A stretch of DNA of 50,427 nucleotides from Promineifilum sp. (GTDB taxonomy: Bacteria > Chloroflexota > Anaerolineae > Promineifilales > Promineifilaceae), in the NCBI GenBank assembly GCA_018058545.1, contig JAGOZU010000013.1, forward strand, positions 1 to 50,427. The letters are read 5' to 3'. The position numbers and the translations under genes were made by a program. Position 1 is the stretch's first letter. The number at the start of each line of letters is the position of its first letter. This document shows, one piece after another, positions 1 through 50,427 of the stretch. The notes under the pieces were generated by a model that was not told the DNA's origin, did not search any database, and saw only the letters and a list, made by a program, of their open reading frames with translations.

Positions 1-886
1 CCCCGGCAAGCAAGGTGGATTATCCGAGGTCGTGCGCTATTCGCGAGGCGGCAATGAGACCCTGCTCCGCCGCGGCCGTGAGGCAGAGGAAGGTGCGGAT
101 TCCAGAGGGGCCACCGGAGATCGTGAAGGAACGGGTTCAGACAGGACGGATGACGAGACGGCTGATGGACCCATCGCCGTCCGGCGAGTGGCCATCAGCG
201 ATGTCAGCTTCCATATCGATCCGGGTCAATTGGTGGCGCTGGTGGGGCCGAGCGGGGCGGGCAAAACGACTATTACCTATCTGATCCCTCGCCTTTATGA
301 TCCGACCAGCGGTCGCGTGCTTATCGACGGCCACGACTTGCGTGATGTCACCCTGCTCTCACTGGCCGACAATATCGGCATGGTGACGCAAGAAACCTAT
401 CTCTTCTACGATACGATTCGGGCCAACTTGCTCTATGCCCGGCCGGATGCAAACAGCGAGGAGATGGTCACCGCGGCCAAGGCGGCCAATATCCACGACT
501 TCATCGTCTCGTTGCCTGACGGTTACGATACAGTCGTCGGGGAGCGCGGCTACCGGCTTAGCGGCGGCGAGAGGCAGCGTGTGGCCATCGCTCGCGTCAT
601 CCTGAAGGACCCTCGCATCCTTGTCCTTGACGAGGCGACGTCACACCTCGATTCGCTATCCGAGTCGCTCATCCAGGAGGCTTTGCAGCGGGTGATGGTC
701 GGCCGCACGAGCCTGGTTATCGCCCACCGCCTGTCGACTATCCTGGCGGCCGACATGATTCTGGTGCTCGACCAGGGCCGCCTTGTGGAGTGGGGGACGC
801 ACGAGGAACTACTGGTTGCCGGTGGTCTCTATTTGTCGTTGTATGAGACGCAATTCGGCCGGCAACAAACCGCCGACGAAGCGTAG
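1..886 (+). CDS. ABC exporter, C-terminal nucleotide-binding domain (5' truncated)
   Basis: The frame is open from the first bases of the window, so only the C-terminal part of an MsbA/LmrA-type exporter half-transporter is present. Counting from the GTG at 32, Walker [10 protein letters not shown] is at residues 72-80, the Q-loop at about 120, signature LSGGE at 176-180, Walker B plus catalytic Glu (LVLDE) at 197-201 and the switch His at 232. It should hydrolyse ATP in the cytoplasm to drive efflux of an unknown substrate. Odd: a stretch of about 40 residues rich in E, D, G and R sits between a possible A-loop Tyr (in EVVRY) and the next strand (VAISDVSF), where the family usually has a short turn. 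The membrane domain would lie upstream of the window. Confidence 0.93.
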
Positions 887-900
887 TCTGAGCGCTTTAT

Positions 901-929
901 GCCCGCCTTCCGGACAGGGGAGGGCGGGC
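901..929. terminator. hairpin between convergent genes
   Basis: The inverted repeat GCCCGCC (901-907) / GGCGGGC (923-929) is extended inward by further pairs to an 11-bp stem with a 7-nt loop. It lies in the 56-bp gap between the ABC exporter stop and the carboxypeptidase stop. There is no strong U-tract on either strand, so it may act as a bidirectional 3'-end stabiliser or a weak terminator. Confidence 0.5.
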
Positions 930-942
930 TACTTCGATCTGC

Positions 943-2742
943 CTATGGCACAGTAGCGAGCGGAATAAACCCTCGCTCACTCAATAGGCCAATGGGAGAA
1001 ACCTCAAAGAACGCGGCCGACACTGCCCCCCGGTTTCCCCCCATATCCTGGCCCTCAACAAATATTATATGCCAGCCCGGCATAAGCCCTGCCGTGGGGA
1101 TCGAGCCGGTAATTGCCTCGACGGACGAATCAAACTCACCATCGGCCGCCTGGAGCGCGACCTTGCCCACGCCGGCTATCCATGGCGGCGTATCGATGGT
1201 GGCGACGGCCGCGACGACTCGTTGGCCGCCGTTGTTCGTGTCATCGACTGTGGCCGTTAGCGTCAGCAGCGGGTTATCACCACTCACCGCAGGTTGATTA
1301 ACGACCGGCCCGCGGACAATCATGTAGGGCGTTCGGGCGATCTTGGCCGCATAGAGCAATGCGGGACCGTTATCGGGCCATTGCCGATTCTCGATTTCCG
1401 AGAACGGCGGCATAAACTTATTGCCTATTTCGAAGGTATAGGCCGGGATTCCCAGTATGCCATAGGCCCAGTCGTCGGTGGCCCCGCTGGTGCGGTAAAG
1501 ACATGGCCCAGACTGGCAGGACTGGTAGCCATTGAAGGTCGCAAACTTGTCGCCGATAGCTTGTAACCCCATCTTGTTGGGCGCGGCTGAGGAGCGACTC
1601 CCCCACGGCCATAGCACCAGATTGCTGTAGCTGTGGAGGGTGATAAATATTCCTGTCGTATCGTCCGGCGCGGCATCATTCAAGTCCGGCCCGCGCTGGT
1701 CAGGGATAAGCGCGCTGATTAGATCTTCTATAGCCGCCGATTCATTCTCGGAAGCGGCCGATGGACCGAGATAGGTTAAATCGCAAGGATAATCACTGGT
1801 ACCGCCCTGATCCCATTCAAAGCTGTGATTCCGGTTTAGATCGATCCCCGGTTGTGCCGCCTCGCCTGGCGGCCAGGCGGAGCAATCCGGCGTGCCGTCG
1901 TTGTCGGCATCATTGTTGGCGTTCTTGCGCTGGTAGAAGGGCGGCCCGTCGTATGCGGGGGTCTCTCCCAGCTCTACCAGCCAGTGTCCGTCAGGGTTGA
2001 CCGTGGGCACGATCCAGATTTCATGGTGATCGACCAGCCAGGTGACATCGGGATCGTTACCATAGCCGTCCAGTAATTGCTCCAGAAAACGCATGGCGAT
2101 CTCCGGTGTGGTGATCTCGCGCGCGTGGATATTGGCCATGAGGAAGAAAACGGGCTTGCTTCCCATGGCGATGTTCTCGCCATTGATGATCGAGCTACCC
2201 GGTCGATTCTCGTTGGTCACGCGCATGGCCAGCAATGGAAATCCAGGTAGTGTTTCTCCACCTTTCATAATACAACCGCCCTGGCTCAGGCAATGACTAT
2301 GTCCATATTGGACCAACTCCGACAGATCGGGCGATGCCTGGTTCATGGCTTCCAGATCGGCATAGAGCTGATCGACCGTGCGATAGCCGCCGAAGAAATT
2401 GGTGAAACGCTTCTGACGACTATTGAGTTGTGCCCCCGCCGCCTCGTCAATCGCGACTCGCCACCCCGAGTCGATCAGCGCCGAATAGCCGGCATAATCA
2501 ACCGCCGCCAGGACATAGCGTTCCTCATGGTTGTTATATTCCCACACATCAAAGGCAGACAGCCGGTCAATGTCAGCGATATCGTCGTAATAGATACGAA
2601 CGACGAAGGATGAGTCCGCGGCCAGGCTCGCAGGTTGTTCAGATGCGGCCGATGAGCCGGCCCACACCATGCTGCTGATCAGCAGAACGAGAAGAGCGGC
2701 GATGATACTGATATGACGTCGTGGATGTGGGGGTTGGTTCAT
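943..2742 (-). CDS. secreted M14 family zinc carboxypeptidase
   Basis: 599 residues with an N-terminal signal or anchor segment (about residues 10-33). The M14 fold is shown by the zinc motif H206-A-R-E209, the substrate-binding LNRN at 302-305, a third zinc ligand His in LHSY (370) and the catalytic Glu in FEIG (438). It should remove C-terminal residues from peptides outside the membrane. Residues about 275-287 form a D/N-rich loop (NNDADNDGTPD) resembling a calcium-binding loop inserted before the LNRN motif. Residues beyond about 475 form a beta-rich C-terminal domain, as seen in many secreted M14 enzymes. The start lies 14 bp after a 28-codon membrane-peptide ORF, so the two are probably co-transcribed. 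Confidence 0.92.
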   Translation of the reverse strand: MNQPPHPRRHISIIAALLVLLISSMVWAGSSAASEQPASLAADSSFVVRIYYDDIADIDRLSAFDVWEYNNHEERYVLAAVDYAGYSALIDSGWRVAIDEAAGAQLNSRQKRFTNFFGGYRTVDQLYADLEAMNQASPDLSELVQYGHSHCLSQGGCIMKGGETLPGFPLLAMRVTNENRPGSSIINGENIAMGSKPVFFLMANIHAREITTPEIAMRFLEQLLDGYGNDPDVTWLVDHHEIWIVPTVNPDGHWLVELGETPAYDGPPFYQRKNANNDADNDGTPDCSAWPPGEAAQPGIDLNRNHSFEWDQGGTSDYPCDLTYLGPSAASENESAAIEDLISALIPDQRGPDLNDAAPDDTTGIFITLHSYSNLVLWPWGSRSSAAPNKMGLQAIGDKFATFNGYQSCQSGPCLYRTSGATDDWAYGILGIPAYTFEIGNKFMPPFSEIENRQWPDNGPALLYAAKIARTPYMIVRGPVVNQPAVSGDNPLLTLTATVDDTNNGGQRVVAAVATIDTPPWIAGVGKVALQAADGEFDSSVEAITGSIPTAGLMPGWHIIFVEGQDMGGNRGAVSAAFFEVSPIGLLSERGFIPLATVP

Positions 2743-2756
2743 CTGTGGTTTTGACC

Positions 2757-2843
2757 CTACTTGCGATTTAGTCGCGGCAGGAAGATCGCCGCCAGCATTA
2801 ACAGGATGAATATGATAAAAATTGCGATTCCGATCGGGTCCAT
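2757..2843 (-). CDS. 28-residue single-span membrane peptide
   Basis: ATG at 2843 to TAG at 2757. The start is preceded by GGAGGT with 7-nt spacing, one of the best Shine-Dalgarno sites in the window. The product starts MDPIGIAIF and is almost wholly hydrophobic up to a basic tail (PRLNRK), which would give one transmembrane helix with a positively charged end. It lies between a good promoter (2904-2931) and the carboxypeptidase. I do not recognise a family. It could be a membrane microprotein acting on the protease or its export, or a translated leader. The sequence supports translation better than it supports any function. Confidence 0.6.
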   Translation of the reverse strand: MDPIGIAIFIIFILLMLAAIFLPRLNRK

Positions 2844-2903
2844 CGATAGCACCTCCAATTATGATCTGTGCTGTTTGCGCGAGCCGGATGGGCTGCGTTC
2901 ACA

Positions 2904-2931
2904 ATTATAATCGCAGTTGCGGCCGGAACAA
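2904..2931 (-). promoter_or_regulatory. promoter for microprotein/carboxypeptidase unit
   Basis: On the minus strand: -35 TTGTTC (2926-2931), 16-nt spacer, -10 TATAAT (2904-2909). The predicted start is about 60 nt upstream of the small ORF. Confidence 0.55.
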
Positions 2932-2989
2932 TCTCAAATCAGGCGGATCGGATGACGAGATGATGCAATAATTGGGGAAATAAGCCGAC

Positions 2990-3017
2990 AAAAAAGCCGC
3001 CTGTTCCCAAGCGGCTT
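2990..3017 (-). terminator. Rho-independent terminator of tRNA-Gly
   Basis: On the minus strand, a 7-bp stem AAGCCGC/GCGGCTT (3011-3017 with 2994-3000) with a 10-nt loop is followed by a run of Ts (2990-2995). It lies 34 nt past the tRNA 3' end. Confidence 0.85.
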
Positions 3018-3050
3018 GAGCTTCTCTGTCTCGCGCGATCATACCATCTG

Positions 3051-3121
3051 AGCGGCATACGGGATTCGAACCCGTGCTAACAGCTTGGGAAGCTGCTGTG
3101 ATACCACTTCACCAATGCCGC
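3051..3121 (-). tRNA. tRNA-Gly(CCC)
   Basis: A full cloverleaf can be folded. The 7-bp acceptor GCGGCAT/ATGCCGC is perfect, with discriminator T at 3051. The D-stem is GTGA/TCAC. The anticodon stem GCAGC/GCTGT closes the loop TTCCCAA, giving anticodon CCC. The T-arm is ACGGG-TTCGAAT-CCCGT. CCA is not encoded. It decodes GGG glycine codons. A strong promoter lies upstream and a Rho-independent terminator downstream, so it is a stand-alone transcription unit. Confidence 0.96.
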
Positions 3122-3132
3122 AAGTTTTCCGA

Positions 3133-3161
3133 ATTATAATCCGCGACGACGCAATACGCAA
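3133..3161 (-). promoter_or_regulatory. tRNA-Gly promoter
   Basis: Minus-strand -35 TTGCGT (3156-3161), 17-nt spacer, -10 TATAAT (3133-3138). The predicted start is about 5 nt before the mature tRNA 5' end. Confidence 0.75.
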
Positions 3162-3173
3162 CCGCAGCATGGC

Positions 3174-4541
3174 TTACACCCGTTTGGAGTATCGCGATGT
3201 TGCAGTGGGAATGATCGGCGGGGGAACTGGTCGTATGTCGATAATCGGTTCAGTTGCTTGTTCCGATGATTCGACTTTCTGTTGCGATGTCGAGTAGACC
3301 ACCGCGTAATTAACCGAAGCAGTCAGGCCTATCAGCATCCACCACAGGAATGACGGTCGCGATCCGAGGGCAATCGCATCAAAAATGCCGAACAGCCATC
3401 CGGAAACCAGCGACCCGGACAGACCGGCGATCAAGGTGTAGCTGGAATGGTCAGTTCTGCCATGTCGAACAAGCTTTCGTCCAGCCTCCCATAGTAAACC
3501 GGCGCTGATGATCCAGATTGACAGATAGGCAATCAGCCCCGGCAATCCCACGTCGAGAGCCACCTGGAGCAGGTGGTTGTGGGCATGGGCCAGATCAATG
3601 TCTTCGGGAATGGCAAACAAGGGGTAAAGCACTTGGATGACTCGCCGGAAGCTGTTAAACCCCATGCCAGTCAACGGGAAATCGTCGATAGCCAGGATAG
3701 CACGCGACCATATCTCCATGCGGCCGGTCAGGCCCAGGACATCGCCAACAATATCCTGGTTCAGTGGATTCATACCAAAAGCGACGAGCATGAATCCCAC
3801 GATGATAATGCCGATCCCCAGGACGACCCTCCACCGGAGTGGCGAAAAGAAGGCGACCACGATAACGGCTCCGCCACAAAATGCCAGGATACCCCCCCTT
3901 GAAACCGTGGCGAAGAGGACGGGAATAGTCAACAGGCAGACGACCAGGATTAAAAAGAAAAGGGACCGTTTTCTGCCCCACAGCTTTTTCCCGAGACCTA
4001 GGAGGCATGCTAACGCAAGCGGAGCAATCCAGGCTAATGCGCCGGCCAGTTCGTTCTGATTGATGACGCCACCGACGGCGCCAGGAATATCGGCTGACCG
4101 GTCGGGAAGCCAGCCTCGAATCCCATTGAGAAACTCAAACGGAGGCGGCCAAACTGTTCCCATCAGACCGACCAAGGCAAGAAGTCCGCCACCAGCCAGG
4201 TAGACCCCAACGATCGGCCAGACAGAGAGATAGCGACTAAAGTCCAGGACGGCGTAGAAGAGCGTGATTCCCAGCAGTAAACCGAGGATCTTAGGCAGGC
4301 TCAACGAAAGATCGAACGATATAAATATGCTAATTCCCGTCATCACCAACAGTATAATGATCGCCAAATCGTAGGGCGAGGCAGCAAGGAATTTACCGAT
4401 GGTGAATTTGCGGAGGATCCAGAAGATTGGGACGGCAAGCAGGATCAATCCCCGGAAACCGGATGGGTACATTACCAAGGGTAAGATCAGCAGCAAAAAT
4501 CCCCACTGCCAAAGGACTAACCACCGTCCGATCCTCTGCAT
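3174..4541 (-). CDS. O-antigen ligase/polymerase-like polytopic membrane protein
   Basis: 455 residues with about ten to twelve hydrophobic segments and the Wzy/WaaL-type signature AHAHNHLLQVALDVGLPG in the C-terminal third, within the long loop that holds the conserved His in this superfamily. Such proteins join or polymerise undecaprenyl-linked glycans on the outer face of the membrane. The C-terminal tail of about 50 residues is hydrophilic and proline-rich. No other glycan genes adjoin it. The ATG is only 6 nt from a TAATAT -10 box with an ideal -35, and there is no Shine-Dalgarno, so the transcript is probably leaderless. Whether it ligates or polymerises cannot be told from sequence. 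Confidence 0.85.
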   Translation of the reverse strand: MQRIGRWLVLWQWGFLLLILPLVMYPSGFRGLILLAVPIFWILRKFTIGKFLAASPYDLAIIILLVMTGISIFISFDLSLSLPKILGLLLGITLFYAVLDFSRYLSVWPIVGVYLAGGGLLALVGLMGTVWPPPFEFLNGIRGWLPDRSADIPGAVGGVINQNELAGALAWIAPLALACLLGLGKKLWGRKRSLFFLILVVCLLTIPVLFATVSRGGILAFCGGAVIVVAFFSPLRWRVVLGIGIIIVGFMLVAFGMNPLNQDIVGDVLGLTGRMEIWSRAILAIDDFPLTGMGFNSFRRVIQVLYPLFAIPEDIDLAHAHNHLLQVALDVGLPGLIAYLSIWIISAGLLWEAGRKLVRHGRTDHSSYTLIAGLSGSLVSGWLFGIFDAIALGSRPSFLWWMLIGLTASVNYAVVYSTSQQKVESSEQATEPIIDIRPVPPPIIPTATSRYSKRV

Positions 4542-4547
4542 GAGAAC

Positions 4548-4576
4548 ATATTAGCCGGGGTTGCCGGTCATCGCAA
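4548..4576 (-). promoter_or_regulatory. promoter giving a leaderless mRNA
   Basis: Minus-strand -35 TTGCGA (4571-4576), 17-nt spacer, -10 TAATAT (4548-4553), then 6 nt to the ATG at 4541. The usual start distance of 6-7 nt puts +1 at the start codon. Confidence 0.65.
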
Positions 4577-4602
4577 GATAAAAAGTGTGAAAAATTGGCG
4601 GG

Positions 4603-4630
4603 TTGCCTCTTTGACCGGAGAGTTTATAAT
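4603..4630 (+). promoter_or_regulatory. promoter of the response regulator
   Basis: -35 TTGCCT (4603-4608), 16-nt spacer, -10 TATAAT (4625-4630). It is 33 nt upstream of the ATG at 4664, leaving room for the AGGAG ribosome site at 4654-4658. Confidence 0.6.
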
Positions 4631-4663
4631 CAGGTCTTCTGCTGACAGGTATTAGGAGAGGAG

Positions 4664-5383
4664 ATGGATTCAAGTCCGTTCGTCTTGCTGGTGGAGGGGC
4701 AGACCGCCGGTCGTGAATCGCTGGCGTCGATGCTCGAAAAAGCCGGCTACACCATTCATATCGTCAACACAGGCGCGGAAGCATTAAACTGGTTGGACGA
4801 AAATCATAGCGACCTGATCGTCTTCGACGCATCCACGATGCGCTCCAATGGCGTGCGCAATTGCCGCCGCCTCCGACGGTTGGCCGAGCACATACCCATC
4901 ATCCATAGCCGTGCTGCTGGAGAAGCTGAAGATCGGGCGGCCGAGGCTGATGTCTACTTGGAGAGGCCGTTTTCTTCACGGAAGCTCATTAATCGGACCA
5001 AAGCTCTGTTGCCGGCAGATATCAGCAGGGAGGAAATCGTCCGCTACGGGTCAATTACACTCTATCGTATCAAGCGTTCGGTCGATGTAGCCGGCAAAGG
5101 TGAATTCACGCTTACCCCCAAACTGGCGCTCCTCCTGGAGATGTTCGTCCGTCACCCCAACCAACTTCTGACGCGACCGCAATTAATGCTGGCGGTGTGG
5201 GAAACTGATTTTGTGGGCGATACGCGCACGCTGGATGTGCACATTCGCTGGATACGGGAATGTATAGAAACAGACCCCAGCCGCCCCCAATTGCTCAAAA
5301 CGATCCGTGGTCAGGGTTATCTGCTCAACATTGCCCCTGACGCAAGCGCCTCACCGGATTATATCCCAGATCCCCATCCCTAG
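4664..5383 (+). CDS. OmpR-type response regulator with degenerate receiver
   Basis: 239 residues: receiver domain (about 5-115) and winged-helix DNA-binding domain (about 125-232, ending in the typical IRGQGYLL hairpin). The Shine-Dalgarno AGGAG at 4654-4658 fixes the start. The phospho-acceptor Asp is kept in LIVFD (about 55). However, the acidic metal-binding pair after strand 1 is reduced to one residue (VLLVEGQ rather than the usual DD), and the conserved Lys before PF is Arg (ERPF). Phosphorylation may therefore be weak or absent, and DNA binding could be controlled another way. No sensor kinase is adjacent. It is a transcription factor by fold; its targets are unknown. Confidence 0.9.
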   Translation: MDSSPFVLLVEGQTAGRESLASMLEKAGYTIHIVNTGAEALNWLDENHSDLIVFDASTMRSNGVRNCRRLRRLAEHIPIIHSRAAGEAEDRAAEADVYLERPFSSRKLINRTKALLPADISREEIVRYGSITLYRIKRSVDVAGKGEFTLTPKLALLLEMFVRHPNQLLTRPQLMLAVWETDFVGDTRTLDVHIRWIRECIETDPSRPQLLKTIRGQGYLLNIAPDASASPDYIPDPHP

Positions 5384-5414
5384 ATCTGCTCAACCAGTTG
5401 TTCATCAGATAACG

Positions 5415-5450
5415 CAAAAAAGAGCACCGCCACATCAGGACGGTGCTCCT
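5415..5450 (-). terminator. Rho-independent terminator of rpsT
   Basis: 8-bp stem GAGCACCG (5422-5429) / CGGTGCTC (5441-5448) with an 11-nt loop. On the minus strand it is followed by a T-run (5415-5421). It lies about 47 nt past the rpsT stop. Confidence 0.9.
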
Positions 5451-5496
5451 GTAGATCACCTACTGCCGTAAGGGCGAGTGCCGGTGCGGCCGAGTG

Positions 5497-5793
5497 CTAC
5501 TTCGCTTTGCTTGTCGCGCCGGATTCGGCAGCGCGGGCGGCGGCTAAGGCAGCCATCAGGCGACCCTTGCGACGCGCGGCATTGCTGGGGTGAATGACAC
5601 GCTTGCGCGCCGCTTTGTCGAGCGTCTGATAGGCATCGCGCGCCACCAATTCCGCTTCATCAAGCTTGTTTTCATCGATCAAACGACGCACCCTCTTCAC
5701 ATACGTGCGCGCGGATGCGCGGTAGTGACGGTTTCGCTCCGTTCGCTTTTCCGTCTGTCGGATGCGTTTCTTAGCAGATTCAGTATTAGCCAA
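5497..5793 (-). CDS. rpsT: 30S ribosomal protein S20
   Basis: 98 residues, strongly basic and helical, beginning MANTESAKKRIRQ, with the S20 landmarks RASARTYVKRVR and IHPSNAARRKGRL. It binds 16S rRNA in the small-subunit body. The start is TTG at 5793 with GGAGG 7 nt upstream. E. coli rpsT also starts with UUG, which is tied to its autoregulation, so the rare start may be meaningful here. It is a single-gene unit with its own terminator. Confidence 0.97.
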   Translation of the reverse strand: MANTESAKKRIRQTEKRTERNRHYRASARTYVKRVRRLIDENKLDEAELVARDAYQTLDKAARKRVIHPSNAARRKGRLMAALAAARAAESGATSKAK

Positions 5794-5847
5794 TTCAAAT
5801 CCTCCGAAATTGCCTCAGTCATTCAATAGAGGCGTGAGAGCGAATGG

Positions 5848-6987
5848 ATGATAACATATTCGGCAGAAATGACAAGCCGATATACCATTCCCAATGTGAA
5901 TGATCAGCTTCGCAATCGTCTATTAGCTCACGCCACACAAGCCTATCAAATCGGTCACCTTCTCTTTGGCCCCGACTTCCGGATTCGATCCGCCAATCAT
6001 CAAATACATCGCTGGGTTGAGGTTCCTGATGAGTCAATCATCGGCGGTTTGGTTACTGATGCCATCCCTGAATTGATCGGTAGCGAGGTTGCACTGCTGG
6101 GCCTTCGCGAAACCGATCCTCCGTTTCGGATTGATGGCATTTTTCGGTTATCTGAGGATGGGTTGGGCGACTATTTTGATCTGCAAGTGAGTCGCCTGGG
6201 GGAGGAGGATGATGCCGGCTTGCTCCTGACAACGACGGATGTCACCCGCAAAACTCGCCAGGAAATCCTGCTCCAGCAGCAGCGTAACGAAGTTCACCTG
6301 CTCTCGGCAAAACTGACCGCGGCCAACGAGCGAATGAGCTACATCCTGAATCGCCTCGTCCCACCGGCCGTCGCCAAACGCATGGTGGAGCAACAAGAAA
6401 CACCAGCTCCGGGTGGTGATATATTGCGCGAGGCGACCGTTCTGTGCGCCGACATGCGCGATTTTACCGCCTATGCCGAATCCTTCCAGCCAGCCGATAC
6501 GCTCGAGTTTCTGAATATTTATCTGGCTGTTGTATCTGAGGCCATATTGCGTCATGAGGGCAGCCTGGTTCAACTGGTCGGCGATATGGTCATGGGCGTT
6601 TTTAATATTCCCGATGAGCAGACGGATCATGCCCTGCGAGCTGTCCGGGCGGCAATCGATATTCAGGACAGCCTGCGAGATTTCAATGAGAAGGCCGATG
6701 CTCGTTTTCCTCAAGTCGCTTTTGGGGTAGGCATTAGCACCGGCCAGGTTATCGCCGGCTACATGGGCTTTCAACAGCGATTTCGGTTCTCTGTCGTCGG
6801 CGATCCCACAAATGTGGCCTTTCACCTGAGTTCTCTGGCCGCGGCCGGACGAATCCTGTTGGGCGAGGCAGTCATTCAGGCAGCTGGTGTTGCCCTTGAT
6901 GTAAGGGAGAAGGGGGATTTTCAGCTGAAACGGCGACGAAAGTTAATCAAGGTTTACGAGCTTGGCGCGATCACAGGTGCGGCATAA
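5848..6987 (+). CDS. PAS domain plus class III nucleotidyl cyclase-like protein
   Basis: 379 residues: PAS-like sensor (about 30-135), a helical or coiled-coil linker (about 135-185) and a class III cyclase homology domain (about 195-365). Both metal-binding Asp residues are kept (D202 in CADMRDFT, D246 in GDMVMGVF), as is Asn322. The adenine-selecting Lys position holds Gln242, the partner acidic position holds Arg (in RFRFS), and the transition-state Arg of the NxxxR motif is His326. It may therefore be a non-cycling nucleotide sensor or have altered chemistry. Its 3' end overlaps the convergent GTPase gene by 17 bp. The start is ATG 5848 or the in-frame ATG at 5869. Confidence 0.85.
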   Translation: MITYSAEMTSRYTIPNVNDQLRNRLLAHATQAYQIGHLLFGPDFRIRSANHQIHRWVEVPDESIIGGLVTDAIPELIGSEVALLGLRETDPPFRIDGIFRLSEDGLGDYFDLQVSRLGEEDDAGLLLTTTDVTRKTRQEILLQQQRNEVHLLSAKLTAANERMSYILNRLVPPAVAKRMVEQQETPAPGGDILREATVLCADMRDFTAYAESFQPADTLEFLNIYLAVVSEAILRHEGSLVQLVGDMVMGVFNIPDEQTDHALRAVRAAIDIQDSLRDFNEKADARFPQVAFGVGISTGQVIAGYMGFQQRFRFSVVGDPTNVAFHLSSLAAAGRILLGEAVIQAAGVALDVREKGDFQLKRRRKLIKVYELGAITGAA

Positions 6988-7477
6988 TTATCATATCGGC
7001 AAGTAATCCAAAGGCTTCCTCGACGTTAGTCCCTGTTTTGGCGCTCGTGTAAAGCAGGGGGGATCCCGTCTCCTGAGACATCGCCATTAATTGTTCCTCC
7101 GAGATCGCTCTCTCGTTGGTCAGGTCCTGTTTATTGGCCAACAGCACCAGAGAAACGTCAGGATTAAATTGTCGCAATTGATCAGCGTAAGCCTGATAGC
7201 TGGATAGCGTGACAGGGCGAGTCAAATCGCACACAATCAGCGCGCCGGATACACCCACGAGAGAGCTGGATTGGCTGAAATCGCGCCCCCCAGCCAGATC
7301 CCATATAAGCATGTGGAGCGACAGATCGGGGTACTCTACCGTTTTTCGCGACACGACTACGCCGACGGTTGTCAGGTATTTATCGTCGAAACGCCCTTCC
7401 ACATATCGTCGAATGAGGCTGGTCTTGCCGACGGAAAAATCACCTAGCAGGCAAACTTTCTTTTGGATCCTTTTCAT
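6971..7477 (-). CDS. Ras-like small GTPase of bacterial type
   Basis: 168 residues, a minimal Ras/Rab fold: G1 GDFSVGKTS (12-20), switch I Thr near 37, G3 DLAGG (60-64), G4 NKQD (115-118), G5 TSAK (144-147). The residue matching Ras Gln61 is Gly64, as if intrinsic hydrolysis were low or completed by a partner. There is no lipidation tail, so it is probably cytosolic. It follows manA by 20 bp on the same strand and probably belongs to the glgB-manA unit. The gene opposite it encodes the PAS-cyclase protein. MglA-like proteins in other bacteria control polarity and motility; nothing here assigns this one to that role. Confidence 0.9.
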   Translation of the reverse strand: MKRIQKKVCLLGDFSVGKTSLIRRYVEGRFDDKYLTTVGVVVSRKTVEYPDLSLHMLIWDLAGGRDFSQSSSLVGVSGALIVCDLTRPVTLSSYQAYADQLRQFNPDVSLVLLANKQDLTNERAISEEQLMAMSQETGSPLLYTSAKTGTNVEEAFGLLADMIIMPHL

Positions 7478-7497
7478 TTCGTCAGGGTGAATCCCGA

Positions 7498-8496
7498 TCA
7501 GGCGTTCGTCTTCTCAACATAGATCCGCAGGCATGACGCCTGTCCGTATGCCTTTACCCGATAAGGCCCGAGCGCGGCCGGCAAGAGCGTGAATCGAACA
7601 GCTTCCATCCGGACATCATTCACTTCAATATGTCCCTCGATGACTCCCCAAATCTCCAGGCTTTCGCCGTTGAGCACGCCGGAAAACTCGGCCGCGTTCT
7701 CAAATTCGACTCGTTCAGTCGTGAAATACCGATTTTGGCATAAGAGCGAGCGACGAACACCCGCTTTGTCTGCGAGCTGAAGAGGCTTCACCAGGCGTGG
7801 CTCGACGATGGTGAAGTCGATCACATCCATCGCCTTATCGATATGGAGCGGGCGAGACACGCCATTGTGGGTTCGATTCCAATCGAAGACCCGATACGTG
7901 GTGTTTGAGTTTTGCTGAATCTCGGCGATGACCACGCCATTCAGAATTGCATGGACTGTGCCGCTAGGTACGCAGACGACATCTCCGGCTTGTACAGGCA
8001 GCGCATGAAGATGTCCTTCTAATGCCCCATCGACAATCGCCTGGCGAAATAATTCCGGTGTTGTGCCCGAACGAACCCCCAGGATGATCGCCGCATCCGG
8101 GTCAGCATGAAGAACCACCCACATCTCGGTCTTGCCCAGTTCATTGCCCTCATGGGTTAGGGCGTAGTTGTCATCTGGATGGACCTGAATCGATAACCTG
8201 TCATGCGCGTCCAATAACTTGATGAGCAATGGGAACTTGTTCCGATCCTGTGCCCAGCGATTGTTGGTTCCGATCAGCTTCAGGCCGAGCCGATGGTGAA
8301 CAGCCGTCAATGGAAGTCCGGCATACAGACCATTGGTCACAACCGCGACGCCGTCCTCATGCGCCGCGATTTCCCAACTCTCAGCCACAACCCCGTCCGG
8401 GAGATCCCGCCCATACAGGTGGGCCAGGTTTCGGCCACCCCAAATGTAATTCTTCAGAACCGGGGCGAACAGCAATGGATAGAGGTTCTCACTCAT
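7498..8496 (-). CDS. manA: class I mannose-6-phosphate isomerase
   Basis: About 332 residues, interconverting mannose-6-phosphate and fructose-6-phosphate. Type I PMI landmarks are the N-terminal KNYIWGG, the zinc ligands in IQVHPDD and GKTEMW, the His in VPSGTVHAI and the conserved end of the jelly-roll core [17 protein letters not shown]. The ATG at 8496 overlaps the glgB stop codon region (8489-8491), which suggests translational coupling. A GTG two codons upstream (8502) is the alternative. It sits with glgB, so it probably feeds sugar phosphates between glycogen or glycan pathways. It is of the short bacterial type and lacks the longer insert of the E. coli enzyme. Confidence 0.95.
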
Positions 8497-10669
8497 CGAC
8501 ACGTTTCAAGTAGATCGCTCCCAGTGGAGGGAGGGTCAATTCAATTGAGTTTTTCTGATCGTGCTGAAACACCTCGACGCTTTGGCAAGGTTCATTGACC
8601 ACATTGCTGCCACCGAAGTCGGCCGCGTCGGTATTCAGGATCTCTTTATACGTCCCTGCCTCAGGCACACCCAAGCGGAATTTGTACCGGATGACAGGCG
8701 TGAAGTTCAATACCACGAGAATTTTTTCGCCGCTCTTTGGTGAATGACGATAATAGCTGAGAATACTACGCTCATAATCATGCAGATCGACCCATTGGAA
8801 GCCTTCCCAGGAATAATCTTCCTCATGCAAGGCGGCCTCAAGCCGGTAAAGCTCGTTTAGCTTCTGCACCATTATTTGCAGTTGTTTATGCTTCGGCTCA
8901 TCCTCCAACAAATGCCAGTCCAGACTGCGAGCCTCGCTCCATTCACGCCATTGCCCGAATTCGCTGCCCATGAACAGCAATTTTTTGCCGGGGTGACTCC
9001 ATTGATAGGCGTAGAGTAGCCGCAAATTGGCGAACCGCTGCCAGACGTCCCCCGGCATTTTGTCGAGCATGCTTCGCTTTAGATGAACGACCTCATCGTG
9101 CGAAAAAGGCAACAGAAACTTCTCGCTAAAGGCATAGAGCAACGAGAAGGTCAGCGTTCCATGCTGGAAGGAACGATAGATCGGATCGCTTTGGAAATAT
9201 TGCAACGTATCATGCATCCAGCCCATATTCCATTTGTAATCGAATCCGAGGCCACCCTCATCTGCTGAGCGTGTCACGCCCGGGAAGGACGTGGATTCTT
9301 CCGCCACGGTAATGGCGGTCGGGAACAGGCGATGCAGCTCCTTATTGAAGCGCTTGATGAAGGCGATGGCTTCCAGATTCTCGCGGCCGCCGTACCGATT
9401 GGCAACCCATTCACCGGGTTTCCGCGAGAAATCCAGGTAGAGCATCGAGGCAACCGCGTCCACCCGCAGGCCGTCGATATGATATTTTTCCATCCAAAAG
9501 ATGGCATTGCTAATCAAAAACTGCGTCACCTCGTTGCGGCCGTAATTGAATACATAGGTACCCCAATCGGGTTGATGGCCTTTGCGTGGATCCGCATGTT
9601 CGTATAGATGTGTTCCATCAAAAAACCCAAGCCCATGTTCATCGGTGGGGAAGTGGGCCGGTACCCAGTCCACGATCACGCCGATATCCGCCGCATGGCA
9701 GGCATCGACGAAAGCCATGAAATCATCGGGTGTGCCGAAGCGACGGGTCGGCGCGAAAAAGCCCGTCACCTGGTAGCCCCACGATCCATCGTAGGGATGT
9801 TCGGCCACCGGCATCAGTTCGATATGGGTGAAACCCATCTCCTTGATGTAGGGGATGAGATCTCCAATCAAATCGCGGTAAGTGAGCCACTCCCAGCCGT
9901 TCTTGCGGCGCCAGGATCCGATGTGCAATTCATAGATGCTGATCGGCCTGGATTGGCCGTTCGACTCACCGCGCTTGGCGATCCATGTCTCGTCCTTCCA
10001 CTGATGCTTGTTGATGTCCCATACGATGGAAGCGTTGTTGGGTCTCAATTCCCCGGCAAAGGACACTGGATCGGCTTTGGTGACGGTATAGTCATGGTAG
10101 CGGGTCTTGATCTCGTATTTGTAAACATCGCCTTCGCCAAGGCCGGGTATGAACAGCTCCCAAATCCCGTTGGAACGATGGAGGCGCATCGGGTGGCGAC
10201 GGCCGTCCCACTCATTGAAATTTCCGACCACGCTGACGCGCAAGGCGTTCGGCGCCCATACGGCAAACAGCACGCCCTGAATGCCGTTCAACTCCCTTAT
10301 ATGCGCCCCCAACTGTTCATAGATGTGCAGATGGGTGCCCTCCGCCATAAGATGGGAATCAAATTCCGAAAGCGTCGGTGGAAAAGAGTATGAGTCTTCG
10401 TGTAGTTGTGTGGCGCCGCCAGTGAACTCATACTCCAGCTGATAGGGGGTGACCTTTTTCCGGTTGGGAATGACGGCCTCAAAGAGGCCGTCTTCATGAA
10501 TCCGGTCCATTGGCGTGCGTTTTGATTTGCTGACGATTGTGATGGCGGTGGCATTTGGCCGGAAAGCACGAATAATCAGGTCGCCGTTCTCGAGGTGTGG
10601 TCCAAGGACATCGAACGGTGCGCCGTGGTACCCACCAACAATGGCTTCTATAACACTTGGTTCCAGCAT
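8489..10669 (-). CDS. glgB: 1,4-alpha-glucan branching enzyme
   Basis: 726 residues, GH13 family. There is an N-terminal CBM48-like pair of beta domains (about 15-230), then the catalytic barrel with [13 protein letters not shown] (nucleophile Asp), the acid Glu in AEEST and the FSHDEVVH motif, and a C-terminal beta domain. It makes alpha-1,6 branches in glycogen. An upstream in-frame ATG exists at 10681, but it lies inside the sequence ATGGAGG that serves as ribosome site (GGAGG, 5-nt spacing) for the ATG at 10669, so I chose the latter. It is the first gene of a minus-strand unit with manA and the GTPase. No other glycogen genes are in view. Confidence 0.97.
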
Positions 10670-10830
10670 GGGAGCCTCCATTGGTGATTGATTCCGTATC
10701 CTTTTCTTGCTGTAGACGACACGGCAGACAGTTCAGCCGGTTGAAATTGGAACCGGACTGACAAACTCCCGCCCAATGAACCTATTCTACTCCGAAATGG
10801 CTTATCTGCACCAAATGAAGATGGAACTGC

Positions 10831-10859
10831 TTGCTCTCTCAGATTCACTAGATTATAAT
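10831..10859 (+). promoter_or_regulatory. promoter of the tyrosine recombinase gene
   Basis: -35 TTGCTC (10831-10836), 17-nt spacer, -10 TATAAT (10854-10859), leaving a leader of about 80 nt before the ATG at 10948. The rest of the 278-bp gap between glgB and this gene holds no further structure that I can support. Confidence 0.55.
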
Positions 10860-10947
10860 AATGTATGTTAATTTAAGTATAAGATAACCCGATTGATGAT
10901 GATGCTCCGATATCACCTGCCCCGGATAATCGTATTGAGGATGGCCG

Positions 10948-12051
10948 ATGAATCGCAAAGAGACAACGATATTGCCTATTTCAAACCGACCGGTTCCCGA
11001 AGGACTGACCTGGATAGACCAGGACGCTTACTTGCGTGAAGCCGGCGCACAGAGTCTTAGAACAGAGTCCACTTATCGCAGCGGATTGCGCCTCTTTGCC
11101 GATTGGCTTCAGCATTTTCAGAAGTCCGGTTATACCCGAAAGGAGCCATGGCCCCTGACCCCCGATAGACTAACGACGGATGTGGTTCTTGATTATCGTA
11201 ACTGGCTCATAGCCAATCGCTCGCGGTCGACTGTGACGACCTATATGGCATCTGTAATCGGTTATCTCAACTTTCTGGACGGCTATGACAAGTTGCCGGA
11301 TACGGTCCAATTAGGGAAATTGCAACGTCAGCTGGCGCGGCGACAAATTGAGCGTAATCAAGCCGAGAATGTGATTGATCTTGATATAGCGCGGCAGGAT
11401 GTGCCCAGGATTATCGCCTACTATGACTCTCTACCACTACCCCTCGAAAACGACCGCTACAATCGGCGGTTGTCCTTGCTTCGCGACCGGGGGATCGTGC
11501 GCATGTTATATTCGACTGCCGCTCGAATATCCGAGGTAGTGTCGCTGAATCGCGCTAACGTGGGCAATGGCCGTGCGGAATATGCTACGATCGTGGGCAA
11601 AGGAAACAAGGGCCGCACGCTCCATATCCGCAGTTATGCTCGCGAAGCTATATCAGCCTATCTGGCCGAGCGACGCGATATGAACCCGGCTCTTTTCGTT
11701 TCACACAGCCGGAATTCAACCAGCGCTCGCTTGAGTATCACAACGGTTCATAACGTGGTTAAGAAGGCCGTGAAGGCACTACATCTTCATGAAGGGCTTT
11801 CTGCCCACGACTTCCGGCATTATCGCGCCACACAACTGCTGCGGGCGGGCATGCCGCTGGAGGTTGTGCAGGAATTTTTGGGCCATGCGGACGTAACAAC
11901 GACCCGGAATATCTACGCTCCAGTACTGGGTGTGCAGGTTGTAACTGAATGGCTGGACAATCTGGATGTATCGCCGAAGGATGCCTTGAAGGATCCAGCC
12001 GCCCCCCTACCCTATGATGACCGTGTAGCGACAATGCTGGATAAATTGTAA
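10948..12051 (+). CDS. tyrosine recombinase/integrase (XerC/D-like)
   Basis: 367 residues. The N-terminal SAM-like core-binding domain is at about 25-130 and the catalytic domain at about 150-335, with Arg193 (AARISE), Lys in GKGNKGR (218-221), H287-x-x-R290 (HDFRHYR), His313 (LGHADVTTT) and the nucleophile Tyr323. All catalytic residues are present. GAGG 7 nt before the ATG supports the start. There are no neighbouring phage, transposon or att-like repeats, so a housekeeping or solitary role is as likely as an integrase of a lost element. The N-terminal 25 residues precede the usual family start. Confidence 0.92.
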   Translation: MNRKETTILPISNRPVPEGLTWIDQDAYLREAGAQSLRTESTYRSGLRLFADWLQHFQKSGYTRKEPWPLTPDRLTTDVVLDYRNWLIANRSRSTVTTYMASVIGYLNFLDGYDKLPDTVQLGKLQRQLARRQIERNQAENVIDLDIARQDVPRIIAYYDSLPLPLENDRYNRRLSLLRDRGIVRMLYSTAARISEVVSLNRANVGNGRAEYATIVGKGNKGRTLHIRSYAREAISAYLAERRDMNPALFVSHSRNSTSARLSITTVHNVVKKAVKALHLHEGLSAHDFRHYRATQLLRAGMPLEVVQEFLGHADVTTTRNIYAPVLGVQVVTEWLDNLDVSPKDALKDPAAPLPYDDRVATMLDKL

Positions 12052-12070
12052 TTTCTGTACAGCATGTACG

Positions 12071-13291
12071 TTATCCTGGTCGTTTCCGGTTCAGGAAGGC
12101 TTGCGTCTCGCGTACATTCCGAATAGCTGACTGGTAGGTCGTATCGCTACCTTGGTTATAGTTGGAAATCAACCCTGCAGCGCGAGCGGCTATAGCTATG
12201 GCTACGGCCGTGCCGATCCAGCGGGGAGTGGTTTGCTCATCCATGAGAATGAACGAATCGATTCCACTGACAGTAAGCTTCTGCATCTGAGTCATCAACC
12301 CATCGATATCACTTGCCACGCCGAGATCGAATTTCATCGCATTGACCGCCTGAGTATCGGCATATTGGACCAACTCATCCAGGCTTAGATCGGATGCGCC
12401 GGCCACCAGTTGCGCCGGTTCATCACGATGGCGTGTGGAAGGTTTGCCCAAATTGAATTCATCCAGAATGAAATTTTTCAGTCGGAGCATGTTGGCCGAT
12501 TGTATAACCGGATCCTCGGTTTCGATGAGAAAGGGATCCTCGAGGAACAGGCGATGAGAACCGGCGGCTCCTTGCAATCCGGTAGCATTGCCGAGGATCT
12601 TGCCGGCATGGAGAACTGGATCGCCGGCGAGTATGCCAAGCGCTCCATTCAACCCCAGATAAATGGCCGGTTGATAACCGGTATCCCTGGAAAGCTGGTC
12701 GGATCGTTGCCCCAACTCCCGGACAAAGCGTTGCAGGTACTCGGCGTTCTCGCCCAATGCTTCAACGACTCGGCCGCCGGTTAGTCGGTAACCAATTCCC
12801 GCCGGCCGCAGAGCCAGCATCTCTTCGATTAGATCGGCTGTGGCGGCAAAATCACTTATTTCCAGAAACAAGGGGCAACTCAAATGATCCGGATCGAGAT
12901 TTGATAAGCCGTACTCAACCGCTAGTAATTCAGCGCTTGCACGATTTTGGGCTGAGGCGACGGCCATCAACAGAGCTTGTTGAAGGGCCGCACGCACGCC
13001 ATCGGCAATTGGGACAAAGCCGCGCTCGGAGGGATATTCAGAATTGACTTGGCCACATAAAGCCCGAAACCCGGACAGGGGTTGCCCTCGCAATTTTTTC
13101 TGGCTCTTGTCAACCAGTCGTTGAGCGGTATGGACTTCCTCAACAGCGATTTCGTGGGATGGGCAATCCCCCCAAAATATCTCGTCCGCATCTGATAATA
13201 TACCGATCGAAAGCGGTGCGGCCGAATTTCCCAGGGTGGAAGTGCCAGTGGTAATCAGAATGTTGTCGATTGACGGGATCGTTCGTTTCAT
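12071..13291 (-). CDS. divergent methylaspartate ammonia-lyase-like protein (enolase superfamily)
   Basis: 406 residues. Order and motifs recall 3-methylaspartate ammonia-lyase: an N-terminal part with a run like DGVRAALQQALLMAVASAQ followed by an AEL...EYGL segment, then a barrel with FLEDP and AMKFDLG, matching the family's E-P and QIKTPDLG strands. Of the three usual metal ligands only the Glu in FLEDP is clear. The HIDVYG strand appears as YLGLNG and the DEW strand as LVAGAS, so two Asp ligands seem to be missing. It may have lost lyase activity or bind its substrate differently. It is the last gene of the importer operon, 9 bp after the ATPase. The family assignment is from memory of motifs and is moderately secure. 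Confidence 0.55.
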   Translation of the reverse strand: MKRTIPSIDNILITTGTSTLGNSAAPLSIGILSDADEIFWGDCPSHEIAVEEVHTAQRLVDKSQKKLRGQPLSGFRALCGQVNSEYPSERGFVPIADGVRAALQQALLMAVASAQNRASAELLAVEYGLSNLDPDHLSCPLFLEISDFAATADLIEEMLALRPAGIGYRLTGGRVVEALGENAEYLQRFVRELGQRSDQLSRDTGYQPAIYLGLNGALGILAGDPVLHAGKILGNATGLQGAAGSHRLFLEDPFLIETEDPVIQSANMLRLKNFILDEFNLGKPSTRHRDEPAQLVAGASDLSLDELVQYADTQAVNAMKFDLGVASDIDGLMTQMQKLTVSGIDSFILMDEQTTPRWIGTAVAIAIAARAAGLISNYNQGSDTTYQSAIRNVRETQAFLNRKRPG

Positions 13292-13300
13292 GGCATTTAT

Positions 13301-15400
13301 TTAATTGGAGCTATCTGTCACAGCGGGAAATTCTCTCAAGACCTCAAGCGGAATATGGCAGAAAATGCGATGTCCCAGGCCGTCATCCTGCCAGGGCGGC
13401 TCTTCTTGTTCACAGATAGCGCCACCGTCGGGCAACAGAACGCGACGCGGACATCGGGTATGGAAGCGGCAACCGGCAGGCGGATCAATAGCGCTAGGTA
13501 CGGTGCCCTCCAGCCGGATACGATGTTGCGTGGCGTTCGGGTCAGGCACGGGGACGGCCGACAGCAAAGCTTCGGTATAGGGATGGTAGGGCGGCGCGAA
13601 GATGGCTTCGGTAAGACCAATTTCGACGATTTGACCCAGGTACATCACCGCCACCTCATCGCAAAGATAGCGCACAACACTCAGATCATGAGCGACGAAA
13701 ATCATCGTCATGTCGTAATCCCTTTGCACATCCAGTAATAAATTCAGCAGAGCCGCCTGCACAGAGACGTCCAGTGAACTCACTGGTTCGTCGCACAGAA
13801 TGAGACCAGGTCGCCCAGCTAGCGCCCGGGCGATGCCGGCCCGCTGCCTCTCGCCACCGCTCAGCTGATGTGGCAATCGATTGTAATAACTCGCGTCAAG
13901 CCTGACTGCCTCCAGCAGGCGCATGACCTCGCCTCTAATCTGCGATTTCGGCACAGTGCCGAAGCGCTCCATCGGACGGCCGATCTGATGGCCGATCGAA
14001 TTGGATGGGTTCATCGTCGAGTCCGGGTTCTGGAATATCATCTGGAGTTTGCTCACCAGGTCCAGAGCGCGCGAACCCAGATCGCCGGAGATATCAAAAC
14101 CCATGAAGTCAGCTGCCCCGGCGGTGCTCCCCTCCAGGCCTATGATCGTTTTCACCAAGGTGCTCTTGCCACTACCGGATTCACCCACAATACCCAATGT
14201 TCTGCCTCGGCCGAGCGAAAACGAAACGTCCTCCAACGCCTTCACGTAGCGACGGTCGCCGATGCTCAGGACATCTTTGATGGTTCCGTCCCGAAGAGGA
14301 TAATATTTCGTAAGGCCACTTACTTCCAAAATCGGCTGGGATAAACCCTCCCGTGAAGGGTTGGTGTGCTGTAATGAATCGTGGGAATCATCCGGCGGGT
14401 TCCACTGCCCCGCATCAATCTCTTCAGCAAAATGGCAGCGGACGCGGGTGCCGTTCGGCAGCCGGCGAAGCTCTGGCTTTTCCTGACGACAGCAGTCGCG
14501 AGCGTAATCGCACCGCGGAGCAAAGGCGCACCCGGACGGCCGATTTTTAGCTGATGGAACATTGCCACGAATGGAGTAGAGGATGCCGTTTATCTTTTCA
14601 TTCCCTATTCGTGGCAAGCAGCGAAGCAAGCCCTGGGAATAGGGATGTTTGGGTCTAGAAAATAGCTCCTGCACGCCTGCTTGCTCAACCATCTCCCCGG
14701 CATACATCACCCCCACACGATCGCAGACCCGAGCAACGACACTAAGATTGTGGCTAATGAACAAAATAGCTGTGTTGAAATCGTGTCGCAGCTTGTCAAT
14801 CAGATCGAGAACGGCCGCTTCCACCGTGACATCAAGCGCGGTGGTAGGTTCGTCCATGATTAGCAACGCGGGATCATTAAGAAGGGCCATGGCGATTACC
14901 ACTCGCTGTTGCTGCCCGCCTGAGATCTGATGGGGATAAAGATTCATTACGCCTGCCGGATCGGGCATGTAAACACGATTCAGCATATCCTTGCAATGCT
15001 CGGTTGCCTCGTTCCGGCCAAGGCCACGATGGACAATAAGCACTTCCCGCATTTGGTCGCCCAATCGCATGGACGGGTTCAATGATTGCAGCGGGTCCTG
15101 ATTGACCATGGCGATTTGAGCGCCAAGGATCTGCCGTAAATCCTTGCTTGGTTTACCGCCGAATTCCTGGCCCTGGAAATTGATGCGGCCATGTTTGATA
15201 TAACCATTGGCGCCCAGGAAGTTGACGATCGACCAGGCGACAGTGCTCTTGCCACAGCCGGATTCGCCGACAATACCAAAAGACTCACCGCGAGCGATAG
15301 TGAAGGACACATCCTGGATGGCCTCCACCTCCCCACCGCGAACCTTGTAGGCGACGGTCAACTCCTCTACCTCCAGCACCGGCGCATTCCTCTCGATCAT
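13301..15400 (-). CDS. fused DppD-DppF peptide/opine ABC transporter ATPase
   Basis: 699 residues holding two complete nucleotide-binding domains. The first (about 5-270) has Walker A GESGCGKST, signature ISGGQQQR and Walker B LLIMDEP. The second (about 350-690) has GESGSGKST, signature LSGGERQR and LILCDEP. Each is followed by the oligopeptide-type C-terminal tail with a Cys-rich motif (CAFAPRCDYA; CRFHTRCPRR) that in this family can hold an Fe-S cluster. The usual separate dppD and dppF genes are thus joined by a linker of about 40 residues. It energises import by the permeases encoded just upstream in the operon. Confidence 0.95.
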   Translation of the reverse strand: MIERNAPVLEVEELTVAYKVRGGEVEAIQDVSFTIARGESFGIVGESGCGKSTVAWSIVNFLGANGYIKHGRINFQGQEFGGKPSKDLRQILGAQIAMVNQDPLQSLNPSMRLGDQMREVLIVHRGLGRNEATEHCKDMLNRVYMPDPAGVMNLYPHQISGGQQQRVVIAMALLNDPALLIMDEPTTALDVTVEAAVLDLIDKLRHDFNTAILFISHNLSVVARVCDRVGVMYAGEMVEQAGVQELFSRPKHPYSQGLLRCLPRIGNEKINGILYSIRGNVPSAKNRPSGCAFAPRCDYARDCCRQEKPELRRLPNGTRVRCHFAEEIDAGQWNPPDDSHDSLQHTNPSREGLSQPILEVSGLTKYYPLRDGTIKDVLSIGDRRYVKALEDVSFSLGRGRTLGIVGESGSGKSTLVKTIIGLEGSTAGAADFMGFDISGDLGSRALDLVSKLQMIFQNPDSTMNPSNSIGHQIGRPMERFGTVPKSQIRGEVMRLLEAVRLDASYYNRLPHQLSGGERQRAGIARALAGRPGLILCDEPVSSLDVSVQAALLNLLLDVQRDYDMTMIFVAHDLSVVRYLCDEVAVMYLGQIVEIGLTEAIFAPPYHPYTEALLSAVPVPDPNATQHRIRLEGTVPSAIDPPAGCRFHTRCPRRVLLPDGGAICEQEEPPWQDDGLGHRIFCHIPLEVLREFPAVTDSSN

Positions 15401-15418
15401 AAGCGTGACATCTCTTTA

Positions 15419-16366
15419 TTACTTTTGATAACGAGTAAGCTCCTCGCGAAGACCATCGGCCAGCAGGCTGAGGCCGATCACCAGAGTTGATATGGCCAGC
15501 GATGGCCATATCACCCCCCAAGGTGAGGAAAACATGAATCGACGGGCATCATTGACCATTGACCCCCAATCCGGGTCGGGTGGCGGCAAGCCGAGGCCCA
15601 GGAAGCCAAGCGTGCCGATAGCGAAGATAGCATAGCCGACGCGCAGCATCGCATCGACCAGAAGCGGTCCGCGCGCATTAGGCAGGATCTCGTGGAACAG
15701 GATGTACCAACGGCTTTCACCCCTCGTCTCGGCCGCTCGTACATAATCTCGCGTACTGATGTCCATGGTCAGGCTGCGAGCCAGACGAGCCACCCCAGGC
15801 GCGCCGGTGATGGCGATGGCGAAAATAACCACGAGGTCGCCGCGGCCGAGGGCGGCGATGACCACCATATAGAGGACGATGCTGGGGAAAGCGACGAACG
15901 CATCGAGAATCTGCATGATGCCCTGATCCCACCATCCGCGCCGATAGCCGGCGAGTTGGCCCAGAAGCGTGCCCAGCGCCAGCGACACGAGAACGCCCCA
16001 GACCGCCACGCCGAGTGGGATCGAGATGGTCTGGTCGTCGACTGAGATGCGTGTTTTCAATAATACGACCTGTGTGCCGACCATGAGTCGGGATAAGGTG
16101 TCGCGACCGAGGTCATCGGTTCCCAAGATATTGACTGCATTGGGCGGCTGGTTTTGCGCGAAAAGGGAGGAGTTGGGGGGGTACGGCGTCCAGAAAAATG
16201 AGATGAGTCCGACGGTGATCCAAAAGGAAACCATCAGCAGGCCGAGCATTGCGATTCGGGATTCCCATATTATCGACGCCTTCTCCGAAAGTATTTGCCG
16301 GAGGGATGGTTTCGATGAAGAGCCGTTTGGCTCAATTGTGGTCATGTTCGAGGTCCTTCCTGCCAT
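15419..16366 (-). CDS. peptide/opine ABC transporter permease, DppC type
   Basis: 315 residues, with a cytoplasmic N-terminal tail (about 1-35), a first membrane span, and the DppC landmark NILGTDDLGRDTLSR. A C-terminal binding-protein-dependent transport domain carries the EAA-like loop (AAETRGESRWYILFHEILPNA). It forms the inner-membrane channel with the DppB-type protein encoded 2 bp upstream. The segment after LSRLMVGTQ is somewhat longer than usual (TRISVDDQTISIPLG). Confidence 0.95.
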   Translation of the reverse strand: MAGRTSNMTTIEPNGSSSKPSLRQILSEKASIIWESRIAMLGLLMVSFWITVGLISFFWTPYPPNSSLFAQNQPPNAVNILGTDDLGRDTLSRLMVGTQVVLLKTRISVDDQTISIPLGVAVWGVLVSLALGTLLGQLAGYRRGWWDQGIMQILDAFVAFPSIVLYMVVIAALGRGDLVVIFAIAITGAPGVARLARSLTMDISTRDYVRAAETRGESRWYILFHEILPNARGPLLVDAMLRVGYAIFAIGTLGFLGLGLPPPDPDWGSMVNDARRFMFSSPWGVIWPSLAISTLVIGLSLLADGLREELTRYQK

Positions 16367-16368
16367 GC

Positions 16369-17688
16369 TCAGGCATACCGTATGCGCGGATTCAACAAGG
16401 CATAGGCAAAGTCGCCGAGGAGGCGTGTACCTACCGCCACCATGACGAGGATCATCGCCGCCGCTTCGATAGCGTTAAAATCGCCGAACATGGCGGCGTC
16501 ATAGATATACTGTCCCAAGCCGGGAAAGCCGAAGATGACCTCGACCACGACCAGCCCGCCGATCAGCCAATTAACATGGAGCATAATGATTGTGATCGGC
16601 GTCAAAAGCGCGTTGCGCAAAGCGTGTCGAAAGATGACCCGACTTCGAGGGATACCCTTAATGAACGCGGCGCGGATATAGGGCGTATCCATCACCTCAA
16701 CCATGCCGGCGCGTGTCATCCGAGCCACATAGCCCAATTCCACGGCCGTCAGGGTCATCACCGGCAGGATCAACAAGCTTGGGTTTTCAATAAGGGCATC
16801 GGGTGAGGTGAATATCGCCACGGCCGGCACGACCTTGAGCCAAACACCAAAAATGAGTATGAAAATTATACCGGTTACAAATTCAGGGGTAGCCGTCAAG
16901 GCCAGCCCTGTTGTCGAGATGATCCGGTCGATCAACCTGCCCTCGTTCGCTCCGGCGATAATCCCGAATAACAAGGCTAAAGGCATGACAACGGCAAAGG
17001 CGACGGCCGCCAGCACGATCGAATTGCGCAGGCGAGGAAGTAACGTCGCCGAGACCGGCCGGCCTGTTTGGAGTGACTGGCCGGCGTCGCCACGCAACAA
17101 CCCTTTGCGCAAAGGGATGTATTGGCTCGGACCATCCCCCGCGCGGCGCATTCCACTCTTCGTAAGCACCCAAACCTCAGCGCCCTGGCCACGCACCCAT
17201 TTGACAGCGTTGTTCTTGTTGTCGACACCCCAAAAGAATTGGGCCCCGTTTTCGTCTGTTCGCCATTCGATATCGGCCGATCCGTTTGTTATCGTGCCGT
17301 CGGGCTGCCGCCAGGTAGCAACCAGTTCATCCCCCTGCAGTCGCCATTGGGTCGGGGTTCCATTGTAATCCACCCACCATACTTGTTCGCCGGTTATGTC
17401 GTTGCGGGTGGTGATGAGCGGCCACCCAATTCGCGTTTCCGCGCGTTGGTCGCTGCCGATCAGCCAATCCAGGTATCGTTGCCAGGGTGGCGCATCGAGA
17501 CCTAGCTGGAGGCGGTAGGAGGCCCGTTGTTCCGGCGTGGAAAACACGCCCAGGATTTTAACGGTCACGTCACCGGTGCCGATGTCCAAAAAGAGCCAAA
17601 GCAGCACTGATACGAGAAACATCGTCACAAAGGTGGATATGGCACTGCGAATGAGATATCGAGCCACGAAGAATCTCCCTTCCGGCAA
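16369..17688 (-). CDS. peptide/opine ABC transporter permease, DppB type, with large extracytoplasmic insert
   Basis: 439 residues, about 110 longer than usual for DppB. Span 1 is at about 13-36. The family's RYLDWL is at 71-76, but the expected continuation (LLRGDAGQSLQTGRPV) comes only at about 197. Between them lies an insert of about 115 residues rich in Trp, Gly and Asp, with repeated WR/WW strands. It would face outside, near the docked binding protein. The rest is standard: spans plus the EAA loop (YIRAAFIKGIPRSRVIFRHA) for ATPase contact. The frame stays open across the insert with normal codon use, so this is not a sequencing frameshift. Confidence 0.93.
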   Translation of the reverse strand: MPEGRFFVARYLIRSAISTFVTMFLVSVLLWLFLDIGTGDVTVKILGVFSTPEQRASYRLQLGLDAPPWQRYLDWLIGSDQRAETRIGWPLITTRNDITGEQVWWVDYNGTPTQWRLQGDELVATWRQPDGTITNGSADIEWRTDENGAQFFWGVDNKNNAVKWVRGQGAEVWVLTKSGMRRAGDGPSQYIPLRKGLLRGDAGQSLQTGRPVSATLLPRLRNSIVLAAVAFAVVMPLALLFGIIAGANEGRLIDRIISTTGLALTATPEFVTGIIFILIFGVWLKVVPAVAIFTSPDALIENPSLLILPVMTLTAVELGYVARMTRAGMVEVMDTPYIRAAFIKGIPRSRVIFRHALRNALLTPITIIMLHVNWLIGGLVVVEVIFGFPGLGQYIYDAAMFGDFNAIEAAAMILVMVAVGTRLLGDFAYALLNPRIRYA

Positions 17689-17691
17689 CCC

Positions 17692-19407
17692 CTACAACGT
17701 CCTATCATACACCTCATAGTAGAAGTCAAAGGCTGTCGGATGGGCCACGATGCCCTCGAACCGTTCATGAGTGATGTTCCAGACCTTTTTCCAGAAGCTA
17801 TTGCCGATCGGTCCTCGGTCCTGCATGATGCCCTCGATGGAGCACATGATTTCGCGACGAGCTTCCACATCGAGCGTGGCCTCGGCCTGACGCAGCAAAG
17901 CCTCGAACTCAGGGTCAACCCAGCGCGTTTCGTTCCAGGCTCCGATGCCGTCTTTGGTGTAAGCCAGGGCCAGCACCATCGTGCCCAGTGGTCGATGCGT
18001 CCAGGCAGTGATCCCCAGCGGAACCTCCGTCCAGCGATCCCAATACCCGTCCGGTTCGGTGATATCCAATTCGATGTCGAAGCCGGCAGGTAAGGCCAAC
18101 CCCTTCAACGCCTGGGCGACTGCAGGCTCATTCTGATCGTTTTTAGTGGACAAAACAACCTTGATCGGCAGGTCGATTCCCTTCTCGGATGCATATTCCT
18201 CCATCAAGGCCCGGGCGCCATCCGGATCGTAGGGAGGAATCGGCCGTCCACAATATTCCGGATGAATCGGCGCAATATGAGCATCGATGGACAGATCGCC
18301 TTCCCCGAAGTAGGCAAGCTGCAGAATTCTGTCCCGATCTTGCGCCATCTTCAGGGCGGAACGGACGCGATTATCATCCCAGGGTTCCAGATCGACGCGC
18401 ATTCGCAAGACGAGAGACTGAGCAGTGCTAACGGTGCGCGTCACCAGACCGGGCACGTCCTTCAAGGCTTGCCAGTCCGACGGCCGCGGGTCATGGAGCG
18501 AATCGACCTGGCCCGATTTCAAGGCGGCGGTACCGGCATCCCGGTCGGTCGAGACGTAGATCACTTCATCCAGATAGGGTAGCGTCAGGCCGTCAGCGCC
18601 TGTTCGCCAATAATCTTCCCGGCGACGAAAGGTGGCGCGCTCGCCTTCTGCATACTCTTGCAGGAGAAAAGCGCCCGTACCGACAGGTTGTCGCACGATA
18701 TCGCCGCCGAAATTGCGGTGCAAAATAACCGCCGGGTAGTGGAAAAGATGCTCCGGGACACCGATGTTGGGTGTTTGAAGGTGCAGCCGGACGTGATAAT
18801 CATTCACCTTCTCTACATCGTGAATCCCGTTGAGATAGGATAGCAGGCCCAGCATCGACGAACCGACGTCAGGATTCAACCACTCGCCGAAGGTGAACAT
18901 GACGTCATCGGCCGTCATGGCATCGCCGTTATTAAAGGTCACTCCCTGCTTGAGATACAGATCCCACGTTTTAACATCCTCACTGGCCTTCCAGCGCTCG
19001 AGCAGATAGGGGCGCGTCAGGTTGTCGCTGCCCGTCTCTGTCAGATACTCGCAGACCTGACGGACGATATTCGCGCCTTCCAGCCACGATAGACGGGCGG
19101 GATGGTCCAGTAACTGCAGTTGCATTGACTTGACGAGGCGCCCGCCACGTCGGGGGCCAACTGTCTGCCCGCCTTCGGCCACAGTGCTTTTCCTGGTCGG
19201 AGCGGCTGTGGGGGTCATTCCAGTCATGGCTGTTGGACCGGCACAGGCGGAGATGAGCATGGCCGTAGCGGCCGACATCCCCAGGAGCGTAGACAAATGC
19301 AAAAACTCTCGCCGTGAGATTCCTCCCTGCTCAAGCTTGGTATAAGCGTCGGGGATAGCGGGATGAATTTTTTCCATCGCCTTTTTTGAAACATTCCAGT
19401 TCTTCAT
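17692..19407 (-). CDS. Tat-exported lipoprotein, family-5 substrate-binding protein
   Basis: 571 residues. The signal has SRREFL at 31-36 (twin arginine), a hydrophobic run and a lipobox ending ISAC with Cys55, so it is probably a Tat-exported lipoprotein on the outer face of the membrane. The mature protein follows the normal family-5 order: N-lobe segment with VTFNNGDAMTADDV, then PVGTGAF, then the C-terminal lobe. It is the first gene of the importer operon, with GGAG 6 nt before the ATG. The ligand is unknown; peptides, opines or oligosaccharides are all possible in this family. tatABC lies 12 kb away in the same window. The 266 bp upstream (19408-19673) show no convincing promoter pair. 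Confidence 0.93.
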   Translation of the reverse strand: MKNWNVSKKAMEKIHPAIPDAYTKLEQGGISRREFLHLSTLLGMSAATAMLISACAGPTAMTGMTPTAAPTRKSTVAEGGQTVGPRRGGRLVKSMQLQLLDHPARLSWLEGANIVRQVCEYLTETGSDNLTRPYLLERWKASEDVKTWDLYLKQGVTFNNGDAMTADDVMFTFGEWLNPDVGSSMLGLLSYLNGIHDVEKVNDYHVRLHLQTPNIGVPEHLFHYPAVILHRNFGGDIVRQPVGTGAFLLQEYAEGERATFRRREDYWRTGADGLTLPYLDEVIYVSTDRDAGTAALKSGQVDSLHDPRPSDWQALKDVPGLVTRTVSTAQSLVLRMRVDLEPWDDNRVRSALKMAQDRDRILQLAYFGEGDLSIDAHIAPIHPEYCGRPIPPYDPDGARALMEEYASEKGIDLPIKVVLSTKNDQNEPAVAQALKGLALPAGFDIELDITEPDGYWDRWTEVPLGITAWTHRPLGTMVLALAYTKDGIGAWNETRWVDPEFEALLRQAEATLDVEARREIMCSIEGIMQDRGPIGNSFWKKVWNITHERFEGIVAHPTAFDFYYEVYDRTL

Positions 19408-19673
19408 TGTTGTCTCCTATGATGCCCTCAAACCCATCCCGTAATGGGCGTGCAATAATCAAGTATATGGGTGAGGATATTGTAGCCATGACGGCCGCAA
19501 AGTGGGACAGAATCGCGACAATTAGTGGGAAAACTATTACGGGAACATATTATCATGAGGCTCTCCGCCCGAATAACAGGATTTTGAAGTGGTCGATGCC
19601 GGGACTATAATGACTTATCCAACGTCCTCGATGATATGGGACGTCAACCACCCTCTCATGGAATCGAACTGCT

Positions 19674-20297
19674 TTGTCTGACCAAACATCCACTGCTTTC
19701 ATCCTCTGTGGCGCCCTGGCAAGAGAAGTGATGGCCATTATCAAGCGCCATGAATGGCAAGTGGATGTGTATGGCATACGGGCTATCGACCATATGGTTC
19801 CGGAACGAATCGCCCCTGATGTAGCCCGCAAGTTCGAAGCCATTCGTTCCCGCTATCAGCATATCCTTGTCATTTATGGGGATTGCGGCACGCGCGGGGC
19901 ACTCGATGAATTTCTATCTCAACACAACCTGGAACGAATCGAAGGCCCGCATTGTTACGAGATGTACGGCGGGCCGCAGTTTCAGGAGATGATGGATGAA
20001 GAACCGGGCACTTTTTTTCTGACTGATTTTCTGGTCCGTGGATTCCGTGGCACTGTTTGGCACGGGCTGGGATTGGATCGATACCCGGAATTGCTGGATG
20101 AATATTTTCGCAACTACAAGCGCCTTGTCTATCTGAACCAGATGGAAGACGCGGAGTTGATCGCCAAAGCCGGCGAGATCGCCATTACGTTGGGATTGCC
20201 GCTGGAGATCAGGCATTCAGGCTACGGCCTCCTGGACCAACGTCTGTGCGACTGGATGGAGCGCCATGGACTACACCATGAACAAGGTTCAGTTTAA
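19674..20297 (+). CDS. DUF1638 family protein
   Basis: About 207 residues with the DUF1638 hallmarks: FILCGALAREV at the start, VIYGDCGTRGALDEFL, GPHCYEMYGG, EPGTFFLTDFLVRGF, GLGLDRYPELLDEYF and LVYLNQMED. The Cys and His positions in these motifs may bind a metal or cofactor; the family function is not established to my knowledge. No ATG is available before the conserved start, and TTG at 19674 is the best candidate, with only a weak ribosome site, so the start is uncertain. It is divergent from the importer operon and overlaps the aldo/keto reductase gene, which suggests a shared pathway. Confidence 0.85.
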   Translation: MSDQTSTAFILCGALAREVMAIIKRHEWQVDVYGIRAIDHMVPERIAPDVARKFEAIRSRYQHILVIYGDCGTRGALDEFLSQHNLERIEGPHCYEMYGGPQFQEMMDEEPGTFFLTDFLVRGFRGTVWHGLGLDRYPELLDEYFRNYKRLVYLNQMEDAELIAKAGEIAITLGLPLEIRHSGYGLLDQRLCDWMERHGLHHEQGSV

Positions 20298-21273
20298 TAA
20301 AACCAGCCTATCCACGACTCGGCTGGGATTGGGGCTGGCCGCGCTCGGTCGGCCTGGGTATATCAACCTGGGCCACGCGGCCGATCTGGATCATGAGTAT
20401 GATCCCGCGGCGATGGAATCCCACGCTCACGCCGTGTTGGACGTGGCTTGGGAGCATGGTATTCGCTACTTCGACGCAGCCCGATCCTACGGTCGGGCCG
20501 AGGAGTTCCTGGCGTCGTGGCTCAAATCGCGAAATTTTCGCCCGGAAGATGTCGTAGTCGGTTCGAAATGGGGCTATACCTACACGGCCGAATGGCGCAT
20601 TGACGCAGAGAAACATGAGGTGAAGGACCTTACCTTGCCCGTGTTCCGGCGGCAGATCGCCGAAAGCCGTGCATTATTAGATCCCTATCTCAGACTATAT
20701 CAGATCCATTCGGCCACGCTAGAAAGCGGAGTTCTCGATGATCGCGCATTATTGGACAGTCTGGCAGAACTCAGAGACACAGGAATGGTGATCGGCCTGT
20801 CTCTAAGCGGTCCGGGACAGTCCGATACCTTGCGCAAAGCTATGTCCATTCGGATCGGCGGTTCGCCCCTGTTTGGTTCCGTCCAAGGGACATGGAACTT
20901 GCTGGCACAGGAGGCGACCGGGGCGCTCCAGGAGGCTCATGATTCAGGCATGGGGGTGATCGTCAAGGAGGCATTGGCTAACGGTCGTCTGACCTCGCGA
21001 AATGATACTCCCACGTTTGCCGAGAAGCGTCTTGTCCTGGAACGTCTGGCGGCAGAGAAGGGGACAACCATCGACGCCTTGGCGCTGGCAGCCGTGCTGG
21101 CCCAGTCGTGGGCAGATATTATCCTCAGCGGTGCCGCTCAGGCTCGGCATCTTGAATCCAATCTCAAGGCACTCGACGTCGAGTGGGACAATGAGATGGA
21201 TAAGCAACTGCCGTTATTCGCGGAGCCGGCCGAGGAATACTGGCGGGCCAGAAGCCGGATGAACTGGAATTAG
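20266..21273 (+). CDS. aldo/keto reductase
   Basis: 335 residues, (beta/alpha)8 AKR fold with the catalytic tetrad: Asp in RYFDAARSYG with its Tyr, Lys in GSKWGY and His in YQIHSATLES. It resembles NAD(P)-dependent aldose or fucose dehydrogenases of this superfamily. The ATG at 20266 is inside the DUF1638 gene and has GGAG 4 nt upstream. ATG 20278 is an alternative that starts MNKVQF, as in relatives. It probably acts with DUF1638 and the importer on an imported sugar- or amino-acid-like compound; that link rests only on position. The stop codon overlaps that of the convergent pentapeptide gene by 4 bp. Confidence 0.93.
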   Translation: MDYTMNKVQFNKTSLSTTRLGLGLAALGRPGYINLGHAADLDHEYDPAAMESHAHAVLDVAWEHGIRYFDAARSYGRAEEFLASWLKSRNFRPEDVVVGSKWGYTYTAEWRIDAEKHEVKDLTLPVFRRQIAESRALLDPYLRLYQIHSATLESGVLDDRALLDSLAELRDTGMVIGLSLSGPGQSDTLRKAMSIRIGGSPLFGSVQGTWNLLAQEATGALQEAHDSGMGVIVKEALANGRLTSRNDTPTFAEKRLVLERLAAEKGTTIDALALAAVLAQSWADIILSGAAQARHLESNLKALDVEWDNEMDKQLPLFAEPAEEYWRARSRMNWN

Positions 21274-22940
21274 GTCCCGGTTTCCGAAGCGCTTTCGGTT
21301 ATTGGCTCAACCGCAGGTTGATCATTCGGAGAGATGGCCGGTTGTTTATATTTTGGCGGACGAGAAACAGGGAGCGAACCTGGCTGAGTGGGCGGGATTA
21401 CATCCGGGGCGGAGGCGAAGTGGGATGCGCTCGGCCGATCAACCTTGGTCACCGATCGGGCTTTGGATAACGCTTGTGTCGTCACCTCGGCATCCGTCAG
21501 ATCGACATCTGTCAAGTCCGCACCGGTTAGATTGGCGTTATTGAGGTTGGCCCATCTTAGATTCGCTCTCGACAGATCGGCTCGGCTGAGGTCGGAATCA
21601 CCCAAAATGGCGCCTCGAAGGATAGCGCCGCGCAAGTTCGCACCACGCAGCTGAGCCGCGCGCAGATCCGCACCGCTCAGGCCAGCCTCCTCCAGAACAC
21701 CCCGATTGAGTATCGCCCGGCTAAGGTTGGCGATGCTGAGGTTGGCACGGCTCAGATTGCAACCCGTCAAATCGGCACCGCTGAGAGAGACCCGTCCCAT
21801 GATGGCATCGGTCAGACTGGCCCCAATTAATATCGCCCGATTCATCGTTGCACCGCGCAAGTTGGCCAGATTCAAATTCGCGTCGCTCAGTTCGGCATCG
21901 GTCAAATCGGCCTCGCTGATGATTGCCCCGCCGAGTTGTGCATTGTTTAACTTGGCTCCGATGAGTGTGGCGCCCGCCAGATTCGCACCGCTCAGGTTAG
22001 CATCAGTGGCGTTCACTTCGGACAAATTCGCTTTACCGAGGTTCGCCAGGCTTAGATTTGCCCCATCCAGAATCGCACCGATCAGAATCGCGCCATTTAG
22101 TTTGGCATTCTTCAGAATAGCACCAGTCAGATCGGCGCCGCTCAGATCGGCTTTGGAAAGATTGGCATCTGAAAGATCTGCCTGACGAAGGTCGGCCGCG
22201 ACAAGATCAGCCCTGGTGAGAATTGCGCCTCGGAGATTGGCCTCGCTCAATCCAGCATTGCTTAACGTTGCACCACGCAAATAGGTTTCACTCAGATCAG
22301 CGCGAGTCAGGTCGGCCGAATCCAGATTGCTTTCACGCAGATCAGAAGCAGGCATGACGACTTCCGCCAACCGCGCCAATCTGAGGTCGGCATTTCTCAG
22401 GTTAATGCCGGGCATTGGAATCCCGGCGATTTCCATACCACCCAGTTCAGCCGCCTGGAGATCGACGATCGGTTCCCCTGCTTTCAGGAGAGCCGATTCA
22501 TAAAGGAACCGCACGATCTGGCCTCGCCCTTCCCCATTCAGATTGCGAAGGATGGTCAAGGAATGGGCGCGAGCGACTCTTGTTGTTTCGCTATCGGCCG
22601 CAGCTTGCCGCAGATTATGATTCAGTAACAAGTCGGTCATGCGGTCCAGGTAGCTTTCGACCATCACTCGCTCATCGCCAAGGCGAGCGATATCCAATTG
22701 TGTGCGACGCCAGGTCACCGTGAGCCAAAGCGCAGCCCCAATGAGCAGGACTGGAATCAACATGAGGCCCAGCATATTTATCAGGGCCAGGGAGCTATTC
22801 CGCGACAGAATAAACTGAAATGCCAGAATGGTTGCGATGATTATGACCAAAACGACGAGAAGAGCAGCAACCGTCCGGCGAGGGGATACCCTGATGGAAC
22901 GATAGAATTGGACGATGTTTGTCTTGAATGAGTCATTCAT
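21270..22940 (-). CDS. membrane-anchored pentapeptide-repeat protein
   Basis: 556 residues. Two hydrophobic spans lie at about 22-45 and 52-73, then a helical segment (about 75-160). Next comes a long run of pentapeptide repeats (about 165-500) of the A(D/N)LxX type, for example NADLRLARL and SGADLTGAIL, predicted to form a right-handed quadrilateral beta-helix of about 16 turns. A proline- and serine-rich tail follows. Both termini may be cytoplasmic, holding the helix on the inner membrane face. The role is unknown. Gyrase-protecting pentapeptide proteins are soluble, so that function should not be assumed here. Confidence 0.92.
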   Translation of the reverse strand: MNDSFKTNIVQFYRSIRVSPRRTVAALLVVLVIIIATILAFQFILSRNSSLALINMLGLMLIPVLLIGAALWLTVTWRRTQLDIARLGDERVMVESYLDRMTDLLLNHNLRQAAADSETTRVARAHSLTILRNLNGEGRGQIVRFLYESALLKAGEPIVDLQAAELGGMEIAGIPMPGINLRNADLRLARLAEVVMPASDLRESNLDSADLTRADLSETYLRGATLSNAGLSEANLRGAILTRADLVAADLRQADLSDANLSKADLSGADLTGAILKNAKLNGAILIGAILDGANLSLANLGKANLSEVNATDANLSGANLAGATLIGAKLNNAQLGGAIISEADLTDAELSDANLNLANLRGATMNRAILIGASLTDAIMGRVSLSGADLTGCNLSRANLSIANLSRAILNRGVLEEAGLSGADLRAAQLRGANLRGAILRGAILGDSDLSRADLSRANLRWANLNNANLTGADLTDVDLTDAEVTTQALSKARSVTKVDRPSASHFASAPDVIPPTQPGSLPVSRPPKYKQPAISPNDQPAVEPITESASETGT

Positions 22941-23034
22941 TGGGGTGCCTGCATTATTTCTCTGGAAGAGCCTCCTGAAACCCCACCGGTAGGATAATAG
23001 AGGATCGGGTACAAGGAGACGATAGGCAATATGG

Positions 23035-23856
23035 CTAATTCATGGGAACCCATTGGTCCAATAAGCTCTTCATACCATGACGAATCATCTCGGCATCGGC
23101 CGCATTGGGCGACTTCTGGAGATAGGCATTCAAATAATGAGCCGCTTGTGGAAGACGGCCTTGATGATAATAAACCAATCCCAGATCGCGCAAGTGTTCC
23201 GGTTCATCGGGTCGTGTCTGACGAATAAGTTGGATTACGGCTGCTGCACTGGCCCATGAAGAGGATGATACATAATCAGAACGCAGATTAGCCAGCATTC
23301 GTGTCAGGATGTCCCTGGCTGATGCCGGCGCGAACCAAACCGCTTCCAAAGGGCCTTCATAGCCCAGCGACAGATGAATGAGTTGGGCGCAGTCTGTCAG
23401 ATCGAGCCGGCGGCCGCCATGGAAGGGATCAAGCCATATATCGGTCACACCCTCGCGAATCCCGACAATAAAATGGCCGGGCAGGTTGATGCCGAAGGCC
23501 GGTATCCCCAGACGAGTGGCGATGTCGATATAGATGACCGAGAGAGAGATGGGGCTGCCCAACCGCCGGTCAAACACATCATTGAGAAAGTTGTTGCGAG
23601 GATCGTCATAGTCGGCCGTGTTGCCCCGGAAACCGGCACCTTCGAACAATAATGAGGACAGGTGCTCGGCCTGAAGACCAATGGAATCGCTTTGGCTGAC
23701 GAAATCCGACGCCTCTTCACTTAATTCGTGCAATTCAGCCATATAGGCCGACACAGACAGGTCCGGATAAGCGATGGCCCGGGCAAATTGTAGCGCGGCA
23801 CGGGGCACATTGATTTCCGCTAATTGCAGTTCGTCACGATACATCCATTTGCCCAT
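23035..23856 (-). CDS. SirB1-like transglutaminase-fold protein with TPR tail
   Basis: 273 residues. The core (about 85-165) has the SirB1 family pattern NNFLNDVFDRRLGSPISLSV, then INLPGHFIVG and WLDPFHGG. The C-terminal part (about 205-270) looks like TPR helices (LRDLGLVYYHQGRLPQAAHYL). SirB1-type proteins have a transglutaminase-like fold. The classical catalytic Cys is not evident here, since Ser-Pro-Ile-Ser stands at that place. The start has no ribosome site and lies 7 nt after a CATAAT box, so a leaderless mRNA is likely. Confidence 0.85.
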   Translation of the reverse strand: MGKWMYRDELQLAEINVPRAALQFARAIAYPDLSVSAYMAELHELSEEASDFVSQSDSIGLQAEHLSSLLFEGAGFRGNTADYDDPRNNFLNDVFDRRLGSPISLSVIYIDIATRLGIPAFGINLPGHFIVGIREGVTDIWLDPFHGGRRLDLTDCAQLIHLSLGYEGPLEAVWFAPASARDILTRMLANLRSDYVSSSSWASAAAVIQLIRQTRPDEPEHLRDLGLVYYHQGRLPQAAHYLNAYLQKSPNAADAEMIRHGMKSLLDQWVPMN

Positions 23857-23863
23857 ATTCTAC

Positions 23864-23892
23864 ATTATGAGCCATCCATGCTCATTTGCCAA
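23864..23892 (-). promoter_or_regulatory. promoter of the SirB1-like gene
   Basis: Minus-strand -35 TTGGCA (23887-23892), 17-nt spacer, -10 CATAAT (23864-23869), then 7 nt to the ATG. It shares the 62-bp divergent gap with the DUF951 promoter. Confidence 0.5.
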
Positions 23893-23904
23893 CTGGAACC
23901 ATGC

Positions 23905-23910
23905 TATAAT
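23905..23910 (+). promoter_or_regulatory. -10 box of the DUF951-GT2 unit
   Basis: A perfect TATAAT ends 5 nt before GTG 23916 and 8 nt before ATG 23919, with no ribosome site. A TTGCCA (23886-23891) lies at 13-nt spacing, too short for a classical -35, so the upstream element is unclear. Confidence 0.5.
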
Positions 23911-23918
23911 CCCGAGTG

Positions 23919-24119
23919 ATGTATGTGGAAATTCATTTGGAAGACATTGTTCGGCTTCGCAAGAAACATCCCTGCGGAAGTGATGAATGGGAAGTCGTTC
24001 GTCTGGGCGCCGATGTCGGCCTGGTTTGCCGTGGCTGCCGGAGGCGCATTCTGTTGCCTCGTGGTGAATTCAATAAACAACTCAAATCAATCATATCCCC
24101 ATCTGAAAAGCGCGAATAA
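23919..24119 (+). CDS. DUF951 family protein
   Basis: 66 residues with the DUF951 pattern: DIVRLRKKHPCGSDEWEVV, GADVGLVC and CRRRILLPRGEF. It has Cys residues at two sites that could form a small zinc-binding or OB-like beta-barrel. Members are common in Firmicutes and Chloroflexota; their function is not established to my knowledge. The stop TAA is followed directly by the ATG of the glycosyltransferase gene, so the two are co-translated. The start could also be GTG at 23916. Confidence 0.9.
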   Translation: MYVEIHLEDIVRLRKKHPCGSDEWEVVRLGADVGLVCRGCRRRILLPRGEFNKQLKSIISPSEKRE

Positions 24120-25544
24120 ATGACAGCGATTCTGGTCGCTCTGCACATTGCCAGCATAAGCGGACTGGCCTTATATGGGTTGCTGGGGTTTCTGACTCTT
24201 GGCTTGTTTCTGCGCGTTCGCGATCGCACGTACGTCATTCCGCCTCTTCCGGAGGCTGATCTCCCGTCGGTGACGGTTCAACTGCCGATCTATAACGAAC
24301 GCGAAGTTGTTCAGCGTCTCATCGCGGCGGTTGTTGCCCTGGATTATCCACGCGACAAGTTGGAGATTCAGGTGCTGGATGATTCCATTGACGAGACAGT
24401 CTCTCTGGCGGCCGCTTGTGTCAGGGCTTACCAGGCGCGGGGCTACAATATTCAGCTGCTGCATCGAAACGATCGGCACGGGTTCAAGGCCGGGGCGCTC
24501 CAGGAATCGTTGCAGCAATCCCGGGGCGAATTGATCGCCATTCTGGATGCCGACTTTATTCCCGCCCCTGATTTTCTGCGGCGGGTCGTCCCCTACTTCC
24601 TGGATGATCCCCGGATCGGCGCGGTTCAAGCGCGCTGGGGTCACCTGAACAGGGGCGACTCGGAGTTGACAAGCGCGCAGGCGGTCGCGCTCGATAAACA
24701 TTTCGCCGTGGAACAATTGGTGCGGCACCGGGCGACGTTGTTTCCAAAATTTAACGGCTCCGCCGGCGTATGGCGAAGAGCCTGCATCATCGATGCGGGC
24801 GGCTGGCAGATCGATACAGTTTGTGAGGACCTTTGCCTCAGCACCAGAGCCGTATTGGCGGGTTGGAAGTTTCATTTTGCCGATGACGTCGTGGTTCCGG
24901 CGGAGCTTCCGGCCACGGTATTGTCCTACAAGGTACAGCAAGCCAGATGGGCCATGGGGGCGACGCAATGTATGGTTAAATACGCGCGGCAAATCCTGCA
25001 TGCTGAACAACAAACTTTTCTAGCACGCATCTACGCCCTGCTCTCCATGTCAGCCTACCTGACCCATCTCCTGTTCCTGATTCTCCTCCTGGTCCAATTA
25101 CCGCTTCTGATCGCCGGCGTTCGCCTGCCTTCCTGGCTGTTTCTTTTTAGCATCATCGGCCTCGGCCAACCAATCCTTTTTATTCTCGCCCAACACGAGT
25201 TGTACCATGATTGGCTGCAACGCATGCGCCACTTTCCTACGTTGTTGCTTGTGGCCATCGGCCTGGCACCCTCCAATTCATGGGCGGTGATCAATGGTGT
25301 GCTACGACGTGATTTCACATTTGATCGCACTCCGAAAGGCCCCCGCCGCAGTTACCGACTAACCCCCGGGCTGATGCTAGGTATTGAAGGGTTCCTCTTC
25401 CTTTATTCGGTTGTTACCTTGATCTTCGCCCTCAGCCGAGGATATACCGGTCCAGTGTTTCTGTTAGCAACCACTTCACTGGGATTTGGCTACGTGGTCC
25501 TTCTCGGTATTCTAGAATTGCGTCCCGCTCCACAATCAGCTTAG
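24120..25544 (+). CDS. processive family-2 glycosyltransferase, cellulose-synthase-like
   Basis: 474 residues: one N-terminal span (about 3-28), a GT-A catalytic domain (about 45-300) and four C-terminal spans. Motifs: VQLPIYNE, UDP-binding Asp in VLDDS, metal-binding DAD in ILDADFIP, acceptor-site Glu-Asp in TVCEDL, and QxxRW (QQARW). These mark a membrane glycan synthase that links sugars processively or forms glycolipids, like mannan synthase or ceramide-type glucosyltransferases. The product cannot be decided. Its start abuts the DUF951 stop. Confidence 0.93.
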   Translation: MTAILVALHIASISGLALYGLLGFLTLGLFLRVRDRTYVIPPLPEADLPSVTVQLPIYNEREVVQRLIAAVVALDYPRDKLEIQVLDDSIDETVSLAAACVRAYQARGYNIQLLHRNDRHGFKAGALQESLQQSRGELIAILDADFIPAPDFLRRVVPYFLDDPRIGAVQARWGHLNRGDSELTSAQAVALDKHFAVEQLVRHRATLFPKFNGSAGVWRRACIIDAGGWQIDTVCEDLCLSTRAVLAGWKFHFADDVVVPAELPATVLSYKVQQARWAMGATQCMVKYARQILHAEQQTFLARIYALLSMSAYLTHLLFLILLLVQLPLLIAGVRLPSWLFLFSIIGLGQPILFILAQHELYHDWLQRMRHFPTLLLVAIGLAPSNSWAVINGVLRRDFTFDRTPKGPRRSYRLTPGLMLGIEGFLFLYSVVTLIFALSRGYTGPVFLLATTSLGFGYVVLLGILELRPAPQSA

Positions 25545-25614
25545 ATATCAATATTATCAATAAAATGAATATTAATATTATGATTATCAATATACTTATT
25601 GACATTATTGATAT
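25545..25614. repeat. 19-bp inverted repeat and repeated ATCAATA half-sites (probable operator)
   Basis: The left arm 25545-25563 and right arm 25596-25614 match as inverted copies at 17 of 19 positions, separated by 32 bp of A/T-only-like sequence. The heptamer ATCAATA occurs at three places on the plus strand (near 25547, 25556 and 25585). Its complement TATTGAT, or the variant TATTGAC, occurs twice in the right arm. The right arm covers the -35 box of the promoter ahead of DUF2089. The tract is far richer in AT than its surroundings. Confidence 0.75.
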
Positions 25615-25627
25615 TCTATTATATTAT
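25599..25627 (+). promoter_or_regulatory. strong promoter of the DUF2089-DUF4097 cluster
   Basis: -35 TTGACA (25599-25604), exactly 17 nt, -10 TATTAT (25622-25627). It is embedded in the inverted repeat, so occupancy of the repeat should block RNA polymerase. Start expected near 25634. Confidence 0.75.
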
Positions 25628-25653
25628 TCTGATATTACAGAGTGGCAGTCATA

Positions 25654-25669
25654 ATGTATTGTCATACAT
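25654..25669. promoter_or_regulatory. 16-bp palindrome ATGTAT-TGTC-ATACAT in the 5' leader
   Basis: Perfect 6-bp arms with a 4-nt centre. It fits the ATGT-N8-ACAT pattern bound by PadR-family repressors, and lies just downstream of the predicted transcription start. No PadR gene is in the window. Confidence 0.4.
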
Positions 25670-25692
25670 CTTGATCGGAGTACAGGCCCTTC

Positions 25693-26082
25693 ATGAATCC
25701 AGTAATCGGACAATGTCCCATTTGCGGCAGCAATCTGCACGTGACTCGGCTGAATTGCCGGAATTGTGACACGACGATAGACGGTCACTTCACCCTCGGC
25801 CGCCTCTACCAACTAAGCTCAGAGCAGCTGGATTTTGTGGAGGTGTTTCTGCGGTGTGAAGGCAAGATCAACCGCGTTGAGCAAGAGATCGGTCTCTCCT
25901 ACCCGGCCGTCCGGGCACGCTTGACAGATGTGATTCGCACCCTGGGCTATGAAGTCGGGGATGCCGCTCCAACCACTCAGGGTGTATCGGAAGAAACTCG
26001 TCGTGACATCCTCAATGAGCTTCAGAGCGGCGGATTGACGGCCGAGGAAGCCTTGCAGATGCTCCGCGGCGACACAAGATAA
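25693..26082 (+). CDS. DUF2089 zinc-ribbon/HTH regulator with C-terminal helical tag
   Basis: 129 residues. Zinc ribbon: C8-x2-C11 and C22-x2-C25. A helix-turn-helix-like segment (about 55-88, with INRVEQEIGLSYPAVRARL) matches the DUF2089 family, thought to bind DNA. Residues about 97-127 (RRDILNELQSGGLTAEEAL and on) form the same helical tag found in three other proteins of this cluster. It is the first gene after the inverted-repeat promoter and is the natural candidate for its autoregulator; that is inference. Confidence 0.85.
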   Translation: MNPVIGQCPICGSNLHVTRLNCRNCDTTIDGHFTLGRLYQLSSEQLDFVEVFLRCEGKINRVEQEIGLSYPAVRARLTDVIRTLGYEVGDAAPTTQGVSEETRRDILNELQSGGLTAEEALQMLRGDTR

Positions 26083-26169
26083 GGGTAAGTTCACCAATTG
26101 TAATGTCATCGTTTCGATGGCTGCACAAAATACCGCAGTCATGCGGCAGCTTCATGGAGATATATCGCA

Positions 26170-26676
26170 ATGGACACAAGCACAAGACAAGAAATACTTC
26201 AACTATTGGCCGATGGGAAAATAACGGCGGCCGAGGCGATCGAGTTGCTGGATAACAAGGCCGCACAAGCGGTTGAGAAGGCTCCTGTGGCTGAGACGAT
26301 CGAGGCGCTGAAAGCTGGAGAGAACGTTCAACCCACAACTGGTGAGATCCCTGTTGAGGAGTTGAAAGAGAGCGAAGTGGTTTCGCTTAAAATCAACCGC
26401 GACGATATCATTCCGTCCGCAAAGGACGGCCCTCGACCGCGATGGCTCAAGATCCGCGTCAGCGAGCTTGATTCGGGCCGCGGAAGGGTAAACATCAATA
26501 TCCCCATCGGCATTGTCAATTTCGGCTTGGGAATTGCAAGTCGCTTCGGCGGCGATAACGCCGATTTGGCGCAGGCCGGCGAATTATGGCAGATGGTGAA
26601 AAACGGCGAGCGTGGCGTGCTGGTCGATGTTGAAGACGAAGAAGATAACGAGCACGTACAGATCCTGCTGGACTAA
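26170..26676 (+). CDS. small protein: helical SHOCT/YvlB-N-like tag plus conserved beta domain
   Basis: 168 residues. N-terminal tag at 3-28 (RQEILQLLADGKITAAEAI), a variable acidic linker (about 30-90), then a domain (about 95-168) beginning PRWLKIRVSE, with VNINIPIGIVNFGL, and ending in an acidic strand (DVEDEEDNEHVQILLD). The same two-part layout recurs in the protein at 29093-29476, so they are paralogues. No signal peptide is present. Many DUF4097 proteins are accompanied by such tagged partners. The biochemical role is unknown; a part in envelope-stress sensing is plausible. Confidence 0.8.
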   Translation: MDTSTRQEILQLLADGKITAAEAIELLDNKAAQAVEKAPVAETIEALKAGENVQPTTGEIPVEELKESEVVSLKINRDDIIPSAKDGPRPRWLKIRVSELDSGRGRVNINIPIGIVNFGLGIASRFGGDNADLAQAGELWQMVKNGERGVLVDVEDEEDNEHVQILLD

Positions 26677-26710
26677 TGCCAGGATTGATTGATAGAGAGG
26701 GTTCAACAAC

Positions 26711-27937
26711 ATGTCCAAAGAACGATTCACCACCGAAGGATCCCCTTTTATTCGCGTTGATTCCTGCCAGGGTGACTTGATCATTCGAGGCTGGGCCGAG
26801 TCAAGTCTGGAGATCAAGGGTGATTTTCAGACACACCACTCAGACAAGGGCTTCCTGATCACCGGTCAGGGTAATCTCTATCTAAATGTCCCCGAAGGCG
26901 CCGTTCTGTCGGTGGGAAAGGTAGGCGGCGAATTGATAGTCCGCCATGTTACCGGTATTAGTTCCTACGAATATGTGCAAGGCGATGCTGCGTTCACCCA
27001 GACAGGCGACACAAAAGCAGGTATCGTCCATGGCAATCTCGTTGCCAAGCAAATCGCCGGCGCCTTATCGGTTGACGAAGTAAACGGAGATGTTGTCGTT
27101 CGCGGGGCAGGAGAGACCACCTTGGTCGAGGTTCACGGCGATCTGAGCGCCAGGCTGGTCGACGGCAACATAACTGTTGAGACGATCAACGGCGATACTA
27201 GCTTACGCAATATCAACGGTAATGTGGCCATTCAGCGGGGCTATCGGGACGTCAATCTCATTGGTGTAAACGGTTTAGTTAACATCAAAGCCATCATGGG
27301 TGACATCCGTCTCCGTGGAGGATTGTCCGCCGGCGATCACTCTCTGGAAGCAAGAGGTGATATCATCGTGCGTTGGCCGGCAAGCCTTCCGGTCAATTTG
27401 AACATAACAGCCGCAAAAATCAATAACCGTCTGTCACTCGAAGACATCACCGACAAGAAAGGCACCCAGATCGGCCGCATCGGTCAAGGAGACACCTATC
27501 TGACATTGGTGTCCGAAGGGCAAGTAGTATTACGGGAATCCGAACCGGATCACGGCGATGACAAGCAAATCGAAGGCAATATGGAATTTGGCCCTGGATT
27601 TGAGTTCGATGACATCGCAACCAGGATCGAAGCGGAAGTTAACAATCACATTTCGCGTGTCACGCGCGATCTGGAGACAAAGTTTGGCAAGGATTTCGGC
27701 CAGCGAATCTCAGAAAAACTGGCGCGGAGGAGCGAGAAAGCCGCCGGACGCGCCCGACGCCAGGCCGAATTTCAACGGCAACCAAGCGGGTTCGATTTTG
27801 GCTTTACCGCTCCAACGGCACCAATTCCCGGAAAAATCGTTTCGACCGAAGAACAATTAAAAATCCTTAAGATGGTCGAGGACGGCAAAATATCACCAAA
27901 AGAAGCAGAAATGCTGATGGAGGCGCTGGAGTCCTGA
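26711..27937 (+). CDS. DUF4097-type beta-helix protein with C-terminal helical tag (YvlB-like)
   Basis: 408 residues. Residues about 10-285 are short repeating strands ending in G-D/G-N turns (VEVHGDLSARLVDGNITVE, TINGDTSLRNINGNVAI), typical of DUF4097 adhesin-like beta-helices. Residues about 300-360 are charged helix. Residues 379-408 carry the tag (EEQLKILKMVEDGKISPKEA). YvlB and LiaX of Firmicutes combine the same two modules, usually with the tag at the N terminus; here it is C-terminal. There is no signal peptide, so it probably acts inside the cell at the membrane. Confidence 0.85.
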   Translation: MSKERFTTEGSPFIRVDSCQGDLIIRGWAESSLEIKGDFQTHHSDKGFLITGQGNLYLNVPEGAVLSVGKVGGELIVRHVTGISSYEYVQGDAAFTQTGDTKAGIVHGNLVAKQIAGALSVDEVNGDVVVRGAGETTLVEVHGDLSARLVDGNITVETINGDTSLRNINGNVAIQRGYRDVNLIGVNGLVNIKAIMGDIRLRGGLSAGDHSLEARGDIIVRWPASLPVNLNITAAKINNRLSLEDITDKKGTQIGRIGQGDTYLTLVSEGQVVLRESEPDHGDDKQIEGNMEFGPGFEFDDIATRIEAEVNNHISRVTRDLETKFGKDFGQRISEKLARRSEKAAGRARRQAEFQRQPSGFDFGFTAPTAPIPGKIVSTEEQLKILKMVEDGKISPKEAEMLMEALES

Positions 27938-28092
27938 CATTCGCTATGGCTCTCAACTCTTACCCGGTTTACAATATACTTCACGAAGGCAGGAGATTGC
28001 GGTGCGTGGGCCACTCAGTTGTGGCCCACATACCGACTGCGATGCTCAGTGGATCAAGTGTTAGGCGACAGGGTACGAGACTAAAGCGAACG

Positions 28093-29073
28093 ATGGATAT
28101 TTCGATTCCGGCAACCCGCCCGGGGGATGGATTGCGTCCGGTAGATCTGTCTCGCGATCTGTCCCAAGTCGTCGAGCTGCTTAAAATGGCGTTTGGGGAA
28201 TCGCTGGATGGAGATGGGTTCCAATACTTCGGCGATGGCACAGGGCCAATGAATGAAATCCTGTACCGTTTTAATCCGATAACCTCCCGACTCTCCAATG
28301 GCTTTGTATGGCAAGCCGATGGCCGTGTCATCGGCAATGTCACTCTGATGACGACCAGAGCATGGGATCGATATCTTGTAGCCAATGTCGCCGTTCACCC
28401 CTCATATCGGCGAAGAGGCATCGCCAGGGGATTAATGCAGGCGGTCATGGAGGCAGTCAGGAAGCAAGGCGGCCGCACGATCCTGCTTCAGGTGGTGAAG
28501 GATAACCAGCCCGCGCTTGACCTGTATCGCAGTCTGGGCTATGTCGGCATCGGCAATATGGCTTCATGGTCTGCGACGCGATCGAGGCTCAGGCAAATCC
28601 CGGGCGATGCTGGTGAGGAGGCGAGTACACACATCGATCCGCTGCCTGCTCGACTGTGGCGCGAAGCGTATGAGCTGGACACTGCTCATGTGCATCGGGA
28701 CCTCAACTGGCCCGAGCCGTTGTCGCCCGATGCCTATCGCCGCACATGGTGGCAGCGATTCATGGACTTTACCAACGGCCGCCAGGTTGAGACCTGGATC
28801 ACAGCCAATCTCGATGGTAATTTGAATGGCCTGGTCAATATCGCCTGCGAATGGGGTCGAAGCAATATGATCACGTTACGCATCAGGCCCGATTATGCCG
28901 GGCGACTGGAACGCCCGCTTTTGGCCAAAGCTATTCGTCGCCTGCAATACCTGCCTCGACGCAACATACGCATCGATCATCCTGAGGCGGATGAACACAC
29001 CGGTCACTTACTGAACGAAGCGAATTTTTCAATCCAGCGAACCCTGACCCATATGCGTCTGGATCTTTCATAA
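28093..29073 (+). CDS. GNAT-fold N-acetyltransferase
   Basis: About 326 residues from the ATG at 28093; the frame stays open upstream to 27946, but those extra residues look non-conserved. The acetyl-CoA pyrophosphate-binding motif is VAVHPSYRRRGIARGLM (about residues 105-121), followed by the C-terminal GNAT signature NQPALDLYRSLGYVG. The second half resembles a further degenerate GNAT repeat, as in mycothiol-synthase-like two-domain enzymes. The substrate is unknown. It interrupts the run of tagged proteins on the same strand, with 155 bp before and 19 bp after. Confidence 0.85.
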   Translation: MDISIPATRPGDGLRPVDLSRDLSQVVELLKMAFGESLDGDGFQYFGDGTGPMNEILYRFNPITSRLSNGFVWQADGRVIGNVTLMTTRAWDRYLVANVAVHPSYRRRGIARGLMQAVMEAVRKQGGRTILLQVVKDNQPALDLYRSLGYVGIGNMASWSATRSRLRQIPGDAGEEASTHIDPLPARLWREAYELDTAHVHRDLNWPEPLSPDAYRRTWWQRFMDFTNGRQVETWITANLDGNLNGLVNIACEWGRSNMITLRIRPDYAGRLERPLLAKAIRRLQYLPRRNIRIDHPEADEHTGHLLNEANFSIQRTLTHMRLDLS

Positions 29074-29092
29074 CTATTACGAGGGTAACCTA

Positions 29093-29476
29093 ATGGCCAC
29101 GACAGAAGAAAGATTACAAATCCTCAAGATGATCGAGGAAGGGAAAATCAGCGCCGCCGAGGGCGCCGAATTGCTACGGGCGCTGGATACCAAAGGCGAT
29201 AAACTTCAAGCCCAGGAGCCGTTGAAGGGGGCCAGCGCCCCCCGCTGGTTTCGCGTGCGCGTGACCGATACAACTACCGGCCGCAACAAGGTCAATATCA
29301 ATATCCCGATGGGACTCGTCAACGTCGGCATGAAAATGGGTGCGCGATTCGCCCCGGAAATCGAGGGGCATCGCCTTGAAGAACTCCTGGAAGCCGTTAA
29401 ATATGGCCAACTCGGAAAGGTGATTGATGTTACCGATGAAGAAGATGGCGAGCGCGTTGAGATCTTTGTTGAGTAG
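29093..29476 (+). CDS. small protein: helical tag plus conserved beta domain (paralogue of 26170-26676)
   Basis: 127 residues. N-terminal tag (EERLQILKMIEEGKISAAEG), a short linker, then the domain starting PRWFRVRVTD, with VNINIPMGLVNVGMKMGARF and ending DVTDEEDGERVEIFVE. It matches the protein at 26170-26676 over both modules but has a shorter linker. A GAGGG site precedes the ATG. It is the last gene of the cluster; a new promoter starts directly after its stop. Confidence 0.8.
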   Translation: MATTEERLQILKMIEEGKISAAEGAELLRALDTKGDKLQAQEPLKGASAPRWFRVRVTDTTTGRNKVNINIPMGLVNVGMKMGARFAPEIEGHRLEELLEAVKYGQLGKVIDVTDEEDGERVEIFVE

Positions 29477-29479
29477 TTC

Positions 29480-29509
29480 TTGACGAATGATCCCATTTCA
29501 TGCTATTCT
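29480..29509 (+). promoter_or_regulatory. promoter of the small-ORF transcript
   Basis: -35 TTGACG (29480-29485), 18-nt spacer, -10 TATTCT (29504-29509), starting 4 nt after the preceding stop codon. Confidence 0.6.
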
Positions 29510-29548
29510 TTCAGCGGCTTCGGCCATAAACTGTCTCGGAGGTGTGCA

Positions 29549-29623
29549 ATGATGCAGGCACAATTGAATGAAATCGAAAGATGCCCAATCGCTGACGCGC
29601 GCCTCTTCACCCCCCTCGTCTGA
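29549..29623 (+). CDS. 24-residue small ORF or leader peptide
   Basis: ATG at 29549 (or 29552) to TGA at 29621. GGAGGT at 29538-29543 gives 5- or 8-nt spacing. The product begins MMQAQLNEIERCPIADARL and has no membrane span. It lies between a good promoter and a strong terminator, so it is either a tiny free-standing gene or the leader peptide of an attenuator ahead of the RIO-like kinase gene. The codons show no obvious run for one amino acid, which argues against classical amino-acid attenuation. The wider gap 29477-29803 holds nothing else that I can support. Confidence 0.5.
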   Translation: MMQAQLNEIERCPIADARLFTPLV

Positions 29624-29666
29624 TTCCTCTTTGCAGGACTGCAACTGAATTAGCGGGCATTATGGG

Positions 29667-29689
29667 CCGGCGCGTGTCGCCGGTTTTTT
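29667..29689 (+). terminator. Rho-independent terminator after the small ORF
   Basis: Stem CCGGCG (29667-29672) / CGCCGG (29678-29683), 5-nt loop, then TTTTTT (29684-29689). It ends the small-ORF transcript about 115 nt before the kinase start. Confidence 0.9.
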
Positions 29690-29803
29690 GATGTCCAGTT
29701 AACTATCTGACGGCAGCGTTCGATCCTCGACCGCTACGGTCGGTCGCAACATGGCCCATTCGAGGTCATGTTACACAGATTCGGTTTATTTCCTGTAATT
29801 GCA

Positions 29804-30760
29804 ATGAACGAATACGAAGATATCGATAAATTTTTGGATTGGGAAGAACGCCTCGAAAACGACGGCCGTTTGCCACGAAACGCAAGTGGGAAACCCGGCA
29901 AGGCAAAGAAGAAATCAGCCTTACCAGCTGTGGAACTGACTGATTTCATCGATGACGCTGCCCAATGGGTTCCGTCCTATGCTCGGGCACTGGACCCGCG
30001 CCACCACGAACGGACTTGGCTTATCGAATCAGTATCCCAATTTTACCGGGATAACACCATCACCGACGTCACTCGCCGAGTGAAAGGCGGTAAGGAAGCC
30101 AACGTCTATTGTTGTATTGGCCACCCGGCGACGGGCATGGATTTAATCGCGGCCAAGCTCTACCGGCCGCGCATGTTGCGGACGCTTAAGAACGACGCCA
30201 TCTATAAGTCCGGCCGCCAGCTACGGGATGAGGCAGGCAAACAGCTCAAGGGCCGGCGTGAAAAGCTGGCGCTACAGCAGAAGACGACCTTCGGCAAACA
30301 CCTTGACATGGTTTGGTGGATTGGTAATGAGTTTCGAGTGCAAAACTCGCTATATGAAGCCGGCGCGGCCGTTCCTCGCCCCATCGGCCACAACGGCAAT
30401 ACGATTCTGATGGCCTACATTGGTGACGAATGGCTGGCAGCCCCAGCGCTCAGCGATGTCTCTCTGGAGCGGGCCGAAGCGTCCGATTTGTTCGATTCGG
30501 TTATGCACAATGCGCGCCTCATGCTCGAAAACCACTACGTCCATGGCGACCTTTCAGCGTTTAATATTCTCTATTGGGACGGGAAAATCTGGATCATTGA
30601 TTTCCCTCAGGTAGTTGATGCCAGAATCAACCCGAACGCGCGAATGTTACTCGGGCGAGATATCAAGCGGGTATGCGATTATTTCGGCCGTTTCGGGATC
30701 CGTTCCGACCCGGAACGCATCACTCGCGAGCTGTGGATTCCCTACATGGGCGATGACTGA
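29804..30760 (+). CDS. RIO-family atypical protein kinase
   Basis: About 318 residues from ATG 29804 (an upstream start at 29768 is possible). RIO1-like landmarks: GGKEANVYCC flexible loop (about 97-106), ATP-binding Lys in AAKLYRPRM, catalytic VHGDLSAFNILYW and metal-binding Asp in IDFPQ. RIO kinases and ATPases in archaea and eukaryotes act in small-subunit ribosome maturation; bacterial members are scattered and little studied. The N-terminal 60 residues are charged and without recognised domain. A TTACAC / TGTAAT pair at 17-nt spacing ends 4 nt before the ATG, hinting at an independent, nearly leaderless start. Confidence 0.9.
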   Translation: MNEYEDIDKFLDWEERLENDGRLPRNASGKPGKAKKKSALPAVELTDFIDDAAQWVPSYARALDPRHHERTWLIESVSQFYRDNTITDVTRRVKGGKEANVYCCIGHPATGMDLIAAKLYRPRMLRTLKNDAIYKSGRQLRDEAGKQLKGRREKLALQQKTTFGKHLDMVWWIGNEFRVQNSLYEAGAAVPRPIGHNGNTILMAYIGDEWLAAPALSDVSLERAEASDLFDSVMHNARLMLENHYVHGDLSAFNILYWDGKIWIIDFPQVVDARINPNARMLLGRDIKRVCDYFGRFGIRSDPERITRELWIPYMGDD

Positions 30761-30797
30761 TGCAACACAAACCGGCGCGGTGCGTATTGTGTGAAGG

Positions 30798-31397
30798 ATG
30801 AACACGACTCAACGGACTTTACAGGATACGCTCCGAATCCACGGTGAAGATGCCAAGCGACGGCTGCGGCCGCTCCTGATCTTTGTCGCCGTGCTTTGGT
30901 TTATCGAGATCGTAGACAGCCTGCTGTTTGGCGGGGCGCTTGACGGCTTCGGCGTCATTCCCCGCCAAACAGCCGGTTTGAAAGGTATCTTCCTCGCGCC
31001 GCTACTGCACGGCAACTTCGCTCACCTGCTGGCCAACACGATCCCCTTTATCATCCTCGGCTTCCTGGTCATGCTCCGGCATGAAGATCGGTTTTTGGCG
31101 ATATCCATAGTCATCACCCTTGTCAGCGGCCTGGGGACATGGCTCATCGCGCCCAGCAACACGGTCCATATCGGTGCAAGTGCCCTGGTGTTCGGCTACT
31201 TTGCCTTCCTCGTTGTCAATGCCTGGTATGAGAGGAGCATCGCCGCCATCGTGCTGGCGGTAATTGTCATCATCTTGTATGGTGGATTACTGGCGGGCGT
31301 CTTGCCTGCCGGCAATGGGATATCATGGCAAGGCCACTTATTTGGGGTTGTAGGCGGTGCGGTGGCGGCTTATTATTACAGTCCGCGACGATTCTAA
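30798..31397 (+). CDS. rhomboid family intramembrane serine protease
   Basis: 199 residues with about six membrane spans. LLHGNFAHLLANTIPF is the rhomboid span-2 region with its conserved His and Asn. The catalytic Ser is in HIGASALVFGYFAF and the catalytic His in SWQGHLFGVVGG. It cuts transmembrane segments within the bilayer. It converges on tatC, sharing 4 bp with overlapping stop codons. In Providencia a rhomboid (AarA) activates TatA by removing an N-terminal extension; here TatA has no such extension, so that role is not supported by sequence. Confidence 0.92.
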   Translation: MNTTQRTLQDTLRIHGEDAKRRLRPLLIFVAVLWFIEIVDSLLFGGALDGFGVIPRQTAGLKGIFLAPLLHGNFAHLLANTIPFIILGFLVMLRHEDRFLAISIVITLVSGLGTWLIAPSNTVHIGASALVFGYFAFLVVNAWYERSIAAIVLAVIVIILYGGLLAGVLPAGNGISWQGHLFGVVGGAVAAYYYSPRRF

Positions 31398-32188
31398 ATC
31401 GCGGGGCGGCTTTCGATCTCTTCAATCGAGCGCTGAAACTGGCGCTCACCGATGACGGCCAGACCGATGCTGAGAATATATAAAGCGGTCAATGGGGCCA
31501 TTGTCAGGAGCATGGTAACCGGGTCAACCGAGGGGGTTATAACCGCCGCCAGAACGGCAATCAGAACGATCGCCACCCGCCATTGATTTTTCATCGTCCC
31601 CGCTGTCACCAGACCAGCGCGGGCAACGATATAGACCAGAATCGGCATCTGAAAGCTGAGGCCAATCCATAGCAGAAGGCGAGTGATAAAGCTCAGGTAC
31701 TCCTGGGCCGTCCATTCGGCTCGGAAAATATTGGGCATGAAGTTGGCAAGAAAGTAGATCGCCGTCGGAGCCAATACATACCAGGCGAATGCAAGTCCCA
31801 ATCCGAACAGCAATAAAGCGCTAGGTATGAAAATGTAGAAATAGCGCTTTTCCTGCTCCTTCAGGCCGGCTCCGACAAAGCGCCAGAACTCGTAAAGCAA
31901 GATGGGCATGGCCAGGATGATACCGGCCAGCAACGACACACGAAAATAGGTTTCGATACCTTCTGTCGGCCGCAATGTTTGCAGCGCCGCCCCGCTCTGT
32001 ATACTAACCGCATAGGGCCGAAGCAAGAACTCCAGAAGCTGATTGGCAAAAACAAGACCGATGATGGTGGTAACAAGCAAGGCAATGGCCGCATGGGTCA
32101 CATGCACACGTAGCTCATTGAGGTGGCCGAACACACCCATGACCGGCCCAATATCGTGCATTGTTTGATTCTCGATCTGCTGATCCAT
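31394..32188 (-). CDS. tatC: Sec-independent protein translocase TatC
   Basis: 264 residues, six spans. GHLNELRVHV near residue 21 corresponds to the conserved HLxELR, and the loop after span 2 contains ALLLYEFWRF-type residues (MPILLYEFWRFVGAGL). TatC recognises twin-arginine signals, such as that on the binding protein at 17692-19407. Last gene of tatA-tatB-tatC; the start follows tatB by 7 bp. Confidence 0.97.
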   Translation of the reverse strand: MDQQIENQTMHDIGPVMGVFGHLNELRVHVTHAAIALLVTTIIGLVFANQLLEFLLRPYAVSIQSGAALQTLRPTEGIETYFRVSLLAGIILAMPILLYEFWRFVGAGLKEQEKRYFYIFIPSALLLFGLGLAFAWYVLAPTAIYFLANFMPNIFRAEWTAQEYLSFITRLLLWIGLSFQMPILVYIVARAGLVTAGTMKNQWRVAIVLIAVLAAVITPSVDPVTMLLTMAPLTALYILSIGLAVIGERQFQRSIEEIESRPAI

Positions 32189-32195
32189 GAAGGTC

Positions 32196-32756
32196 CTAAT
32201 CCGGGTCCTCGAGGATATTGGTACGGGCAGGCAGTCTGGGAGGAGGCGAGATGGACGATAAACCGTTACCGTTTACCTCGCGAGCGCCTGCGACCGGGCT
32301 GGTTGGAAATAATCGTGGCGGTTGATGGGCCGGATCGTCATCTTGAGGTATCGAGGATTGTTTTCTTGCCGGCGTTGGTCTGGTAATCCTGGCTTTTGTC
32401 GGCGATGGGGGGGGCATGATTGAGTGTTCTATCTCGCCTCTGGCCTCATTAATCGCCTGTTTGCCATCAATGACCGAACCGGTCGTTAGCGACAAGATCT
32501 CCTTGCGAAGTTCAGCCATCTGGTGATGCAGCTCGTTCATCTCCTCGACCGTTACCCTCAGTTGCCCGGTCTCATCGGCTGAATCAAGTTCGGTGGTGAG
32601 TTGTCGAATCGACGCAAACCCTACCTTCTGGATGCGTGCCACCAAGGCGCCGAGAGTGCGGGCGGCGCGGGCAATGCGCTCCGGTCCCATCACCATCCCG
32701 GCGATAATTATAATGAGAACGACTTCCGGCAAGCCAACGCCGAAAATATTGTCCAT
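32196..32756 (-). CDS. tatB: twin-arginine translocase subunit TatB
   Basis: 186 residues: one N-terminal span (about 7-22, FGVGLPEVVLIIIIAG with a Glu near position 11 as in TatB), hinge GPERI, an amphipathic helix, then a long charged helix and a proline-rich tail. The length and the Glu favour TatB over TatA. It lies 9 bp after tatA. Confidence 0.88.
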   Translation of the reverse strand: MDNIFGVGLPEVVLIIIIAGMVMGPERIARAARTLGALVARIQKVGFASIRQLTTELDSADETGQLRVTVEEMNELHHQMAELRKEILSLTTGSVIDGKQAINEARGEIEHSIMPPPSPTKARITRPTPARKQSSIPQDDDPAHQPPRLFPTSPVAGAREVNGNGLSSISPPPRLPARTNILEDPD

Positions 32757-32765
32757 CGATCGTTA

Positions 32766-32966
32766 TCAGACCGCAGGATCGTCGGGCGAGTCGCTTGTCT
32801 TCTCGGCCGCTTCTTTTTTATCGGCGCTTTCCTGTCCCTCCTTCAAGCCATCACGAAAGGCGGCTACACCCTTGCCAAGTTCACCGCCAACGCGAGCGAT
32901 ACGACCCACGCCGAAAACCAATAACACCACCACGAGGATAATTAATAATTCAGGCCATCCAGGCAT
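32766..32966 (-). CDS. tatA: twin-arginine translocase subunit TatA
   Basis: 66 residues: a short N terminus, a single span (WPELLIILVVVLLVFG), the hinge after FG, and an amphipathic helix (RVGGELGKGVAAFRDGLKEG), then an acidic tail. It forms the translocation pore. AGGAG 8 nt before the ATG supports the start. Confidence 0.93.
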   Translation of the reverse strand: MPGWPELLIILVVVLLVFGVGRIARVGGELGKGVAAFRDGLKEGQESADKKEAAEKTSDSPDDPAV

Positions 32967-33014
32967 CTGCTGTTCTCCTTTGATACAAGAGATTCTTCCG
33001 TTGTCCTAATCGGC

Positions 33015-33020
33015 ATTATA
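33015..33020 (-). promoter_or_regulatory. -10 box of tatABC
   Basis: Perfect TATAAT on the minus strand about 50 nt upstream of tatA. No convincing -35 at 16-18 nt. The rest of the gap (32967-33123) shows nothing further. Confidence 0.4.
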
Positions 33021-33123
33021 GCAAAGATTCGTAGATAGCGCGCGGTTGGCTGCGTTAACCTTAATCGGCACTCCCCCCGGACAGACGCTGCATCCACGGT
33101 CCTCTAAGGCTAATCGGTTTTCG

Positions 33124-34794
33124 TTAGTTATTTTGGACCGGACAACTGACGGTCACATCCCGATAATTGAGGAACCAGGTCGCAAACGAATGAAAGCGAT
33201 CGCGGGGGTGCCAAACACGGCCGATCTCTACCTCTTGCACCGTATCGCTTACCACATAAGTGGCTACAAGTTGATACAAAGACAGCGCAGGGAGATCGCC
33301 ATCGAATTGACGAAGAAAAGCCTCATAATAGGCGACACGTTCGTTCTGAGGATAGATTTGTCTCCCTGCTTCCAGCGCCTCGCTTGCCCGGCGATTGTTC
33401 CACCCGGCGAAATTCTGGCCGCGCACCATCGCCTCCTGGCTCCAGAAATTGTACAGATCCGGGTCATTGGGAGGGGCAATTTTCACCACGGCGACATCAT
33501 AATGTCGGCGGCTAAGCGTCAGGCGCAAGGCATCGATATCCGGCAACAGGGTTAGCTGGACGTCGACACCGAGCGCGGCCCATCGGCGGACTATCTCTTC
33601 GGCTACAGCGCGATATTCCGGTTGGTCGAGTGCGATCATTCGCAGGGTCAGAGGAGCGCCCTCGCGCGTGCGAATGCCTCCCCCCACCCAGCCGGCCCCA
33701 TCCAGGAGAGAGGCGGCCGTTTCAGGCTGATAGGTGTAGTTGGTCATCATATCAGGCCGCGCCGCCCAGTTGCCGGGGATATAAGGTCCCTCAAACTCAA
33801 TGCCCTGCCCATTGAGGATGCTATCCACCAACGAAGTTCGATCCAGTCCATAGGCCAGCGCCTGCCTAACCTCTTTCGTTCGCAGTGCGGCCGCGCCACT
33901 ATCGCTAACATTAAAGTATAGAGCAGAATAGCTTGGAATGATCGATGTAAAGAGGCGAACATCGGGGAGTGCGGCCGCTGCGGGCATCATAGTCGACGGT
34001 AACCCGTTTGCGGCGTGGATTTCTCCGCTCTGAAGAGCAATGAACAGGTCATCGGCTGTGGGGAAGAAACGAAATTCAATATCGCTCAGTTGAGTCCCTT
34101 GCCGCCAGGCGGCCGGGTTTGGCGATAGCCGAATTCGACCCGTGCTCTGCCAATCCTGTCCCGGCTGGACCATGAACGGCCCAGTGCCGACAGGAGTGGT
34201 ATTGAACGCGGCCGTCGCCAGGTCAGCCACGTTGATGTCCTTAAGTAGATGGGCAGGCAAGATACCTCGCGTGACCGCCTCAAAAAATGGCGCATAGGGT
34301 TGAGTCAGGGTGAACTGGATCGTCGTTTCATCCAGAGGGGTGATCGTCACTGCTTGCCAGAGAGAGATTAGATGTTTCGGGCCGGGGAATAAATCGCTTT
34401 GCATCAAACCATAGGTGAAAGCGACATCTTCGGAAGTGACCGGTTGGCCGTCGTGCCATGTCAACCCCTCACGTAACGTAAAGGTGATGACAAGGCCATC
34501 CTCACTGACAGACCACTCCTCGGCCAACGCCGGCACGATCTGGCCTGTTTCATCATAACGAACCAGGCCGTCAAAAATCAGGTCAACCAATTCCCTCTCG
34601 ACGGGATAAGGATCGCTCAGGAGCGGATTGAGGGCCAACGGTCGCCCAACGATCCCTTCGACGAACGTCCCCCCGGCAGCCGGGACGCTGACCGTGCAAA
34701 GCGCCGCCGATTGGACCTGGTATGAGAGAAGCATCAATACCAGGGCCAATCCGGACAACGCCAGCAATGCCTGCCAGCGGATATCAGGTTTCAT
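33124..34794 (-). CDS. orphan family-5 substrate-binding protein
   Basis: 556 residues. The N terminus has a hydrophobic stretch (about 9-31) acting as signal or anchor; a Cys at 33 lacks a good lipobox. The domain order is the normal one: ALNPLLS (about 54-60), TWHDGQPVTSEDVAF (about 112-126), PVGTGPF (201-207), then the second lobe. It is in one unit with secG (30-bp gap) and near tatABC. No permease or ATPase gene adjoins, so it may share another importer or act as a sensor or chaperone. It serves as an internal contrast to the permuted protein at 47318-49126. Confidence 0.92.
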   Translation of the reverse strand: MKPDIRWQALLALSGLALVLMLLSYQVQSAALCTVSVPAAGGTFVEGIVGRPLALNPLLSDPYPVERELVDLIFDGLVRYDETGQIVPALAEEWSVSEDGLVITFTLREGLTWHDGQPVTSEDVAFTYGLMQSDLFPGPKHLISLWQAVTITPLDETTIQFTLTQPYAPFFEAVTRGILPAHLLKDINVADLATAAFNTTPVGTGPFMVQPGQDWQSTGRIRLSPNPAAWRQGTQLSDIEFRFFPTADDLFIALQSGEIHAANGLPSTMMPAAAALPDVRLFTSIIPSYSALYFNVSDSGAAALRTKEVRQALAYGLDRTSLVDSILNGQGIEFEGPYIPGNWAARPDMMTNYTYQPETAASLLDGAGWVGGGIRTREGAPLTLRMIALDQPEYRAVAEEIVRRWAALGVDVQLTLLPDIDALRLTLSRRHYDVAVVKIAPPNDPDLYNFWSQEAMVRGQNFAGWNNRRASEALEAGRQIYPQNERVAYYEAFLRQFDGDLPALSLYQLVATYVVSDTVQEVEIGRVWHPRDRFHSFATWFLNYRDVTVSCPVQNN

Positions 34795-34824
34795 GGAACC
34801 GGGAAGAGGATTTTGGTCGGTCGA

Positions 34825-35079
34825 TTAACTGACCTGCCCCCAAGCCATAAAGGCGAAAAAGGCGTTTAAAAAGAACAGGACAGCAATGATGATAGTCAGA
34901 CGATGGAGCACTGCCTCGACGCCACGTCGAGTCCGAAATGCGCCGCCATCACCACCGCCACCGCCCAAAAAGCCGCCCAGGTCCTGTCCTTTGGATTGGA
35001 TTAGAACCAACGCGGTAAGAGCTGCGCCGAGGATAATTTGAATAATACTCAAGTAAGGTGCCAAGGGCTGTAGACTCAT
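34825..35079 (-). CDS. secG: preprotein translocase subunit SecG
   Basis: 84 residues from the ATG at 35079; the open frame extends to 35196, but the added residues do not fit the family. It has two spans, LSIIQIILGAALTALVLIQS and LTIIIAVLFFLNAFFAFMAW, with the SecG loop GGFLGGGGG between them. It assists SecYEG in protein export. It heads a unit with the orphan binding protein. Confidence 0.93.
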   Translation of the reverse strand: MSLQPLAPYLSIIQIILGAALTALVLIQSKGQDLGGFLGGGGGDGGAFRTRRGVEAVLHRLTIIIAVLFFLNAFFAFMAWGQVS

Positions 35080-35200
35080 AATCGTATGTGCTTCCTTAAA
35101 TCTAACCGGATGATCCGGAAATATGCCGACAAACGGAAAATTATATCCATACCCGACGTGTTCGTCGAACGAGCGCAGGGAATTTTTAACTTTCATCGGA

Positions 35201-35228
35201 TTGCGAGGGCTATCGGCTGTGATACACT
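35201..35228 (+). promoter_or_regulatory. extended -10 promoter of the two-gene ABC exporter
   Basis: -35 TTGCGA (35201-35206), 16-nt spacer, -10 TACACT (35223-35228) with TG one base upstream (TGATACACT). Confidence 0.55.
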
Positions 35229-35293
35229 AGAAAGTCACAAATAGCCAATTGCCTGGAAGCAATAGGACGTTTGGCAGTAAATCGGATGGACGT

Positions 35294-36172
35294 GTGATCG
35301 AATTCAAGCAGGTAACCAAGAAATATTATTCCCTGACGGCCCTTGACAATATCTCGGTGATGTTTCCACAGGGCGAGGTCGTGGGCTTGTTAGGGCCAAA
35401 CGGAGCTGGTAAATCGACCTTAATCAAGCTCATTGCGGGTATTATCCTGCCAACTAAAGGCGAACTGCGAGTTCCGGGTGGAAATGGGTATTGGCCCACT
35501 ATAGGCTACAAACCTGAACGGTTGATCTTCCCGGATAATCTGGTCACAAGCCAGTACCTTGAAATGGTCGCCGGGTTATGCAATATTCCCCGTTCGGATA
35601 TCGATAACACCGTTCTGGAAAGCCTGGCCCGCGTTAATTTATTGGGTGCTGCCGGTAAACAGATCAAAACCCTGTCCAGAGGAATGCGGCAGCGGCTTGG
35701 GCTGGCCCAATCCCTTATCGGCGATCCGGATATCATTCTGCTGGACGAGCCGTCCAGCGGGCTTGACCCGGAAGGCCAGGAGGAGATGCAAACCTATATC
35801 GAAGAGCTTCGAGCCGGGAACAAGACGATCATCATGTCGTCTCACCAATTGCCGGAAGTGACGCGGGTTTGCACGCATCTGATCATCCTGAAGGAAGGCA
35901 AGATACATTATCTAAGCCCTATGGCCGATGCGCTCACTCTACGGCCGCATGTGGCCATTCAGGTCGACCGTTCGCCTGAACCATCGAGAGAACTTCTGGC
36001 GATGATGCATCATAATATCCTTGTCAATAACGATGAAGTGATCTTGCGTGACGAGGCAATTGGGCTGAGGCGACAAGTGCTATCGGTGTTGATCAATCAA
36101 GGATATGACATCATTAGGGTTGAACACCGACGAGCGACTTTGGCGGAGATCTATGCTGAGGCAGTGCAATGA
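35294..36172 (+). CDS. ABC transporter ATP-binding protein
   Basis: About 292 residues from GTG 35294 (alternative TTG 35249). Walker A GPNGAGKST, signature LSRGMRQRLG, Walker B IILLDEP, D-loop SSGLDP, His in MSSHQLPEV. Type of NBD used by DrrA/CcmA/NatA-like two-gene exporters. The stop overlaps the permease start by 4 bp (ATGA), so the two are translationally coupled. The C-terminal 80 residues form the accessory domain common in this group. Substrate unknown. Confidence 0.93.
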   Translation: MIEFKQVTKKYYSLTALDNISVMFPQGEVVGLLGPNGAGKSTLIKLIAGIILPTKGELRVPGGNGYWPTIGYKPERLIFPDNLVTSQYLEMVAGLCNIPRSDIDNTVLESLARVNLLGAAGKQIKTLSRGMRQRLGLAQSLIGDPDIILLDEPSSGLDPEGQEEMQTYIEELRAGNKTIIMSSHQLPEVTRVCTHLIILKEGKIHYLSPMADALTLRPHVAIQVDRSPEPSRELLAMMHHNILVNNDEVILRDEAIGLRRQVLSVLINQGYDIIRVEHRRATLAEIYAEAVQ

Positions 36173-36999
36173 TCCGACGAATTCTGATCCTGGCAGGATA
36201 TTATTCCAAGAGAGTGTTTTTCTCGCTAACGGGGCTACTCCTGGTCATTCTCAGCCTGGTTTATTGGGCAGTGTTCTTTCCGCCCGGCCAAGGCACCCCT
36301 GATGTAGAAAACTATGTGATTTTGATTGGCGCATGGGGAGCGGCGGTTACATTTCTGGTCACGCTGGCGATCAGCGGCCGCGCGTTGCGGCTTGAAAATT
36401 ATTCCCTCCTTGTCCGGCTGCCCAGTCGCGTCGAATACCTGGTTGCCGTTCTTCTGGGTTCTTTTACGTTGGGAACGCTCCTACAGCTACTGGTGGCAGG
36501 GCTGGCCCTCATTCGCGGACCGGAGATAACTGCAACCCAACTCCTGGCCATCCCCCCAGTCTGGCTATCGGTCAACCAGCTGGCGGCGATGTTAGCGGTT
36601 CATGCATCCGACCTGGTGACGGCGGGCTGGTCGCGCGTCGTTTTGTTTGGGTTCATCGCGATCGCGTTGGTCCTCAACTCGGCCGCCTCAGGGTCGAGCT
36701 CCTGGTTTGCCGAGCGCTTTGTCGATTTGGCCGAACTTACTGCCCGGTTTAATTTGATGTGGTTCAGCGATATCTTTGTCAGTCTGGCATCCTGGGCGAA
36801 TCAATCCCCACTCACAATGGTGGCTCAAGCCGTAAGCATGATCTTCTGGCCGTTTCGAGCCATCTCTGAAGCTATTTTCAACGGACGGTTTACCCCATCA
36901 CAAGCGCTGGCCCCGGCCGTCCTGGTGCTTTACGGCACAATTCTGTTTTTGATCGCGTCGACGCTCCTCTCCGGCAAAGACCTCGAGTTTATGGAGTAG
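36169..36999 (+). CDS. ABC exporter membrane protein
   Basis: 276 residues, about six hydrophobic spans, for example LLVILSLVYWAVFF and LVLYGTILFLIASTLL. Partner of the ATPase encoded directly upstream. It has little sequence conservation beyond the ABC-2-like layout, and could handle a lipid, peptide or drug. It ends 18 bp from a convergent gene. Confidence 0.8.
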   Translation: MIRRILILAGYYSKRVFFSLTGLLLVILSLVYWAVFFPPGQGTPDVENYVILIGAWGAAVTFLVTLAISGRALRLENYSLLVRLPSRVEYLVAVLLGSFTLGTLLQLLVAGLALIRGPEITATQLLAIPPVWLSVNQLAAMLAVHASDLVTAGWSRVVLFGFIAIALVLNSAASGSSSWFAERFVDLAELTARFNLMWFSDIFVSLASWANQSPLTMVAQAVSMIFWPFRAISEAIFNGRFTPSQALAPAVLVLYGTILFLIASTLLSGKDLEFME

Positions 37000-37017
37000 G
37001 TTCATCCTGCGGAGGAA

Positions 37018-37557
37018 TCAGGCTGAATCTTGAATTTTATCAGGAAAGTAGGTTTGATTGAGATGTCGCCGAAGGGCTTGGCGAGCATCGGCTGTCAGCG
37101 CTTCTCCCAGGTAGATATGACGGTAGCCGTAGTCGAAAGCCAAGGCTTCCGGGCTTTTGGTTTCATAAAATGGGGTCACAAAAGCCATATCGTAAACATC
37201 TGTGTTGCCCCATATGGAAACCGGCCTCCGGACGATCAATTCCTCACGGTTGATGAAGAGGATCTCCCGATTGCTGAGGTAATGCGCCCATTGTCGCATC
37301 AGGAATTTGCCGAAACGAAATAATACCAACAGCATGATGATGATTATCAACCCGAAGAGAAAGCGATAACGCTGTCCCGAGAAGAGAATCTGCACCAGGT
37401 AGATGACACCCCAGGCCATCATCCCCAGCCACGTAAGAGCGAGAATCGAATAAAGGATCAGAAAAGGCCACTTTCGCCGGAGAGGTAGAGCAATCTTCAA
37501 CCTTTCGGTCGTTTGTTCAAAATGGACATCGCTGATCATGGGTAGTTCAATCATCAC
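37018..37557 (-). CDS. two-span membrane protein of unknown family
   Basis: About 179 residues from GTG 37557 (or ATG 37554). Two close spans lie at about 30-55 and 62-80 (LYSILALTWLGMMAWGVIYL; LLFGLIIIIMLLVLFRFG-like), then a soluble C-terminal domain (about 90-179) with a strand pattern reminiscent of PH-like/YcxB domains. Upstream in-frame codons to 37686 look non-coding. A TATAAT lies 7 nt before the GTG, so the transcript may be leaderless. Confidence 0.7.
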   Translation of the reverse strand: MMIELPMISDVHFEQTTERLKIALPLRRKWPFLILYSILALTWLGMMAWGVIYLVQILFSGQRYRFLFGLIIIIMLLVLFRFGKFLMRQWAHYLSNREILFINREELIVRRPVSIWGNTDVYDMAFVTPFYETKSPEALAFDYGYRHIYLGEALTADARQALRRHLNQTYFPDKIQDSA

Positions 37558-37564
37558 GCAGTTG

Positions 37565-37570
37565 ATTATA
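37565..37570 (-). promoter_or_regulatory. -10 box of the two-span membrane protein gene
   Basis: TATAAT on the minus strand, 7 nt from GTG 37557 and 10 nt from ATG 37554. No clear -35. Confidence 0.45.
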
Positions 37571-37727
37571 CCCGGGCAAGTGCCGACCTGGTAGCAGGCC
37601 GCAACTCCCCGCCTCCTGTCATCCTTGCCGATAAGCCCCGGCCATCTAAACCACTTCCTGTCATTATTAACAGGCGATTCACGCATTCCCGAATTATTTT
37701 ATGGTACATAGTATTAGAGGTTACTGA

Positions 37728-37744
37728 GTTCAATATATATGAAC
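37728..37744. repeat. inverted repeat GTTCA-N7-TGAAC
   Basis: 5-bp arms around a TA-alternating centre, in the leader region of the secreted-protein gene. It resembles a dimeric regulator site, and the centre could also serve as a -10 box. Weak on its own. Confidence 0.3.
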
Positions 37745-37780
37745 ATCGTGCCGAAGTTCCTGGACAAGGAGGATTGATTA

Positions 37781-37876
37781 TTGAAATCACAAACTCTCAT
37801 CTCCGTTTCCAAACCGCAAAGTAACGCGGGGTATGTATTAGTTATTAAGGCTGAACCGTTTAAGGAGAATAGGTAA
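37781..37876 (+). CDS. possible 31-residue leader peptide
   Basis: TTG at 37781 is preceded by a perfect AAGGAGG (37766-37772) at 8-nt spacing. The frame runs 31 codons and stops at 37874-37876, one base before the ATG of the secreted protein. The product is hydrophilic (MKSQTLISVSKPQ start). The strong ribosome site would otherwise have no purpose, and the tight junction suggests translational coupling. The second gene has its own site (AAGGAG near 37863), which lies inside this ORF. Confidence 0.4.
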   Translation: MKSQTLISVSKPQSNAGYVLVIKAEPFKENR

Positions 37877-37877
37877 C

Positions 37878-38720
37878 ATGGCAAAATCAAGATTGGCAAT
37901 TCTTTTTGGTGTACTGCTGGTACTCGCAATGACGGCCAGCGCGTTCGCCGACCTTGTAGTGACTTATGTGTCATCCGGTGATACCTGGAGCGAGTACTCG
38001 ATACAGGATAGTGAAGAGCGGACGGCCGCGGCCGTTGCTAACAGCCTCATCGATAATGGTGATTTCACCAAGTGGGGGACTGCCCTCGGCCCATCTGATC
38101 CGTGGACTTTCTGGAAGGATACAAAAGCCGGCTGGACGGCCGGACGTTTGCATGAGGTTGACCTGGCCCTGCCGGCAAATAAGGATGGAATCAACAACGC
38201 GATGGGTTGGTTCATTCAGCATTCCGGCGCCAAAGAGGGTGGTTACTACGCTGGAGCTTATCAGCAACTGAAACGTATCCCGGCCGCGGGCTTGTATTAC
38301 GTCAGCATCAGCACCACGGCGTTTTCCGACGGCAAAACCGGCCCCTATAACAGCGTGGCCTGGTATGCAATCAGCGACTCCGCAAACCCGGCGGAGGTCA
38401 CCGACTGGCGTGAGTTATTCCCCGACCAGTACGTTTGCGACAATGGCGACGCCGTATGCAATTACGTCGGCCGCGATGAGACAGTTACGATTACCCCGGG
38501 ACAATACTTCCATCTGAAAGTCGGCCGTAAATTCCCTGAATTCCTCGGCTGGACGATGTTCGTCATCGATGACATCAGCATTGTCTCCGCCGGTAGCACG
38601 CCGAACACGGAAAATGGCTTCTTTAATTGGTGCAATGGCTCGCCCGAGGACTTCAAGGTCCACTCAGGCTCGTGCGCCAATCTGACTGAAATCCATTGGG
38701 ATCCGTCTCAAACCCGCTAG
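37878..38720 (+). CDS. secreted protein of unknown function
   Basis: 280 residues with a clear Sec signal peptide (residues 1-25, ending SAFA). The mature part is rich in Trp, Tyr, Asp and Gly, with strands such as GYYAGAYQQLKRIPAAGLYY and LIDNGDFTKW. The last is a pattern often seen at the start of jelly-roll carbohydrate-binding domains. Four or more Cys residues could form disulfides. There is no membrane anchor or sorting motif, so it is probably released or held by non-covalent binding. I do not recognise the family. Confidence 0.8.
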   Translation: MAKSRLAILFGVLLVLAMTASAFADLVVTYVSSGDTWSEYSIQDSEERTAAAVANSLIDNGDFTKWGTALGPSDPWTFWKDTKAGWTAGRLHEVDLALPANKDGINNAMGWFIQHSGAKEGGYYAGAYQQLKRIPAAGLYYVSISTTAFSDGKTGPYNSVAWYAISDSANPAEVTDWRELFPDQYVCDNGDAVCNYVGRDETVTITPGQYFHLKVGRKFPEFLGWTMFVIDDISIVSAGSTPNTENGFFNWCNGSPEDFKVHSGSCANLTEIHWDPSQTR

Positions 38721-38751
38721 TGAAACTTTATTGGTGACGATTTAGATAATT

Positions 38752-38782
38752 GTGGCCCGGTGGAAAACATCCCCCGGGCCAC
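38752..38782 (+). terminator. hairpin after the secreted-protein gene
   Basis: 9-bp GC-rich stem GTGGCCCGG (38752-38760) / CCGGGCCAC (38774-38782), 13-nt loop. Only a weak T-tract follows, so it may be a partial terminator or 3' stabiliser. Confidence 0.55.
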
Positions 38783-38839
38783 CTGTTCAAACTCCACAAA
38801 CAAAGCACGCCTCATCGTTAAAAACGGTTGGGAAGTTCG

Positions 38840-40144
38840 ATGACAACCTATAAACGTGGTATCGCTACCAGGATTAGTGGGAAAGTAATATTGGTTGGTT
38901 TGCTTCTCGTTGGCTTACTGAGCCAGATCGGCTGCACGCGCGATGATGTGGCGGCTACTATGTCGACCATTGCGGTACAGCTGGAGGCAACGCTTGTACC
39001 TTGGGGTTCCACTGCCGTCGCCAACGCCCAATCACTCGAAACACGCGTCCCGGCGGCATTGGCCACAGCCAAGGCTCCTGCCTCAACAATCCCTGCGACC
39101 AATACTTCGTTGCCGCCCACTGCCAACAGCACACCTGAACCAACGAACACCCAACCGCCTACAGCCACCCCTACTGTCGCCCCAACCGAAACTGATACGC
39201 CCACGCCAACGGCCACCTCGACCGAGACGCCGATTCCGACCGACACGCCTACCCCAACAATCACACCTTCTCCGACCCCCCTCCCCAATATCATCGTCGT
39301 GCCCGGTGGGTGGATGACGATGATCACGAGCGGTCTCTTCGAGATGGGATCTCCGGCTGATGAGCTGGCCGACGATTGCACCTCTTTTCGCCAGGGTTGT
39401 CAGGAAGAATGGTTTATCGCCTCGGAACCGGTTCATTCGGTGTGGGTTGACCAGTACTACATTGATTCACATGAGGTCACCAACGGGGCATTTATCACGT
39501 TTTTGAATGAGAGTGACGACACGCCGACCTGCCTGAATCAGACCTGTATTGAAACCGAAGAAAGTCGAATCATATCTGGCCGTGCAGTCGGGCAAGGCAG
39601 CTCATACTCTGTCCCTGAAGAATTTATCGACCATCCAGTCACAGGAGTAACATGGTATGGAGCGGCCGCCTATTGTGAGTGGCGGGGAGGACGATTGCCC
39701 ACTGAGGCTGAATGGGAGAAGGCGGCCGCCTGGAATGATGAAGCGAGCAGCTCCTATCGATACCCTTGGGGTAATACGTTCATCGGCCAGAACGTAAATT
39801 TTTGCGATTCATCGTGCACCGCGGAACAAAGAAACGCCAACTACGTCGATGGGTTCAAGGAGACGGCTCCTGTTGCTTCCTTAGGCGATGGCCTCAGCCC
39901 GTGGGGTATTTACGACATGGCCGGAAACGTGTGGGAATGGGTGTCGGACTGGTTTGATCCCGACTATTATTCCGGATCGACAGAAGCAAACCCGACTGGC
40001 CCGGATACCGGCGATGAGAAGGTCGTGAGAGGTGGCTCATGGTACGACACCGGCAATTTCACCGCCTCGGCCATTCGATTCCCCTCTGCGCCGGACAACG
40101 CCGACAAGACGATCGGATTTCGTTGTGTAGTCGATATTCCTTGA
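38840..40144 (+). CDS. lipoprotein with formylglycine-generating-enzyme-like (SUMF1) domain
   Basis: About 434 residues from ATG 38840 (TTG 38828 is an alternative). The signal ends in a lipobox (LLSQIGC). Then follow a helical part, a low-complexity TP-rich stalk (about 85-155) and a SUMF1/FGE-sulfatase domain (about 160-434) with MGSPADE, HEVTNGAFITFLN, GRLPTEAEWEKAAAW, YDMAGNVWEWVSDW, VVRGGSWYD and a final GFRCV. The stalk places the domain away from the membrane. Most such proteins in bacteria are not sulfatase activators but use the fold for binding or other oxidations; the catalytic Cys pair of true FGE is not evident. Confidence 0.9.
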   Translation: MTTYKRGIATRISGKVILVGLLLVGLLSQIGCTRDDVAATMSTIAVQLEATLVPWGSTAVANAQSLETRVPAALATAKAPASTIPATNTSLPPTANSTPEPTNTQPPTATPTVAPTETDTPTPTATSTETPIPTDTPTPTITPSPTPLPNIIVVPGGWMTMITSGLFEMGSPADELADDCTSFRQGCQEEWFIASEPVHSVWVDQYYIDSHEVTNGAFITFLNESDDTPTCLNQTCIETEESRIISGRAVGQGSSYSVPEEFIDHPVTGVTWYGAAAYCEWRGGRLPTEAEWEKAAAWNDEASSSYRYPWGNTFIGQNVNFCDSSCTAEQRNANYVDGFKETAPVASLGDGLSPWGIYDMAGNVWEWVSDWFDPDYYSGSTEANPTGPDTGDEKVVRGGSWYDTGNFTASAIRFPSAPDNADKTIGFRCVVDIP

Positions 40145-40168
40145 TCGCCATCGGCAAGGCGCTTGTCT

Positions 40169-43457
<3,289 letters not shown>

Positions 43458-43463
43458 CTACCC

Positions 43464-43491
43464 ATTATGAGAGACCAAAATTACTCGCCAA
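43464..43491 (-). promoter_or_regulatory. promoter of ligA-moeA
   Basis: Minus-strand -35 TTGGCG (43486-43491), 16-nt spacer, -10 CATAAT (43464-43469), 15 nt before the ligA ATG. Confidence 0.45.
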
Positions 43492-43500
43492 TAACCGGGC

Positions 43501-44037
43501 CTATGGAGCGGCCGTAGGAACAAGAAAGTCACCGACCACCCACCCCACCGTGCCGTCACCCAGCTTCACCCCCCACCACTCGTACTCACCGCCGGGGGTT
43601 GGTCCATCAGTAACCATGATGACAGTACCTTCCCCAGCGACCGCGACAGGCTGATTGCTGGTGCTGGGACCATTGCGCACGGTAACGCCGACGCCACCTG
43701 TCTCGACCACCCGGGCGTAGTAACCGACAGTGATCTCGACCGGCGCAATAGATATATCGGGAGTCGGCGCGGTAGTAGCAGTTGGCGCAACGGTTGGCGT
43801 CGGCGGGTTGGTGGAGATAGTAGGCGTTGGTGGGGGGGGAGCCGTCAACTGGATGATCGACGGCTCCATCGCAGCCGAGGCATCCTCTGGCGGTCGAACC
43901 AGATAATTGGTGAGGAAGATCATTAAGGCCACAAGCCCTATAACTGCCACAAAAATACCCAATCCAAGCCAGAGCCAGGGTATCGGCGCGCGGTCAGATC
44001 GGTTGGTCGGAGGGTTAAAATGCGGATCGTGTGACAT
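43501..44037 (-). CDS. membrane-anchored bacterial SH3-like protein
   Basis: 178 residues: a cytoplasmic N-terminal tail, one span (about 21-46, LWLGLGIFVAVIGLVALMIF), a PT-rich stalk (about 65-95), and an SH3b-like domain (about 100-172) with VTVRNGPSTSNQPV and WGVKLGDGTVGWV. SH3b domains usually bind cell-wall peptides or glycans. It lies between the phosphatase gene and ligA on the same strand. Confidence 0.85.
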   Translation of the reverse strand: MSHDPHFNPPTNRSDRAPIPWLWLGLGIFVAVIGLVALMIFLTNYLVRPPEDASAAMEPSIIQLTAPPPPTPTISTNPPTPTVAPTATTAPTPDISIAPVEITVGYYARVVETGGVGVTVRNGPSTSNQPVAVAGEGTVIMVTDGPTPGGEYEWWGVKLGDGTVGWVVGDFLVPTAAP

Positions 44038-44076
44038 AGAAAATTCGGTATCGTCGGAGATACGCCTAGTGAATCA

Positions 44077-45336
44077 TCAACATGCGACCTCTACCAGTAG
44101 CATGGTGACATCATCAAACGCGGGAGCCGCACCTCGCCAGTTGAGAATTTCGCCGGTTAAACTGGCTAATATATCTCCTTCATCTGAATTTATAGCCTTT
44201 TGGTATGCACTCACCAAACGATCCAGCCCAAAGCTCTCATCATGCTCATTCATGGCATCCGTCACGCCATCGCTATAAAGCAAGAGGTGATCTCCAGCCT
44301 GCAAGTTAATCTCGTATTCCGCCAGGGTAAGCTCCTCGAGCATTCCGAGGAAGCGGCCGCCACCAGGCAACGAAACGGGCGCCTGTCCTAACCGGGCCAA
44401 AAGAGGCCTGTCCTGAGCAGCCCGCACGTATGTCAGCCGGCCGGTCGGCAAGTGGAGAACACCATAAAAAGCGGTGACGAAGGCATCGACGCCGTAGCCA
44501 TCCATCGCACCCCCTGAACCGCTTATACCCAACAGACCTTGATGGACCGCATAGGCCACTTCACTGGGCGAGCGTGAATGGTACGCCTCACGGAAGAAGA
44601 GAGTTCGCGTGACGGCCATCATCAAGGCAGCATGCATCCCCTTATCAGCCACATCGGCGATGAGGAGAGCAACATGCTCATCATCAAGTGGGCGGACATC
44701 GTAAAGATCGCCGCCGGCATAACGGGCGGGTACCAGATAGGCCTTGAAGTTGTAGCCGGGATAGATGGGCAGGGTTGCCGGCAGGAGTTTACATTGCATC
44801 TCGGCCGCCAGTTCCATCTCGTGCTCCAAACGTTCCTTCTCTACCTGTGCCGCCTGAGCCGCCTGAAGGTCAAAATAGGCCTGTTGCAAGAGTGCGTTCT
44901 TCTCACGCAGGTCTCGGATTGCCGATTGGTCGAGTTTGCGAAAGCTGGCCAGGACTGTCCGGGTGATGTACAGGGCAATGTCGGGATCTTCCTTGATGAT
45001 CGTCCGAAATCGCTCGGCAGTGATTTCAAGGACAGTCGCTTCCGTCAAGGTCTTAACCGTCGCCAGACGCGGGCTATCGTCGAGCAAAGCCATCTCGCCG
45101 AAGGATTGAAGCGGTCCTAACGTATTGAGTACCTGCTCCCGCCCGTCTTCCATCTGCCGGGTGACCACCGCAGAACCACTTTCTAGCACATAGAATGTCC
45201 GCTCCGATTCCCCCTGATGGGTCAACAACGTGTCAGGCGGATAGATACAGACATTGGCGATGTCACGGAGGACGGTCATCATGTGGGGATCGATGGTACC
45301 TTCATTGTGAGCTGTGGAATCTTTCATTGTCATCAT
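44077..45336 (-). CDS. cyclic-nucleotide-binding domain fused to PP2C (SpoIIE/RsbU-type) phosphatase
   Basis: About 419 residues from ATG 45336; the frame extends to 45597 inside polX, but conserved sequence begins here. The cNMP-binding fold is at about 25-135 (FYVLESGSAVVTRQM, FGEMALLDDSPRLATV), followed by a coiled coil (about 145-185) and a PP2C domain (about 200-419) with YAGGDLYDV, LLIADVADKGMHAALMM and LLLYSDGVTDAM, giving the metal-binding Asp residues. It probably dephosphorylates an anti-sigma antagonist or similar target under ligand control. The cyclase-like protein at 5848-6987 might supply a nucleotide signal, but that is speculation. Confidence 0.93.
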   Translation of the reverse strand: MMTMKDSTAHNEGTIDPHMMTVLRDIANVCIYPPDTLLTHQGESERTFYVLESGSAVVTRQMEDGREQVLNTLGPLQSFGEMALLDDSPRLATVKTLTEATVLEITAERFRTIIKEDPDIALYITRTVLASFRKLDQSAIRDLREKNALLQQAYFDLQAAQAAQVEKERLEHEMELAAEMQCKLLPATLPIYPGYNFKAYLVPARYAGGDLYDVRPLDDEHVALLIADVADKGMHAALMMAVTRTLFFREAYHSRSPSEVAYAVHQGLLGISGSGGAMDGYGVDAFVTAFYGVLHLPTGRLTYVRAAQDRPLLARLGQAPVSLPGGGRFLGMLEELTLAEYEINLQAGDHLLLYSDGVTDAMNEHDESFGLDRLVSAYQKAINSDEGDILASLTGEILNWRGAAPAFDDVTMLLVEVAC

Positions 45337-45373
45337 CCATTCAGACCGAAAGATGGGCATTATTCTCGGCAAA

Positions 45374-47104
45374 TCAGCTGTTATTCCGATTGAGATATTC
45401 CCGGAGGCGCTCATAGGACCAGGTGTTAATGACATTGGCCGATTCGACCCAACCACGCTGGGCCGTGGCAACGCCGAAATGGCGAAGCTCAAATTCCTCT
45501 GGCCGATGAGCGTCAGTATTGATGGCGATTTTGACACCATGCTCGACTGCCATTCGAGCATGTATATCGCGCAAATCCAGCCGGGCGGGATTGGCATTGA
45601 TCTCCAGTATCGTTCCGGTCGCGGCCGCGGCGGCGATGATAGCGTCCATATCCAGATCAGCTCCTGCCCTGTCGGGCAAGAGGCGACCTGTCGGATGGGC
45701 GATCATATCAACATGAGGGTTGTTGATAGCGTTCAACATCCTTTGTGTGGCTTGCTCTCTGGGCTGGCTTAATCCGGTATGAAGACTGGCGATGACAAAA
45801 TCGAGTTGCTTAAGAATATCATCGGGATAATCCAGGGAGCCATCGGCGCGGATCTCCATCTCGGTGCCGTGAAGCACATGAAAGTCGGGGCCAAGCGCAT
45901 TGTTGGCCATCTGAACCTCGGCCGCCTGCTGCTGCAACCGCTCGATGGACAGGCCGTTGGCGATCCCCAGGCTTACAGAATGATCGGTGATAGCGATGGT
46001 GTTAAGCCCTCGATTACGGGCGGCCCTGGCCATCTCCAGGATACTGAGCGTGCCATCGGACCACTCTGTGTGCATGTGAAGATCGCTGCGGATATCCTCC
46101 AGCTCAACTAGCGAGGGCAGTTTCCCGGCCTTGGCCGCCTCAATCTCACCGCGATCCTCGCGCAGCATGGGCGGGATATAAGGCAAGCCAAGTCGAGCGT
46201 AAACCTCCTCCTCGGTTGCACAGAGGATCTCCGGTCCGCCGTCGAGTGGTGTGAAAGAATGCTCGTTAAGTGAATAACCCAGCTTCAGGGCCATTTCGCG
46301 CAGTTTGACGTTATGGTCTTTGTTACCTGTGAAATAAGCCAGCAATGTGCCCCAACGCTCCGCCGGCAGCACGCGAAGGTCGACACCCAAGCCGGTGAGG
46401 AGGCTTACGCGGGAACGAGTTGGCCCACGCGCTTCAACGGATTCGACCATATCCAATTTACCAAAGCGATCCATCACCTGCTCGGGCGAATCGGCCGCCA
46501 CCAGCAGATCGATGTCGCCGATAGTGTCTTTCATCCGTCTTAGCGAACCACCAACAGCCGAGAGCTTGACTCCCGGCACCTGCCTCAAGGCGGCGATCAT
46601 TTGCTGAGCAATGGGCCAGGCGACACCAAGGGGGACACGGTTGTCGCCATGGCGCGACAGGGCTTCGATGGCGGCGACCAGCTTAGCCTCGGACTTCGCG
46701 CCCATGCCTGGCAGATCGCGCAGTTTACCCTGACGCGCGGCGATAGTTAGCTCATCCAGCGTGGTTATATTAAGTGAGTCGTAGATTTGTTTGACACGCT
46801 TCGGTCCCAGGCCTTCGACCCGAAGAAGGTCAACCAAGGTTGGAGGGATTTCCCGAGACAGCTTGTCATAAAATTCCAGCTTTCCGGACGTCAGCAACTC
46901 CTCGATTTTTGCCGCCAGCGTATCACCAATGCCTGGAATATCGGTTAACCGGCCCTCGGCGTATACGGTGTTTATATCCCGACCTAAGGCTTCGATGCTT
47001 TCGGCCGCTCGTCGGTAAGCGAGGATGCGGTGAATCTGATCTCCCCGAATAGCCAGCATATCGGCTATGCGGCCGAATATTTCGACGATATCACGGTTCT
47101 TCAT
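45374..47104 (-). CDS. polX: DNA polymerase X family protein with PHP exonuclease domain
   Basis: About 576 residues from ATG 47104 (open to 47134). An N-terminal helix-hairpin-helix 8-kDa-like region (IPGIGDTLAAKIEELL, GLGPKRVKQIYDSL) comes first. Next is the nucleotidyltransferase palm with GSLRRMKDTIGDIDLLV (catalytic Asp pair). The C-terminal PHP domain (about 340-570) has LHMHTEWSDG, ITDHS, GTEMEI, SLHTG, HPTGR and TDAH metal ligands. It fills short gaps and has 3'-5' exonuclease/AP-endonuclease activities in base-excision repair. A TATAAT box (minus, 47170-47175) lies upstream. Confidence 0.96.
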   Translation of the reverse strand: MKNRDIVEIFGRIADMLAIRGDQIHRILAYRRAAESIEALGRDINTVYAEGRLTDIPGIGDTLAAKIEELLTSGKLEFYDKLSREIPPTLVDLLRVEGLGPKRVKQIYDSLNITTLDELTIAARQGKLRDLPGMGAKSEAKLVAAIEALSRHGDNRVPLGVAWPIAQQMIAALRQVPGVKLSAVGGSLRRMKDTIGDIDLLVAADSPEQVMDRFGKLDMVESVEARGPTRSRVSLLTGLGVDLRVLPAERWGTLLAYFTGNKDHNVKLREMALKLGYSLNEHSFTPLDGGPEILCATEEEVYARLGLPYIPPMLREDRGEIEAAKAGKLPSLVELEDIRSDLHMHTEWSDGTLSILEMARAARNRGLNTIAITDHSVSLGIANGLSIERLQQQAAEVQMANNALGPDFHVLHGTEMEIRADGSLDYPDDILKQLDFVIASLHTGLSQPREQATQRMLNAINNPHVDMIAHPTGRLLPDRAGADLDMDAIIAAAAATGTILEINANPARLDLRDIHARMAVEHGVKIAINTDAHRPEEFELRHFGVATAQRGWVESANVINTWSYERLREYLNRNNS

Positions 47105-47234
47105 GGGTAGTTTCCACGTGGCCCGGTTGCCCAAGGTCGTACTTTACAGGCCTGCACTCATTAGCTTGCATTATACACCAATCATTCTCGATACGGCGGT
47201 ATTCTCGCTCCGGTCAATCCAGCCATTCGATTTC

Positions 47235-47262
47235 TTGCATCATGCCCACTGTATGTTATTCT
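47235..47262 (+). promoter_or_regulatory. promoter of the second peptide-type importer operon
   Basis: -35 TTGCAT (47235-47240), 16-nt spacer, -10 TATTCT (47257-47262), about 55 nt before the ATG at 47318. Confidence 0.6.
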
Positions 47263-47317
47263 AATGCTCCTTGTGGAAAGGCGTCTTGCCACGTCCAAGT
47301 TTAGTAGGAGAAAAGAG

Positions 47318-49126
47318 ATGAAGAAGAATCGCTTTTTGTTGTTGATAGGGCTGCTTCTCATCGCTGCCATGACCGTCACCGCTTGTACAGCTACGAGCGG
47401 GGACATTCAGCAGGCGGTCGAGCAAGTAGCGCCGACGCTGGAAGCAGCGGCTCAGGAGATCGCGCCGACGATCGCGGCCGCGGCGACCGAGATCGCGCCA
47501 ACGGTTGCCGCGGTGGCGACCGAAGTCTCCGCTGCGGTGGCGACCTCTGAGCCTGCCGCTGAAGAGCCTGCGGGCGACTTGATGGTCGTCGCAGCCCCGG
47601 ACTGCGATTACGGTGGTCTTTTCAAGGAGATCGCCGCTATCGACCCGTTGACGGTTCAATTCACCATGTGCGCCCCCGACCCGGCCTTCCCGTCCAAGGT
47701 GGCGTTCACCTCGTTCGCCATCCAGCCATCAGAATACCTGGAGTCGACGGGCGGCACCGGTGAATTGCTGGAGCATCCGGTCGGTACCGGCCCCTATATG
47801 GTCGACCATTGGTCTCGTGGTGAGGAACTGGTCTTCACCAAGAACCCCAACTATTGGGGCGATCCGGCCTTCGCCGACACGCTGGTCTTCCGTTGGCAGT
47901 CCGAATCGGCCGCGCGACTCCTCGAGTTGCAAGCCGGCTCTGTTGACGGCATCGACAACCCCGGCCCCGATGATTTCGAGACCATCGCCGGCGATGCCAA
48001 TCTGCAATTACTGGAGCGCCCGGCGCTGAACATCTTCTACGTCGGCTTTAATAACGTCTTCGCTCCGTTCGACAACGAGAAGGTCCGCCAGGCGATCGCT
48101 ATGGGCATCGACCGGGCTCGTATCGTCGACAACTTCTATCCTCCGGGTTCCGAAGTTGCGACGCACTTCACCCCCTGCGCCATCCCCAACGGTTGCGCCG
48201 GCGAGGACTGGTACGAGTTCGATCCTGAGGCTGCTCGCGCTCTCCTGGCCGAGGCCGGTTTCCCGGATGGTTTCGAGACCGAGATCGCCTATCGCGATGT
48301 GGTCCGTGGCTACCTGCCCGACCCCAACATCGTCGCTCAGGACATTCAGGCTCAGTTGGCTGAGAATCTGGGCATCACGGCCACGATCAATGTCATGGAA
48401 TCCGGTGCGTTCCTGGATGCGGCCGACAGTGGCTCGCTGGAGGGGATTTACCTGCTGGGTTGGGGTGCTGACTACCCCGACATGACCAACTTCCTTGACT
48501 ATCACTTTGGCGTCGGCGCCTCGGCTCAGTTCGGCGAAAAGTTCACTGATCTGACTGATGTTCTGACCCAGGCCGCCTCCTTGGCTGGTGATGATGCTCG
48601 CGCCCCGCTGTATGAGCAGGCCAACAACCTGATCAAGCAGCACGTGCCGATGGTTCCGGTAGCTCATGGTGGTTCCGGCGTCGCCTATCTGGCAGCTGTC
48701 CAGAACGCCCATGTGAGTCCGCTCGGCAACGAAGCGTTCTCCCAGATGGATCCCGGCAAGGACACATTCGTCTGGATGCAGAACGCCGAACCGATCAGCC
48801 TCTTCTGCGCCGACGAGACCGACGGCGAATCGCTGCGCGCCTGCGAGCAGGTAACCGAAGCGCTTCTGGCCTACGAGGTTGGCGGCACGGCCGTCGTTCC
48901 GTCGCTGGCCACGAGCTGCGATCCGAATGAGGATCTGACGGTCTGGACTTGCCATCTGCGCGAAGGCGTCACCTTCCACGATGGCTCCGCTCTGGACGCC
49001 AACGACGTGGTGATGACCTACGTGATCCAGTGGGATGCTTCCCATCCGCTGCACGTCGGCAACACCGGCGCCTTCTCCTATTTCTCCGGTCTGTGGGGTG
49101 GCTTCCTGAACGCTCCGGCGGAGTAA
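47318..49126 (+). CDS. family-5 substrate-binding lipoprotein, apparently circularly permuted
   Basis: 602 residues from ATG 47318 (AGGAG 7 nt upstream). The lipobox TVTAC gives Cys23. A repetitive A/T/E/V/I helix (about 28-75) follows, then sequence that in this family normally lies after the FHDG/DV segment: IDPLTVQFTM (108-117), PVGTGPY (154-160), NPNYWGD, FDNEKVRQAIAMGIDRARIV and the second lobe. Past the family's usual C terminus the chain runs on (about 487-602) into what is normally the N-terminal part: EPISLFCADE, EALLAYEVGG, VVPSLA, LREGVTFHDGSALDANDVV, then ends at GGFLNAPAE. All pieces appear once. Codon choice is strongly biased to C/G-ending codons, as for a highly expressed gene. 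The permease genes follow. Confidence 0.9.
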   Translation: MKKNRFLLLIGLLLIAAMTVTACTATSGDIQQAVEQVAPTLEAAAQEIAPTIAAAATEIAPTVAAVATEVSAAVATSEPAAEEPAGDLMVVAAPDCDYGGLFKEIAAIDPLTVQFTMCAPDPAFPSKVAFTSFAIQPSEYLESTGGTGELLEHPVGTGPYMVDHWSRGEELVFTKNPNYWGDPAFADTLVFRWQSESAARLLELQAGSVDGIDNPGPDDFETIAGDANLQLLERPALNIFYVGFNNVFAPFDNEKVRQAIAMGIDRARIVDNFYPPGSEVATHFTPCAIPNGCAGEDWYEFDPEAARALLAEAGFPDGFETEIAYRDVVRGYLPDPNIVAQDIQAQLAENLGITATINVMESGAFLDAADSGSLEGIYLLGWGADYPDMTNFLDYHFGVGASAQFGEKFTDLTDVLTQAASLAGDDARAPLYEQANNLIKQHVPMVPVAHGGSGVAYLAAVQNAHVSPLGNEAFSQMDPGKDTFVWMQNAEPISLFCADETDGESLRACEQVTEALLAYEVGGTAVVPSLATSCDPNEDLTVWTCHLREGVTFHDGSALDANDVVMTYVIQWDASHPLHVGNTGAFSYFSGLWGGFLNAPAE

Positions 49127-49174
49127 ATAACCCAATACCCCAAGGCGCAAGCCTGAAGGTTCTCTGATTCAGAT

Positions 49175-49213
49175 GCGGGATGGGGTCGGCAGAAAATGCC
49201 CACCCCATCCCGC
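49175..49213 (+). terminator. long hairpin between binding-protein and permease genes
   Basis: Stem of 12 bp (49175-49186 with 49202-49213), one C-C mismatch, then 4 bp (GGCA/TGCC) and a GAAAA loop; 16 pairs in all. No T-run follows. In importer operons such intercistronic hairpins protect the binding-protein mRNA or partly stop transcription, giving more binding protein than permease. Confidence 0.7.
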
Positions 49214-49262
49214 CCGTTATTCTGAAGTAACTAGTGAAAGCCCTGGGAGGCGGGAGGACATC

Positions 49263-50342
49263 TTGACCCAATATACAATCCGTCGTCTTCTGGCTGCGAT
49301 CCCTGTCGTCATTGGCGTTTTGATCGTTACCTTTCTATTGGCTCGCGCTATCCCCGGGGAGCCATGCACCGCCATGCTGGGTGAGAAAGCCACACCGGAG
49401 ATATGTGCAGCCTTTGATCGCCAGCATGGTTTCGATCAACCTGTATCGACTCAGTTCATGATCTTCGCCCGCGACATGTTAAAAGGCGATTTCGGGAACT
49501 CCATTCGCTTCAAACGACCGGTGAGCACGATCATGCTGGAGCGGCTGCCACAAACAATCGAGTTAGGCGCGGCCGCGCTCCTGATCGCCGTGGCCGTAGG
49601 CATTCCCTTGGGCATCATCTCGGCCACTCGCCGTAATTCACTCGTCGATGTGGCCACGATGATGGGCGCGAACATCGGCGTCTCCATGCCTGTTTTTTGG
49701 TTGGGCCTGATGCTGGCCTACATCTTTGCGCTACTGTTAAAAGACACACCATTTCAACTGCCTCCCAGCGGCCGTCTCACGGCGGGTATGAATTCGGTCC
49801 CGTTTTATGTGGTCTATGACTTGAATGTCACCGCCGGCACTTTCAAGGAATCGCTTTACATATTCCTAAGCAATTTTTACATATTCAATTCGATCATCAC
49901 AGCCAACTGGACTGTGTTGGCTGATACCATCAAACATCTGATCCTGCCGGCCGTCGCCCTGGCAACCATTCCGCTGGCCATCATCGCCCGCATGACCCGC
50001 TCTTCCATGCTGGAGGTTCTGGGGCAGGATTACATCCGCACCGCTAAAGCCAAGGGGTTGAAAAGTCGGCAAGTCATCATGAAGCACGGCTTTCGCAACG
50101 CCCTTTTGCCCATTGTAACCATCGTTGGCCTTCAATTGGGACTTATCCTGAGCGGCGCCATCCTGACCGAGACGGTTTTCGGACTATCCGGCGTCGGTCG
50201 CAGCCTGTATGAAGCGATCACGGCCCGGGACTACCCGATCATCCAGGGATTCGTCGTCGTCATCGCCATCGGCTATGTCGCCGTCAACCTGATCGTCGAT
50301 CTATCCTATGCTGTTCTGGACCCGCGCATTCAACTGGATTAA
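49263..50342 (+). CDS. peptide/opine ABC transporter permease, DppB type
   Basis: 359 residues. Start TTG 49263 with GGAGG 5 nt upstream; no better in-frame ATG is available. Beginning MTQYTIRRLLAAIPVVIGV is typical of DppB. It has about six spans, the early loop PGEPCTAMLGEKATPE, LKGDFGNSIRFKRPVS and the EAA loop YIRTAKAKGLKSRQVIMKHG. A moderately long external segment (about 165-215) replaces the short loop found in E. coli DppB. Unlike the first importer, it has no Trp-rich insert before LKGDFG. Confidence 0.95.
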   Translation: MTQYTIRRLLAAIPVVIGVLIVTFLLARAIPGEPCTAMLGEKATPEICAAFDRQHGFDQPVSTQFMIFARDMLKGDFGNSIRFKRPVSTIMLERLPQTIELGAAALLIAVAVGIPLGIISATRRNSLVDVATMMGANIGVSMPVFWLGLMLAYIFALLLKDTPFQLPPSGRLTAGMNSVPFYVVYDLNVTAGTFKESLYIFLSNFYIFNSIITANWTVLADTIKHLILPAVALATIPLAIIARMTRSSMLEVLGQDYIRTAKAKGLKSRQVIMKHGFRNALLPIVTIVGLQLGLILSGAILTETVFGLSGVGRSLYEAITARDYPIIQGFVVVIAIGYVAVNLIVDLSYAVLDPRIQLD

Positions 50343-50347
50343 AAACC

Positions 50348-50427
50348 ATGGCACCTGCTACTGAACCAGCGACGACCGTCGCCAAACTGCCGCCGCTCGA
50401 TGATGCGGCCGACGCGAACATCGGCGA
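50348..50427 (+). CDS. probable DppC-type permease, 3' truncated by window end
   Basis: ATG at 50348, 5 bp after the dppB-type stop. Only 26 codons are visible (MAPATEPATTVAKLPPLDD start), an Ala/Pro-rich hydrophilic N-terminal tail like those preceding the first span of DppC proteins. The identity rests on operon order. Confidence 0.55.
   Translation, partial: MAPATEPATTVAKLPPLDDAADANIG

Follow-up and report, generated by a model that had tools for sequence, protein, structure and literature searches.

The open reading frame at 47318-49126 (+) of the window, by which we mean the whole stretch of 50,427 nucleotides analysed here, starts with an ATG at 47318 and encodes a circularly permuted, family-5 (DppA-like) substrate-binding lipoprotein of 602 aa. 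The original prediction had observed that a segment of the N-terminal lobe stands at the C-terminus of this protein and had interpreted it as a circular permutation. The observation is confirmed by our analysis and the interpretation is supported. The parts of the gene and its immediate surroundings are given in Table 1.

Table 1. Features of the permuted binding-protein gene and its surroundings (window coordinates)
Feature	Coordinates	Strand	Remarks
Ribosome-binding site AGGAG	47306..47310	+	7 nt upstream of start codon; read directly
Lipoprotein signal peptide, residues 1-23, lipobox VTAC (Cys23)	47318..47386	+	motif only, no predictor
Ala/Thr/Glu repeat stalk and linker, residues 24-97	47387..47608	+	helix 27-76 in model
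Main SBP_bac_5 segment, residues 98-481, equivalent to DppA 120-507 (normally second)	47609..48760	+	
Arg330, equivalent to DppA Arg355 (precursor R383), peptide carboxylate contact	48305..48307	+	invariant 59/59
Asp385, equivalent to DppA Asp408 (precursor D436), peptide amino group contact	48470..48472	+	invariant 59/59
Relocated N-terminal segment, residues 482-597, equivalent to about DppA 1-119	48761..49108	+	
New C-terminal tail NAPAE and stop	49109..49126	+	
dppB permease, TTG start	49263..50342	+	

The swapped order is evident from motifs, alignments and profiles. PVGTGPY lies at residues 154-160 and VTFHDGSALDANDVV at residues 551-565, as had been claimed, and two segments of the protein match DppA in reversed succession. 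In a search against solved structures, residues 514-592 aligned to DppA 34-118 (i-Evalue 2e-8) and residues 101-476 to DppA 123-503 (1.3e-44). A swapped alignment to the solved DppA, GbpA and HbpA2 structures equated residues 491-592 with their first ~120 residues and residues 100-476 with the remainder. The whole protein scored 274.3 bits against SBP_bac_5 (PF00496, gathering score 32.4), the only Pfam family that it matches. When the two pieces were scanned alone, the C-terminal piece matched profile positions 2-45 (E 4.7e-14) and the main piece positions 65-364 (E 2.1e-66), both above the gathering score. Because each scan was significant by itself, the swapped match is far beyond chance. 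A single collinear SBP_bac_5 match would have refuted the permutation; the match was split and swapped instead, and the protein fails a definition of membership as one collinear match in normal order. The normal-order protein encoded at 33124-34794, which served as the control, gave a single collinear match to profile positions 1-358. The window protein meets the definition of a circular permutant, in that both segments are homologous to one parent, their order is swapped, the old ends are fused (at about residues 474-484) and the new ends fall in a loop.

Structure prediction had been proposed as a further check. The AlphaFold2 model, for which 59 collinear sequences (alignment A1) were the input, had a pLDDT of 91.7, and most of the core, including the joint of the old C- and N-termini, exceeded 93. 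In a sequential structure alignment, model residues 98-480 superposed on residues 120-507 of DppA (1dpp_A) with Z 30.9 and 1.8 A over 381 residues. Residues 482-597 remained unmatched in this alignment, as is expected for a permuted chain. The predicted model meets the bilobal DppA-like fold, while the place of the relocated segment within it is inferred from sequence homology and the high pLDDT, without direct superposition. The chain is cut between the strand at 102-109 and its final helix (587-593), so that both new termini are in one loop, in agreement with the original prediction.

The lipoprotein signal and the repetitive Ala/Thr/Glu helix described for the new N-terminus were recovered by motif and in the model, respectively. 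The protein passes a test for bacterial lipoproteins, carrying the signal MKKNRFLLLIGLLLIAAMTVTAC with a lipobox Cys; this is a motif assignment and lipidation itself is inferred. In relatives, the position of the stalk and linker holds whole additional binding domains. The gene had also been credited with a ribosome site, which is present, and with its own promoter, for which a promoter scan found no sigma-70-like candidate. Since the gene upstream is divergent, a separate promoter is nonetheless likely. This divergent gene (45374-47134, -) is PolX-like, with helix-hairpin-helix, nucleotidyltransferase and PHP-like regions recognised by eye. The claim of following permease genes held for dppB, but no further permease lies inside the window, as the contig stops at 50427.

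The window comes from a draft assembly of 185 contigs, in which misjoined contigs might have placed the front of a normal gene behind the rest of it and left an artefact or pseudogene. We give this explanation almost no credence. A homologue search found the permuted form to be widespread and conserved in Chloroflexota, which removes misassembly as an explanation. Within the family, 35 of 52 genomes encode the collinear form of the window protein (54-85% identity). The fused junction of old end and old start, probed with window residues 400-602 and matched over nearly the full length, was found in at least 140 of 396 genomes of the class, counted among the matches listed; these genomes stem from many projects and include six one-contig assemblies, and conservation on this scale rules out misassembly of the permuted gene. 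The probe also matched in several families from other Chloroflexota classes, and the junction occurs in Chloroflexales bacterium ZM16-3 (L050), the record title of which lacks a MAG prefix. Furthermore, dN/dS against four close homologues (L009-L012) was far below 1, at 0.09-0.16 for the main segment and 0.06-0.12 for the relocated segment. Both segments are under purifying selection.

In one orthologue (L015/L121, G033:C1:327620-329439) an apparent frameshift splits the gene into overlapping frames of 440 and 256 aa; its source is the best-assembled genome of the same genus (5.0 Mb, 3 contigs). Several candidates outside Chloroflexota were rejected. A Thermoplasmata archaeal homologue (L063) that seemed permuted by its summary span actually has the normal order, and apparent junction-crossing matches to plasmid-borne proteins of Paracoccus and Nitratireductor proved to be normal-order genes with spurious extension. 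The phylum-level samples drawn around MAGs named Acidobacteria and Acidimicrobiia overlapped and were not used to judge the distribution beyond Chloroflexota; contigs L057 and L059 could be Chloroflexota sequence that was binned wrongly.

To compare arrangements we labelled window residues 483-597 as segment N and the first and second parts of residues 98-478 as A and B, and assigned cut classes from a doubled query and local alignment to a doubled normal-order core. Discrete classes were seen: the normal N-A-B order, the A-B-N order of the window protein (100 rows), and the separate cuts of L116/L117, L060 and L112/L113. Chloroflexota therefore hold at least four distinct rotations of one fold, one of them imposed on an already rotated copy. 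A-B-N fragments that start at contig ends (L013, L042 and L059) were excluded from trees.

The L116/L117 cut precedes KIPLTLYYMPV and occurs in two genera of the window's family. Both proteins (L116:3539-5503, -; L117:3053-4918, -) are lipoproteins with 86% mutual identity, and their normal-order relatives are ~72-77% identical. In a 43-row tree of un-rotated sequences they were nested in a normal-order clade with support 100/98. The L117 model (pLDDT 86.2) placed residues 243-583 on DppA 1-347 (Z 28.3, 2.6 A); the window protein and L117 cover different stretches of one fold, as expected for two different cuts. The L060 cut lies between NNDVKP and the VRQA helix, and in the same tree L060 was nested in the A-B-N clade with support 100/100. 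A 99-row quick tree agreed with the placement of L116/L117 and of L060. L060 (1572-3602, +) and L217 (556-2349, +) are re-permuted B-N-A proteins. L217 comes from a second genome of the L060 genus (G157) and shares the arrangement with 90% identity over the probe, so L060 is not the oddity of a single assembly. L218, from a related genus (G176), is A-B-N. The L112/L113 cut follows SNGPYEL, and the Pfam match of L112 at residues 86-319 corresponds to profile 128-365. These two (L112:1-4356, -; L113:1691-6193, -) are surface proteins of 1450-1500 aa in which the permuted SBP_bac_5 domain is followed by DUF11, TIG and CARDB domains.

The joints bear on how these forms arose. At the N-to-A position normal-order proteins carry WGGFDDTSIITAVEKIDD, while L060 has TTFLEVPPATATDTKYEAPNCDYGGLMKSIEAVDD and L217 has TAFLEVPPATATDTKYEAPNCDYGGLMKSIEAVDD, which differs by one residue. 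A-B-N proteins end in FLNAPAE and start with APDCDYGGLFKEI. The L060/L217 joint is thus an A-B-N tail that continues into an A-B-N start, the scar of a head-to-tail duplication. The L117 joint, PVGADRFEGVTVDGSDTFIFGRGG, corresponds to a normal C-terminal tail (PVGADYFEFVTFVD in L133) running into a normal mature start. We read the joints as the putative product of head-to-tail duplication and subsequent trimming, a route that is inferred for all lineages other than L060/L217. A normal-order gene would have been duplicated head-to-tail and its copies fused in frame, after which the front of the first copy and the back of the second would have been lost. The old C-terminus would then directly join the old mature N-terminus, turning N-A-B into A-B-N, and a new signal peptide and linker would take over at a surface loop. 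Chloroflexota may have followed this path again for L116/L117, for L112/L113 and for the re-permutation of an A-B-N gene in L060/L217.

A chimera would show an identical domain order: the protein's own N-terminal lobe segment would have disappeared, and the front part of some other binding-protein gene would have been appended behind the rest. The authors of the Tp0684 study mention such grafting among the possible origins of that protein (PMC4990184). We consider it improbable here. Across all relatives the identity of one piece tracks that of the other, with r 0.97 for the window protein and 0.95 for L117, which speaks against grafting and points to one shared history. Moreover, the two parts of L117 have the same normal-order proteins as relatives, mostly at 72-77% identity, and the L060/L217 scar joins the tail and start of its own lineage. 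A weightier alternative concerns not the route but its direction and number: A-B-N might be ancestral in Chloroflexota with the normal order later restored, or might have arisen 2-3 times at one hot-spot loop. A 99-row quick tree needs several A-B-N label changes (at least three) and puts L152/L155, which are A-B-N, beside normal proteins. In the more careful 43-row tree, by contrast, A-B-N falls on one side of a weak branch (64/37) and a single A-B-N group is not rejected. The normal clade includes proteobacterial and archaeal proteins, which makes the normal order more likely ancestral. We therefore regard this alternative as unlikely, without dismissing it.

A surviving tandem double SBP_bac_5 gene was looked for and none was found. 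Large ORFs tried as tandem-duplication intermediates (L112-L115, L118, L128, L139, L141, L142, L145 and L209-L212) included no double SBP_bac_5; all turned out to be fusions to other domains, and alignment spans of more than one full circle were due to SBP_bac_3 or LivJ-type domains aligning weakly.

Some relatives combine as many as three binding domains in one polypeptide (L162:2122-5541, -; L209:771-4814, -; L210:3266-7276, +). In these, either a LivJ-type and an SBP_bac_3 domain or two very similar tandem LivJ-type domains are combined with a permuted SBP_bac_5. L211 (1409-4666, +; 1086 aa) joins a caspase-like domain (Peptidase_C14), an FHA domain and an apparent transmembrane helix to a permuted SBP_bac_5, and looks like a peptide-sensing receptor. 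L214 (939-3788, +) has a haem-binding-like part (CxxCH), SBP_bac_3 and a permuted SBP_bac_5. Normal-order SBP_bac_5 domains are found at the terminus of L114 (312-4928, +; 1539 aa), with BTAD, protein kinase, AAA_16 and TPR domains, and enclosed in a long repeat protein, L212 (3-5558, -). That the fold accepts its termini at different places is probably due to the long stalk, flexible or helical, that carries the lipid anchor. We favour, with some reserve, the wider view that head-to-tail duplication and trimming occurred repeatedly in Chloroflexota family-5 proteins, that the stalked lipid anchor tolerated many loops as cut sites, and that rotated forms became C-terminal modules of multi-headed receptors with LivJ-type, SBP_bac_3, caspase/FHA and haem-binding parts.

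In DppA, the peptide is held at its two ends by Arg355 and Asp408, and charge reversal of these residues abolishes dipeptide binding (PMC12136057). Their equivalents R330 and D385 show no substitution in any of the 59 permuted sequences examined. The window DppB keeps an E41-K42 charge pair where the scoop loop of E. coli DppB has E41-R42. dppC lies downstream of all A-B-N loci with sufficient downstream sequence and dppB at nearly all of them; L116, L117 and L060 share the downstream dppC, and nearly always dppB. On the strength of the invariant residues, the DppB charge pair and the dppB/dppC neighbours, capture of small peptides for a DppBCDF-type ABC importer is the best reading of the window protein. 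It is an inference, made without expression, binding or transport data.

The ligand might instead be a metal chelate, glutathione, heme or an opine, with the protein acting as receptor or scavenger. All of these are bound by family-5 proteins, and the window protein misses the cut-off of the DppA equivalog (NF043070, NCBIfam) by a wide margin (201.1 versus 1005 bits). We think this rather unlikely, since both salt-bridge residues for the peptide termini are invariant in the permuted sequences, the partner DppB retains the charge pair opposite them, and HbpA2, considered an improbable binder of dipeptides, has lost the Asp (PMC3295651). Taken together, we hold with high confidence that the best explanation is an A-B-N lipoprotein, derived by duplication, that serves a DppBCDF-type importer.

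Natural circular permutations are usually known as an isolated topology pair, and their origins are mostly inferred. In Chloroflexota, a single fold has been cut at four or more points, near neighbours keep the normal order, and two genomes share a doubly permuted lineage whose fused joint retains a scar. The duplication-fusion-trimming route becomes directly testable by sequence and by rebuilt normal-order forms, and rotated relatives make natural permutation events visible. A large family of importer proteins is also only partly read by collinear domain tools. In the literature on permuted or oligopeptide-binding SBPs, with subscription journals mostly outside our scope, we found only Tp0684 and engineered cases; within the same scope we found no report of a permuted family-5 protein or of several cuts in one family.

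The window protein resembles E. coli DppA and the SBP_bac_5 family in its fold, its ligand-contact Arg and Asp and its dppBC neighbours. It departs from DppA in its swapped segments and in the place where lipid anchor and repeat stalk meet the fold. Its closest precedent is Tp0684 (TpMglB-2, 'Type Ic / Cluster Bc') of Treponema pallidum, likewise a natural circularly permuted, lipid-anchored ABC-transporter binding protein, which is functional by ITC (PMC4990184). Natural permutation of a sugar-binding protein is in this sense already known. Tp0684 has a Type I fold, binds glucose, belongs to another sequence family and has one reported topology, whereas the window family has several cuts; its permuted segment shows a 13% match to its normal relative (PMC4990184), whereas that of the window protein is clearly homologous. 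The window protein also fails the Type Ic / Cluster Bc criterion, homology to MglB-type Type I binding proteins. The recurrence at several cuts, the re-permutation with a scar and the membership in a peptide family look new. Relatives of the window protein carry several binding domains per chain, as does GlnPQ; the GlnPQ domains are fused to the permease (PMC8025302), whereas the Chloroflexota relatives chain LivJ-type, SBP_bac_3 and permuted SBP_bac_5 domains without one. Finally, the permuted halves of ribose-binding protein (PMC9815098) are a laboratory construct that tests the tolerance of a fold, whereas the Chloroflexota series is natural.
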